Positions 1 through 64,000 of a stretch of 64,000 nucleotides of DNA are shown here, in pieces; position 1 is the first letter of the stretch, and every line of letters starts with the position of its first letter. Location of the stretch: contig WNDQ01000018.1 of the NCBI GenBank assembly GCA_009912175.1, positions 1-64,000 of the forward strand, read 5' to 3'. The notes under the pieces were generated by a model that had not been told where the DNA came from, did no database searches, and worked only from the letters and a program-made list of their open reading frames with translations. The translations under genes were made by a program, and so were the position numbers. Source of the stretch: Paracidovorax wautersii (GTDB lineage: Bacteria > Pseudomonadota > Gammaproteobacteria > Burkholderiales > Burkholderiaceae_C).

Positions 1-390
1 GCTACGCTGGTTTGCGACGCGCTGCGCATGGCGCTGTTTGCTCGCAATCGGCCTCGGGGAGTGATCGTGCATACTGACCGTGGTAGCCAATACTGCTCGC
101 GCGAGCACCGCGCCCTGTTGGAGCAATACGCTTTGATCGCCAGCATGAGTGCCAGAGGCAACTGCTACGACAACGCAGCAATGGAGAGTTGGAACCACAG
201 TCTGAAGGTCGAGGCCATCCATGGTGAACACCTCGCCACACGGGAGCAGGCCAAGGCTCATGTGTTTGACTACATTGAGGTTGACTACAATCGGATCCGG
301 CTGCACTCGACCCTGGGCTACCTCAGCCCAGAGCAGTACGAGCTGGCCAATGTCGCTTAGATAGGTGTCCGTAAATCAGGGGCAAGATCA
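1..390 (+). mobile_element. 3' part of an IS3-family insertion sequence (OrfB transposase C-terminus, stop at 360, right end about 390)
   Basis: Translation [15 protein letters not shown]...[16 protein letters not shown]...[25 protein letters not shown] is the DDE integrase core C-terminus typical of IS3 OrfB; the element extends off the left edge; the end reads ...GGGGCAAGATCA, terminal CA as in IS3-type ends. Confidence 0.9.
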
Positions 391-1469
<1,079 letters not shown>

Positions 1470-1531
1470 CAAAGAACTGGTAGATTTTCGAGGCTCGGTT
1501 TTTCTGAGGAAAAACAAGAGCTTGAATTTGG

Positions 1532-1743
1532 GTGTTCCCCACGTACGTGGGGATGAACCGGCGGGGTTACTGAGCGCAAGGCGATGATTGACGTGTTCCC
1601 CACGTACGTGGGGATGAACCGGAAATCATCAAGCACCTGCTGACCGGCAAGGAGTGTTCCCCACGTACGTGGGGATGAACCGAAGTGGGCGATGCGCCAC
1701 CTCCCTGGCGCTATGTGTTCCCCACGTACGTGGGGATGAGTCG
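1532..1743 (+). CRISPR. CRISPR array, 4 repeats of 29 bp / 3 spacers of 32 bp (type I-E)
   Basis: Repeat GTGTTCCCCACGTACGTGGGGATGAACCG at 1532-1560, 1593-1621, 1654-1682 and degenerate (..GATGAGTCG) at 1715-1743; spacers 1561-1592, 1622-1653, 1683-1714, all 32 bp. Confidence 0.97.
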
Positions 1744-2096
1744 TCGATCTCGCAGCGATGCTTTGTCGCGTACATGCCCCACGTGAGTATGGGCGGTGCG
1801 TCTGCGGATGCTTGCTGTCTTGCGCTCTAGGCCGAGGCCTGAAACACCCCCGTAACTCAGTAAAAACCCTAGCCCCCAATGCCGAATTCCTCCCGCTCTG
1901 CTATAAATCAGTCGCGCTGAATACGTTTTAGCAATTCGATTTAGCTAACCGATAATCAAGTTTCAAGGCGATTACCAGCGAGCTTTCGTCGAAGGGCCTC
2001 AGCGTTTTTTCAGGAAATTCAATCGGTTGTGCGGCTCTTGCCTGGTGGCTGTCCTGTTTCGGGGCGGCGGGGCGGGGGCGGCGGTGGAAGTGAGTC

Positions 2097-3029
2097 ATGA
2101 CGGACAACAAGACGACGGCGGTAACCAAGGTACTGGTGATCGGCAGCATCAACATGGATCTGGTGGTGACGACGCCGGTGGTGCCGCAGTTGGGCGAGAC
2201 GCTGATGGGCGATGGTTTCGCCACGCATGCGGGTGGCAAGGGCGCGAACCAGGCGGTGGCTGCCGCTCGGCTGGGGGCGCGGGTGCAGATGATTGGCCGG
2301 GTGGGGCGCGATGCGTTTGGCGCGCAGCTCAAGGCCGGGCTGGCGGCGGAAGGTGTGGATACACGTTTTGTGCTGGAGACCGAGGGCGTGCCCACGGGCA
2401 TTGCGTCGATCACGGTGAGCCAGGCGGACAACGCGATCGTGGTGGTGGGCGGTGCGAATGCGCAGGTGAGCATTGCCGACCTGGACGCAGCCGAGTCGGC
2501 GTTTGCCGAGGCGGACGTGGTGCTGGCGCAGCTCGAAGTGCCGCTGGCCACGGTCGCGCATGCGGCGCTGCTGGCCGAGCGCCATGGCAAGCCGTTTGTG
2601 CTGAACCCGGCGCCCGCGCAGGCGCTGCCGGCCGCGCTGCTGGCGCGCTGCGCGTTGATCACGCCCAATGAATACGAGCTGGCCGCCACGCTGGGCCAGC
2701 AGGCCAGCGGCGACGCCTGGCAGCAGCAGCTGGCGCAACTGCCCGGCCGCGTGGCGATGACCAAGGGCCGCGACGGCGCCTATCACGTGTTGGCCGATGG
2801 CCAGTTGCACCACCAGCCCGGTTTTGCTGTGCAGCCGGTGGACACGACGGGCGCGGGCGATACCTTCAACGGGGCGCTGGCCGCGTTCTGGCCGCTGGGT
2901 GTGCCGGCCGCCATGCGGCTGGCTTGCGCGGCCGCGGCGCTGTCGGTGACGCGTGCGGGCGCGCAGGGCGGCATGCCCACGCGCGCGCAGCTCGATGTGT
3001 TCTTGCAGAGCCAGGAGGTCGCCTCGTGA
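2097..3029 (+). CDS. rbsK: ribokinase
   Basis: PfkB-family protein: VLVIGSINMDLVV...HAGGKGANQAVAAARLG...DTTGAGDTFNGALAAF; first gene of the rbs operon. Confidence 0.93.
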   Translation: MTDNKTTAVTKVLVIGSINMDLVVTTPVVPQLGETLMGDGFATHAGGKGANQAVAAARLGARVQMIGRVGRDAFGAQLKAGLAAEGVDTRFVLETEGVPTGIASITVSQADNAIVVVGGANAQVSIADLDAAESAFAEADVVLAQLEVPLATVAHAALLAERHGKPFVLNPAPAQALPAALLARCALITPNEYELAATLGQQASGDAWQQQLAQLPGRVAMTKGRDGAYHVLADGQLHHQPGFAVQPVDTTGAGDTFNGALAAFWPLGVPAAMRLACAAAALSVTRAGAQGGMPTRAQLDVFLQSQEVAS

Positions 3030-3424
3030 AAAAACTCGGTCATCTCAACCGCGACATCGCCGCCTTGCTGGCGCGCATGGGCCACACCGACGCCCTGGTG
3101 ATCGCCGATTGCGGCCTGCCGACCCCGCCGGGCGTGCCCTGCATCGACCTCACGCTCAGGCTGGGCGTGCCGGGCTTTGCCGACGTGCTCGATTCCATCC
3201 TGGCCGACTTCCAGGTCGAGCGTGCGGTGTATGCCAGCGAGGTGCTGGCGGCCAACCCGCCGGTGGCCGATGGCGCGGACGCGCTGGCGGCCGCGGGCGT
3301 GAAGGTCGACTACGTGAGCCATGCTGATTTCAAGGCGCTCACGCACGGTGCGCATGCCATCATCCGCACGGGCGAGGCCACGCCTTACGCCAATGTGATC
3401 CTGTATTCCGGCGTCATTTTCTGA
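3026..3424 (+). CDS. rbsD: D-ribose pyranase
   Basis: GTG start, 4-bp overlap with rbsK; VKKLGHLNRDIAALLARMGHTDALVIADCGLPTP...IIRTGEATPYANVILYSGVIF. Confidence 0.93.
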   Translation: MKKLGHLNRDIAALLARMGHTDALVIADCGLPTPPGVPCIDLTLRLGVPGFADVLDSILADFQVERAVYASEVLAANPPVADGADALAAAGVKVDYVSHADFKALTHGAHAIIRTGEATPYANVILYSGVIF

Positions 3425-3438
3425 AGCGAGATTTCGCC

Positions 3439-4974
3439 ATGTCGGCTTCTGTGACAACTCAGACCACCGCCGCCCCGGCCATGCAGGTCGCCATGCGCGG
3501 CATCAGCAAGGCCTTTGGCCCGGTGAAAGTGCTCAACGCGGTGGATTTTTCGCTGGCCGCCGGCGAGATCCACGCGCTCATGGGCGAGAACGGCGCGGGC
3601 AAGTCCACGCTGATGAAGGTGCTGTGCGGCATCTACCAGCCGGACGCGGGCAGCATCGAGGTCGAAGGCCGCCCGGCCACGATCCGCAGCACGGCGGATG
3701 CCGAAGCGCTGGGCATCGGCATCATCCACCAAGAGCTGAACCTGATCCCGCAGCTCTCGGTGATGGAAAACCTCTTCCTGGGCCGCGAGCCCAGCCGCTT
3801 CGGCTTCGTCGACAGCCGCCGCATGCGCGAGCAGGCGCGCCACTGGCTGCAGCGTGTGGGCGCGGGCCACATCGACCCGGATGCCGAAGCGGGTCAGTTG
3901 TCGATCGGCCAGCAGCAGATGGTGGAGATCGCCAAGGCGCTGTCGCTGGACGCGCGTGTGCTGGTGATGGACGAGCCCACGGCGGCGCTGACCGAGCGCG
4001 AGATCGAGCGGCTGTTCGCCATCATGCGCGACCTCAAGAGCCGGGGCGTGGCCATCGTCTACGTCTCGCACCGCATGGGAGAGATCTTCCAGATCTGCGA
4101 CAAGATTTCGGTGCTGCGCGACGGGCATTTTGTGGGCGAGCGTGTGATCGCGCAGACCGGTTTCGACGAGATCGTGCACCTGATGGTCGGCCGCGAGATC
4201 GGCGAACGTTTCCCCGCACGCACCAGCCAGCCGGGCGCGGTGCGCCTGCAGGTCGAGGACCTGGCCGACGAGGGCAACGTCAGCGGCATCCGCTTTGACG
4301 TGCGCGCTGGCGAGGTGCTGGGCATTGCCGGCCTGATGGGCGCGGGCCGCAGCGAAATCCTCAAGACCCTGTTCGGCGTCAACCGCCGCACGGCGGGCAC
4401 GGTGCGGCTCGATGGCCAGGCGGTGGCGCTGGCCTCGCCCACGGCGGCCATCGGCGCGGGCATCGGTTTCGTGACCGAGGACCGCAAGAGCCAGGGCCTG
4501 GTGCTGGGCATGTCGGTGCGCGAGAACGCCACGCTGGTGCACCTGCGTGACTACGCGCGCGCCGGCGTGGTCAGCGCGCGCGCCGAGGGCGCGGCCGTGC
4601 AGCAGCTCATCAACGAGCTGCGCATCCGCACGCGTGATGCCGAGCTGGAAGTGGCCTCGCTGTCGGGCGGCAACCAGCAGAAGGTGGTGTTTGCCAAGTG
4701 GCTGGCGCAGGCCGCTGAAGGCTCGCTCAAGGTGCTGCTGCTCGACGAGCCCACGCGCGGCGTGGACGTGGGCGGCAAGGCCGAGATCTACGCCATCATC
4801 AACCGCCTGGCCGCCGCCGGCACGGCCGTGGTGATGGTCTCGTCGGAGCTGCCCGAGGTGATGGCCATGAGCGACCGCATCCTGGTCATGCACCAGGGCC
4901 GTCAGGTCGGTATTTTCGAAGCGCGCGGCGCCACGCAAGAGGCGCTGATGACGGCCGCCACGGGTGGGCAGTAA
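3439..4974 (+). CDS. rbsA: ribose ABC transporter ATP-binding protein (double ATPase)
   Basis: Two ABC cassettes: GENGAGKSTLMKVLCGIY and LSGGNQQKVVFAKWL; operon context. Confidence 0.93.
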   Translation: MSASVTTQTTAAPAMQVAMRGISKAFGPVKVLNAVDFSLAAGEIHALMGENGAGKSTLMKVLCGIYQPDAGSIEVEGRPATIRSTADAEALGIGIIHQELNLIPQLSVMENLFLGREPSRFGFVDSRRMREQARHWLQRVGAGHIDPDAEAGQLSIGQQQMVEIAKALSLDARVLVMDEPTAALTEREIERLFAIMRDLKSRGVAIVYVSHRMGEIFQICDKISVLRDGHFVGERVIAQTGFDEIVHLMVGREIGERFPARTSQPGAVRLQVEDLADEGNVSGIRFDVRAGEVLGIAGLMGAGRSEILKTLFGVNRRTAGTVRLDGQAVALASPTAAIGAGIGFVTEDRKSQGLVLGMSVRENATLVHLRDYARAGVVSARAEGAAVQQLINELRIRTRDAELEVASLSGGNQQKVVFAKWLAQAAEGSLKVLLLDEPTRGVDVGGKAEIYAIINRLAAAGTAVVMVSSELPEVMAMSDRILVMHQGRQVGIFEARGATQEALMTAATGGQ

Positions 4975-5027
4975 GTAAAACGCACGCCACCAGTTTCCCC
5001 TACAAAAATTTTCATCCAAAGACCGCC

Positions 5028-5966
5028 ATGTCTCCCTCTCAAAAAGCCTTGTTGCAAAAGCTCGGCCCCTTCTTCGCCCTGCTGGTCGTGGGCGTGGGCC
5101 TGGCCGCCCTCAGCCCCGACTTCATGACCGTGGGCAACCTCATGAACGTGATGCGCCAGGTCTCGATCAACGCGTTGATCGCCTTCGGCATGACGCTGGT
5201 GATCCTGCTGGGCGGCATCGACCTGTCGGTGGGCGCCATCCTGGCCGTGTCCTCGGTCATCACGGCCATGCTGATGAAAGACGGCTGGGACCCGATGCTG
5301 TGCACGGCGCTGGGCATCGCCTCGGGCGCGCTCATGGGCCTGGCCAACGGCCTGCTGATCGCCAAGGGCAAGGTCGCGCCCTTCATCGCCACGCTGGGCA
5401 TGATGACGGTGCTGCGCGGCCTGTCGCTGGTGCTCTCCAACGGCAGCCCCATCAGCGGGCTGGACAGCGACTTCTTCACGCTGCTGGGCGGCGGCTACGT
5501 GGCCGGCTGGGTGCCGGTGCCCGTGGTGTGGATGCTGCTGGCCTTTGCCGTGTTCTGGTTCGTGCTGCGCAAGACCGTGTTCGGCCGCCATGTCTACGCG
5601 ACCGGCGGCAACCCCGAGGCCGCGCGCCTGTCGGGCGTGAAGACCGACCGCGTGCAGATCGGCGTGTACACCCTGTCGGGCATGATGGCCGCCATGGCCG
5701 GCGTCATCCTGACCTCGCGCCTGAACTCGGCGCAGCCCAAGGCCGGCACCGGGTATGAGCTCGACGCCATCGCCGCCGTGGTGCTGGGCGGCACCAGCCT
5801 GGCGGGCGGGCGCGGCTGGATCTTCGGCACGCTGATGGGGGCGCTGATCATCGGCGTGCTCAACAACGGCCTGAACCTCATGGGCGTGTCGTCGTTCTAC
5901 CAGCAGGTCATCAAGGGCGCGGTGATTCTGCTGGCCGTGCTGATCGACCGCGCCGGCAAGAAATAA
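5028..5966 (+). CDS. rbsC: ribose ABC transporter permease
   Basis: Multi-TM permease: VSINALIAFGMTLVILLGGIDLSVGAILAVSSVI...LGGTSLAGGRGWIFGTLMGALIIGVLNNGLNLMGVSSFYQ. Confidence 0.93.
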   Translation: MSPSQKALLQKLGPFFALLVVGVGLAALSPDFMTVGNLMNVMRQVSINALIAFGMTLVILLGGIDLSVGAILAVSSVITAMLMKDGWDPMLCTALGIASGALMGLANGLLIAKGKVAPFIATLGMMTVLRGLSLVLSNGSPISGLDSDFFTLLGGGYVAGWVPVPVVWMLLAFAVFWFVLRKTVFGRHVYATGGNPEAARLSGVKTDRVQIGVYTLSGMMAAMAGVILTSRLNSAQPKAGTGYELDAIAAVVLGGTSLAGGRGWIFGTLMGALIIGVLNNGLNLMGVSSFYQQVIKGAVILLAVLIDRAGKK

Positions 5967-5980
5967 AAAGTGTTCCCCAT

Positions 5981-6006
5981 GCCGGCCTTGCACGCCGGCC
6001 TTTTTT
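5981..6006 (+). terminator. terminator-like hairpin between rbsC and rbsB
   Basis: GCCGGC-CTTGCAC-GCCGGC followed by CTTTTTT. Confidence 0.65.
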
Positions 6007-6039
6007 GATTGTTCCCTTTCATCCACCCGAGGAGTCAAT

Positions 6040-6978
6040 ATGAAACGTTTTGTCCCGACCCTGCTGGCCAGTGTGCTGGCCATTGGCCTTGTGGCCTGCT
6101 CCAAGCAAGGCCCGGAATCGACCCCGGCCGCCAGCGGCAGCGCACCGGCGGCTGACAGCGGCGGCGCCACCGTGGGCCTGTCGATCTCGACGCTCAACAA
6201 CCCCTTCTTCGTGACGCTGCGCGACGGAGCGCAGGCCGAAGCCAGCAAGGACGGCATCACGCTGATCACGGTCGACGCGCATAACGATCCGGCCAAACAG
6301 ATCGCCAGCGTGGAAGACCTGATCCAGAAGAAGGTCAAGGTCATCCTGATCAACCCGACCGACTCCGACGCCGTGGCCGGCGTGGTCAAGCAGGCCACGG
6401 CCGCGGGCATCCCCGTGGTCTCGCTGGACCGCAGCGTCAACGGTGCCGAGGTGGTCTCGCACATCGCCTCCGACAACGTGGCCGGCGGCAAGCTGGCGGG
6501 CGAGTTCCTGCTGGAAAAGCTGGGCGGCAAGGGCAACATCGTCGAACTGCAAGGCGTGGCCGGCACCTCGGCCGCGCGTGAACGCGGCCAGGGCTTTCAC
6601 CTGGCGGTCGACGGCAAGGACGGCGTGAAGGTCGTGGCCAGTCAGCCGGCTGATTTCGACCGCGCCAAGGGCCTGTCGGTGACCGAAAACATCCTGCAAG
6701 GCAACAAGGACGTGCAGGGCATCTTTGCGCACAACGACGAGATGGCGCTGGGCGCACAGAAGGCCGTCGAGGCCGCGGGCCTGAAGAACGTCGCCATCGT
6801 CGGCTTCGACGCCACGCCCGACGCGGTTGCCGCCGTCAAGGCCGGCACGCTGGCCGCCACCGTGCAGCAAAAGCCCGAGCTGATCGGCCAGTACGGCGTG
6901 CAGACCGCCAAGAAGCTGATCGACGGCCAGGCCGTGGACAAGAGCATCCCGGTGCCGCTGGACCTGGTCAAGCCGTAA
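6040..6978 (+). CDS. rbsB: ribose ABC transporter periplasmic binding protein (lipoprotein signal)
   Basis: Lipobox-like LVACS; TVGLSISTLNNPFFVTLRDGAQAEASKDG... family 1 sugar-binding protein. Confidence 0.92.
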   Translation: MKRFVPTLLASVLAIGLVACSKQGPESTPAASGSAPAADSGGATVGLSISTLNNPFFVTLRDGAQAEASKDGITLITVDAHNDPAKQIASVEDLIQKKVKVILINPTDSDAVAGVVKQATAAGIPVVSLDRSVNGAEVVSHIASDNVAGGKLAGEFLLEKLGGKGNIVELQGVAGTSAARERGQGFHLAVDGKDGVKVVASQPADFDRAKGLSVTENILQGNKDVQGIFAHNDEMALGAQKAVEAAGLKNVAIVGFDATPDAVAAVKAGTLAATVQQKPELIGQYGVQTAKKLIDGQAVDKSIPVPLDLVKP

Positions 6979-7072
6979 ACCCGACAAGCGGCCGCTGCCT
7001 CGGGTGGCGGCCGCTGGCGCGGGGCTGCCTGCCCGCGATAATCCAGGCCACATCCACCGCATTGCTGCCACC

Positions 7073-8122
7073 ATGAGCCCGTTCGCACGCCTGAAGATCG
7101 ACGACATCGCCCGGCTGGCCCAGGTCTCGCGCACCACCGCCAGCATGGTGCTCAATGGCCAGGCCGAGCGTTACCGCATCGCCCCGGCCACGGTCGAGCG
7201 CGTCAAGGCCGTGGCGGCCGAGCACAACTACATTCCTTCCCAGTCCGCGCGTGCGCTGCGCAGCCGCAAGAGCCGCACGCTCGGGCTGGTCATCCCCGAG
7301 CTCACCAACTTCGCCCACGCCAGCCTGGCGCAGGCGCTGGAAGTGCAAAGCCGCGCGGCCGGCTACCAGTTGCTGATCGCCACCAGCAACGACGACCCCG
7401 AGCAGGAAGGCCAGGGCATCGCCCAGCTCGCCGCGCGCGAGGTCGACGGCCTCATCATCGTGCCCGCCAGCGCCCAGCCGCAGCAGTACCAGGGCTGGCA
7501 GACACGCCTGCCGCTGGTCTTTGCCGACCGCCGCATCGAAGGCTCGGGCATCCCTTTTGTGGTCAGCGACGCGGTCGAGGTGGTGGCCGAGTTGACCGCC
7601 CAGACCCTGGCCGCCGCGCACGCCGAAGCGGCCGGCGCCGCGCCCGTGGTCGCCTTCTTCGGCGGTCAGCCCGAGCTCTCGCCCAGCCGCGACCGGCTGG
7701 CGGGTTTCCGCGCGGCGCTGGCGCGTGCCGGCCTGCCCGAAGCGCCCGGCGCGGTGATCGAGCGCGACTACCGCCGCAGCTCGGGCCAGGCCATGATGGC
7801 CGAGTGGCGCGAGCGCCATGACGGGCATGTGCCGCGTGTGCTGTTCACGGGCGGCATCGCGCTGCTCGAAGGCGTGCTGGCCGACCTGCAGGCCAGCCAC
7901 CTGCTGGGCCGTGCGCTCGACGCGCGCAGCCATCCGCTGCACCTCATCACCTTCGACGACCACCCGCTGCTGGACTGCCTGCCGCTGCCGGTGCTGTCGA
8001 TTGCGCAGGACGCCGAGGGCCTGGCGGCCCAGAGCCTGAAGACCGTGCTGGCCATCATGCAGGGCGAGCGGCCCGAGTCGGCCTGGGTGCCGGCGCGGGT
8101 GCGCCAGCGTCAGGTGCCGTAG
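7073..8122 (+). CDS. LacI-family transcriptional regulator (probable rbs regulator; some Cra/FruR-like features)
   Basis: N-terminal HTH LKIDDIARLAQVSRTTASMVLNGQAERYRIAPATVERV; sugar-binding-like C-terminal domain; downstream of rbsB. Confidence 0.88.
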   Translation: MSPFARLKIDDIARLAQVSRTTASMVLNGQAERYRIAPATVERVKAVAAEHNYIPSQSARALRSRKSRTLGLVIPELTNFAHASLAQALEVQSRAAGYQLLIATSNDDPEQEGQGIAQLAAREVDGLIIVPASAQPQQYQGWQTRLPLVFADRRIEGSGIPFVVSDAVEVVAELTAQTLAAAHAEAAGAAPVVAFFGGQPELSPSRDRLAGFRAALARAGLPEAPGAVIERDYRRSSGQAMMAEWRERHDGHVPRVLFTGGIALLEGVLADLQASHLLGRALDARSHPLHLITFDDHPLLDCLPLPVLSIAQDAEGLAAQSLKTVLAIMQGERPESAWVPARVRQRQVP

Positions 8123-8973
8123 CGGTCGTCCAGGTCCTTGTGAAAGTCCAGGTCGACCTGCGCGCAAAAGCCCGCGTAGTCGATCTGCCCCACGCGGCTG
8201 GTGCCGGGCGTGCCGTGCGCATGTAAGTCGGCCAGCGCCTGCGAGACCGCATGCACGGCGGTGAACAGCGTGGTCACCGCGTACAGCACCACAGAAAAGC
8301 CCAGTTGCTGCAGGTCGGCAGAGGTCAGCCGCGTGGTCTCGTTGCCGTCGACGATGGAGACCACCTTGGGGCCGGGCACGGCACGCGCGACGGCCTCGAT
8401 CTCGGCGATCTTCTTGATGCCGTCGACAAACACCAGATCGACGCCGCAGTCCTGGTAGTGGCGCGCGCGCCGCACGGCTTCGTCCACGCCCTGCGCGGGC
8501 AGCGCGTCGGTGCGGCCGATGACCAGCAGGTCGTCGGCGCCGCGCGCCTCCAGCGCACAGCGCAGGCGCAGGCCGCTTTCAGCCATGTCCATCAGGCGGA
8601 TGCCGGCCATCTGGCCGCAGCGTTTGGGCGCGACCTGGTCTTCCAGGTGAATGGCCACCACACCGGCCTGCACGTACTCACGCACCGTGCGGTGGATGTT
8701 GGAGGGGCCGCCGTAGCCCGTGTCGGCATCCGCAATGATGGGCAGGGTGGTGGCGCGCGCCATGTCGCGGGCGTGCGTGGTCATCTCGGTCTGGCTGAGC
8801 AGGCCGATGTCGGGCATGCCCAGGCGGCTGGCCGTGGCGCCGAAGCCGGTCATGTAGACCGCGGGAAAGCCCGCGCGTTCGACCAGGCGCGCGGTGAGCG
8901 CGTCGGGCGCGCCCGGGGCCATCACGATGCGGCCTTCGGCCAGGCGTTGGCGCAGTTGCTGGACTGGCGTCAT
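8110..8973 (-). CDS. isocitrate lyase / PEP mutase family protein
   Basis: LRQRLAEGRIVMAPGAPDALTARLVERAGFPAVYMTGFGATAS...ADADTGYGGPSNIHRTVREYVQAGVVAIHLEDQVAPKRCG. Confidence 0.88.
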   Translation of the reverse strand: MTPVQQLRQRLAEGRIVMAPGAPDALTARLVERAGFPAVYMTGFGATASRLGMPDIGLLSQTEMTTHARDMARATTLPIIADADTGYGGPSNIHRTVREYVQAGVVAIHLEDQVAPKRCGQMAGIRLMDMAESGLRLRCALEARGADDLLVIGRTDALPAQGVDEAVRRARHYQDCGVDLVFVDGIKKIAEIEAVARAVPGPKVVSIVDGNETTRLTSADLQQLGFSVVLYAVTTLFTAVHAVSQALADLHAHGTPGTSRVGQIDYAGFCAQVDLDFHKDLDDRYGT

Positions 8974-9019
8974 GGTGCAGAACCTCTGGGGAAAACGAAG
9001 GCAGAAAGAAAAGCGCGGG

Positions 9020-9751
9020 TCAGTCGGCCACACGCAGCGGCCGGCGCGCCTTGGCCGCCAGCGCCGCGTGGTGGCTGCCCAGCTGGCCGCTGGTGCTGGC
9101 CAGGCGGAAGGCATCGAGCGTGCGGCCGATGTGCTCGGCCAGCAGCGACTGCAGGCCGTCGAAGTCGCCCTGCGTGAACAGGTCGATGACGCTGCGGTGC
9201 TCGGCCAGCGAGACCTCGCGCGCATTGGAGAACTGCTGCGACATGCCGGTGCGCAGCGCGCCGATCTTGCCGGTCACCAGACCATAGGCTTCGGCCAGGT
9301 AGCGGTTGTCGGCATGTGCGAAGAAGGCCTCGTGGAACTGCAGGTCCAGGCGGCCATAGCGCACCGCGTCGTTGTCGTGGGCGGCGGCCTGCATGTCGGC
9401 GTACAGGGCTTGCAGCGCCTGGGCCGTGGCGCTGCGGTCGACCGCGTGGGCGCGGCGCAGCGCCTGCATCTCCAGGATGATGCGGAAGTCGCAGATCTCG
9501 CGCACGTCGTCTTCGTTGGGGCTGTAGACGAAGCTGCCGCGTTTGGGGCGGATCTGCACCAGCCCGGTGTGCTGCAGCAGCGTGAGCGCATCGCGCACGG
9601 GCGTGCGGCTGACGCCGAAGGACGCGGCCAGCGACTCCTCGGAGATCAGCTCGCCCAGCGCGAATTCACCGTCGATGATGGCCTGGCGCAGGCGCGCGGC
9701 CACGATCTCGGTGAGCGATTTGGGCATCTCGACGTCGAATTTACGGACCAT
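9020..9751 (-). CDS. GntR-family (FadR/FCD type) transcriptional regulator
   Basis: LTEIVAARLRQAIIDGEFALGELISEESLAASFGVSRTPVRDALTLLQHTGLV; FCD-like C-terminus; adjacent to the ICL-like gene. Confidence 0.9.
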   Translation of the reverse strand: MVRKFDVEMPKSLTEIVAARLRQAIIDGEFALGELISEESLAASFGVSRTPVRDALTLLQHTGLVQIRPKRGSFVYSPNEDDVREICDFRIILEMQALRRAHAVDRSATAQALQALYADMQAAAHDNDAVRYGRLDLQFHEAFFAHADNRYLAEAYGLVTGKIGALRTGMSQQFSNAREVSLAEHRSVIDLFTQGDFDGLQSLLAEHIGRTLDAFRLASTSGQLGSHHAALAAKARRPLRVAD

Positions 9752-9989
9752 GGTTGTCGTTCCTGGCGTGCGGCGGCAGCGCTCGGTTGAGCGTGAGGCC
9801 GCCGTCGATGGGGGGCTGCCCCGTCATGTCGTCCGAGGCAGGCGATGCCAGGAATTCTGCCGCGCTGCGGGGTTAGCATGGACGCATTCTTGTATGTAAG
9901 GTTCGGTGTACGACTTCGTGCAAACCCTAGACTCGGTCCGTCCCAAGAAAAAAGCCAGGCGTTGGCCTGACTTCGGGGGACGGTCCGCT

Positions 9990-10634
9990 TCAGTCGCCGC
10001 CCTTGAGCGATTGCGACGGGGCCGGCACGGGCTGCGTGGGCGGCTGGGCGGCCTCGCTGGCGCTGGGGTTGAGTGTGTCGGGCGCCTTGGCCGGCTCGGG
10101 CTGGCCGATGGCGTCGGCCATCAGGTAGTCCTCCAGCAGGCCGTAGAAACGGTCGTACAGGCCGGGCTTGGTCAGCGTCAGGCTGCCGATCTTGACCAGC
10201 GAATCGTCGGACGAGCCGATGGGCATGGACAGCGTGCCCAGCACGCTCACGCCGACCGAGGCCGAGGTGTTGGTCTTGCGCAGCGTGTAGAGCTGCTGCA
10301 CGGCATTGGCAAAGACGGTGCTGCTGCCGGCGCGGTCGGGCACGCAGGTGATGTTGAACTCGATCTCGTAGTGCTGCTCGCGGTCCTGCTGGAAGTGCTT
10401 GCGCGCGGCCAGCGTCTGCGGCGTGGCGTTGGTGATGATGTAGGCCTGGCTCAGCAGCGCGCGGCGTGCGGCCTCGCAGGCTTTTTCGGGGCTGGCGGCG
10501 TAGTTGCGGGTGAAGGTGGTGGTGTCGTCGAAGGCTTCGTGCGCCAGGTCCACGTTCTTGGAGGCGCAGCCCGCCACGAGCAGGACGGCGCCCAGCGCCA
10601 GGGCCGGCCGCAGGCCGGAAAACAGGAGGGGCAT
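9990..10634 (-). CDS. lipoprotein, DUF2242-like
   Basis: Signal peptide with lipobox LLVAGCASKNVDLAHEAFDDTTTFTRNYAASPEKACEAARRALLSQAYII. Confidence 0.65.
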   Translation of the reverse strand: MPLLFSGLRPALALGAVLLVAGCASKNVDLAHEAFDDTTTFTRNYAASPEKACEAARRALLSQAYIITNATPQTLAARKHFQQDREQHYEIEFNITCVPDRAGSSTVFANAVQQLYTLRKTNTSASVGVSVLGTLSMPIGSSDDSLVKIGSLTLTKPGLYDRFYGLLEDYLMADAIGQPEPAKAPDTLNPSASEAAQPPTQPVPAPSQSLKGGD

Positions 10635-10815
10635 GGCTGAATTCTTGGAACGCATAGGTGGGCGGCAGCAGGTGCGTGGCGGAGCCGGTGCGGCCCCATG
10701 CGGGCTGGACCCGAAAAGAGGCCAGGGGTTCCGACCGGGCATTATGGGCGCCCCTTTTGGCCGCGCGCGGTGGCGGCACGGTGATCGTGCAAAGCTTTGC
10801 AAAGAGGGTCGGCCG

Positions 10816-11577
10816 TCATAGCGTGACGTGCGCGGCCAGCGGCGCGTGGTCCGACAGGCTGGCCCACGGGTGCTTGGGCAGCGGGGCCGGCCCGTGGCGC
10901 GCCACGCCGCGCACGTAGATGCGGTCGAGCGCCAGCACCGGGAACTTGGCCGGGAAGGTGCGGGCCGAGCGGCCGTGCGCGCAGACGAACACCTCGTCGA
11001 GGTCGGCGCCGTCCTTGAGGATGCGGTGCGCGCGCCGGCGCCAGTCGTTGAAGTCGCCGGCCACGATGACGGGCGCGTCGGCCGGCACGTCCTCGCGGAT
11101 GATGCGGCACAGCATGTCGAGCTGGCGGCGGCGGTGGACCTCGGCCAGTCCCAGGTGGGCGCAGATCACGTGCACGTGGCGGTCATAGCCCGGCACGCGC
11201 AGCTCGCAGTGCAGCAGGCCGCGCCGCTCGGGGCCGGCGATCGAGACGTCGTGGTTGAGGTGGCGCTCGATCGGGTACTTGCTCAGGATGGCGTTGCCGT
11301 GGTCGCCCGCCGGGTAGACCGCGTTGCGGCCGTAGGCGTACTGCGGCCAGATCGTGTCGGCCAGGAACTCGTAGTGCGAGGCGATGGGCCAGCCCATCAC
11401 GCGGCTGGCATGGCGCGTGTGCACGCCCGTCACTTCCTGCAGGAAGACGATGTCCGCGCCCACGCTGCGGATGCCGTCGCGCAGCGCCGGCAGGATGAAC
11501 TTGCGGTTGAACGACGAAAACCCCTTGTGGGTGTTGATCGTCATGACTTTGAGTTGAAAAGGCTCGGCGCTGGACAT
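10816..11577 (-). CDS. endonuclease/exonuclease/phosphatase family protein
   Basis: LKVMTINTHKGFSSFNRKF...DIVFLQEVTG...VIVAGDFNDWRRRAHRIL...ALDRIYVRG...LSDHAPLAAHVTL. Confidence 0.88.
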   Translation of the reverse strand: MSSAEPFQLKVMTINTHKGFSSFNRKFILPALRDGIRSVGADIVFLQEVTGVHTRHASRVMGWPIASHYEFLADTIWPQYAYGRNAVYPAGDHGNAILSKYPIERHLNHDVSIAGPERRGLLHCELRVPGYDRHVHVICAHLGLAEVHRRRQLDMLCRIIREDVPADAPVIVAGDFNDWRRRAHRILKDGADLDEVFVCAHGRSARTFPAKFPVLALDRIYVRGVARHGPAPLPKHPWASLSDHAPLAAHVTL

Positions 11578-11822
11578 TCGCGGATGAGGGCGGTGCGCGG
11601 TCGCGCACGGTCGATGAGGAACAGGGACGAGCCGCAAGCACAAGCTGGGCCGGGTGTCCTGGCTATTGTGCGCCTTCGTGGCCGGCGCGCCGTAGGACGG
11701 CCGCAGCAGTCGCTGCGGGGCAGTGGCTGGATTCACCGGTTGGCGGGGCGGTTTCTTTCGGTATGCTGTGTTCGTCGGGTCGGCGCGGCGCGCCGGCCCG
11801 TGGTCATCCAAGGAGCACGCCC

Positions 11823-12719
11823 ATGAATCCGCGCCAGCAACGCGCCGCCGCCCGCCCCACCGTCAACGCTGCGTCGGACGACGCCCGCCCCACCGTCAAC
11901 GCTGCGTCGGACGACGCCCGCCCCACCGTCAACGCTGCGTCGGACGACGCCAGCGCCTCGGGCGGCGCCAGTTCTCCCTTCGGTTTTGGCGGCGCCTGGC
12001 CCGGCCTGGGGCAGGGCTTTGATTTTCTGCAGCAGCTCACACGCTCGGCCACGCAGCAGAGCCAGGCCGCCATCCCCCCGATGGCGCAGTGGCTCACGCC
12101 CACGCTGGACACCGAGCAGATCGAGCGGCGCATCTCCGAGCTCAAGACCGTGCAGTTCTGGCTGGAGCAGAACACGCGCGGCATCGCCGCTACGGTGCAG
12201 GCGCTGGAGGTGCAGAAACTCACCGTCGAGTCGCTGCGCCGCATGAACCTCAACTTTGCCGAGCTGGCCGAGACGCTGGGCACGGTCGCGGCCGCACCAC
12301 CCGCGTCGGAACCGGAGCCGGCGCACCCCGCCGCCGAGGCGCCACCACCCACCGAGCCGCCGACCCGCGCCGACGCGCCGGACGAGACCCCGGCGGCCGA
12401 GCCGTCCGACGCGCCCGCACCCGCCGCCGTGCCCGGCGCGGCCGAGGCCCTGGCCTGGTGGGGCGCGCTGGGCCAGCAGTTCCAGGCCATCGCCCAGCAG
12501 GCCCTGCGCGGCACGGCCACCGAGCCGCCGGTCGATGAACCCGCCACCCCGCCCGCCCGCCGTGCGCGGGCACGCAAGGCCCCGGCGGCGTCCAGCACGC
12601 CAGCCAAGGCGGCCAAGGCGGCCAAGCCTGCCGCCAAACCCGCGCGCAAGCGCAGCAGCGCCGCACCGGCCCCCTCCAAGCCCACGGGCGCGGCCGCCGG
12701 CAAACGCGCGGCCCGCTGA
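11823..12719 (+). CDS. phaM: PhaM-like polyhydroxyalkanoate granule-associated protein
   Basis: GFDFLQQLTRSATQQ...TLDTEQIERRISELKTVQFWLEQNTRGIAATVQALEVQKLTVESL core plus Ala/Lys/Pro-rich C-terminus (AKAAKAAKPAAKPARKR); AAGGAG ribosome-binding site upstream. Confidence 0.75.
   Translation: MNPRQQRAAARPTVNAASDDARPTVNAASDDARPTVNAASDDASASGGASSPFGFGGAWPGLGQGFDFLQQLTRSATQQSQAAIPPMAQWLTPTLDTEQIERRISELKTVQFWLEQNTRGIAATVQALEVQKLTVESLRRMNLNFAELAETLGTVAAAPPASEPEPAHPAAEAPPPTEPPTRADAPDETPAAEPSDAPAPAAVPGAAEALAWWGALGQQFQAIAQQALRGTATEPPVDEPATPPARRARARKAPAASSTPAKAAKAAKPAAKPARKRSSAAPAPSKPTGAAAGKRAAR
11850..11948 (+). repeat. three perfect 33-bp in-frame tandem repeats in the phaM-like N-terminus
   Basis: GCCCGCCCCACCGTCAACGCTGCGTCGGACGAC x3, encoding (ARPTVNAASDD)x3. 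Confidence 0.97.
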
Positions 12720-12738
12720 CGGCGCAAGGGTGGCGCGC

Positions 12739-13919
12739 ATGACTTCCAAGCTGTTTCCCCACGGCCACGCCACCCACCCGGACTGGGCGGTGGCCACGGG
12801 CCTGGCGATCGCGCAGTTGCGTGCGCAGATGCGCCTGCCTGACTACGCGGCCGAGCCGCCGCTGGGCCTGGTCTACCTGACCGATGCCTTCGCGCCGCAC
12901 GCGCAGGACGTGCTGGACCTGCTGGCGGCCGAGCTGCCCCAGGTCACCGACTGGTCGGGCTGCGTGGGCGTCGGCATCCTGGCCGGCGAGGCCGAGTACA
13001 TCGACGAGCCCGCGCTGGCCGTGATGCTGTGTGACCTGGCCGCCAGCGACTACCGTGTGTTCTCCGGCGTGTCGCCGCTGCCCGCGCAGTTCGTGGCCTC
13101 GACCATGCTGGTGCACGCCGATGCGCAGGCGCCCGACCTGCCCGAGCTGGTGGCCGAACTGGCCGAGCGCACCCGTGCACGCGCCGTCCACGGCGGCGTG
13201 GTCGGCAGCCGCGTGCGGCCCGTGCAACTGGCCTGGAGCAGCCACGGCCAGATCCCGGGGCTGGCCAGTCCCGAGCGCGCGGTGTTCGACGGCGGCCTCA
13301 GCGGCGTCGCGTTGACGCCATCGGTCGCCTGGCAGGCGCGGCTGGCGCAGGGCAGCCGCCCGATCGGGCCGCGCCGCGTGATCACCGAGGTCCAGGGCCA
13401 GGTGATCACCCGGCTGGACGGCGAGCCCGCGCTGGCGCTGCTGCTGCACGACGGCGGTCTGCCGGCCGACACCGCGCCGCAGGCGCGCGCCGACTGGCTG
13501 GCGCTGCTGCGGCGCAAGGGCTGGCCGTGGCGAACGGCGGTGGGGCCCTGGCACCGGGCATGGCCGTCACCTTCTGCGCGCGCGACGCCGCCACGGCGCG
13601 GCGCGACCTGGTGCGGGCCGCGACCGAACTGCGCGCGGCGTTCGAGCCTGTCTCGCTGTCGCCCGGCCAGGCCCATGCGCTGGTCGATGACGACTGGAGC
13701 ACGCTGCCCGGGCCGGGCGGCGGCATTGCGGGGGCCGTGTATTTCAGCTGTGTCTCGCGCACTGGCGCCTACTTCGGCGCGCCGCATGCCGAGCTGCAGA
13801 TCGTGCGCCGCGCGCTGGGCCGCGTGCCGCTGGTGGGCGTGTTCACGGCCGGCGAGATCGCCGGGCGCCAGCTGCACGCCTACGCCGGCACGCTGCTGGC
13901 CTTCGGCACGGGCGCGTAA
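12739..13919 (+). pseudogene. FIST-domain sensory protein, frameshifted
   Basis: Frame-1 MTSKLFPHGHATHPDWAVATGLAIAQLRAQ...DWLALLRRKG continues in another frame as LAVANGGGALAPGMAVTFCARDAATARRDLVRAATEL...LVGVFTAGEIAGRQLHAYAGTLLAFGTGA; one missing G near 13520 explains it. Confidence 0.8.
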
Positions 13920-13932
13920 TCAGAACAGGTTC

Positions 13933-14826
13933 TCAGGCCGCGGCGCGTGCGCCCACGGGCCGCGCGGCAAAACGCCGGGCCGGGGCCACGATCTGTTCCT
14001 GCGCCGCAATCAGCGGCAGGTCGCGCGCAGCCTCGGGCGTCTGCTCGACCAGCGCGTAGAGCGTGGCGGTGGCCAGCTCCAGCGCCTGCGCCAGCGGGTG
14101 GCCGGCCAGCAGCCGGCCCAGCAGGGTGGCCGAGAACACGTCGCCCATGCCGTTGGGCAGCGGGTGCAGCGCCACGCGCGGCGTGGTGACCAGCCAGGCG
14201 CCTTCGCCGTCGACCGCCAGCGTGCCCAGTTCATCGTCGCCGATGTCCGGCGTGGCCAGGCTGGTGATGACCACTGTGCTGGGGCCGCGCTCGCGCAGGC
14301 GGCGTGCGGCCTTGACGGCTTCTTCCACGCTGGCGGGCTGGGCGCCGGTCAGCAGCTCGAACTCGAACTGGTTGGGCGTGATGATGTTGGCGAACGGAAT
14401 GGCCTGGTCGCGCAGGAAGTCGGGAATCGCGGCGTTGACGAACACACCACGGCCGACATCGCCCATCACCGGGTCGCACAGGTAACGCACGGCCGGGTTG
14501 TGCTGGCGGATCTCGCCCACGGCTTCCAGGATCACGCCGCCCGTGCCGGCATCGCCCAGGTAACCCGAGAGCACGGCCGACAGGCGCTGCAGCACGCCGC
14601 GCTCGCGCAGGCCGGCGATCACCTCGCGGATGTGGTCGGCACCAAAAACCTGGCCGCGGAACTGGCCGTAGCCCGTGTGGTTGGAGAACTGCACCGTGTG
14701 AATCGGCAGCACCTCGAAGCCCAGGCGCTGCAGCGGGAACACGGCCGCGGCATTGCCGACGTGGCCCCAGGCGACGTGCGATTGGATGGACAGGATGAGG
14801 GGCGGCAGGACATGCATGGCAGGCAT
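13933..14826 (-). CDS. pdxY: pyridoxal kinase
   Basis: ILSIQSHVAWGHVGNAAAVFPLQRLGFEVLPIHTVQFSNHTGYGQFRG...YLCDPVMGDVGRGVFV...IITPNQFEFELLTG. Confidence 0.92.
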   Translation of the reverse strand: MPAMHVLPPLILSIQSHVAWGHVGNAAAVFPLQRLGFEVLPIHTVQFSNHTGYGQFRGQVFGADHIREVIAGLRERGVLQRLSAVLSGYLGDAGTGGVILEAVGEIRQHNPAVRYLCDPVMGDVGRGVFVNAAIPDFLRDQAIPFANIITPNQFEFELLTGAQPASVEEAVKAARRLRERGPSTVVITSLATPDIGDDELGTLAVDGEGAWLVTTPRVALHPLPNGMGDVFSATLLGRLLAGHPLAQALELATATLYALVEQTPEAARDLPLIAAQEQIVAPARRFAARPVGARAAA

Positions 14827-14889
14827 TTGGCAAGAGGGCGATGATTCGCCGGTTCGCGCGCCCGCGCGGGCCGCGAGCGGATGGCGGGA

Positions 14890-16422
14890 TTATTCGCCAA
14901 GCGCGGGCGGGGCGCCACTGGCGGGCAGGGGCGTGCCGCGCGTGGCGGCAAAACGCACCGTCACGGCCGCGCCGGGGCGCGTGGGGTGGGGGCGCGCGTC
15001 CTCGATGTCGACCTGCGCGCCGTGCTGGCGCGCGATCTCGTCGACGATGGCCAGGCCCAGGCCCGAGCCGTCGGCCTCGGTGCCCAGCGCGCGGTAGAAG
15101 GGCTGGAAGACCAGCGCACGTTCGGCCCGGCCAATGCCCGGGCCGTTGTCTTCCACGCGCAGCAGCAGCACGCCGCTGTAGGGGTCGGCCAGCACGCGCA
15201 CGGTGACCACGCCGGGCTCGGGCGGTGTGCGGTCCGCACCGGGCGCCGCTGGCGTGGCGGGCGCGAGCTGGCGCAGGCCCTGCGCGACCGGGGCGGTGTA
15301 GTTGATGGCGTTGTCGACCAGGTTGCGCACCAGTTCCTGGATCAAGGTGGGCTGGCCCATGAACTGGCCGCCGTCGGCACCGGGCTGCAGGCCGTCGTAG
15401 CCCAGGTCGATGCGGCGTTCGAGCGCATGCGGCACCGAGTCCTGCACCACCGCCAGCGTCAACCGGGCCAGGTCGCAGCGCTGGTTGGGCACGCCGCGCC
15501 CGCCGCTTTCGGCACGCGCCAGCAGCTGGTTGACGGTGTGAGTCGCGCGGATGCTGGCGCGCCCGATCTGCTTTAGCGACTGCTTGAGGTCGTCGGCGCT
15601 GGCGTCGGCGCGCTGGGCCAGGTCGGCCTGCATGCGCAGCCCGGCCAGCGGCGTCTTGAGCTGGTGCGCGGCGTCGGCCAGGAAACGTTTCTGGGTCTCG
15701 ATGGAGCGGTGCAGGCGCTGCAGCAGGTCGTTGACCGCGCCCACCAGCGGCGCGACTTCCAGCGGCGCGATGGCGTCGTCGAGCGGGCTCATGTCGTCGG
15801 GCTTGCGGCTGCGGATGCGCTGCTCCAGCTCGTGCAGCGGCCGGATGCCGCGCGCCAGCGCCAGCCACACCAGCAGCACGGCCAGTGGCAGGATCACGAA
15901 CTGCGGCAGCATCACACCCTTGATGATCTCGCTGGCCAGGGCCGAGCGTTTTTCCAGCGTCTCGGCCACCTGCACCAGTGCCAGCCGGTCGGCGAAGGGG
16001 TCGGGCTTGACCCACATGTAGGCGATGCGCACGTCGGCGCCCTGCATCACGCCGTCGCGCAGGCGGGCCGTGCCCACGTCCTGCGTGGCGTAGCCGTCGG
16101 GCGCCGGAAAGGCCGCGTCGCCGCTGACCAGCGGCCCGCGTATGTCGCGCACCTGGAAGAAGACCTGGTCGACGTGGCCCATGCGCAGCAGCGCGGCCTC
16201 GGGCGCCAGCCGCAGCGCGAGCCGGTCGCCTTCGAGCCGCACCTGGCGCGCCAGGTCCTGCACGTTGTGTTCGAGCGCGCGGTCGAACGGCCGGCTCGCG
16301 ATGTTCTGCGCCACCAGCCAGGTCAGCGCCAGGCTGGCCGGCCACAGCACCAGCAGCGGTGTGAGCATCCAGTCCAGGATCTCGCCGAAAAGCGAACGCT
16401 GCTCGCGCTTGAAGAACTTCAT
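14890..16422 (-). CDS. sensor histidine kinase (TctE-like)
   Basis: KRFLADAAHQLKTPLAGLRMQADLAQ (H box) and G-box ATPase; two-component partner directly upstream. Confidence 0.9.
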   Translation of the reverse strand: MKFFKREQRSLFGEILDWMLTPLLVLWPASLALTWLVAQNIASRPFDRALEHNVQDLARQVRLEGDRLALRLAPEAALLRMGHVDQVFFQVRDIRGPLVSGDAAFPAPDGYATQDVGTARLRDGVMQGADVRIAYMWVKPDPFADRLALVQVAETLEKRSALASEIIKGVMLPQFVILPLAVLLVWLALARGIRPLHELEQRIRSRKPDDMSPLDDAIAPLEVAPLVGAVNDLLQRLHRSIETQKRFLADAAHQLKTPLAGLRMQADLAQRADASADDLKQSLKQIGRASIRATHTVNQLLARAESGGRGVPNQRCDLARLTLAVVQDSVPHALERRIDLGYDGLQPGADGGQFMGQPTLIQELVRNLVDNAINYTAPVAQGLRQLAPATPAAPGADRTPPEPGVVTVRVLADPYSGVLLLRVEDNGPGIGRAERALVFQPFYRALGTEADGSGLGLAIVDEIARQHGAQVDIEDARPHPTRPGAAVTVRFAATRGTPLPASGAPPALGE

Positions 16423-16448
16423 GGGGCAGGTCCGGGCGCGGCCTGGCG

Positions 16449-17075
16449 TCAGGCTGCCTGCGGCGTCTCGATCTTTTTGCGCAGGCGGTGGATGTAGACC
16501 TCGATGGCGTTGTTGCTGACTTCCTCGCCCCATTCGCACAGGCGGTCGACCAGTTGTTCCTTGCTCACCAGCCGGCCCGAGCGCTGCAGCAGCACTTCCA
16601 GCAGGCCCAGCTCGCGCGCGGACAGCTCGACCATGCGCCCGTCCATGGTGGCCACGCGGCCGGCCTGGTCGTAGACCAGCGGGCCGTGGCGGATCACGCT
16701 GCTGGCGTTGCCCATGCCGCGCCGCGCCAGCGCTCGCACACGCGCTTCGAGTTCCTGCAGCGAAAAAGGTTTGGCCATGTAGTCGTCGGCGCCGTAGTCC
16801 AGGCCCTGCACACGTTCGTCCACGCTGTCGGCGGCGGTCAGGATCAGCACCGGCAGCGTGCTGCCGCGGGCGCGCAGGCGCTTGAGCACTTCCAGCCCGT
16901 GCAGGCGCGGCAGGCCCAGGTCGAGGATGAGCAGATCGAAGGCCGAATGCGTCATCAGCGCCGTGTCGGCATCGGCCCCGTTGGCCACGTGGTCGACCGC
17001 CGCGCCCGAATTGCGCAGCGTGCGCAGCAGGCCGTCGGCCAGCACTTGGTCGTCTTCGGCGATCAGGATGCGCAT
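16449..17075 (-). CDS. two-component response regulator, OmpR family (TctD-like)
   Basis: MRILIAEDDQVLADGLLRTL...LLILDLGLPRLHGLEVLKRLR...C-terminal winged helix. Confidence 0.93.
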   Translation of the reverse strand: MRILIAEDDQVLADGLLRTLRNSGAAVDHVANGADADTALMTHSAFDLLILDLGLPRLHGLEVLKRLRARGSTLPVLILTAADSVDERVQGLDYGADDYMAKPFSLQELEARVRALARRGMGNASSVIRHGPLVYDQAGRVATMDGRMVELSARELGLLEVLLQRSGRLVSKEQLVDRLCEWGEEVSNNAIEVYIHRLRKKIETPQAA

Positions 17076-17150
17076 GCGTGTCTCCTTGTAGGCGGCCATT
17101 CGTGGGCGGCGTCGCGGGTCATTCTAGGACGGCGGCGCGGCGGCGACGAC

Positions 17151-17678
17151 TCAGGCACGCGTGTCGCTGGCGTAGGCTTCCAGCCCCAGCGCCACCACCG
17201 TGGCGACCTCGGGGCCAACGGCGGCGCGGAACTCGGCCTGCGCCTGCGCCACCGCGCGACGGAAGGCGTCGAGCCAGGCCAGGCCGGTGGCGGTGAAGCG
17301 CACCTGCCGCGCGCGCGCGTCCAGCGGATCGGGCTCGCGCACGACCAGGCCCCAGGCCTCGCACTGCACGACCAGGTCGCCCATGGCCTGCTTGCTCATG
17401 CCGGCGGCGGCGGCCAGCGCGGTCAGGCGTGCGCCTTCAAGCGGCAGGTGGCGCGTGATGTGCACGTGTGCGGCGGTGATCTGCGCGCGCGCGGCCAAGT
17501 TGGACAGCGCCAGCGGCACGTGTTCGTCGCCAGCCATCAGTTCCAGCACACGGGCGTCGAACTTGCGCAGGGCGTGGCCCAGCCAGCGCCCGAGGTGGGT
17601 GAGGCGCCAGCCGTCGTCGTGTGCGGGCAGGGCGGAGGGCGGCAGATGCACGGCTTGATAGTAAGGCAAACTGATCAA
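17151..17678 (-). CDS. MarR-type winged-helix regulator
   Basis: LTALAAAAGMSKQAMGDLVVQCEAWGLVVREPDPLDARARQVRFTATGLAWLDAF. Confidence 0.85.
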   Translation of the reverse strand: MISLPYYQAVHLPPSALPAHDDGWRLTHLGRWLGHALRKFDARVLELMAGDEHVPLALSNLAARAQITAAHVHITRHLPLEGARLTALAAAAGMSKQAMGDLVVQCEAWGLVVREPDPLDARARQVRFTATGLAWLDAFRRAVAQAQAEFRAAVGPEVATVVALGLEAYASDTRA

Positions 17679-17715
17679 AAAATCTGTTTACAAGAATCTA
17701 TGGCCCACTAAACTA

Positions 17716-17731
17716 CTGTTCAAGCATCCAG
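17716..17731 (+). promoter_or_regulatory. candidate LexA (SOS) box upstream of recA
   Basis: CTGTTCAAGCATCCAG fits CTGT-N8-ACAG with one mismatch; 57 bp upstream of the recA start. Confidence 0.6.
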
Positions 17732-17787
17732 ACTGTATGCAGTGACATGTGGATGCATTTCCCGTCACACCACCAAGGACACGCACC

Positions 17788-18876
<1,089 letters not shown>

Positions 18877-18943
18877 GAACACCTTCTGAGCAGGGCCCGA
18901 GCGGCCGGTGTGCCCGCGGGCGCCGGCCGCCGCCAGGCACACC

Positions 18944-19399
18944 ATGGGCTTCACCCAACTCTCCATCAAGGGCCGCGCGCTGCGTTACCTCGCCGCGCGC
19001 GAGCATTCGCGCCTGGAGCTCGCACGCAAGCTCGCGCCGCATGAAGAGCACCCTGGCGAGATCGAGGCCGCGCTCGACGAGCTGCAGGCCAAGGGCTACC
19101 TCAGCGAAGAGCGCGTGGCCGCTTCGCTGGTGCATCGGCGCGCGGCGCGGCTGGGCACCTCGCGCCTCAAGCAGGAGCTGCAAGGCAAGGGCCTGAGCGC
19201 CGAGCTGGTCGCCCGCACCGTGGGCGAGTTGCGCGAGACCGAACACCAGCGTGCGCTTGACGCCTGGCGCCGCAAGTTCGGCGAGCCCGCCGCCACGCCG
19301 CAGGAGCGCGCCAAACAGATGCGTTTCCTGGCCGGCCGGGGTTTTGCGCCCGAGGTCATCCGCCGTATCGTGCAGGGCAAGTTCGACGACGAGGAATGA
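18944..19399 (+). CDS. recX: recombination regulatory protein RecX
   Basis: LSIKGRALRYLAAREHSRLELARKLAPH...ALDELQAKGYLSEERVAASLVHRRAARLGTSRLKQELQGKGL; follows recA. Confidence 0.92.
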   Translation: MGFTQLSIKGRALRYLAAREHSRLELARKLAPHEEHPGEIEAALDELQAKGYLSEERVAASLVHRRAARLGTSRLKQELQGKGLSAELVARTVGELRETEHQRALDAWRRKFGEPAATPQERAKQMRFLAGRGFAPEVIRRIVQGKFDDEE

Positions 19400-19559
19400 A
19401 GCCGGCAGGCGTTGTTGTCATGCGTTCATGGGGGCCTCAGTGCTCATTCATTCGCAGGGTGGCGCTGTTCATGCGGACCCGCGAAGATGCCGCTTGCCGC
19501 ACCACTGGCTAACCTTCCGTTGCCGGATCCGGGGCGGTTTTTTTGAAGAAAGTGGAAGC

Positions 19560-20093
19560 ATGGTTCCGTTCATGATGACGACGTCGATCTCGAAAACCGC
19601 ATTGGCCGCCACGGCCGCCCTGGCGCTGGCGGTGGCCGCCGCGCCCGCCCAAGCCCAGACCGGACCTGCGCCGCTTGCTGCGTCCGCTTCATCGACCACC
19701 TGCACGCCCGTGAGCGAGTCGCAGGTGGCGGCGCTGTTCGATCGCTGGAACGCCTCGCTGCGCACGCTCGACGCGGATCAGGTGACCGCCAATTACGCGC
19801 CCGACGGCGTGTTGCTGCCCACGCTCACCAACCAGCCGCGCACCACGCCGGCCGACATCCGCGACTACTTCGTCAAGTTCCTCAAGAACGAGCCGCAGGG
19901 CAAGATCGACCAGCGCCTCATCCGCATCGGCTGCAATGTCGCGCAGGACGTCGGCACCTACACCTTCCAGTTCAAGGACGGCAGCACCGTGCAGGCGCGC
20001 TACACCTATGTGTACGAATGGGAAAACGGCCAGTGGCTGATCGCGCACCACCACTCCTCGGCCATGCCCGAGGCCGCCGTCGCCCGGCACTGA
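19560..20093 (+). CDS. secreted SgcJ/DUF4440-like (SnoaL-fold) protein
   Basis: Signal peptide (ALALAVAAAPAQAQ) plus VAALFDRWNASLRTLDADQVTANYAPDGVLLPTLTN...YVYEWENGQWLIAHHHSSAMP. Confidence 0.75.
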   Translation: MVPFMMTTSISKTALAATAALALAVAAAPAQAQTGPAPLAASASSTTCTPVSESQVAALFDRWNASLRTLDADQVTANYAPDGVLLPTLTNQPRTTPADIRDYFVKFLKNEPQGKIDQRLIRIGCNVAQDVGTYTFQFKDGSTVQARYTYVYEWENGQWLIAHHHSSAMPEAAVARH

Positions 20094-20113
20094 TTGCCGC
20101 TGATCGCCGGCCG

Positions 20114-20509
20114 TCAGCGCCGGCGGTCCGAATGCAGCTCCGACGGCGGCTTGAGGCGGCCGTGGTCGGCACCCTCGTCGTCCCAGGTGCCGCCGTCGCG
20201 GCCCGGGCGTGGGCCGTTGGGCTTGGCCTCGGTGCCGTCGTCGAAGTCCAGCGGCTGCGGCGGCGCGGAGACATCGTCGATGCCGCTGTCGTCGCGCCAG
20301 TCGGCCTCGGGGACGGCGCCGCCGGTGGATTCGCCCTGCACCTCGCCGGTCGGCGGCTCGTCAGGTGCGGTCTGGCCCACGGACGTGGGCAGGTTGTCGG
20401 GGGCGACACGCACCGGCTGGTCTTCATCGTGCAGCGGGCGTGGCGATGCGGGGTTGCCGGCGCGCGCGCTGGTGCGGTCGGCGTCGTGGCGGTCATCGGT
20501 GGTGGCCAT
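20114..20509 (-). CDS. hypothetical acidic/proline-rich protein
   Basis: ORF with a good ribosome-binding site (AGGAG) before MATTDDRHDADRTSARAGN; no recognised domain. Confidence 0.5.
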   Translation of the reverse strand: MATTDDRHDADRTSARAGNPASPRPLHDEDQPVRVAPDNLPTSVGQTAPDEPPTGEVQGESTGGAVPEADWRDDSGIDDVSAPPQPLDFDDGTEAKPNGPRPGRDGGTWDDEGADHGRLKPPSELHSDRRR

Positions 20510-20550
20510 GGGAATCTCCTGGTTTCGCGCGTGAAGCCGCGTGCCAGCAG

Positions 20551-20622
20551 AGCTAGCAGAGCTAGCAGAGCCAGCAGAGCCAGCAGAGCCAGCAGAGCCA
20601 GCAGAGCCAGCAGAGCCAGCAG
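20551..20622. repeat. 9-bp tandem repeat (AGCCAGCAG / AGCTAGCAG), 8 units
   Basis: Direct reading: two AGCTAGCAG units followed by six AGCCAGCAG units, upstream of the minus-strand hypothetical gene. Confidence 0.95.
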
Positions 20623-20843
20623 AAAGCAGCAGTGCCAGCGGCTTCGGCTTCATTCAAGGGCTTGTGTCCATGGTGCGCCCATCGGGCGGCCAGGCCTGTC
20701 GGCCAGGGCCGGGTAGGCCGGGTAGGAGCACACCGGCACCCGCTGGGCAATAGAAATTGAGCATGGACATGTCTTTTTGTAGGTTGTGTGAAATACAAAG
20801 GAGACCTAGATTTGCGGTCCCTTTCTTTGTCGGCACCCGGCAG

Positions 20844-22497
20844 ATGCATTCCTTTTTGCCTCCCCATTCCTCCGTTCGGCGCGCCGTTTTGGTGGCCAGC
20901 GCCGGGACCCTCCTGGGCCTGACGAAGACACACGCTGTGGCCGGTGAGCCCGATGCGGCAACGAGACCGGCGAACGCTGCCCAAGCGGCTGTCCGGGGCG
21001 GCACGCTGATTGCCGTGGTGACGCCGGAGCCTCCAACGCTTGTCAGCGCCTTCAGCGCATCGGCACCCGTCGCCATCGTCGCAAGCAAGCTTTTCGATGG
21101 CCTGATGCGCATCGGTGCCGATCTCGAACTCGTCCCCGAACTGGCGCAGAGCTGGTCGGTGGCACCCGACGGGCTCAGCATCACGCTGAAGTTGCGGCGT
21201 GACGTGAAATGGCATGACGGCCAGCCTTTCACCTCCGCCGACGTCCGTTATTCGATGCTCGAGATCTGGAAGAAGATCCACCCCCATGGCAAGGTTGCGT
21301 ATTCGAACGTCACCGACGTCAGTACGCCCGACCCTTACACCGCCATCATCAGGCTGAACGCGCCTTCGCCCGTTGCGCTCTTCGCGCTCAACAACACGTC
21401 TTCACCCGTGCTCCCCAGGCATCTCTACGAAGGGACAGACCTGTTGCGCAACCCGGCGAACGTGAAACCGGTCGGCACCGGTCCGTTCCGTTTCAAGGAA
21501 TGGATTCGGGGCGACCGCATCGTGCTGGAGCGCAATCCGGATTACTGGGAGAAGGGGCGGCCTTATCTGGATGGACTGGTCTTCCGGATCATTCCGGACG
21601 CCGCGGCGCGGTCGGCGGCGTTCGAACGGGGGTGACGTGCAATATGGCCCGCAAAGTCCCGTCGACGTCAACGATTTGGTCCGGATCAGCAAGCTCCCAT
21701 CGATCGCTGTGGAGACACGCGGCTACGAATACCTGTCGACGATCCGCATCGTCGAATTCAATCTGCGCAATCCGGTGCTCGCGGATGGACGCGTTCGCCA
21801 TGCCATTGCCCATGCGGTCGACCTGCAGCGCCATCTGGCGGTCGTGCTTCGCGGCATGGGCAAAGTGGCGACCGGCCCCGTGTCGTCGGCGCTCGCGCGC
21901 TACTACACGGCCGATGTGCCGCGTTATGACTTCGACCCGAAGGTGGCGGAGCAGCTTCTCGATGCGGCCGGGTATCCGCGCAAAGCCGATGGCACGCGCT
22001 TTCCGCTGCAGATCGACTGGGTGCCGTTCGGAGAGACCAACCTGCGGACCGCGGAGTTTCTGCGCCAGTCGCTCAAGCGGGTCGGTATTGATGCGCAGAT
22101 CAGAAGCCAGGATCTGGCGCGGTACTTTCAGCGCATCTATACCGACAACGACTTCGACCTCACGGTGACGTCGCTGTCGATGTTCGGCGATCCGCAGATC
22201 GGCGCCGAACGGCTGGTCTGGTCCGAAACGATTCTGAAGGGCGTGCCTTTCTCGAACGCGTCCGGCTACAGCCATCCGGCCACGGATGGCCTGATCCGCA
22301 CCGCGCACAGCGAGACCGATCCAGCCAAGCGGGTCGAACTGTATCGCAAGCTCCAGCGGCAGGTCCAGGGCGACCTGCCGCTGCTGCCATTGGCGGAAAC
22401 CAAACCATGGACGGTTTACAACCGCAAGGTGCAGGGGCTGGAGACGACGCCCAACGCGTGGGTCGAATCACTCAAGGGTGCATGGATCTCGCCGTGA
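20844..22497 (+). pseudogene. ABC transporter substrate-binding protein, family 5 (peptide/nickel type), frameshifted
   Basis: Frame 0 ...IIPDAAARSAAFERG continues in another frame as DVQYGPQSPVDVNDLVRISKL...; the paralogue at 23281-24933 reads IIPDAATRAAALERGDVLYGNASPIGPVDL; an extra G in GGGGG 21628-21632 explains it. Confidence 0.88.
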
Positions 22498-22507
22498 CGT
22501 CCGACCC

Positions 22508-23098
22508 CTAGGTCAGACCCATCATTCGCAGCAGCAACTGCTTGCTGCGCTCCACGTAAGCCAGCCGTTCGGCGGGCGTGTTGGACAGGCGCGCGAGCGT
22601 GATGATGCCGACCATCGTCGAGTAGAGCAGCTCGACCGCGGCATTGCGCTCGGCCTGTGTTTCGCCGGCCATGTCTGGCGAAAAGGTCGCCACGAGATCC
22701 TGCAATCGTGCGTGCATCGCGTCACGTATCGGTGACGGTTCGCGGCTGACTTCCTGGCTCACGGCGGACAGCCCACAGCCGCGCCACGGTGACTCGAGAT
22801 GTTTCTCGCTCAAATAGAAGTCGATGATTGCGCGGACGGCGGATCGACCTTCCGCGCGCGCCTTGCGGACCTGCTCCGCCGCGTTGTTGCGGCTCTCGTT
22901 GAGCGCGGTGCCGATGGCGGTCGTCGCCAGATCATTCTTGGATTCGAAATGCGCATAGAACGCGCCCTGCGTCAGCCCCGCGTCCGTCATGACCTTGGCG
23001 ATGGAGACGTCGGCGATGCCGCGTGCGCGCATCAACCGGGACGCGGACAGAACGATCTTGCCGTAGGACTTGTCTTTGTGTTCGGCGGTGTAGCGCAT
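22508..23098 (-). CDS. TetR-family transcriptional regulator
   Basis: GKIVLSASRLMRARGIADVSIAKVMTDAGLTQGAFYAHFESKNDLATTAI HTH domain. Confidence 0.92.
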   Translation of the reverse strand: MRYTAEHKDKSYGKIVLSASRLMRARGIADVSIAKVMTDAGLTQGAFYAHFESKNDLATTAIGTALNESRNNAAEQVRKARAEGRSAVRAIIDFYLSEKHLESPWRGCGLSAVSQEVSREPSPIRDAMHARLQDLVATFSPDMAGETQAERNAAVELLYSTMVGIITLARLSNTPAERLAYVERSKQLLLRMMGLT

Positions 23099-23280
23099 GG
23101 CAACGTTCTGTGGGATCGACCGGCAGTCAGAGTCTTTCGAGCGACAGACTATACCGTTCCCCGCATTCACCCTTTGATCAAAGAAAAACAGATTAGCTTT
23201 CTCGTCATCATAGGTTGATTGAACTACAAACATATTCATACAGTCGCGGCTCCACTTCTTGTGCAGTCAGGGGGCTGTTC

Positions 23281-24933
23281 TTGGATTCCAACCGATTGAG
23301 CCGATCCATCGCAAACGGGTTTTTGCATGCATGGATCGTCCTGTTTGCGGCCTGCGGCGCAGCGGGTGCGGCGGTCCCGCAGACGCCTGTGCGTGGCGGC
23401 ACGCTCGTGGCCGTGGTGCAACCCGAGCCGGGCGTCCTGACTTCGGCCATCAACGTCGGACAGCCGGTAGCGACCGTCTCCAACAAGATATTCGACGGCC
23501 TCCTGCGCCTTGGCGACGGCTTCAAGCTCGAACCCGAGCTGGCCCAGAGCTGGACCGTGTCGCCCGACGGCAAATCGATCACCTTCAACTTGCGTCGCGG
23601 GGTCAAATGGCATGACGGCCAGCCCTTCACCTCCGCCGACGTGCGCTATTCCATCGAGAGTGTCTGGCGGGTGCAGCATCCCCGGCTGCGCGCCGCGCTG
23701 GCCAACGTCCGCAGCGTCGAGACGCCCGACCCGGCGACCGTGATCCTTCGGCTCGACCGGCCGTCGCCCGTGATTCTGCTGGCGTTGAACCGTGGGGAGG
23801 CGCAGGTCCTGCCCCGGCATCTCTACGAGGGCACCGATCTCTTGCGCAATCCTCACAACGTGCGCCCCATCGGAACCGGGCCCTTCCGCTTCAAGGAATG
23901 GGTGCGCGGCGAACGCATCGTGCTGGAGCGCAATCCCGATTACTGGGAGGCCGGCAAGCCTTATCTGGACGGTGTCGTTTTCCGCGTGATCCCGGATGCG
24001 GCAACGCGGGCCGCGGCGCTGGAGCGTGGCGACGTGCTCTACGGCAATGCGTCGCCGATCGGGCCGGTCGATCTGGCGCGGTTCGAAAAGCTCCCCGGGA
24101 TCCACGTCGAGACGCGCGGCTACGAGTACTGGGGCACGAGCTTGATGCTGGAATTCAACCTGCGCAATCCGCAACTGCAGGACGTGCGCGTGCGTCGCGC
24201 GATTGCGTACGCCATCGACCGGCCGGCCCTGGTCCGTGTGGTCTACCGCGGCTTCGGAAAAGCATCCATCAGCCCGATCCCCTCGACGCTCGGCCAGTTC
24301 CACACGTCCGACGTGGAGCGTTACGAGCCCGACCTGCAGGCCGCTGCCCGCCTGCTGGATGAGGCCGGGCTGAAGCCCGGCGCCGACGGCGTGCGGCTCA
24401 AGCTGCGCATCGACTGGCTTCCCTTCGGTGACACGGTGCTGCGCACGGCCGAGTACCTGCGGCAGTCGCTCAAGCGGGTGGGCATAGACCTGGAGATTCG
24501 CAACCAGGACCTGGCGCGCTTCTATCAGCGGGTCTACACGGAGCGTGACTTCGACCTGTCGATCGTCTCGATGTCGTCGCTGGGCGACCCGCAGATCGGC
24601 GTCGAGCGGCTCTACTGGTCCAAGACGATCCTGCCGGGCGTGCCCTTTTCCAACGGGTCCGGCTACAGCTCTCCCGCCATGGACGGCTTGATCCAGGCCG
24701 CTCACGAAGAAGCCGATCCGGCACGCCGGGCCGAGTACTACCGCAAGTTCCAGCGCCTGGCGTTGACCGATCTGCCTGCACTGCCGCTGCTCGAGATTCG
24801 TTTTTCCACCGTGTACGCCGATCGGGTTCACGGTCTCTCCTTGGCGCCGGATGGTGGCGTTGAGTCTTTCAAGAACGTCTGGCTCGGCGCTGCCGCCGGC
24901 CAGGTTTCCAGTCAACAGGCTGCACTGCCATGA
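23281..24933 (+). CDS. ABC transporter substrate-binding protein, family 5 (start uncertain; TTG 23281 or TTG 23215)
   Basis: RGGTLVAVVQPEPGVLTSAIN...LEPELAQSWTVSPDGKSITFNLRRGVKWHDGQPFTSADVRYSI... Confidence 0.9.
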   Translation: MDSNRLSRSIANGFLHAWIVLFAACGAAGAAVPQTPVRGGTLVAVVQPEPGVLTSAINVGQPVATVSNKIFDGLLRLGDGFKLEPELAQSWTVSPDGKSITFNLRRGVKWHDGQPFTSADVRYSIESVWRVQHPRLRAALANVRSVETPDPATVILRLDRPSPVILLALNRGEAQVLPRHLYEGTDLLRNPHNVRPIGTGPFRFKEWVRGERIVLERNPDYWEAGKPYLDGVVFRVIPDAATRAAALERGDVLYGNASPIGPVDLARFEKLPGIHVETRGYEYWGTSLMLEFNLRNPQLQDVRVRRAIAYAIDRPALVRVVYRGFGKASISPIPSTLGQFHTSDVERYEPDLQAAARLLDEAGLKPGADGVRLKLRIDWLPFGDTVLRTAEYLRQSLKRVGIDLEIRNQDLARFYQRVYTERDFDLSIVSMSSLGDPQIGVERLYWSKTILPGVPFSNGSGYSSPAMDGLIQAAHEEADPARRAEYYRKFQRLALTDLPALPLLEIRFSTVYADRVHGLSLAPDGGVESFKNVWLGAAAGQVSSQQAALP

Positions 24934-26168
24934 GCGTCTCACTGCTGCGTCCACCCGTTTCCCCGGCGCTCGATCCGACCGGCGACCTGCCGGCGACGTT
25001 GCGCGCGCTGCGCGCCGAATTCGCGGCGCGTGCGGCCGACTTCGACCGCACGGGCACGTTCCCGCATGCCAACTTCGCGCGCCTGCACGAACACGGCCTG
25101 CTGTCGCTGGCAGTGCCCGCAGCCTATGGCGGCGCTGACGCGCCGCTTGCCACGCTGGCGCGGGTGGTAGGGGAGATTGCGCGAGGCGATCCGTCCACGG
25201 CGTTGGTGCTGGTCATGCAGTACATCTTCCACAACCTGGCCGCGCGCAGCCCCGGGTGGCCCGTGCACTTGCGCGCGCGGGTGTTCGGCGATGCCATCGC
25301 CGACGGTGCATTGCTCAACGGCCTGCGTGTCGAGCCTGAACTCGGCACCCCGGCGCGAGGTGGCCTGCCGGACACGGTGGCACGGCTGACGCCGCAAGGC
25401 TGGCGCATCAGCGGGCGCAAGATCTATTCGACCGGCAGCCCGGGCCTGACCTGGCTGACCGTCTGGGCGCGCAGCGACGAAGCGGTTCCGCGCGTGGGCG
25501 GCTGGCTGGTGCACCACGCCACGCCGGGTGTGCGCATCGTCGAGAACTGGGACCACCTGGGCATGCGCGCCACCGGCAGTCATGAAGTCGTGTTCGACGA
25601 CGTGCTCACGCCGCTCGATCATGCGCTGGACATCAAGCCCATCGAGCAGCACGACCCGCGGCTCGACACCCAATTCGCGGTCTGGAACTCGGTGCTGATC
25701 GGCACCGTCTACGACGTCGTGGCACGCGAGGCGCGCGACTGGTTCGCAGGCTGGCTGCAGGATCGGCAGCCTGCAAACCTGGGCGCCCCGCTCGCCAGCC
25801 TGCCGCGCTTTCAGGAGGCGCTCGGGCGCATCGACGCGCTGCTGTTTGCCAACCGGCGCTTGCTGGACGCCGCCATCGCCGGACCGACCAGCGCGGCCGA
25901 TGTGTCGCTGACCAAATATCTCGTGACCGGCCATGCCATCTCGGCCGTGGAGCTGGCGGTCGGGCTCACCGGCAATCCGGGGCTGTCGCGCGCCAACCCG
26001 CTGGAGCGGCACTTGCGCAACGTCCTGTGCAGCCGTGTCCACACGCCGCAGAACGACACGATTCTCGTCAACGCCGGCAAGGCTGCGCTGTCGGCCCTGG
26101 CGACCGAACGGCTGGCCGCGTCGGAATCCATGGCGTCAACGCCAACAGGAGCAGTCCATGTCAGTTGA
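24930..26168 (+). CDS. acyl-CoA dehydrogenase / SfnB-DszC-like flavoprotein
   Basis: FARLHEHGLLSLAVPAAYGGADAPLATLARVVGEIARGDPSTALVL...ISGRKIYSTGSPGLTW...LGMRATGSHEVVFDDV. Confidence 0.85.
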   Translation: MSVSLLRPPVSPALDPTGDLPATLRALRAEFAARAADFDRTGTFPHANFARLHEHGLLSLAVPAAYGGADAPLATLARVVGEIARGDPSTALVLVMQYIFHNLAARSPGWPVHLRARVFGDAIADGALLNGLRVEPELGTPARGGLPDTVARLTPQGWRISGRKIYSTGSPGLTWLTVWARSDEAVPRVGGWLVHHATPGVRIVENWDHLGMRATGSHEVVFDDVLTPLDHALDIKPIEQHDPRLDTQFAVWNSVLIGTVYDVVAREARDWFAGWLQDRQPANLGAPLASLPRFQEALGRIDALLFANRRLLDAAIAGPTSAADVSLTKYLVTGHAISAVELAVGLTGNPGLSRANPLERHLRNVLCSRVHTPQNDTILVNAGKAALSALATERLAASESMASTPTGAVHVS

Positions 26169-27288
26169 GTTCATCGGCATTCTGGGTCATCGCGAAGGCA
26201 GCGAATCGCGTTCGCCGCAGGGCCCGCTCATCGATCTCGCCTACCTGGGAGCGATCGCCAAGGCGCACGAGTACGCGGGCTTCGATCGTGCGCTGGCGGG
26301 TTATCACAGCAGCCAGCCCGACGGTTTCCAGATCGTGGCCTACGCGGCCCAGCAGACCGAGCGGCTGCAGTTCCTGCTGGCACACCGCCCCGGTTTCCTG
26401 CCAGCCACCATCGCCGCGCGCAATCTGGCCACGCTCGACCATTTCAGCAAGGGCCGGCTCGCGGTGCACATCATCACGGGTGGCGACGATGCCGACCAGC
26501 AGCGCGACGGTGATTTCCTGGCCCACGACGAGCGCTACGAACGCACCGATGAGTTCCTCGACGTGGTCAACCGCTTCTGGTCCAGTCCGACGCCTTTCGA
26601 CCACGACGGCAAACACTACCAGGTCAAAAACAGCCTGGCGGCCGTCAAGCCGCTGCAGAAGCCTCGCATTCAGATCTACTTTGGCGGTGCATCGGACGCG
26701 GCGATCCAGGTCGGCGCCAAGCACGCCGACGTCTATGCGCTGTGGGGCGAGACGCTGGCCCAGGTCCGCGAGACGGTGGACAAGGTGCGCAATGCCGCCG
26801 CGAAACATGGCCGGGCCGAGACCATCCGCTTCAGCCTGTCGCTGCGCCCGGTGCTGGGCGCGACCGAAGCCGAGGCCTGGGCTCGCGCCGACCACATCTT
26901 CGAGACGGCCAAGGCGCAGGGCGGCAGTGCTGGCGTCGCGCCGGCCGGGCGCATCGGTGGCGGCAGCGTCGGTGCCCAGCGACTGCGCGATGCCGCGGCA
27001 CTGGGCCGCGTGGTCGACAAGCGGCTGTGGACTGCACTGGCCACGCTTCCCAACGCCAGGGGCAGCGTGACCGGCCTGGTCGGCACCGGCGAACAGGTGG
27101 CCGAATCCTTGCTCGATTACTACGACGCGGGCATCTCGACCTTCCTGATCCGGGGCTTCGATCCGATCGAAGACGCGCTCGGCTATGGCCGTGAACTGCT
27201 GCCGCGGGTGCGCGCGGCGGTGGCGCAGCGGGAACGGCTGTCTACCGCGGCGGCCGGCGCGCGGGCCGAACTGGCCGTCGCACCATGA
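26158..27288 (+). CDS. LLM-class flavin-dependent monooxygenase (SsuD-like)
   Basis: AYAAQQTERLQFLLAHRPGFLPATIAARNLATLDHFSKGRLAVHIITGGDDADQQRDGDFL...YFGGASDAAIQVGAKHADVYALWGE. Confidence 0.9.
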   Translation: MSVEFIGILGHREGSESRSPQGPLIDLAYLGAIAKAHEYAGFDRALAGYHSSQPDGFQIVAYAAQQTERLQFLLAHRPGFLPATIAARNLATLDHFSKGRLAVHIITGGDDADQQRDGDFLAHDERYERTDEFLDVVNRFWSSPTPFDHDGKHYQVKNSLAAVKPLQKPRIQIYFGGASDAAIQVGAKHADVYALWGETLAQVRETVDKVRNAAAKHGRAETIRFSLSLRPVLGATEAEAWARADHIFETAKAQGGSAGVAPAGRIGGGSVGAQRLRDAAALGRVVDKRLWTALATLPNARGSVTGLVGTGEQVAESLLDYYDAGISTFLIRGFDPIEDALGYGRELLPRVRAAVAQRERLSTAAAGARAELAVAP

Positions 27289-28223
27289 CGCTCACGATCG
27301 CCAGCCAATGGTCGGAAGCGGCCAACGCCGGTTTGGGGGCGCGCGGGCTGAACGTGCTTCCGATCCCGGAGGGGGTGCCCGTCGACGTGCCGCTGCAAGC
27401 GCAGGTGCTGCTGCTCGCGCCACCCTTCCAGTGGGGCGGGCGCAGCGCGCCCAAGCCGCCCGGCTGGCCGTTCGAGCTGCGCTGGATCCAACTGGCCACC
27501 GCGGGCATCGACTTCTTTCCGGATTGGCTTTTCGAGGGGCCGCAGGTCACGTCCGCGCGCGGCGTCACGGCCGATGCGATCGCCGAATTCGCGCTCGCGG
27601 CGATCTTCTCGGCGGCCAAGCGGCTGCCGGACATCTGGATCGACGACCCCGCGCAATGGGCGCTGAGCACGCTGCAACGCGTGGGCGGCACGACGTTCGG
27701 CCTGGTCGGCTTCGGCGCGATCGCGCAGGCCCTGGCGCGGCGCGCGCTTGCGCTGGGCATGCGCGTGGTCTGCGTGCGGCGCGGCCCAGCGCCGCCCGAG
27801 GTCGACGGCGTGGAGCGCGCGCAGGACCTCGCGTCGCTGTTCGCGCAGTCGGACCATGTCGTGCTCGCGGCACCTGGCACGCCGGCCACACAGCACCTCG
27901 TCAACCGTGCGCTGCTCGCGCAGGCCAAGCCGGGCCTGCACCTCATCAACGTCGCGCGTGGTTCGCTGATCGACCAGGACGCGCTGCTGGAGGCGCTGGA
28001 CGGCGGCCGCGTGGCGCTGGCAACGCTCGACGTCGCAACGCCCGAGCCATTGCCGGCGGGCCACGCGTTCTACACCCATCCGCGGGTGCGGCTGTCGCCG
28101 CACACCAGCCCGATATCGCCCGACACGCCGCAGCGCCTGCTCGCCAAGTTTGTTGCCAATCTCGAACGTTACGAAGCGGGGCTCGCGCTCGACGACGTGG
28201 CGGATCGCGCGCGCGGTTATTGA
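27285..28223 (+). CDS. D-isomer-specific 2-hydroxyacid dehydrogenase
   Basis: VGGTTFGLVGFGAIAQALARRALALGMRVVCVRR...HLINVARGSLIDQDALLEALDGGRVALATLDVATPEPLPAGHAFYTHPRVRLSPHTS. Confidence 0.9.
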   Translation: MTLTIASQWSEAANAGLGARGLNVLPIPEGVPVDVPLQAQVLLLAPPFQWGGRSAPKPPGWPFELRWIQLATAGIDFFPDWLFEGPQVTSARGVTADAIAEFALAAIFSAAKRLPDIWIDDPAQWALSTLQRVGGTTFGLVGFGAIAQALARRALALGMRVVCVRRGPAPPEVDGVERAQDLASLFAQSDHVVLAAPGTPATQHLVNRALLAQAKPGLHLINVARGSLIDQDALLEALDGGRVALATLDVATPEPLPAGHAFYTHPRVRLSPHTSPISPDTPQRLLAKFVANLERYEAGLALDDVADRARGY

Positions 28224-28267
28224 AACAAAACGCCGATGGCGCCCACCCACGTCGACACGAGCTTGCC

Positions 28268-29158
28268 ATGAACACCACGGCCCAACGTCTTCTGCCCACG
28301 CCATCGCCTGCGCTGCCCGCCGACACGCAGCGCGCGCCGCAACCCGTGCCTGCCTTGCAACGCGCCGCGCGCGGCGTCGATCAGGCGCTTTCCCGCGACG
28401 GCAAGCTGGTCTGGGAGGTGCCTCCGCCGAAGTCCGATCTGGCCGCGGAGCGGCTGCACCGCAAACAGCGGCTGGCCGCCGGCTTTCGGCTGTTCGCGCA
28501 GGCGGGCTTCGCCGCGGGCGTGGCCGGCCACATCACGGTGCGCGACCCTCAGTGGACCGACCATTTCTGGGTCAATCCAATGGTGGTCCATTTCTCGCAG
28601 ATTCGCACCTGCGACCTGCTGCTGGTCAACCATACCGGTGAGGTCGTGGAGGGCGAGGGCTTCGTGAACGGCGCGGGCTTCGCCATTCACTCGGAACTCC
28701 ACAAGGCGCGGCCCGAGCTCAACGCTGCCGCCCATACGCATTCGCTGTACGGCAAGACCTGGTCGACCTATGGCCGCTTGCTCGAACCGATCACGCAGGA
28801 CGCCTGCATGTTCTATGACGACCATGCGCTGTTCGACGACTACACCGGCGTGGTCACCGAGCTCAGCGAGGGTGCGCGCATCGCCGAGGCGCTGGGGCAC
28901 CGCAAGGCGGTGATCCTGCAGAACCACGGATTGCTGACCGCGGGCCGCACCGTCGAGGCGACGGTGTCCTGGTTCCTGGCGATGGAGAACGCCGCGCGCG
29001 CCCAGATTCTGGCCGAAGGCGGCGGCACGCCCAAGCCGCTGAAATCCGAGGTCGCCGGGCGCACCGCTCGGATGATCGGCAGTGAATTCATCGGCTGGCT
29101 CAACTTCCAGCCGCAGTGGGATGTGATCACCCGCGAGCAACCGGACCTGCTGCTGTGA
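28268..29158 (+). CDS. class II aldolase/adducin family protein
   Basis: AGVAGHITVRDPQWTDHFWVNPMVVHFSQIRTCDLLLVNHTGEVVEGEG...AAAHTHSLYGKTWSTYGR...AVILQNHGLLTAGRTVEATVSWF. Confidence 0.9.
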   Translation: MNTTAQRLLPTPSPALPADTQRAPQPVPALQRAARGVDQALSRDGKLVWEVPPPKSDLAAERLHRKQRLAAGFRLFAQAGFAAGVAGHITVRDPQWTDHFWVNPMVVHFSQIRTCDLLLVNHTGEVVEGEGFVNGAGFAIHSELHKARPELNAAAHTHSLYGKTWSTYGRLLEPITQDACMFYDDHALFDDYTGVVTELSEGARIAEALGHRKAVILQNHGLLTAGRTVEATVSWFLAMENAARAQILAEGGGTPKPLKSEVAGRTARMIGSEFIGWLNFQPQWDVITREQPDLLL

Positions 29159-30204
29159 CCGGCGCGGCATCGAGCGTTCACCCGCCCGCGCTGGCGTCGG
29201 CGGCCCGCTTGCGGTGGAAGCGGCGACGCGGTCTGCTGCGCTTCCTGTCGGTGCGCATTGCGCAGGCCATACCGACGCTGTTGTTGGTCGTCGTGGTGAA
29301 CTTCACCTTGCTCAATCTCGCGCCGGGCGACCTGGCCCAGGTGCTGGCGGGGGAGGCCGGCGGCGCATCGCCCGAGTACGTGGCGCAACTGCGCGAGAGT
29401 TTCGGTCTGAACGATCCCGCATGGCTGCGGCTGCTGCATTACGTGCAGAAGGTCGCGACGCTCGACTTGGGGTATTCGTTTCGCAACAGCATGCCGGTCT
29501 CCGAGCTGATCGTCGAGCGCATTCCCGCGACGTTGCTGCTGACCGGGTCGGCACTGCTGCTGGCCATCGGTGTGGGCCTGGTGGGTGGTTTTCTTGCGGC
29601 GTGGCGGCCTGGCAGTTGGCTCGATCGCACGATCTCGTCGATCGCGCTGCTGGTCTATGCGACGCCCGGTTTTCTGTTGGGCCTGGCGCTGATCATCGTG
29701 TTCGGCGTCAAGCTGCAGTGGCTGCCGGTGGGCGGTATGTCGTCAGGCGAGGCTTCGGAAGGAGTCTGGTCGGCGTTTGGCGGCTTGCTGTCCCACCTGG
29801 TGCTGCCGGTCCTGACGCTCGGGCTGTTCTTCGCGTCGATCTACGTGCGCATCACGCGTGCGGCCATGCTCGAGGTGCGTGGCCATGACTACGTGCGCAC
29901 GGCCCGCGCCAAGGGTGTGGCCTCGCTGCGCATCGCCAGCCGCCATGTGCTGCGCAATGCGCTGCTGCCGGTGGTGACGGTGATTGGCCTGCAGGCCGGT
30001 GCGCTGCTGGGCGGTGCCGTGCTGGTCGAGGTGGTGTTCGCCTGGCCCGGATTGGGGCGGCTCGCCTTCGAATCGGTCTTCCAGCGCGACTTCAACCTGT
30101 TGAGTGGTGTCGTGCTGTGTGGCGCGGCTGCCGTCTTGCTCGTCAACATCCTGGTCGACTTGCTCTACAGCGTGCTCGATCCGCGCATCGGAGCGCGCCA
30201 ATGA
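29155..30204 (+). CDS. ABC transporter permease (DppB/OppB type)
   Basis: Signature RTARAKGVASLRIASRHVLRNALLPVVTVIGLQAGALLGGAVLVEVVFAWPGLGRL. Confidence 0.92.
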   Translation: MTGAASSVHPPALASAARLRWKRRRGLLRFLSVRIAQAIPTLLLVVVVNFTLLNLAPGDLAQVLAGEAGGASPEYVAQLRESFGLNDPAWLRLLHYVQKVATLDLGYSFRNSMPVSELIVERIPATLLLTGSALLLAIGVGLVGGFLAAWRPGSWLDRTISSIALLVYATPGFLLGLALIIVFGVKLQWLPVGGMSSGEASEGVWSAFGGLLSHLVLPVLTLGLFFASIYVRITRAAMLEVRGHDYVRTARAKGVASLRIASRHVLRNALLPVVTVIGLQAGALLGGAVLVEVVFAWPGLGRLAFESVFQRDFNLLSGVVLCGAAAVLLVNILVDLLYSVLDPRIGARQ

Positions 30205-31049
30205 CCGCTGTTTCTTGGATTTCCCGCTGCCTCGACATCACCTGGCGGCATCGGGCACTGGCGTTCGGCGCGGTGTTGCTGGGCACGCTCGTGCTGTTGG
30301 CCCTGGCCGCACCGTGGCTTTTTCCGGGAGACCCGCACGACATGGTCGGTGCGCCCGCGCTCGCGCCTGGCGGTGATCCGGCGTTTCTGCTGGGCACGGA
30401 TCTGCTCGGCCGCGACGTTGCGGCGGGCCTGGTCTGGGGCGCGCGGGTGTCGCTGTTCGTGGGCCTGGCCTCCGCGGCCCTCGCGATCGTGATCGGCAGC
30501 GTCGTCGGCGTGCTCGCGGGTTATGCGCGTGGCTGGACCTATACGCTGCTGATGCGCCTGTGCGAGCTTTTCCAGACCATTCCCCATTTCCTGTTCGCCA
30601 TCTTCATCGTGGCCATCCTGGGGGCGACGGTGCGCAACATCACGCTGGCCATCGGCCTGACGTTCTGGCCCGCGATCGCCCGCTTGGTGCGGGCCCAGAC
30701 GCTGCTGCTGCGTGAAATGGATTTCGTGCGGGTGGCACCGTCGATGGGCGTCAGCGACCTGCGGATCATCCTGACCCATCTCCTGCCCAACGCGATGCCG
30801 CCGGTCATCGCCAACGCGTCCATCCTTGCCGCGATTGCGATTCTCAGCGAGTCCGGCCTTTCGTTTCTCGGCCTCGGCGACCCGAACAGCGTGAGCTGGG
30901 GCGGCATGATCGGCGCGGGGCGGGAGGCGATCCGGACCGCCTGGTACCTGACGATCATTCCCGGCGCCGCGGTGCTGGTCGCGGTGCTGTCGCTCAACCT
31001 GATCGGCGACGGCTTGATCGGCGCGCTCGACCCGAGGAGCCGTGCATGA
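30201..31049 (+). CDS. ABC transporter permease (DppC/OppC type)
   Basis: FLLGTDLLGRDVAAGLVWGARVSLFVGLASAALAIVIGSVVGVLAGYARGW...ILSESGLSFLGLGDPNSVSWGGMI. Confidence 0.92.
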   Translation: MTAVSWISRCLDITWRHRALAFGAVLLGTLVLLALAAPWLFPGDPHDMVGAPALAPGGDPAFLLGTDLLGRDVAAGLVWGARVSLFVGLASAALAIVIGSVVGVLAGYARGWTYTLLMRLCELFQTIPHFLFAIFIVAILGATVRNITLAIGLTFWPAIARLVRAQTLLLREMDFVRVAPSMGVSDLRIILTHLLPNAMPPVIANASILAAIAILSESGLSFLGLGDPNSVSWGGMIGAGREAIRTAWYLTIIPGAAVLVAVLSLNLIGDGLIGALDPRSRA

Positions 31050-32113
31050 ACCCGATTGCTTTGCACCCCGGCGCCGAGTCCGGCCGCATCGTCCTTGCGG
31101 CTCAAAACCTCGGCATCGCATTTCGCCGCCAGGGCCGGTGGCTGGAAGCCGTCAGTGGCTTCGACCTGACGGTGCGGTCCGGCGAAACGGTGGCGCTGGT
31201 CGGTGAATCCGGCTGCGGCAAATCCATCACGGCGCTGGCACTGACCGGGCTGCTGCCCGATGCGGCACGCATCATCTCCGGCCGGATCGAATTGCTTGGC
31301 GAGCCGGTGTCGGCGCACACCGAGACGCAATGGAGAGGACTGCGCGGCCGCCGCATCGCGATGATCTTCCAGGACCCGATGTCCGCGCTCAATCCGGTGC
31401 TGACGGTGGGCGAGCAACTCATCGAGGCGATCCTGTCGCACCGCACGATCGGGCGTGCCGCGGCGCGTGCCGAGGCCACGCTGCTGCTCGCGCAGGTCCA
31501 GTTGCCGGACCCCGCGGCGCGGCTGGACGACTATCCCCATCAACTGTCGGGCGGCATGCGTCAGCGCGTGCTGATCGCCATGGCCATCAGCAATCGGCCC
31601 GAGGTGCTGATCGCCGACGAGCCCACCACCGCGCTCGATGCCACCGTGCAAGCCGAAATCCTGACCCTGCTGCGCGAGATCCAGCACCAGACACGGATGG
31701 CGCTGGTCCTGATCACGCACGACCTGCCGCTGGTGGCGCGCTGGGCCGACCGGGCCGTGGTCATGTATGCCGGCCGCAAGGTCGAGGAGCGTGATGCCAG
31801 CGCCTTGCTGCAGCGGCCGCTGCATCCCTACACCCAGGCCCTGATCCGGGCCCGGCCGGAGCGGCGCCCACGCCACGGCGCGCGTCAGCGGCTGACCGAG
31901 ATTCCCGGACTCGTTCCGGCGCTCGGCGCTGCCGGTCCCGGCTGCGCCTTCGCGGGGCGCTGCTCGCTCGCCGTGGCGCAGTGCCATCTGGATCGGCCGG
32001 CGGAGCGCGTCATCGACGCCGGGTGGGTGGCCTGCCACCTGACACCGCACGACCAGCAGGCCGGCGCCGACGCAACGGCCGCCGCCGATGCGCGGGAAAG
32101 GCGGGTCGCATGA
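31046..32113 (+). CDS. ABC transporter ATP-binding protein (DppD/OppD type)
   Basis: GESGCGKSITALALTGLLP...LSGGMRQRVLIAMAISNRPEVLIADEPTTALDATVQAEIL. Confidence 0.93.
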   Translation: MNPIALHPGAESGRIVLAAQNLGIAFRRQGRWLEAVSGFDLTVRSGETVALVGESGCGKSITALALTGLLPDAARIISGRIELLGEPVSAHTETQWRGLRGRRIAMIFQDPMSALNPVLTVGEQLIEAILSHRTIGRAAARAEATLLLAQVQLPDPAARLDDYPHQLSGGMRQRVLIAMAISNRPEVLIADEPTTALDATVQAEILTLLREIQHQTRMALVLITHDLPLVARWADRAVVMYAGRKVEERDASALLQRPLHPYTQALIRARPERRPRHGARQRLTEIPGLVPALGAAGPGCAFAGRCSLAVAQCHLDRPAERVIDAGWVACHLTPHDQQAGADATAAADARERRVA

Positions 32114-32904
32114 CGACGCGCAGCGCAACCGAACCGTTGCTCGACGTCGCGGGCATCGACGTGGCCTTCGACGGTGCGCACGGCACCGTTCATGCGGTGC
32201 GTGATGTCAGCCTGCAGGTGCATCGTGGCGAGGTGTTGGCCATCGTCGGCGAGTCGGGCTCGGGCAAGTCGACGCTGGCGCGCAGCATCATGGGCATGGT
32301 GCCGGCCCGGTCCGGCGTGCTGACCCTCGAGGGCGGCACCTTGGCGCGATCGGTCCGGCAGCGGACCCTCGCGCAGCGCCGCAGCATCGGCATGGTCTTC
32401 CAGGACAGCGGCGCCGCGTTCGACCCGCGCTTCACCGTGCAGCGTATTCTGGAGGAGCCGCTGCGCTCCCTGGCGCAGGCAGGCCTGTCGGGCGCGGGCA
32501 CGACGCCGGCCCGGCTGCTCGACGACGTGGGCCTGTCGCGTTCGATGCTCGAACGGCGCCCGCACGAGCTGTCGGGTGGCCAGCGCCAGCGTGTGGGCAT
32601 CGCGCGCGCATTGGCGACGGCGCCCGAACTTCTGATCTGCGATGAAGCCGTCTCGGCGCTGGACGTCTCGGTTCAGGCCCAGATTCTCAACCTGCTGGCC
32701 CATCTGCAGGCCGAGCGGCAACTGAGCTTCCTGTTCATCACCCACGACATCTCGGTGGTCGAATACTTCGCGGACCGCATCGCGGTCATGTATCAGGGGC
32801 GGTTGCTCGAAACGGGGGATGCCGCCGAGGTCCTGGACCATCCGCAGCAGGCCTACACCCGTCGTCTGCTCGAGTCCGTCAGGCCCGCCTTCACCGATCG
32901 ATGA
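32110..32904 (+). CDS. ABC transporter ATP-binding protein (DppF/OppF type)
   Basis: GESGSGKSTLARSIMGMV...LSGGQRQRVGIARALATAPELLICDEAVSALDVSVQAQILNLL. Confidence 0.93.
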   Translation: MTTRSATEPLLDVAGIDVAFDGAHGTVHAVRDVSLQVHRGEVLAIVGESGSGKSTLARSIMGMVPARSGVLTLEGGTLARSVRQRTLAQRRSIGMVFQDSGAAFDPRFTVQRILEEPLRSLAQAGLSGAGTTPARLLDDVGLSRSMLERRPHELSGGQRQRVGIARALATAPELLICDEAVSALDVSVQAQILNLLAHLQAERQLSFLFITHDISVVEYFADRIAVMYQGRLLETGDAAEVLDHPQQAYTRRLLESVRPAFTDR

Positions 32905-32968
32905 CGGTGTAGGGGCGAGATGCGCGGCGATCTGGCCGCGCACGCCCTTCCTCTTTCACCGACCTGGC

Positions 32969-33895
32969 TCAGTCGTCGCCCAGGCCCAGCATCAGCTGGA
33001 GGTTCTGCACCGCCGCGCCCGAGGCGCCCTTGCCCAGGTTGTCCAGGCGTGCCACGGCGACGGCCTGGCGGTACTGTTCGTTGCCGAAGACGCGGATCTC
33101 AAGCTGGTTGGTGTCGTTGAGCGCCAGCGCATCGAGCTTGCCCGAGGCCGGTGCGTCCTCGACCGTGACGTAGCGCGCGCCGGCGTAGTGGGCGCGGTAG
33201 ACGTCCAGCAACTGGGCGATGGTCGGCTGGCCCGGCAGGGTGTCCAGGTGCAGCGGCAGCTCGACCAGCATGCCCTGGCGGAAGTTGCCCACGGCCGGTG
33301 TGAAGAGGGGGCGGCGCGTCACGCCGCTGTAGGCCATGATCTCGGGGATGTGTTTGTGCGTCAGTCCGAAGGCATAGGCTTCGTACAGCGGCGCGGCGTC
33401 GGCTTCATAGGCTTCGATCATGGCCCGCCCGCCGCCCGAATAGCCGCTGACCGACGGCAGCGCCACCGGAAAGTCGGCCGGCAGCACGCCGGCCTGCACC
33501 AGCGGGCGCAGCAGTGCGATGGCGCCGGTGGCGTAGCAACCGGGGTTGGCCACCCGCGCGGCCGCGACCACGGCCGCGCGCTGGTCGGCGTCGAGCTCGG
33601 GAAAACCGTAGACCCAGCCCGGGGCCACGCGGTGCGCGGTCGAGGCGTCGATGATGCGCGGCTTTTTGCCGGGCAGGGCGTCGACCATGGCGACGGTTTC
33701 GCGCGCGGCGTCGTCGTGCAGGCAAAGAATCACCAGGTCCACGCCCGCCACGATCTCGCGCTTGGCCTCGGGGTCCTTGCGCCGCTCGGGCGCGATGCTG
33801 ACCACCTCGACCGGCAGCGCCTGCAGGCGCTCGCGGATCTGCAGGCCGGTGGTGCCGGCCTCGCCATCAATGAAGATCTTGGGCATGTTGGGCAT
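32969..33895 (-). CDS. argC: N-acetyl-gamma-glutamyl-phosphate reductase (type 2)
   Basis: [19 protein letters not shown]...[19 protein letters not shown]...[22 protein letters not shown]...[19 protein letters not shown]. Confidence 0.93.
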
Positions 33896-34210
33896 GGATG
33901 TCTGACAACCAAGCAGGGTTGTCGGATTAGTAACGAAGTAACGAGCCTGTGGATTCAAGCATTTAGCCACAAGTGCGCACCAAGGTGCAGCACAGGCCGA
34001 GCGGCGCTCGTGCCCATGGCCCTGGTGGCCTTGGGGGGCTGCTGCGCTGCATGATACAGTTCGCAGTTGCCATGTCCATGAAACACGGCGAAGCTCTGTG
34101 AGAGCATGCGTTGGCGCGGGACCTCCTCTTGTTCAGGAGGTCTTCTGCCGTCTGCTGGGCAGCAGTCCGAATGCCTGGCGCCCCCAAATAGAACTTCAAC
34201 GAGAGACTTC

Positions 34211-35371
<1,161 letters not shown>

Positions 35372-35389
35372 GCCCGGAGACGAAAGAAC

Positions 35390-36286
35390 ATGTCGATCTA
35401 CATCAACAAAGACACCAAGGTCATCACCCAAGGCATCACGGGCAAGACGGGCCAGTTCCACACTGAAAAGTGCCAGGAATACGCGAACGGCAAGAACGCC
35501 TTCGTGGCCGGCGTGAACCCCAAGAAGGCCGGCGAGTCGATCTTCAACATCCCGATCTACGGCACCGTCAAGGAAGCCGCCCAGCAGACCGGCGCCACCG
35601 TTTCGGTGATCTACGTGCCGCCCGCAGGCGCTGCTGCCGCGATCTGGGAAGCGGTCGAAGCCGACCTGGACCTGGCCATCTGCATCACCGAAGGCATTCC
35701 GGTCAAGGACATGCTCGAAGTGCGCAACAAGATGAAGGCCAAGGAAGCCGCTGGCGGCAAGCGCACGCTGCTGCTGGGCCCGAACTGCCCCGGTCTGATC
35801 ACGCCTGACGAGATCAAGATCGGCATCATGCCCGGCCACATCCACCGCAAGGGCCGCATCGGCGTGGTCTCGCGCTCGGGCACGCTGACCTATGAAGCCG
35901 TGGCCATGCTGACCGAAGTCGGCCTGGGCCAGTCCACCGCGGTGGGCATCGGCGGCGACCCGATCAACGGTCTCAAGCACATCGACGTGCTCAAGGCCTT
36001 CAATGACGACCCGGACACCGATGCCGTCATCATGATCGGCGAGATCGGCGGTCCCGACGAGGCGGATGCCGCCCGCTGGGCCAAGGACAACTTCAAGAAG
36101 CCCATCGTCGGCTTCATCGCGGGCGTGACCGCGCCTCCGGGCAAGCGCATGGGCCACGCCGGCGCGCTGATCTCGGGCGGTGCCGACACGGCCGATGCCA
36201 AGCTCTCCGTCATGGAAGAGTCGGGCTTCGTGATCACGCGCAACCCGTCGGAGCTGGGCAAGCTCCTCAAGGCTCAACTGAAGTAA
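35390..36286 (+). CDS. sucD: succinyl-CoA synthetase alpha subunit
   Basis: [49 protein letters not shown]...[10 protein letters not shown]. Confidence 0.97.
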
Positions 36287-36298
36287 GCCTTGCCGACC

Positions 36299-36329
36299 AA
36301 GGGGCCCGTCTCAGACGGCCCCTTTTTTT
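36299..36329 (+). terminator. intrinsic terminator downstream of sucCD
   Basis: AAGGGGCCCGTCT-C-AGACGGCCCCTT with a T-run. Confidence 0.85.
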
Positions 36330-36409
36330 CGTCTGCCCACACAAGAAAAACGAGCGCTGTGTCTTCCTGATGCAAGCGCTCTTCAACATATAGCAAGTGG
36401 TTGAGGACA

Positions 36410-37147
36410 ATGGAATTCATCAATGACCCCCAATTCTGGATCGGGCTGATCCAGATCGTCTGGATCAACATCATCCTGTCGGGCGACAACGCCGTCGTCA
36501 TCGCGCTGGCCGCACGTTCACTGCCGCCGGCTCAGCAGAGGAAGGCCGTGCTGTTCGGCTCGGGCGCCGCCGTCGTGCTGCGCATCGCGCTGACGGTGGT
36601 GGCGGCCAAGATGATGGCGCTGCCGTTTCTGCAGATCGTCGGCGGCGCACTGCTGCTGTGGATCGGCCTGCAGTTGTTCGGCAATGACGAGGAAGGCGAG
36701 GCCAAGGGCACCAGCGGTGGCCTGCTGGTGGCCGTGCGCACCATCCTGATCGCCGACCTGGTGATGAGCCTGGACAACGTCATCGCCATCGCCGGCGCGG
36801 CGCAGGGCGCGGCCGCCGAGCATCACCTGCTGCTGGTCGTCTTCGGCCTGGTCATCTCCATCCCCATCATCATCTGGGGCAGCCAGCTCGTCATCAAGCT
36901 GATGGACCGCTTCCCCGTGATCATCACGCTGGGCGCCATGCTGCTGGGCTGGATCGCGGGCACCATGCTGATCACCGACCAGTTCCTCATCGCCAACGTG
37001 CTGCCGCAGACCTGGCTGGACCGCTCGGGCGTGCAGATCGACATCATCAGCGTGGTCAAGTACACCTGCGGCATCGTGGGCGCGTTGCTGGTGCTGGCCG
37101 CCGGCAAGGCGCTGGCGGCACGCAAGTCCGCCGCCACACCGGAGTGA
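36410..37147 (+). CDS. TerC-family integral membrane protein
   Basis: FWIGLIQIVWINIILSGDNAVVIALAARSLP...LIADLVMSLDNVIAIAGAA: paired acidic TM motifs of the TerC family. Confidence 0.92.
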   Translation: MEFINDPQFWIGLIQIVWINIILSGDNAVVIALAARSLPPAQQRKAVLFGSGAAVVLRIALTVVAAKMMALPFLQIVGGALLLWIGLQLFGNDEEGEAKGTSGGLLVAVRTILIADLVMSLDNVIAIAGAAQGAAAEHHLLLVVFGLVISIPIIIWGSQLVIKLMDRFPVIITLGAMLLGWIAGTMLITDQFLIANVLPQTWLDRSGVQIDIISVVKYTCGIVGALLVLAAGKALAARKSAATPE

Positions 37148-37185
37148 GGCACCGGGCGCCCCCGTCAACGGGGCTGCCTGCACGG

Positions 37186-37214
37186 AAAAGCCCAGCCGTC
37201 GCTGGGCTTTTTTT
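37186..37214 (+). terminator. intrinsic terminator downstream of the terC-family gene
   Basis: AAAAGCCCAGC-CGTC-GCTGGGCTTTTTTT. Confidence 0.88.
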
Positions 37215-37369
37215 CGGCCGAAGGCGGGCTGGTCTGGCGTGCGGTGAAAGATGTTCCGAGGGGCAAGCCGCCCTCGACGGGACCGGGCGCGTGGGCCGCT
37301 AGGCGGCTCATCCGGGTGTCTGACGCGGCCTGCGCGCGGCGGCGGGCCGTCTCTCCCGAGACGGCGCTG

Positions 37370-38650
37370 TCAGTGCGTTTCGTCGCTGCGCGCGATGGTG
37401 AGCAGCCGCTCGACTTCTTCCGGGTAGCGGCGCAGGTTGTACTGGTGCAGCGCGCGGATCAGGACCATCACCAGCATGACCACCAGGCCGAAGGCGGTGA
37501 TGGCGCCGAAGGCCGTCAGGCCCAGGCCGGTGGACAGGCTGTAGAAGGCGCCCAGGCCCAGGATGCAGGCCTGTTCGTTGAAGTTCTGCACGGCGATCGA
37601 GCGGCCCGCGCCCATCAGGTTGTGGCCGCGGTGCTGCAGCAGCGCATTCATCGGCACGACCAGGTAGCCGCCCAGTGCGCCCAGCAGGATCAGGAAGGGC
37701 GCGGCCACCCAGACGTTGCTGATCACGTTCATCAAAATCACCAGGCCGCCCATGGCGATGCCCAGCGGGATCACGCTGGGCGCCTGGTCCAGGCGCACCC
37801 GCATCGAAGCCAGCACGGCGCCGGCGGCGGTGCCGATGGCCACCACGCCGACCAGCGACGAGGCCTGCGTGGTGCTGTAGCCCAGCGCGGCGGCGGCCCA
37901 GGCCAGCACGATGTAGCGCAGGTTGCCGCTGACGCCCCAGAACAGCGTGGTGGTCGACAGCGACATCTGGCCCAGCTTGTCTTTCCACAGCCGGTTGTTG
38001 CAGTTCCAGAAGTCGGGCAGCAGCAGGGCCGGGTTGTCGGGCATGGGGCGCATGGCCACGCCGGTCAGCGGAATGCGGGTGTTGATGGCGGCGGCCATGG
38101 CGTAGAACAGCATCAGCACCGAGATGGCGGTGGGCGCCGCGCCATGGATGCCGATGAGGTCGAGCGCCGGCACGCTGTGCAGCAGGTCGACCGCGCGCCC
38201 GGAGACCAGCAGCCCGCCGGTGAGCACGCCCAGGATGATGGAGCCGATGGTCAGCCCCTCGATCCAGCCGTTGGCCTTGACCAGTTGCGAGGGCGGCAGC
38301 AGTTCGGTGAGGATGCCGTACTTGGCCGGCGAATAGGCCGCCGCGCCCAGGCCGACGACCGCGTAGGCCAGCAGGGGATTCGAGCCGTAGAGCATCATCA
38401 GGCAGCCCACCACCTTGATGGCGTTGCTGATGAACATGACCTTGCCCTTGGGCAGGGCGTCGGCAAAGGACCCGACGAAGGGAGCCAGCACTACGTAGAA
38501 CAGCGCGAACATCGGCACCAGCGCGGCGCGTTGCCACTCGGGGGCGCCGCTGGTGCGCAGCAGTTCGACGGCCACCACGAACAGGGCGTTGTCAGCCAGC
38601 GACGAGAAAAACTGCGCCGACATGATGGTGTAGAAACCGCGCTTCATCAA
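37370..38650 (-). CDS. lplT: lysophospholipid transporter LplT (MFS)
   Basis: GFYTIMSAQFFSSLADNALFVVAVELLRTSGAPEWQRAALVPMFALFYVVLAPFVGSFADALPKGKVM. Confidence 0.9.
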   Translation of the reverse strand: MMKRGFYTIMSAQFFSSLADNALFVVAVELLRTSGAPEWQRAALVPMFALFYVVLAPFVGSFADALPKGKVMFISNAIKVVGCLMMLYGSNPLLAYAVVGLGAAAYSPAKYGILTELLPPSQLVKANGWIEGLTIGSIILGVLTGGLLVSGRAVDLLHSVPALDLIGIHGAAPTAISVLMLFYAMAAAINTRIPLTGVAMRPMPDNPALLLPDFWNCNNRLWKDKLGQMSLSTTTLFWGVSGNLRYIVLAWAAAALGYSTTQASSLVGVVAIGTAAGAVLASMRVRLDQAPSVIPLGIAMGGLVILMNVISNVWVAAPFLILLGALGGYLVVPMNALLQHRGHNLMGAGRSIAVQNFNEQACILGLGAFYSLSTGLGLTAFGAITAFGLVVMLVMVLIRALHQYNLRRYPEEVERLLTIARSDETH

Positions 38651-39226
38651 TAGGATCTGTGAGGGCTGTGCGTAACAGGGGTCAAGGACGGGCGGGGTTG
38701 CTGGACCGGCTCAGGCCCAAGCCGTGGCGCGGCGTGGCCGCGTCACTGAAATGGCTGGATCCGAGGCAAAAGCGCCCAGTGTAAGGGCGTTGCAAGTCCG
38801 CTGATCCCGCGCCGCGCCGCAGCGGCAAATGCACCAGGCCCGTCGGTGGTGGCGCTGCAACGGCCGGGCCGTGACAGCGGGCAATGGCAGCGGCCGAGCG
38901 GGCCGGCCAGCCTTCCTCCGTGGGCGATTCCTGTTGTGATGATCAAGGCGCAAGGACGAGTCTTCCCAGATGGCGGCGCCCGCGGGTGTCGAGGGCGCTG
39001 TCGTCTGCGGCCCACGTTATAGCATGCGGACATGTCAGCCACCGCTGTGGAAAGCGAGGGCGGGCGGCGGGCCCGCCGCCATGCTTGGCCGCGCGCGACA
39101 GTTCACTTTCAGGCGCGATCAAGCAAGCCGGGCCGGCTTCGCCGCATACTTCGACTCCAGCGCGCCTGGCCGTTGCCGGCCGCCGCCCGCCTTGCCGATT
39201 CTTCGTTGTCCTGCCGCCTGCCCGCC

Positions 39227-40342
39227 ATGCCCCGTCCGATTTCCGCCACTGTCCACGGTGCTGCCCTGCGCCACAACCTCGAGCGCGTGCGCGCGGCCGT
39301 GCCCGACGCGCGCATCGCCGCCGTGGTCAAGGCCAATGCCTACGGCCATGGCATCGAGCGTGTCTTCGACAGCCTGCGCGCGGCCGATGCCTTCGCGCTG
39401 CTCGACCTGGACGAGGCCAGCCGCGTGCGCGCCCTGGGCTGGCGCGGCCCCATCCTGCTGCTCGAAGGCGTGTTCGAGCCGCGCGACCTGGAGCTGTGTT
39501 CGCGCCTGGGCCTGTGGCACGTGGTGCACAACGACGAGCAGATCGACTGGCTGGCCGCGCACAAGACGCACGAGCCGCACCACGTCTTCCTCAAGATGAA
39601 TGGCGGCATGAACCGGCTGGGCTTCACCCCCGTGCGTTACCGCGCGGCCTGGGCACGGCTGAACGCGCTGCCGCAGGTCGGCGAGATCACGCTGATGATG
39701 CATTTCTCGGACGCCGACGGCCCGCGCCAGGGCGTGGATGGCATCGCCCACCAGGTCGCGGCCTTCGAGGGCGCCGCCCGCGACCTGCCGGGCGAGCGCT
39801 GCCTGGGCAACAGCGCCGCCATCCTGCGCTACGGCCAGGGCCTGCCGCTGCGCAGCGACTGGGTGCGCAGCGGCATCGTCATGTACGGCAGCGCCCCTGA
39901 TTTCCCCGAGCACGACATCGCCCATTGGGGCCTGCAGCCGACCCTGACGCTGGCCAGCCGCATCCTGGCCACGCAGGACCTGCAGCCCGGCGACACCGTC
40001 GGCTACGGCTCGGCCTTTGTGGCGGATCGCCCCATGCGTATCGGCATCGTGGCCTGCGGCTACGCCGACGGCTACCAGCGCATGAGTCCCACGGGCACGC
40101 CCATCCTGGTAGACGGCGTGCGCACTCGCACCGTCGGGCGTGTGAGCATGGACATGCTCAACGTCGACCTCACGCCCGTGCCCAAGGCCAGCGTGGGCAG
40201 CGAGGTCACCCTCTGGGGGCGCGCCGCCAACGGCACCGTGCTGCCCATCGACGAGGTGGCGCGTGCCGCCGGCACGCTGGGTTACGAGCTGATGTGCGCG
40301 GTCGCGCCGCGCGTGCCGATCCACAGCGACGCGGTGGCCTGA
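39227..40342 (+). CDS. alr: alanine racemase
   Basis: [19 protein letters not shown]...MHFSDADG...[56 protein letters not shown]. Confidence 0.95.
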
Positions 40343-40352
40343 AGCGCCGCCT

Positions 40353-40820
40353 TCACGGCCCGGCCGGCGTGGCCGGCGCCGACAGGGGCGCCGCGCGCAG
40401 CGTCTCCAGGTGGATGCTGGTCTCGGAGTTGCTGATGCCCTTGATCAGCCGGATGCGCTCCAGCGCGTGGGCCAGCTCGGGCAGGGTGCTCACGTGCAGT
40501 TCGGCCAGCAGATCCCACTGGCCGTTGGTGGAATGCAGCGCCAGCACGCTGGGCTCGCCCAGCAGCGACGCGGACACGCGCCGTGCGTCGTTGCCCTCGA
40601 TGGCGATGCTCATCCAGGCCTGCAGGCCGCCGGTCTCGGCCTCGGGCCGCAGCCGCACGGTGTAGCCCACGACCACGCCGCTGTCTTCCAGCTTGCGGAT
40701 GCGGTTGGTCACCGTGCCGCGCGAAACGCCCAGCCGCGTCGCCAGGGTCGCGACACTGGCGCGCGCGTTGTGGCGCAACTGGGCGATGAGCGCCTGGTCG
40801 ATCTGGTCGAGGTTTTTCAT
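40353..40820 (-). CDS. Lrp/AsnC-family transcriptional regulator
   Basis: MKNLDQIDQALIAQLRHNARASVATLATRLGVSRGTVTNRIRKLEDSGVVVGYTV. Confidence 0.93.
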   Translation of the reverse strand: MKNLDQIDQALIAQLRHNARASVATLATRLGVSRGTVTNRIRKLEDSGVVVGYTVRLRPEAETGGLQAWMSIAIEGNDARRVSASLLGEPSVLALHSTNGQWDLLAELHVSTLPELAHALERIRLIKGISNSETSIHLETLRAAPLSAPATPAGP

Positions 40821-40938
40821 TTTGCCAATTCCTGTGTGCAAAACGTCAGGATTCTGCGCTTGTGATGGCATTATTGCCGATTTGAATTGGCAGCAGGGCG
40901 TGGGATTCTTGTCATACGTTGTAGCCAAGGAGTCCATC

Positions 40939-42057
40939 ATGTCTGCCCGCCACGCGTCCTCCGACCGGCCTTTCACGGCGCGCCCCGAAGTGGTCACCCA
41001 ATTCCTGAGCGCCAGCGGCGCCGCCCGCCTGGTCGCGCGGACCGGGGTGATCGAATGCCTGCAGGCCATGGCCGCCGCCATCGAGTCCGACTACCGCCGC
41101 TGGCAGGACTTTGACAAGACCGCGCGTGTCGCCGCCTATTCCGAGGCCGGCGCCATCGAACTCATGCCCGTGGCCGATGCGCATGACTATGCCTTCAAGT
41201 TCGTCAACGGCCATCCGCGCAACACCCGCCTGGGCCTGTCCACCGTCATGGCCTTCGGTCTGCTGGCCGACATGGCCACCGGCGTGCCCGTTTTCTTGAG
41301 CGAGCTGACGCTGACCACCGCGCTGCGCACGGCGGCCACCTCGGCCATGGCCGCGCGCCACCTCGCGCGCCCGGACAGCCGCACCATGGCCATCATCGGC
41401 AATGGCTCGCAAAGCGAGTTCCAGGCGCTGGCCTTTGTGGGCCTGCTGGGCGTGCGCACGCTGCGGCTGTTCGACATCGACCGCGCCGCCACCGACAAGC
41501 TGGTGCGCAACCTGCAGCCTTACGTGGCCAGCCACGGCCTGGCGATCGTGGTCTGCGCCAGCGCCGCCGAGGCCGCGCGCGGCGCCGACATCGTGACGAC
41601 GCTGACGGCCGACCAGGCCAACGCCACCATCGTGCACGCCGGCATGCTGGCGCCGGGCATGCACCTCAACGCCGTGGGCGGCGACTGCCCGGGCAAGACC
41701 GAACTGGCCGCCGACGTGCTGCGCGCCTCGCGCGTCTTCGTCGAATACGAGCCGCAGACCCGCATCGAGGGCGACCTGCAGCAGATGCCGGCCGACTTCG
41801 CGGTCACCGAGCTGTGGCAGGTGATCCAGGGCCGGGCGCCGGGCCGCACCTCGCCCGCGGACGTGACCACATTTGACTCGGTGGGCTTTGCGCTGGAGGA
41901 TTACGCGGCGCTGCGCACGATGCGCGCGCTCGGCCATGAAGCCGGGCTGCTCGAGACCATCGCGCTGATCCCGCCGCTGGGGGATCCCAAGAATCTGTTT
42001 GCCACCCTGGCCGCCGCCGCGCCCAGCGGCGTCCTGCCGCAAAGGAAAGCCGCATGA
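40939..42057 (+). CDS. ornithine cyclodeaminase family protein
   Basis: RLGLSTVMAFGLLADMATGVPVFLSELTLTTALRTAATSAMAARHLARPDSRTMAIIGNGSQSEFQALAF. Confidence 0.9.
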   Translation: MSARHASSDRPFTARPEVVTQFLSASGAARLVARTGVIECLQAMAAAIESDYRRWQDFDKTARVAAYSEAGAIELMPVADAHDYAFKFVNGHPRNTRLGLSTVMAFGLLADMATGVPVFLSELTLTTALRTAATSAMAARHLARPDSRTMAIIGNGSQSEFQALAFVGLLGVRTLRLFDIDRAATDKLVRNLQPYVASHGLAIVVCASAAEAARGADIVTTLTADQANATIVHAGMLAPGMHLNAVGGDCPGKTELAADVLRASRVFVEYEPQTRIEGDLQQMPADFAVTELWQVIQGRAPGRTSPADVTTFDSVGFALEDYAALRTMRALGHEAGLLETIALIPPLGDPKNLFATLAAAAPSGVLPQRKAA

Positions 42058-43064
42058 ACCACGAAGCCCGCCTGCCCGCCTTCCCCATGCAAGCGGCCGT
42101 GCGCGCCACGCTGATCGGCGTGCCGACGGACGCCGGCGCCGGCCGCCTGGGCGCGGCCATGGGGCCCGATGCGCTGCGCGTGGCCCAACTGGGCCCGGCG
42201 CTGGCGTACTTCGGGGTGGACGTGCTGGACGTCGGTAACCTGGCCGGCCCGCCCAACCCGCGCGCCGGGCGCGATCCGGCCAGCGGGCTGCGCAACCTGG
42301 CCGAATGCGTGGCCTGGTGCCGGACCGCGCATGACGCGGTCTACGCCCAACTGGCCGCGGGGCGCCTGCCCGTGCTGCTGGGCGGCGACCACATGCTGGC
42401 CGCGGGCTCCATCAGCGCGGGGGCCCGCCACTGCCGGGCGCAGGGACGGCGCCTGCGCGTGCTGTGGCTGGATGCGCACGCCGACTGCAACACGCCCGAG
42501 ATCTCGCCCTCGGGCAATGTGCACGGCATTCCGGTGGCCAGCCTGTGCGGCCTGGGCCCGGCGGCGCTGGCGAATCTGTCCGGCGCCGTGCCGGTCATGC
42601 AGGCCCAGGCGTTTCGCCAGATCGGCCTGCGCAGCGTGGACGACTCCGAAAAGACCATGATCCAGCAGCTCGGGCTGGAGGTCTACGACATGCGCGCCAT
42701 CGACGAGCTGGGCATGCGCGAGGTCATGCACCGCGCGCTGGCCGGCCTGGACGACGACCCCGACGTGCACTTGCACGTGAGCTTCGACGTCGACTTTCTC
42801 GACCCCGAGATCGCCCCCGGCACCGGCACCACCGTGCGCGGCGGCCCGAACTACCGCGAAGCGCAGCTGTGCATGGAGATGATCGCCGACACCGGCTGCC
42901 TGGCCTCGCTGGACATCGTCGAGCTCAACCCCGCGCTGGACGTGCGCAACCAGACCGCCGAGCTGGTGGTCGACCTGGTCGAAAGCCTGTTCGGCAAAAG
43001 CACGCTGGTGCGGCCCGCACCGCGCGGGCGCGCCGAAAGCCTGGTGCCCGGCACGGGGCGCTGA
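42054..43064 (+). CDS. rocF: arginase
   Basis: LLGGDHMLAAGSISAGARH...VLWLDAHADCNTPEISPSGNVHGIPVASL...SFDVDFLDPEIAPGTGTTVRGG metal-binding motifs. Confidence 0.92.
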   Translation: MNHEARLPAFPMQAAVRATLIGVPTDAGAGRLGAAMGPDALRVAQLGPALAYFGVDVLDVGNLAGPPNPRAGRDPASGLRNLAECVAWCRTAHDAVYAQLAAGRLPVLLGGDHMLAAGSISAGARHCRAQGRRLRVLWLDAHADCNTPEISPSGNVHGIPVASLCGLGPAALANLSGAVPVMQAQAFRQIGLRSVDDSEKTMIQQLGLEVYDMRAIDELGMREVMHRALAGLDDDPDVHLHVSFDVDFLDPEIAPGTGTTVRGGPNYREAQLCMEMIADTGCLASLDIVELNPALDVRNQTAELVVDLVESLFGKSTLVRPAPRGRAESLVPGTGR

Positions 43065-43097
43065 CGGCCTGCCGCCCTGGCGGCCCATTCCTGGAGA

Positions 43098-43129
43098 CAA
43101 GTCTGACCCGCTAGACTTGCGCCTTTTTT
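43098..43129 (+). terminator. terminator-like hairpin after rocF
   Basis: CAAGTCT-GACCCGCT-AGACTTG-CGCCTTTTTT. Confidence 0.65.
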
Positions 43130-43182
43130 CGGGCGCAATCTGGCCCGTCGGACCGTTCACACTCACAACAACAAGCCGATCC

Positions 43183-44670
43183 ATGGCCATTCGCACCGAT
43201 ACACCACCGCAGGACGGCGACGCCCCGCACCTGCAGCGCAGCCTCAAGGCACGCCACCTCACCATGATCGCCATTGGCGGGGCCATCGGCACGGGGCTCT
43301 TCGTGGCCTCGGGCGCGACCATCGCGCAGGTGGGGCCGGGCGGGGCGCTCGCGGCCTACCTGCTGATCGGCGTGATGGTCTACTTCATCATGACCAGCCT
43401 GGGCGAGCTGGCGGCCTTCATGCCGGTGTCGGGCTCGTTCGCGACCTACGGCGCGCGTTATGTGGAAGAGGGCTTCGGCTTCGCGCTGGGCTGGAACTTC
43501 TGGTACAGCTGGGCGATCACGGTGGCGGTCGACCTGGTGGCCGCGCAACTGGTCATGGCCTACTGGCTGCCCGGGGTGCCGGGCATTCTCTGGAGCGCGC
43601 TGTTCCTGGCGCTCATGTTCGGGCTCAACGCCATCTCGGTCAAAGGCTTTGGCGAGAGCGAGTACTGGTTCGCGCTCATCAAGGTGGTGGCCGTGGTGGT
43701 CTTCATCGCCACCGGCCTGGCCATGCTGGCCGGCATCATCCGGGGCGGCGAGGGCGCGGCCGTGGGCAACTGGACCATCGGCGACGCGCCGTTCGCGGGC
43801 AACTTCGCGGCGATGATCGGCGTGGCGATGATCGTGGCCTTTTCCTTCCAGGGCACGGAGCTGATCGGCATCGCCGCGGGCGAGTCCGAGAACCCGCGCG
43901 TGAACGTGCCCAAGGCCGTGCGCCAGGTGTTCTGGCGCATCCTGCTGTTCTATGTGCTGGCCATCCTGGTCATCGGCCTGCTCATTCCCTACACCGACCC
44001 GCAGTTGCTGCGCAATGATGTGACCGACGTCACGGTGAGCCCCTTCACGCTGGTGTTCGAGCGCGCCGGCCTGCTGTCGGCCGCGGCGGTCATGAACGCG
44101 GTGATCCTGACGTCGGTGCTGTCGGCCGGTAACTCGGGCATGTACGCGGCCACGCGCATGCTCTACAACCTCGCGCTCGAAGGCAAGGCCCCGCGCCTGT
44201 TCCGCCAGGTCTCGGCCAGCGGCGTGCCACAGGCCGCGCTCGTCGCCACCACGCTGGTGGCCGGCCTGTGTTTCTTCAGCTTCATCATCAGCCCGCAGCA
44301 GGTCTACATCTGGCTGCTCAACACCTCGGGCATGACGGGCTTCATCGCCTGGCTGGGCATCGCCATCAGCCACTACCGCTTCCGCAAGGGCTATGTGCAG
44401 CAGGGCCATGCGCTGTCAAAACTGCCCTACCTCTCGGGCTTTTTCCCCTTCGGCCCGATCTTCGCCTTTGCGCTGTGCCTGACCATCACCCTGGGCCAGA
44501 ACTACCAGGCCTTCCTGCAGGACCGCATCGACTGGGGCGGCGCCGTCGCCACCTACATTGGCATCCCCTTGTTCCTGGCGATCTGGCTGGGCTACAAGCT
44601 GGCGCGCCGCACGCGCTTTGTGCGGTATGAGGACATGCGGTTCCCTGGCATTGCGACCGGCGGCAACTAA
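43183..44670 (+). CDS. amino acid permease (APC/AAT family, LysP-like)
   Basis: LKARHLTMIAIGGAIGTGLFVASGATIAQVGPGGALAAYLLIGVMVYFIMTSLGELAAFMPVSGSFATYGARYVEEGFGFALGWNFWYSW. Confidence 0.92.
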   Translation: MAIRTDTPPQDGDAPHLQRSLKARHLTMIAIGGAIGTGLFVASGATIAQVGPGGALAAYLLIGVMVYFIMTSLGELAAFMPVSGSFATYGARYVEEGFGFALGWNFWYSWAITVAVDLVAAQLVMAYWLPGVPGILWSALFLALMFGLNAISVKGFGESEYWFALIKVVAVVVFIATGLAMLAGIIRGGEGAAVGNWTIGDAPFAGNFAAMIGVAMIVAFSFQGTELIGIAAGESENPRVNVPKAVRQVFWRILLFYVLAILVIGLLIPYTDPQLLRNDVTDVTVSPFTLVFERAGLLSAAAVMNAVILTSVLSAGNSGMYAATRMLYNLALEGKAPRLFRQVSASGVPQAALVATTLVAGLCFFSFIISPQQVYIWLLNTSGMTGFIAWLGIAISHYRFRKGYVQQGHALSKLPYLSGFFPFGPIFAFALCLTITLGQNYQAFLQDRIDWGGAVATYIGIPLFLAIWLGYKLARRTRFVRYEDMRFPGIATGGN

Positions 44671-44705
44671 CTGGCGATGACTAAGAAGAAGGTGGGGCAC
44701 GCGCT

Positions 44706-45191
44706 CTATTGAGCGGGCGGCGCCGGGCACGCGGACGTCTCGTAGCGCTTGGCCACGGTCGACTGGCAGCGCCAGGCGCCGCTGGCGTTGCGCACCCAGA
44801 CGACGGTGGCGTTGGCGAGCGCGGTGGCGGCGGTGTTGCCGAAGGTGGCGGTGATGCGGGTTTCGTTGTCGGCCAGCACAATCTGCGGGTAGCCGGTGGG
44901 CGGTTGCTCGCTCTGGCCGGTCTTGCCCAGCAGGTTGGAGAGGGTGGCGCCGATGAGGCAGGTGGAGGCCGAGGCCTCGTTGTCGCTGAAGGTGACGTTG
45001 GTCTTGCCTTCGAGCAGGCAGGATTCGGCCTGGGGGCGCAAGGCCGCGGTCTCGCTGACGACCCGTGTGATCTGGGCGCGTGCGACGTGGCCCTGGTATT
45101 GCGGAATGGCGACGGTGGCCAGCACGCCGATGAGGGCGACGGCGATCATGAGTTCGATCAGGGTGAATCCCTGCTGGCCTGCTGTTCCCAT
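44706..45191 (-). CDS. type IV pilin (type IVa prepilin)
   Basis: MGTAGQQG/FTLIELMIAVALIGVLATVAIPQYQGHVARAQ: prepilin peptidase site and N-terminal helix; C-terminal Cys pair. Confidence 0.9.
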   Translation of the reverse strand: MGTAGQQGFTLIELMIAVALIGVLATVAIPQYQGHVARAQITRVVSETAALRPQAESCLLEGKTNVTFSDNEASASTCLIGATLSNLLGKTGQSEQPPTGYPQIVLADNETRITATFGNTAATALANATVVWVRNASGAWRCQSTVAKRYETSACPAPPAQ

Positions 45192-45324
45192 CGTCGTGTC
45201 CTTCCCGGTCCGGCCAATCGCCTCGCCGGGCCGGGCAGATAGATGCCCGGCCGGCAAGACCCGCTCTGCGGCGGTCTCTCTCTCCCTCTTGCAGCCTTGT
45301 TGTGCGACAAGTTTGCAGTTTGTT

Positions 45325-45339
45325 GCAATTGGCGTGCCC
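45325..45339 (-). promoter_or_regulatory. candidate sigma-54 (-24/-12) promoter of the pilin gene
   Basis: Minus strand GGGCAC-GCCAA-TTGC vs consensus TGGCAC-N5-TTGC; the GG and GC dinucleotides are 10 bp apart. Confidence 0.65.
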
Positions 45340-45757
45340 GCGCGGCGCAGAGGGGCGCCGCTGGCCGCGCCGGTGCTTGAAAACCATTTCAAAATCAAAT
45401 GGTTGATGTGTAAGTAAATGGACTTCAATCGGATCGATTCAGCTTGCTGGGAGTCCGTTTTGTGACAATATTCGTCAGCAATGCAACGATTTGTGCGACA
45501 AATATGTCAGTCCCCAAGGGCGTGTGATCGCCCGGGCCGGGGGCGGGCGGGGCGTGGGGGCGCGGACGGGGCCGGTTACGTCTTGCTTCGATATCGCGCC
45601 CAGCCAGCGGGCCCGCCGAACAGGGCGCTGTTAAGATGCGCCGATTCGCGCCTGGCGCGGCCTGCGTCGTGCAGCCGGTGGTCAGAAAGCGGCATCGAAG
45701 CCATGCTGCGCGGGTTTTTGGACATGATGGCCGTTCCAGGCCCGGGATGTGAGACCG

Positions 45758-46531
45758 ATGACTGTCGCCCTTGCTGGCCGCGCGCCCGCCACGTTCGAGA
45801 TCAAGAGCGCCAACCTGCCGCTGCTGGCGTTGCTGCTGAAATCCTCCGACCTCAAGTTGCTGGCGGCCGAGATGACGGCGCAGTTCGGCAACCAGAGCGA
45901 CTTCTTCGACGGCGAGCCGCTGGTCGTCGACTTCTCCTTCTACCCCGACGAGGCGCCGGCCCTGACCGCGCTGGAATTCACCGCGCTGCTGCAGTTGCTG
46001 CGCAGCTACCGCATGGCGCCCGTGGCCGTGAAGGCCCGGCGCGAGGACCTGCTGGCTGGCGCGACCGCCGTGGGCCTGGTGCCGGCGCAGGATGCGTTCC
46101 TGGGCAATGTGGTGGCGCAGCCCGCCCGCGTGGAGCGGGTGGTCGAGACCGTGGTGCAGGAAGTGGTGCGCGAAGTGCCCACGCCGGTGGCCGGCCCTTC
46201 GACGCTGGTGGTCGACAAGCCGCTGCGCTCCGGCCAGCGTGTGTATGCGCGCGGCTGCGACGTGGTGGTGCTGGCCATGGTCAACCAGGGCGCCGAGGTG
46301 ATCTCCGACGGCCACATCCATGCCTACGCGCCGCTGCGCGGCCGTGTCATGGCCGGCGCGCGCGGCAACACCGAGGCCCGCATCTTCGCGCTCAACCTGG
46401 AGGCTGAACTGATCTCGATCGCCGGCATCTATCGCACCAGCGAAACGCCACTGCCCGACGAGGTGCGGGGGCGGCCCGCGCAGGTGCGGCTCGATGGCGA
46501 GAAACTGCTGATCCAGCCGCTCAAGGCATGA
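45758..46531 (+). CDS. minC: septum site-determining protein MinC
   Basis: FEIKSANLPLLALLLKSSDLKLLAAEM...LVVDKPLRSGQRVYARGCDVVVLAMVNQGAEVISDGHIHAYAPLRGRVMAGARGN. Confidence 0.95.
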   Translation: MTVALAGRAPATFEIKSANLPLLALLLKSSDLKLLAAEMTAQFGNQSDFFDGEPLVVDFSFYPDEAPALTALEFTALLQLLRSYRMAPVAVKARREDLLAGATAVGLVPAQDAFLGNVVAQPARVERVVETVVQEVVREVPTPVAGPSTLVVDKPLRSGQRVYARGCDVVVLAMVNQGAEVISDGHIHAYAPLRGRVMAGARGNTEARIFALNLEAELISIAGIYRTSETPLPDEVRGRPAQVRLDGEKLLIQPLKA

Positions 46532-46677
46532 GTTGCCGCCAGTCACCCTGACATTCTGTATAAATGACGCGAGCCATCAAGCGACGCAACCAGCGAAGCC
46601 GGGACAAGTTGCTCCGGCGGGACGCGACACCAGCACACAACACAGCAACATCTCTTACAGGACTTGAGAGCAACAAC

Positions 46678-47493
46678 ATGACCAAAATCGTTGTCGTGAC
46701 ATCCGGCAAGGGCGGCGTGGGCAAGACCACGACCAGCGCCAGTTTTGCCGCGGGCCTGGCCCTGAGTGGCCGCAAGACCGTGGTGATCGACTTTGACGTG
46801 GGCCTGCGCAACCTCGATCTCATCATGGGTTGCGAGCGCCGCGTCGTGTACGACTTCGTCAACGTCATCCACGGCGAGGCCAACCTGAGCCAAGCGCTGA
46901 TCAAGGACAAGCAGGTCGACAACCTGTACGTGCTGGCTGCCTCGCAGACGCGCGACAAGGAAGCGCTGACCAAGGACGGCGTGGAAAAGGTCATCAACGA
47001 CCTGATCGCCCAGGGCTTCGACTACATCGTCTGCGATTCGCCGGCCGGTATCGAGCAGGGCGCGCTGATGGCCATGCACTTCGCCGACGAGGCGCTGGTG
47101 GTGACCAATCCCGAAGTCTCGTCGGTGCGCGACTCGGACCGCATCCTGGGCATGCTCAGCTCCAAGACCAAGCGCGCCATCGAGGGCAAGGAGCCGATCA
47201 AGGAGCACCTCCTGATCACGCGCTACAACCCGACGCGCGTGCAGGATGGCCAGATGCTGTCGCTCGAAGACATCCAGGACATCCTGCGCATTCCGCTGAT
47301 CGGCGTGATCCCCGAGAGCGAATCGGTGCTGCAGGCGTCCAACCAGGGCACGCCGGCCGTGCACCTGGACGGCACCGACGTGTCGAAAGCCTACAAGGAC
47401 GTGGTGGCGCGTTTCCTGGGCGAGGACAAGCCCCTGCGTTTCATCGACGCGGCCAAGCCCGGCCTGCTCAAGCGACTCTTTGGCGGGAGGTAA
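46678..47493 (+). CDS. minD: septum site-determining ATPase MinD
   Basis: MTKIVVVTSGKGGVGKTTTSASFAAGLAL...DFDVGLRNLDLIMGCERRVVYDFVNVI. Confidence 0.97.
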   Translation: MTKIVVVTSGKGGVGKTTTSASFAAGLALSGRKTVVIDFDVGLRNLDLIMGCERRVVYDFVNVIHGEANLSQALIKDKQVDNLYVLAASQTRDKEALTKDGVEKVINDLIAQGFDYIVCDSPAGIEQGALMAMHFADEALVVTNPEVSSVRDSDRILGMLSSKTKRAIEGKEPIKEHLLITRYNPTRVQDGQMLSLEDIQDILRIPLIGVIPESESVLQASNQGTPAVHLDGTDVSKAYKDVVARFLGEDKPLRFIDAAKPGLLKRLFGGR

Positions 47494-47496
47494 GCC

Positions 47497-47763
47497 ATGT
47501 CCCTGCTGTCCTTCCTCCTCGGCGAGAAGAAGAAATCGGCCAGCGTGGCCAAGGAGCGCCTGCAGATCATCCTGGCGCACGAACGCAACGGCCGCAACCC
47601 CGGCGCGCCCGACTACCTGCCCGCGCTGCAGCGCGAGCTGATCGCGGTGATCTCCAAGTACGTCAACATCAACCCCAGCGACATCAAGCTGCACCTGGAG
47701 CGCCAGGATGACCTGGAAGTGCTCGAAGTCAAGATCGAGCTGCCCGAGGTGGCCAAGGGGTGA
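47497..47763 (+). CDS. minE: cell division topological specificity factor MinE
   Basis: [56 protein letters not shown]. Confidence 0.96.
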
Positions 47764-47905
47764 ATAGGCTGCGGGCGCGCATCTCGGAGGGGATGAGCCC
47801 CGAGTGGTGCCTGCAGCCGCCGGCTTGGCCCGGCACCCGATGGCCGACCTGCAGTTGCGGTCGGCTGTCATCAAAGCGCCACGCGCGTGACTTAATTTGC
47901 CGGGC

Positions 47906-49165
47906 ATGTCCATGCTCGATACCGCGGCCGGCGGCTTTCTTCACGCACCGGCCGCCGCCGATCTGGTGCCCGCCCTGATGTCTGCCACCCGCCGCCCGGT
48001 GCGTGTGCAGCTCATGTACTTCAATGCCGGCGGGGGCCATCGGGCCTCGGCCCTGGCCTTGCAGGCCGGCATCCGGCGCGCCGGGCTCGATTGGCAGGTC
48101 GAGCTGGTCAACGTGTTCGAATGCGTGGACGTGCGCGACGTCTTTCGCCGCTGGACCGGCATGCCGCCCGAGGGCATCTACAACAAACGCCTGGCGCTGG
48201 GGTGGACGGCTGGCCTGGCACAGGAGCTCAAGCTGCTGCAGGCCGGCATCCGCGTCACCCATCCGTTCCTGATGAAACGCCTGCGCCAGCACTGGGCCGC
48301 CACGCAGCCCGATCTGGTCGTCTCGTTGGTGCCGAATTTCAACCGGGCCATGTTCCTGAGCCTGGCGCTGGAATGCCCGCAGGTGCCGTATGCGACGGTG
48401 ATGACCGACCTGGCGGACTTTCCACCGCGTTTCTGGATCGAGAAAGACCTGCCCATCGACCTGGTCTGCGGCACGCCGCACGCGGCGGCGCAGGCCCGCG
48501 CGGCGGGCTGCCCGGGCGAGCGTGTGCACGCGGTCTCGGGCATGCTGCTGCGCGAGGACTTCTACGCGCCGCGCCTGGCGCGCGAGCCCATCGCGCTGCA
48601 GCGGCAGGCGCTGGGCCTGCCAGCCGACGGACCCGTGGGGCTGGTGCTGTTTGGCGGCGAAGGCTCGCGCCAGATGCTGACGATTGCGCGCCAGGTGCGC
48701 GACGTGCCGCTGATCTTCGTGTGCGGCCGCAACGACAAGCTGGCCGCGCGAATGCGCCAGTTGCCCGTGCCGCCCGGCGCCGCGCCGCGTGCCGTGGTGG
48801 GGTTTGCGCACGACATTCCGCGCTACATGCAGCTGGCGGATTTCCTGATCGGCAAGCCGGGGCCGGGCAGCCTGAGCGAGGCCGTGCACATGGGCCTGCC
48901 CTGCATCGTGGCGTCCAACCTCGCCACGCTGCCGCAGGAGCGCTACAACACGCGCTGGCTGGTCGAGCAGGGGCTGGGTGTGACGGTGGCCGATTTTGCC
49001 GGCGTCGGCCGTGCGGTGGCCGATGTGCTGGCGCGGCTGCCCGAGCTGCAGGCCAACACCCGGCGCATCAACAACCGCGCGTTGTTCGAGGTGCCGCAAC
49101 GGCTGGCGGGCATCCTGGCGCAGGCGCCGCTGGCGCACAACACGCTGCACGCCATGGATCACTGA
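47906..49165 (+). CDS. MGDG-synthase-like (GT28) glycosyltransferase (start uncertain)
   Basis: VQLMYFNAGGGHRASALALQAGIRRAG...VTDLADFPPRFWIEKDLPIDLVCGTPHAA...LADFLIGKPGPGSLSEAVHMGLPCIV (plus-strand reading). Confidence 0.82.
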   Translation: MSMLDTAAGGFLHAPAAADLVPALMSATRRPVRVQLMYFNAGGGHRASALALQAGIRRAGLDWQVELVNVFECVDVRDVFRRWTGMPPEGIYNKRLALGWTAGLAQELKLLQAGIRVTHPFLMKRLRQHWAATQPDLVVSLVPNFNRAMFLSLALECPQVPYATVMTDLADFPPRFWIEKDLPIDLVCGTPHAAAQARAAGCPGERVHAVSGMLLREDFYAPRLAREPIALQRQALGLPADGPVGLVLFGGEGSRQMLTIARQVRDVPLIFVCGRNDKLAARMRQLPVPPGAAPRAVVGFAHDIPRYMQLADFLIGKPGPGSLSEAVHMGLPCIVASNLATLPQERYNTRWLVEQGLGVTVADFAGVGRAVADVLARLPELQANTRRINNRALFEVPQRLAGILAQAPLAHNTLHAMDH

Positions 49166-49238
49166 GATGAAACGCCGCGAGGCCGCTGCGGCCTCGTGAA
49201 AACCGGGCGCGGCCGCGGTGTGCGGCGCGGGCCTGGCG

Positions 49239-50180
49239 TCAGCGCGTGGGCACGGCTGGCAGTACCAGGTCGTCGAGGATGTGCAGCGGGTCTTCGGCCT
49301 CGGCCGGTTGCGGCTGGCGCTTGCGCGGCGCATGCATCATGGGCCAGCGCACGATTTCCAGCCGGCCGTCCATGTGCTCGACCAGGGCCGTGAGGCTTTC
49401 CACTCAGTCGCCGTCGTTGGCGTAGAGGATGCCGTCGATGTCGCGCATCTCGGCGTGGTGGATGTGGCCGCAGACCACGCCGTCCATGCCGCGCTTGCGC
49501 GCCTCGCGCGCGACGGCGTGCTCGAAGTCGCCGACGTAGCTCACGGCGCGTTTGATCTTGTGTTTGAAGTACTGAGACACCGACCAGTAGGGCAGGCCCA
49601 GCCAGGCGCGGCCGATGTTGAGATGGCGGTTGAGCTTGAGCGAGAACTCGTAGAGCACGTCGCCCACGTGGGCCAGCCACTTGGCGCACTGGATCACGCC
49701 GTCGAACTGGTCGCCGTGCAGGATCCACAGGCGCCGGCCGTCGGCCGTGGTGTGCACGGCCTCGTCGGCGACCTCGATGCCGCCCAGCGTCACGCCCAGG
49801 AAACGGCGCGCGAATTCGTCGTGGTTGCCCGCGATGAAGGTCATGCGCGTGCCCTTGCGCACCTTGCGCAGCAGCTTCTGGATCACGTCGCTGTGCGCCT
49901 GCGGCCAGTGCCAGTTGCGCTTGAGCTGCCAGCCGTCAATGATGTCGCCGACCAGATACATCTGCTGGCACTCGACATGCTTGAGAAAGTCCAGCAGCGC
50001 ATGCGCCTGGCAGCCGGATGTGCCCAGGTGCACGTCCGAGAGCCAGACGGTGCGCACGTCGAGCGCGCGGCGCTGGGCCTCGGGCTGCGGCTGCCGTTGG
50101 GCCTCGCGGCTGGCGCCAGTGCTGGCGGGCGACGCACCCAGGCGCCGGGCGAAGAAGGGGCGGAAGGTCTGGGTTCGCAT
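49239..50180 (-). pseudogene. UDP-2,3-diacylglucosamine diphosphatase-like (LpxH/COG2908) phosphoesterase with in-frame TGA
   Basis: VRTVWLSDVHLGTSGCQAHALLDFLKH...AGNHDEFARRFLG...CGHIHHAEMRDIDGILYANDGD-TGA-VESLTALVEHMDGRLEIVRWPMMHAPRKRQ...; in-frame coding resumes after the TGA (49404-49406) and runs to 49239. Confidence 0.8.
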
Positions 50181-50316
50181 GCGCGCATGCTGAGGGGCGC
50201 GCATGACGTGACTGTGTCGTTTGCATGTCGACCGCGTGTCAGCGCTCGGCCGTGCGGGCTTCCTAGAATGGGCTCAAGGACGACCCATGTGCGTCCGCTT
50301 TGCTGGAGGCATTCGA

Positions 50317-50736
50317 ATGAGCTACGACCCCGACAACATCTTCGCCCGCATCCTGCGCGGCGAGGCGCCCTGCGTGAAGGTCTACGAGGACGATGCAACG
50401 CTGGCCATCATGGACGCGATGCCGCAGGCCGACGGCCATGTGCTGGTGCTGCCCAAGGAGGCCGCGGTGACGCTGCTCGACGCCTCCGACGAGGCCGCGT
50501 GCCGCTGCATCGTGACCGTGCGCAAGGTGGCCGCGGCCGTGCAAAAGGCGACCGGGGCGGCGGGGCTGACCGTCGGCCAGTTCAACGGCGCGGCGGCGGG
50601 GCAGACCGTGCCGCATCTGCATTTCCACATCGTCCCACGCGAGCCGGGCGTGGCGCTGCGCAAGCACGCAGGGCAAATGGCCGACCCGGCCGTGCTGCAG
50701 GCCATGGCTGAGCGCATCAAGGCGCATTGGGCATGA
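50317..50736 (+). CDS. HIT-family protein
   Basis: NIFARILRGEAPCVKVYEDDATLAIMDAMPQADGHVLVLPKEAA...GQTVPHLHFHIVPRE. Confidence 0.93.
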   Translation: MSYDPDNIFARILRGEAPCVKVYEDDATLAIMDAMPQADGHVLVLPKEAAVTLLDASDEAACRCIVTVRKVAAAVQKATGAAGLTVGQFNGAAAGQTVPHLHFHIVPREPGVALRKHAGQMADPAVLQAMAERIKAHWA

Positions 50737-50792
50737 CGCCGTAAGCGAAGCGCGGTTCTTCATTCCCCATGAAGCGAGGCGGGTGCTGAGGG

Positions 50793-50886
50793 CTGGGAAA
50801 CGGGGACCGGATGCGGGAAGTCAAGGAGGAGGACTGGACTTTGTCCAGTCCGGGGGACATGGACGCAGCCGGTCCCCGTTTCCCAG
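50793..50886. repeat. structured palindromic repeat element, copy A
   Basis: Perfect 18-bp outer inverted repeat CTGGGAAACGGGGACCGG...CCGGTCCCCGTTTCCCAG around a core with inner hairpin GGACTGGAC-TTT-GTCCAGTCC; the core matches copy B in inverse orientation. Confidence 0.93.
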
Positions 50887-50964
50887 TCCGATGGCGAGGC
50901 GTGCCCGACTCGGGCGGGGCCGGGCTGCGTCAGAAAAGAAGAGACTGTGTCTGTCCTTTGGACC

Positions 50965-52266
50965 TCAGGTGTGTACCGGCCTCCCGCCGCTGTGCATGGC
51001 CACGCCGTGGCGGCGGCGCTCGTAGCGGTCGAGCGCCAGCCCTTCGGTGCTGATCTCGGGCTTGGCGCCGGTGATGAGGTCGCTGATCAGCTTGCCCGAA
51101 CCGCAGGCCATGGTCCAGCCCAGCGTGCCGTGGCCGGTGTTCAGGAACAGATTGCCGTAGCGCGTCGCGCCAATGATGGGCGTGCTGTCGGGCGTCATCG
51201 GGCGCAGGCCGGTCCAGAAGGTGGCTGCCGGGATGTCGCCGCCCGGGAACAGGTCGCGCACCACCATCTCCAGCGTGGCACGGCGACGCGGGTCCAGGCG
51301 CAGGTCGAAGCCGCCCAGCTCGGCCATGCCGCCCACGCGGATACGCCGGTCGAACCGTGTCACCGCGATCTTGTAGGTCTCGTCCAGCACGGTCGACTGC
51401 GGCGCCAGGCTCTCGTCGGTCAGCGGCACGGTGATCGAATAACCCTTGACCGGGTAGACCGGCACGTCCAGCCCCAGCGGCGCGATGAAGTCGCGTGTGT
51501 AGCTGCCGAAGGCCAGCACGTAGCGATCGGCCGTCAGCAACTGGCCGCCGACTTTCACGCCCTGGATGGCGCCGCCCTCGTGCACGAGGGCCTCCACGGA
51601 CTGGTTGAAACGGAAGTCCACGCCCAGGTCGGCCGCCAGCTTGGCGAGCGCGTTGGTGAACAGATGGCAGTCGCCCGTTTCGTCATTGGGCAGGCGCAGG
51701 CCACCGGTCAGGCGGTCCTTGGCGTGCGCCAGCGCGGGCTCGACGCTGGCGAGCTGCTCGGGCGTGAGCAGCTCGTGCGGCACGCCGCATTCCTTGAGCA
51801 CGGCGATGTCGCGCTGCACGGCATCGAGCTGCGCGGCCGAACGGAAGAGCTGCAGCGTGCCGCCCGAGCGGTGTTCGTAGTGGATGCCGGTGTCGGCGCG
51901 CAGCTGGCGCAGGCAGTCGCGGCTGTACTCGGCCACGCGCGTCATGCGTTCCTTGTTGAGGGCGTAGCTGCTGGCATTGCAGTTGCGCAGCATCTGCGCC
52001 ATCCAGCGCAACTGCCACAGGCTGCCGTCCAGGCGCACGGCCAGCGGCGCGTGCTGCTGGAACATCCACTTGAATGCCTTGAGCGGAATGCCGGGCGCGG
52101 CCCACGGCGTGGAGTAGCCGGGCGAGATCTGGCCGGCGTTGGCAAAGCTGGTTTCCTCGGCCGGGCCCGCCTGGCGGTCGAGCACGGTGACTTGGGCGCC
52201 GGCACGCGCGAGGTAGTAGGCGGTGGTGGTGCCGATGACGCCGCTGCCCAGGACGATGACTTTCAT
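50965..52266 (-). CDS. dadA: D-amino acid dehydrogenase, small subunit
   Basis: [78 protein letters not shown]. Confidence 0.95.
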
Positions 52267-52327
52267 GGCGAATTCCGGGTGATCCGAAGAGTGGAGAGTG
52301 GATTCCGGAACTGTAGGACTTGTGATC

Positions 52328-52342
52328 CAGTGGATTCCACTG
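52328..52342. promoter_or_regulatory. candidate Lrp-type operator in the dadA-lrp intergenic region
   Basis: Perfect 7-1-7 palindrome CAGTGGA-T-TCCACTG; half-motif AGTGGATTCC repeated at 52297-52306. Confidence 0.5.
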
Positions 52343-52391
52343 TAGTTTTGGTGCAGTCCCCTTGTTGTTGCTGATTTAATGGGGCGCAGCC

Positions 52392-52874
52392 ATGGGAATC
52401 AGTGAAATGCACGAACTCGACCGCATCGACCGCAAAATCCTCGACATCCTGCAGCGCGATGGCCGAATGTCCATGACCGATCTGGCCGAGCAGGTCGGCC
52501 TGTCGGCCTCGCCGTGCACCGAGCGGGTACGGCGGCTGGAGCGCAATGGCGTCATCACGGGTTACCACGCGCGCGTGGCGCCGCAGGCGCTGGGCCGCAC
52601 GCTGCTGGTGTTTGTGGAGATCAAGCTGGCGTCCAAGTCGGGCGATGTGTTCGACAAGGTGCGCAAGGAGTTGCTGCACGTGCCCGAGGTGCTCGAATGC
52701 CACTTGGTGTCGGGCAGTTTCGACTACCTGGTCAAGGCGCGGCTGAGCGGCATGGACGAGTACCGCCACCTGCTGGGCGACATCCTCAAGAAACTGCCGG
52801 TGGCCGCTGAGAGCCACAGCTATGTGGTGATGGAGGAGGTCAAGGAGACGCTGGTGTTGCCGGTGGACCGGTAG
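52392..52874 (+). CDS. Lrp/AsnC-family transcriptional regulator
   Basis: [56 protein letters not shown]; divergent from dadA. Confidence 0.94.
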
Positions 52875-52927
52875 GCCTGACCTGGCTTGCTCCAGGACAT
52901 TGACCGCTCTGCCTCTGGCGAGCACGG

Positions 52928-53029
52928 CCCGGCACGGTCCGGGTTCCCGTTGCGTCCATGTCCCCCGGACTGGACGTTGTCCAGTCCTCCGCCTTGACTT
53001 CCCGCAACGGAAACCCGGACCGCACCGGG
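52928..53029. repeat. structured palindromic repeat element, copy B (inverse orientation to copy A)
   Basis: 27-bp outer inverted repeat (24/27 paired) CCCGGCACGGTCCGGGTTCCCGTTGCG...CGCAACGGAAACCCGGACCGCACCGGG with inner hairpin GGACTGGAC-GTT-GTCCAGTCC. Confidence 0.93.
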
Positions 53030-53121
53030 CCTTGGTGGTGGGGCGGCCCGGGGGCGAAAAAAAGCCCCGCGGCTTTCGCACGCTGGGCAGGAGCAGAAGG
53101 AAAACCGGAAAGGCGAGTGGC

Positions 53122-54477
53122 TCAGGCGACTTCGGCCAGCGCGTCACCCAGCGCGTTGACGAGGCGGTCGATCTTGGCCTTTTCGCTGATGAAGGGCGGG
53201 GCGAGTTGGATGGTGTCGGCGCCGTAGCGCACGTAGAAGCCCTTTTTCCAGCAGGCCATGGCGATCTCGAACGGGCGGCGTGCCGGCTCGCCCGGGTAGG
53301 CGGCGATGCTGATGCCCGCGGCCAGGCCGTGGTTGCGGATGTCGGCCACGTGTTTGCTGCCCTTGAGGCTGTGCACGGCCTGCTCGAAGTAGGGCGCAAG
53401 CGCCTTGACGCGGCCGATGCCGTCTTCCTGCGCCAGCAGGTCGAGCGCGGCAATGCCGGCCGCGCAGGCCACGGGGTGGGCCGAGTAGGTGTAGCCGTGC
53501 GGGAACTCGACCAGGTAGTCGGGACCACCCGCCGCCATGAAGGTGTTGTAGATCTCGGGGGTGACCACCACGCCGCCCAGCGGCTGCGTGCCGTTGGTGA
53601 CCTGTTTGGCGAAGTTCAGGATGTCGGGCACGACGCCGAAGGCCTCGGCGCCGGTGGCCGCGCCGCAGCGGCCAAAGCCGGTGATGACCTCGTCAAAAAT
53701 CAGCAGGATGTTGTTCTGCGTGCAGATCTCGCGCAGGCGCTGCAGGTAGCCCACGGGCGGGACGACCACGCCGGCCGAGCCCGAGAAGGGCTCGACGATG
53801 ACGGCGGCGATGTTGGAGGCGTCGTGCAGCGTGATCAGGTCGAGCAGGCGGTTGGCCAGCGCTTCGCCGCCTTCGGTGGCCTGGCCACGCACGAAGGAGC
53901 CGGCTGGCGGCTGGGTGTGGGGCAGGTGGTCGGCCGCGATGCCTTCACCGAAGGTCTTGCGGTTGCCGCCGATGCCGCCCACCGAGATGCCACCGAAGTT
54001 GACGCCGTGGTAGCCCTTTTCGCGGCCGATCAGGCGTGTCTTGCTGGCCTGGCCCTTGGTGCGCCAGTAGGCGCGGGCGATCTTGAGCGAGGTGTCGGCC
54101 GCTTCCGAGCCGGAGCCGGCGAAGAACACGTGGTCCAGGCCGTCGGGCGTGAGGGCCTTGATCTTGTTGGCCAGCTCGAACGAGGCCGGGTGGCCGAACT
54201 GGAAGGCGGGCGCGTAGTCCAGCTTGGCGATCTGTTTGCTGACCGCCTCGACGATCTCGGTGCGGCCATGGCCCAGGCCCGTGCACCACAGGCCCGAGAG
54301 GCCGTCGTAGATCTTGCGGCCGTCGGCGTCGGTGAAGTAGGCGCCCTTGGCCTCGACGATCAGGCGCGGATCGGTCTTGAACTGGCGGTTGCCGGTGAAG
54401 GGCATCCAGTGCGCGGACAGCCAGTCGGCGTCGGTGCGGATGGCGGGGGCGGAAGCGGGGGAGGTGACGGTGCTCAT
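53122..54477 (-). CDS. class III (omega) aminotransferase, beta-alanine--pyruvate transaminase-like
   Basis: HWMPFTGNRQFKTDPRLIVEAKGAYFTDADGRKIYDGLSGLWCTGLGHGR...LIFDEVITGFGRCGAATGAEAFGVVPDILNFAKQVTNG. Confidence 0.92.
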   Translation of the reverse strand: MSTVTSPASAPAIRTDADWLSAHWMPFTGNRQFKTDPRLIVEAKGAYFTDADGRKIYDGLSGLWCTGLGHGRTEIVEAVSKQIAKLDYAPAFQFGHPASFELANKIKALTPDGLDHVFFAGSGSEAADTSLKIARAYWRTKGQASKTRLIGREKGYHGVNFGGISVGGIGGNRKTFGEGIAADHLPHTQPPAGSFVRGQATEGGEALANRLLDLITLHDASNIAAVIVEPFSGSAGVVVPPVGYLQRLREICTQNNILLIFDEVITGFGRCGAATGAEAFGVVPDILNFAKQVTNGTQPLGGVVVTPEIYNTFMAAGGPDYLVEFPHGYTYSAHPVACAAGIAALDLLAQEDGIGRVKALAPYFEQAVHSLKGSKHVADIRNHGLAAGISIAAYPGEPARRPFEIAMACWKKGFYVRYGADTIQLAPPFISEKAKIDRLVNALGDALAEVA

Positions 54478-54597
54478 GGGCGTGCTCGTGAAGAAGGGCT
54501 GGGCTGGGCGGGCCGAAGGGACAAAGTCGATTGAGCCATTGTTCGTGCCGTCGATAGTGGTGAAAATAGGGCGATATCAATGTTCACTTGACGGTTC

Positions 54598-55575
54598 ATG
54601 CAACTGAATAACCCCTTCGATTCCGCTGGGAACAGCTTGCCGGCGCGGCCCAAGAACCGCGCCGTGCTGGGCCAGCTCAGCGACATGGACCTGCGCCTGC
54701 TCAAGGTGTTCAAGAGCGTGGTCGAGTGCGGCGGCATGGCCGCGGCCGAGCTGGAGCTCAACATCGGCACCTCCACCGTCAGCCGCCACGTGAAAGACCT
54801 GGAGACGCGGCTGGGCCTGGTGCTGTGCCGGCGCGGGCGTGCGGGGTTTGCGCTCACGCCCGAAGGCCAGCGCGTTTACGAGGAGACGCTGCGGTTGCTG
54901 GCCTCGGTCGACGGTTTTCGCAGCAGCATCGACGACATCCACTGCCGCATGGGCGGCCAGCTGGAGCTGGCGGTGTTCGACAAGACCGCCAGCAACCCGC
55001 AGGCGCGCATCGGCGAGGCCATCGCACGCTTTGCGCAGCAGGCGCCCGAGGTCAGCCTGAGCGTGCACGTGGCCTCGATCAGCACCATCGAGCGCGGCAT
55101 CATTGACGGGCATTTCCACGTCGGCGTCATCCCCACGCACCGCCATTCGCAGAGCCTGGCCTATGCCGATCTGTTCGGCGAAACCATGCTGCTGTATTGC
55201 GGCAGCCAGCACCCGCTCTACGGCGCGCGCCACGACGGCCTGAGCTGGGACGCGCTGCGCGACTATCCCTTCGCCGGCCTGGGACACCATTCGCCCAACA
55301 TGGAGCTGAGCCACCGCGCCAACCTCACGCGGCGCGCGACCGGCTCGGACGAAGAAGCAATCGCGCTGCTCATCCTCTCGGGCCAGTTCCTGGGTTTTTT
55401 GCCCGACCACTACGCGGGCCGCTTCGAGCAGCAGGGCCTGATGCAGGCCATCGCGCCCGAACGTTTCAACTACGCCTGCCGCTTCGTGAGCGTGCTGCGC
55501 CGCTCGCCCCAGCCCTCGCGCGCGACGCAGCTATTCCATGAATGCCTGCTGGCGGTGCATCCGCAAAGTGCCTGA
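54598..55575 (+). CDS. LysR-family transcriptional regulator
   Basis: MDLRLLKVFKSVVECGGMAAAELELNIGTSTVSRHVKDLETRLGLVLCRRGRAGFALTPEGQRVYEETLRLL; divergent from the aminotransferase. Confidence 0.92.
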   Translation: MQLNNPFDSAGNSLPARPKNRAVLGQLSDMDLRLLKVFKSVVECGGMAAAELELNIGTSTVSRHVKDLETRLGLVLCRRGRAGFALTPEGQRVYEETLRLLASVDGFRSSIDDIHCRMGGQLELAVFDKTASNPQARIGEAIARFAQQAPEVSLSVHVASISTIERGIIDGHFHVGVIPTHRHSQSLAYADLFGETMLLYCGSQHPLYGARHDGLSWDALRDYPFAGLGHHSPNMELSHRANLTRRATGSDEEAIALLILSGQFLGFLPDHYAGRFEQQGLMQAIAPERFNYACRFVSVLRRSPQPSRATQLFHECLLAVHPQSA

Positions 55576-55609
55576 CCTCGGCGCCACCTGCGGCCCGCGC
55601 GGACGGCGT

Positions 55610-55810
55610 TCAGCTGCCGGCACCGCCACGCCGGCTCTGCTGCTGGTTGCTGCTGCCGATGTGCGATTCGCGGTCGCTGCGGCTGTGTGGGGTGCGCTGG
55701 CTTTCATGGCGTTGCGTGGCTGGCTGATGGCCGGCCTTGTTGCGGTCGTTGGCCAGCTTGCCGTCGAGCGTGCCGCGGGTGTTGTCGGATGTGACGTCGG
55801 GTTTGGACAT
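55610..55810 (-). CDS. small hydrophilic hypothetical protein (66 aa)
   Basis: MSKPDVTSDNTRGTLDGKLANDRNKAGHQPATQRHESQRTPHSRSDRES..., preceded by an AGGAGG ribosome-binding site. Confidence 0.5.
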   Translation of the reverse strand: MSKPDVTSDNTRGTLDGKLANDRNKAGHQPATQRHESQRTPHSRSDRESHIGSSNQQQSRRGGAGS

Positions 55811-55968
55811 GGGGCCTCCTGAGGAAAACAGGCGCCGCCAGGCAACGGTGGAGCGCGCCTCGGGGCGCGCGAAAAGACGGCGCCATGCATCCCATTCTGG
55901 GCAGCTTGGCCGGTCTGGCGTGTCGGACGATGGTGCCGGGCCGCGTACTCGCCTGCGGCACGCGGGTG

Positions 55969-56634
55969 TCAGGAGGCCTTGTGCCAGCGCCAGGGCTGGC
56001 GCAGGGGCCAACTGGCCTGCGGGCTGAGCACGCGCGGCGCCCAGAAATGCGTGCAGGCCAGGGCGATCAGCGCGGCCGCGACGACATCGCTCAGAAAGTG
56101 TTCCAGCGTGAGGATGCAGGCCGCGACGATCGCCGCCAGCGCCAGCAGTGGCCAGCGCCAGGCGGGCAGCAGCTTCGCCAGCACGGCCGCTACGGCAAAG
56201 GCCGTGAGCGTGTGGCTGGACGGAAAGGAGTTGAAGGGCGAGCCCGAGAACGGCGTCGCCAGGCCGTAATAACCGTGCTCCAGCAGTTGCGAAGGCCGCG
56301 CTCGCGCCACGACATGCTTGAGGACCAGCGTGATCAGCCCGCCCGTGAGCATGGTCAGCAACAGCAGCAAGCCGCCGCGCACCAGCCGCTGGCAGACCAC
56401 CGCCCAGCGCTGCGCCGTCGGCAGCGACAGCGCGAACAGCCCGGTCCCGTAGGCCCCCAGCGCCGTCAGCGCGTAGAGCTCGCTGTTGGCGATGTCACTC
56501 ACATCGTCGAAAAAATCGTCGAGCGAAGGCGTGAGGTTGGCATGGATGAACTGCGTCAGTGGCGCGTCCACCCAGCCCGCAAGGGCTGCCAGGACAAGGG
56601 CTCCGAGGAGGTAGGTGCTGGGTTTGGGCATCAT
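55969..56634 (-). CDS. PAP2-family phosphatase
   Basis: KHVVARARPSQLLEHG...FNSFPSSHTLTAFAVAAV...LTLEHFLSDVVAAALIA: KX6RP-PSGH-SRX5HX3D-like motifs. Confidence 0.88.
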   Translation of the reverse strand: MMPKPSTYLLGALVLAALAGWVDAPLTQFIHANLTPSLDDFFDDVSDIANSELYALTALGAYGTGLFALSLPTAQRWAVVCQRLVRGGLLLLLTMLTGGLITLVLKHVVARARPSQLLEHGYYGLATPFSGSPFNSFPSSHTLTAFAVAAVLAKLLPAWRWPLLALAAIVAACILTLEHFLSDVVAAALIALACTHFWAPRVLSPQASWPLRQPWRWHKAS

Positions 56635-56770
56635 GGCTCGGAGCGTGGTTCTGGGTTAGGGCTTCAAACGCGCGGGGCGAGGCCGCCCGTCGCCAAACGG
56701 GGTTGGCCGATTCCAGCGCCACGGCGTGACTGCATGGTGACGCGGGGGCGGACGCGGCCTCGGTCCTGGC

Positions 56771-59440
<2,670 letters not shown>

Positions 59441-60547
59441 CTAGATGCGCATCGGCATGACCACGTACTTGAAGCTCGGGTTGTCGGGCACGGTGACCAG
59501 CGCCGAGTTGTTGGCGTCGGCCAGCTCCAGCTTGACCATGTCGTGCTGGATGTTGCCCAGCGCATCGATCAGGTAGGTCACGTTGAAACCCATCTCGATG
59601 CTGTCGCCGCCGTAGTCGATGTCGAGTTCGTCCACGGCCTCTTCCTGCTCGGCGTTGCTGGAGGCAATGCGCAGCACGCCGGGCTCGACCGACAGGCGCA
59701 CACCCTTGAACTTGTCCGAGGTCAGGATCGCCGTGCGCTGCAGCGCCGCCAGCAGCGGGGCGCGGCCGAGCGTGACGTTGTTCTTGTGGTTCTTGGGGAT
59801 GACGCGGTTGTAGTCGGGGAACTTGCCCTCGACCAGCTTGGTGACGAACTCCATGCCGCCAAAACGGAAACGCGCCTGGTTGTTGGCGAACTGCAGTTCG
59901 ATGGCGGCTTCGTCGCTGCTGAGCAGGCGCTGGAGTTCCAGCACGGTCTTGCGCGGCAGGATGACTTCCTGCTTGGGCACTTCGACGTCGAGCGTGGCGT
60001 TGGCAAAGGCCAGGCGATGGCCGTCGGTGGCGACCAGCGCGAGCTGCTTGCCCTCGGCCACGAACAGGATGCCGTTGAGGTAGTAACGGATGTCGTGCAC
60101 CGCCATGGCGAACGACACCTGGTTGAGCAGGTCCTTGAGCGTCTTCTGCGGCACGCTGAAAGCGGGGCCGAAGTTGGCGGCTTCCTGCACCAGCGGGAAG
60201 TCGTCGGCGGCCAGCGTCTGCAGCGTGAAGCGGCTCTTGCCGCCCTGCAGCACGATCTTGCTTTGCTGCGAGTTCAGCGACACCGTCTGGTCGCTGGGCA
60301 GCGAGCGCAGGATGTCGATGAGCTTGCGCGCGCCGATGGTGGTGGTGAAGTCGGTGGCGTCGCCGTCGAACTCGACCGTGCGGCGAATCTGGATCTCGAG
60401 ATCGCTGGTCGTGAACTGGATCTGGTTGCCTTGCTTCCTGAGCAGCACGTTGGCCAGGATCGGCAAGGTGTGCCGGCGTTCCACGATACCGGAGACAGAT
60501 TGCAGGACGGCCAATACCTTGTCCTGTGTTGCCTTCAATACGATCAT
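59441..60547 (-). CDS. dnaN: DNA polymerase III beta subunit (sliding clamp)
   Basis: MIVLKATQDKVLAVLQSVSGIVERRHTLPILANVLLRKQGNQIQFTTSDLEIQIR...YVVMPMRI. Confidence 0.97.
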   Translation of the reverse strand: MIVLKATQDKVLAVLQSVSGIVERRHTLPILANVLLRKQGNQIQFTTSDLEIQIRRTVEFDGDATDFTTTIGARKLIDILRSLPSDQTVSLNSQQSKIVLQGGKSRFTLQTLAADDFPLVQEAANFGPAFSVPQKTLKDLLNQVSFAMAVHDIRYYLNGILFVAEGKQLALVATDGHRLAFANATLDVEVPKQEVILPRKTVLELQRLLSSDEAAIELQFANNQARFRFGGMEFVTKLVEGKFPDYNRVIPKNHKNNVTLGRAPLLAALQRTAILTSDKFKGVRLSVEPGVLRIASSNAEQEEAVDELDIDYGGDSIEMGFNVTYLIDALGNIQHDMVKLELADANNSALVTVPDNPSFKYVVMPMRI

Positions 60548-60774
60548 CTCTACCTCTTCCTACTGTCGTCGTGCCTTGGGCCCGGCGGCGTGGGCAAAAA
60601 AGCGCCACGCGCCTGGGCAAAAACTGTTCCATTCTCGCTGATTGGCGGGCGCTTCGGCGAAAACTTGAAGGGGTGACCACACGGGCGCAGGTCGATCGGT
60701 CTGCAAAGGTGTGGCCATGGGGATATTTGCTTTGTTTTTGAGAGCAAATTGAATCAAGGGAGTCGCGCTGGCGC

Positions 60775-62151
<1,377 letters not shown>

Positions 62152-62191
62152 GAATGGAGGGATTTCCTGGGCAAAAGTAGAGAGGTGTGGT

Positions 62192-62250
62192 TGTGGATAG
62201 CTCGTGCCCGGTGGCCCGGCCGATTGTAGTCAGGAGGGGACTTATCCACA
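62192..62250. promoter_or_regulatory. two DnaA boxes upstream of dnaA (origin/autoregulatory region)
   Basis: TTATCCACA (exact) at 62242-62250 and inverted TGTGGATAG (8/9) at 62192-62200. Confidence 0.75.
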
Positions 62251-62495
62251 AGCCGGCAGGCGGGGCGCAAAGCAGATGCCCGCAGCGGCAAGGGCGCGTA
62301 TTTGACCATAAAACAGGCATGCTGCGGGAAACGGCGCGGCTGCCGGGCCGCCGGGGCGCGTGTCGATGGCGCCTCATTTTTTGCTGGAAAAACAGGCAGT
62401 GCGGCATATTGCACTGAATTCGATAGCGACACATGGCGCGGTGGCGGGCGTAGCCACCCGGCGGCGGGCGGCGGTGCCTGGGCTCGGGGTCGAGC

Positions 62496-62524
62496 TTGTC
62501 GCTGTCATGGAAGTTTGCGATAAT
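62496..62524 (+). promoter_or_regulatory. candidate sigma-70 promoter for rpmH operon
   Basis: TTGTCG-N17-GATAAT. Confidence 0.55.
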
Positions 62525-62757
62525 TGCAGGCTGCCCCCCGACTGGCGGGAGCGCGCGCCATGCTTGCCTGGCGCTGTGTCTTCGCAGCCGCAGATCGAGC
62601 AGTCTCGCGAGCAGTTTTGTTCAGCTTCGCACGGCAGGCGCCTTGTGGCGGTTTGCAAAGATCGTTCGGTGGTCAATTCTTTAGCCGGCCGCATCTCGCC
62701 CATCAAAAGAGGGCGGCCTGTTGAAATTACCTACACAAGACGACCCTAGGATTCATC

Positions 62758-62892
62758 ATGAAACGTACTTACCAGCCTTCCAAGACCCGCCGCGCCCGCA
62801 CCCACGGTTTCCTGGTCCGCATGAAGACTCGCGGCGGCCGCGCCGTGATCAACGCACGCCGCGCCAAGGGCCGCAAGCGTCTGGCTGTCTAA
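62758..62892 (+). CDS. rpmH: 50S ribosomal protein L34
   Basis: [44 protein letters not shown] (44 aa; absent from the supplied ORF track because of its length). Confidence 0.98.
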
Positions 62893-62981
62893 GGCCCTTC
62901 GCGCCGACACCGGTGCGACGCCCGCCGCTTGAACGCGGCTGTGCGCCGCCCGCGGCGCGGGCACGGCAAGCGGATTCGGTT

Positions 62982-63407
62982 TTGGCTCGCCTCAAGACCC
63001 GGGCTCAGTTCCAGTCGGTGCTGTCGCACGCCACGCGCGCGCGCACCGCGCATTTCGCATTGCATGTACTGCCGCTTTCAGCGGCTGTTGGCGCTGGTGA
63101 TCAGGCCGAAGGCGATGCGCCGTCGGCGGGTGACGTCGGCGGGCTGTTCCCGGGCGGCGGTGTCTGGCTGGGGGCGATGACGCCCAAGCGCTGGGCGCGC
63201 CGCGCGGTGACGCGCAATGCCATACGCCGCCAGATCTACGCCATGGTCGACGTCGACGGCTCGCCGCCGTCGCCGCATGCCGACGTGGCCTGGGTGGTTC
63301 GCCTGCGTGCCGAGTTCAGCCGCAAGACCTTTGTGAGCGCGTCGTCCGATGCGCTCAAGCAGGCCGTGCGCGACGAACTGCGCACCTTGTGGGCGCGCGC
63401 GGCATGA
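62982..63407 (+). CDS. rnpA: ribonuclease P protein component (start uncertain)
   Basis: ARLKTRAQFQSVLSHATRARTAHFALHV...GAMTPKRWARRAVTRNAIRRQIYAMV; position after rpmH. Confidence 0.9.
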   Translation: MARLKTRAQFQSVLSHATRARTAHFALHVLPLSAAVGAGDQAEGDAPSAGDVGGLFPGGGVWLGAMTPKRWARRAVTRNAIRRQIYAMVDVDGSPPSPHADVAWVVRLRAEFSRKTFVSASSDALKQAVRDELRTLWARAA

Positions 63408-63757
63408 CACGCGCCCCGCACCGCCCGCAGGGCGTGGCCGCTTGGCCGCGCCGCGTGCTCATGGGCCTGGTATGGGCCTATCGGCTGCTGCTGAGTCCCT
63501 GGCTGGGCGCGTCCTGCCGCTTCGAGCCGACCTGTTCGCAGTACGCGCTGCAGGTGCTGGAGCGCCACGGTGCGCTGGCCGGCAGTTATCTCACGCTGCA
63601 TCGCCTGGTGCGCTGCAACCCCTGGTGCGCGGGCGGCCACGATCCGGCGCCTGAACAAGCACCGCGATTGTTTTCGCGGCTGCTGCCCTGCACTTCCTCT
63701 CTCACGCCTGCCGACCGGCCGGCGGATCCCCTCACGTCATCAAAGAAGCTGTCATGA
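63404..63757 (+). CDS. yidD: membrane protein insertion efficiency factor YidD
   Basis: VLMGLVWAYRLLLSPWLGASCRFEPTCSQYALQVLERHGALAGSYLTLHRLVRCNPWCAGGHDP. Confidence 0.95.
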   Translation: MTRAPHRPQGVAAWPRRVLMGLVWAYRLLLSPWLGASCRFEPTCSQYALQVLERHGALAGSYLTLHRLVRCNPWCAGGHDPAPEQAPRLFSRLLPCTSSLTPADRPADPLTSSKKLS

Positions 63758-64000
63758 ATGACATCCGGCGCACCATCCTTTGGGTGATCTTCTGTTTTTC
63801 ACTGATCTTGCTGTGGGATCAGTGGCAGGTCCACAACGGCCGCAAGGCGACGTTCTTCCCGCGTGCGGAAGACGTCACGGCAACCGCCAACGCCGCGGCG
63901 ACGCCGGCTGGCGCGACCACGCCGGCCACGGTGCCGCCGTCGACCGACACCCCTGCCGCGGGCGGCGCGGCCAGCGTGCCCGGCCAGCAGCAGCCGGCCG
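63754..64000 (+). CDS. yidC: membrane protein insertase YidC, N-terminus (truncated by window end)
   Basis: MNDIRRTILWVIFCFSLILLWDQWQVHNGRKATFFP; position after yidD. Confidence 0.93.
   Translation, partial: MNDIRRTILWVIFCFSLILLWDQWQVHNGRKATFFPRAEDVTATANAAATPAGATTPATVPPSTDTPAAGGAASVPGQQQPA

Follow-up and report, generated by a model that had tools for sequence, protein, structure and literature searches.

Two structured elements flanking dadA and lrp

Within the 64,000-nt stretch of DNA that was analysed (the window), the genes dadA (50965-52266, minus strand) and lrp (52392-52874, plus strand) are flanked by two inverted copies of a structured intergenic element. Both occupy gaps between convergent genes: copy A (50793-50886, core on the plus strand) has a HIT-family gene (50317-50736, plus strand) on one side and dadA on the other, and copy B (52928-53029, core on the minus strand) is bordered by lrp and an aminotransferase gene (53122-54477, minus strand). 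A first-pass annotation had placed both copies at these positions in convergent gaps and had pointed out their shared core, all of which is borne out by the sequence and by gene calls. The match between A and B is the top-scoring inverted match within the window. Both copies fold more stably than their dinucleotide shuffles (z-scores of -7.7 for A and -8.0 for B, with 0 of 200 shuffles as good), and both are recovered by a covariance model of the element (E values of 5e-17 and 4.6e-16, respectively). They are single copies in '+-' order, 2 kb apart, and do not form a doublet.

In copy A, the outer arms (50793-50810 and 50869-50886, plus strand) form a perfect 18-bp duplex, as had been described initially. 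Inside them lie the two strands of a conserved core, the 5' strand GCGGGAAGTCAAGGAGGA (50813-50830), with a variable nucleotide N at 50827, and the 3' strand GGGGGACATGGACGCA (50852-50867), with a covarying N at 50854; an apical hairpin, GGACTGGAC-TTT-GTCCAGTCC (50831-50851), occupies a position that covaries family-wide. On its core strand, copy B has its 5' arm at 53003-53029, the GGCGGA of the core, with the C variant at the variable N, at 52988-52993, the apical hairpin GGACTGGAC-AAC-GTCCAGTCC at 52967-52987, and its 3' arm at 52928-52954. As observed earlier, a single base (A/C, window position 50827) and the 3-nt loop are the only differences between the cores. The arms of B had been scored as pairing at 24 of 27 positions, but the three mismatches exist only as A·C on the plus strand; on the core strand they are G·U, which leaves the arm fully paired in the predicted fold.

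Our sample of relatives includes one further genome from this genus, in which the covariance model detected no copy of the element; its syntenic dadA-lrp region has shorter gaps that lack it. Because the element is absent both at this locus and elsewhere in that genome, it is dispensable there. The gaps of the two genomes have diverged too far for a junction to be placed or a target-site duplication to be defined, and no terminal repeats or target duplication were seen at copies A and B.

A dispersed family with a strand-specific fold

Using a covariance model built from 38 diverse copies, we identified 29 copies in the genome that contains the window (A and B included), and further copies in this genome were also recovered by DNA search; the proposal of a dispersed, REP/BIME-like family is thus upheld. 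Within the sample of relatives, the element occurs in 9 of 41 genomes, this one counted, with up to 32 copies in the relatives. Within the same family, 139 of the 301 sampled genomes, or nearly half, contain it, spread over 78 of 141 genera; at most 15 candidates per genome were scored there, and copy counts per genome are lower bounds. In a phylum sample of 399 genomes, it is confined to this family and a second one in the class. Scanning GTDB genomes for the core pattern yielded at least 119 stretches, mostly from Comamonadaceae, Rubrivivax, Ideonella, Methylibium and Luteimonas; a few alphaproteobacterial and archaeal rows (e.g. L059 and L077) look like chance matches. The distribution is patchy, with species-specific subfamilies and burst-like amplification, and the copies often lie near contig ends. 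The core is therefore present well beyond the window, and the prospect raised at the outset, that it might be found nowhere else and that its stems might lack covariation at orthologous loci, is clearly contradicted by these counts and by the covariation described below.

Phage records contained no match to the element. When searched with Rfam 15, the window has no family above its gathering score at the elements; the sub-threshold matches in the window comprise only animal or viral miRNA models and one mycobacterial sRNA, those at the elements being of the miRNA type and meaningless, and six further loci gave no match at the elements. We found no description of the element in the openly accessible part of the literature, which does not establish that none exists. 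It apparently represents a large family, so far undescribed, whose folded elements occupy intergenic sites in Comamonadaceae-type bacteria and Luteimonas and which, if indeed undescribed, would be one of the larger unnamed structured intergenic families in a well-studied bacterial group.

Comparison of the copies shows that the element is dispersed, about 100 nt long and structured in a strand-specific manner. Its outer arms covary and are about 26 bp long (interquartile range 24-27 bp), and they enclose a conserved, asymmetric and noncanonical internal loop whose two strands carry GGNGGA and GGNGGAC, respectively (AAGGNGGA ... GGNGGACA), in which each of the GGs and the A that follows is nearly invariant. 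The apical hairpin also covaries across the family. In a covariation test for which the structure was fixed before scoring, 96% of cells are paired and double-sided changes occur in 21 of 25 pairs; the covariation score is 0.777, as compared to 0.176 for shuffled and at most 0.121 for slid controls. Together with compensatory changes at an orthologous site (see below), this covariation substantiates the earlier suggestion that structure is what is maintained outside the core. The two N positions of the core are themselves coupled (A·G in 205 cases, C·G in 12, G·A in 8, A·A in 4 and U·A in 1, and never G·G). A second covarying position, A·U (AAGT/ACATG) or G·C (AGGT/ACACG), separates type 1 from type 2 elements, respectively. 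A G-rich fold of two tetrads, with the apical duplex as its cap, would suit this core pattern. A Shine-Dalgarno-like reading of AAGGAGG is disfavoured, as the base at its centre is variable and changes together with its counterpart on the other strand. Four copies (L029:272, L104:358, L108:4455 and L112:821) have different arms and carry an identical insertion of ~18 nt, TGGACTTGGGGTTTTGCC, in the core loop; together with the core AAGTC, the insertion forms a GACTTGG/CCAAGTC hairpin. Either these copies make up a subfamily, or the core is the target of a very small inserting sequence.

The wobble pairs in the arms identify the strand that folds. On the core strand, G·T outnumbers A·C by 390 to 39 (about 10:1), and a less biased count, in which elements were picked by their core only and the register was set by Watson-Crick pairs only, gives 258 to 27. 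A double-stranded DNA cruciform should show no such bias, since a G·T on either strand corresponds to an A·C on its complement; a protein-binding cruciform, one of the roles considered initially, is thus disfavoured by the asymmetry, which indicates that one strand folds. In tandem gaps the bias is equal for sense (99:9) and antisense (103:7) copies, and therefore it is the core strand that folds, regardless of the direction of the host operon. G·T makes up about 9% of arm positions, where it is used like a normal pair, and this frequency suggests that the folding strand most likely acts as RNA rather than as single-stranded DNA.

Placement between genes, doublets and mobility

Gaps were classified with a simple, purpose-written gene finder that had been checked on the window. 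Those with an element comprise 35 convergent, 51 tandem and 3 divergent gaps, as compared to 19, 156 and 85, respectively, among gaps of at least 60 bp without an element at the same loci (Fisher tests: convergent versus divergent p = 4e-16 and tandem versus divergent p = 3e-6, for loci that are not independent). Of the 29 copies found in the genome of the window, not one is in a divergent gap, and all are intergenic save one that was called inside an ORF. The gap counts and these copies agree with the 3'-end and convergent placement that had been noted for A and B. A 5'-UTR or riboswitch reading of doublets between divergent genes was rejected, as divergent gaps are avoided. In a Hydrogenophaga metagenome-assembled genome (L027:1438-1631), two matches to the xanthine (NMT1) riboswitch occur on opposite strands of a single gap.

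Several intercistronic sites recur, including pccB|pccA in ten loci and cbbM|cbbQ in five; the element also occupies the cbbL|cbbS site in Ideonella oryzae, sites between transporter genes, and a site within a meta-cleavage (catechol) operon on a Burkholderia anthina plasmid. Clustering of the ORFs near elements returned only orthologous contexts (pcc, cbb and Luteimonas loci) and no common transposase, and a shared neighbour gene was accordingly rejected as the driver. At least one orthologous intercistronic site is kept across several Comamonadaceae genera. In the orthologous pccB|pccA gap, compensatory changes are found in 14 of 24 and 13 of 24 arm columns (27 of 48), and the arms contain 42 G·U against 4 A·C. 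Because these arms compensate while the core stays constant, there is selection on the fold at this one place, and not copying alone. The upstream, antisense-oriented type 2 hairpin of the pcc gap has 18 G·U against 1 A·C on its own strand.

The element usually occurs as an inverted doublet, at gene ends or within operons, and 65 of 69 close pairs are in '-+' order, i.e. a hairpin facing left, a linker and a hairpin facing right. The linker between the arms has a median length of 43 nt, and its lengths peak sharply at 40-44 nt. Among the 62 doublets whose types were measured, 32 combine type 1 with type 2 and 30 contain type 1 twice, and none contains type 2 twice. A doublet looks identical from either strand.

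Doublets have moved in some genomes. Luteimonas terricola BZ92r (G317) contains at least 35 near-identical doublets, whole or partial, that sit in units of ~400 bp with 16-bp terminal inverted repeats, GGTTC(A/T)TCTCCC(A/G)ACT; the units adjoin A/T tracts on both sides, often terminator tracts. The terminal repeat has 56 matches genome-wide, as compared to 0 for the reversed pattern, and many of these form facing pairs ~400 bp apart. One such MITE lies at C12:319374-319774 of this genome. In a Methylibium-type genome (G266; L244-L251), the doublet is carried in a unit with unrelated ends, GATAC...GCATC, many copies of which lie at contig ends. The ends of the two carriers are unrelated, and therefore at least two MITE types carry the module. 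The idea that the element is of the MITE type thus applies to these carriers and not to the window copies, which show no terminal repeats and no definable target duplication. In the genome of the window, most single copies resemble one another only as far as the arms, and another subset has entire doublets in common.

Candidate functions and relation to known repeats

We consider it about an even call that the element is an RNA 3'-end and intercistronic module, strand-symmetric, REP/BIME-like and of mobile ancestry, for which we infer both the functional form and the role. A transcript that crosses a doublet from either direction would carry one correctly stranded hairpin. By virtue of its rigid arms and of a purine-rich core that may bind a protein or fold into a compact G-rich structure, this hairpin would serve as a 3'-end module that blocks 3'-5' decay and sets the ratio of upstream to downstream products in operons (e.g. 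pccB|pccA and cbbM|cbbQ); in convergent gaps it would also restrict antisense transcription or read-through. At the dadA-lrp pair, the transcripts of the HIT-family and aminotransferase genes would each finish with a sense copy. The observation worst explained by a simple mRNA-stabilizer model is the compensation of the antisense-oriented hairpin in the pcc operon: since the wobble bias is found on the strand of this hairpin as well, selection cannot be acting on folding in the operon mRNA alone, and read-through from the other side, or a role as single-stranded DNA, must also be considered. The '-+' order is likewise unexplained by stabilization alone.

The main rival, which we regard as rather improbable, is a selfish single-stranded DNA element, whose core strand would fold as DNA and be recognized by a putative nuclease or transposase, with the doublet as the copying unit and any effect on RNA as a by-product. 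Such an origin fits the patchy distribution, the species-specific subfamilies and bursts, the resemblance of the inverted doublet to REPINs, and a strand bias that is independent of neighbouring transcription. However, the presence of a Y1/HUH gene (PF01797) is unrelated to that of the element (odds ratio 1.2, p = 0.51; 106/33/118/44), and no such gene was found in the copy-rich genomes G317, G022, G113, G266 and G013. The arms are moreover compensated in place at orthologous sites, the movement in L. terricola and Methylibium proceeded via ordinary MITEs whose ends are not the hairpins, and the free use of G·T fits RNA better than DNA.

An intrinsic bidirectional terminator, as envisaged initially, was rejected, since TTTT occurs within 10 nt in 0 of 219 elements. 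A factor-dependent terminator or insulator, at which the sense hairpin would stop or pause RNA polymerase in either direction without a U-tract, is unlikely; it would account for the enrichment in convergent and avoidance of divergent gaps, for the strand symmetry of the doublet and for selection on both hairpins even in operons, but has to contend with the missing U-tract and with frequent placement in operons, where full termination would silence the downstream genes. It overlaps the 3'-end module and is separable from it by transcript data alone. That the elements are non-functional IS or MITE remains, palindromic by accident, is very unlikely: two genomes do have MITE carriers, but compensated arms and an invariant noncanonical core at cross-genus sites are not expected of decay. 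A REP/REPIN family proper, spread by a RAYT, is hardly credible despite the palindromic, extragenic, 3'-biased inverted doublets, as a RAYT-type gene is missing from 33 of the 139 element-bearing genomes, none of 24 Y1 loci in element-bearing genomes is flanked by inverted copies, and the size, arm length and head sequence differ from those of published REPs (PMC2817692). The single Y1-type (PF01797) gene of the genome of the window (L143; G000:C59:34521-34808) is also unflanked by the element, and the RAYT association that had been suggested for inspection was accordingly rejected.

By membership tests, then, the element is not a REP, though the two have much in common. Like the REP, BIME and REPIN sequences of enterobacteria, Pseudomonas and Stenotrophomonas (PMC2817692, PMC3116915), it is an extragenic palindrome with 3' or intercistronic placement, inverted doublets, species-specific subfamilies and complementary stem changes, and it combines two subtypes per doublet, here in about half of the doublets. 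Published REPs are 20-40 nt long with a GT(A/G)G-type head (PMC2817692), whereas the element is about 100 nt long, with arms of about 26 bp around a conserved asymmetric internal loop, has no GT(A/G)G head in its consensus and no RAYT association, is kept at orthologous sites across genera, and in two genomes travels as doublets in MITEs with terminal inverted repeats. The 3'-end module would thus work as REPs and BIMEs do, while its construction and spread differ. With MITEs (Correia-type and others; PMC10969869), it shares the ~400-bp L. terricola unit and the Methylibium unit with its different terminal repeat. Unlike MITEs, the window copies and most Comamonadaceae copies show no terminal repeats, the internal fold rather than the ends is conserved, and the same core is carried by two unrelated end types. 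A MITE of Polaromonas sp. JS666, cited in PMC10969869, is likewise a short repeat described from the same bacterial family. Intrinsic bidirectional terminators are similar in being GC-rich hairpins between convergent genes; in contrast, the element has no U-tract, has a conserved internal loop and also occurs within operons.

A broader reading, possible and advanced here tentatively, is that the elements constitute a new class of strand-symmetric, bidirectional RNA modules, in which the GGNGGA/GGNGGAC loop would control 3' ends and operon stoichiometry (e.g. of propionyl-CoA carboxylase and RuBisCO) across Burkholderiales, and which would have been repeatedly domesticated from, or into, mobile elements. 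The doublet would show the same architecture to transcripts from both sides, and the loop might either adopt a G-rich fold of two tetrads beneath a duplex cap or bind a dedicated protein. The element provides a testable case for separating selection of fold over sequence, strand specificity and mobility, bears on the old question of how repeats like REPs can originate and be kept in the absence of a RAYT, and flags sites of intercistronic control in pcc, cbb and catabolic operons.

Two other repeats occur in the window. At 1532-1744, four repeats of 29-30 nt (GTGTTCCCCACGTACGTGGGGATGAACCG) are spaced by 61 nt, the last one degenerate, a pattern that resembles the end of a type I-E CRISPR array. 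At 20534-20632, an in-frame, nine-base tandem repeat, (GCCAGCAGA)n, extends over about 10 units.
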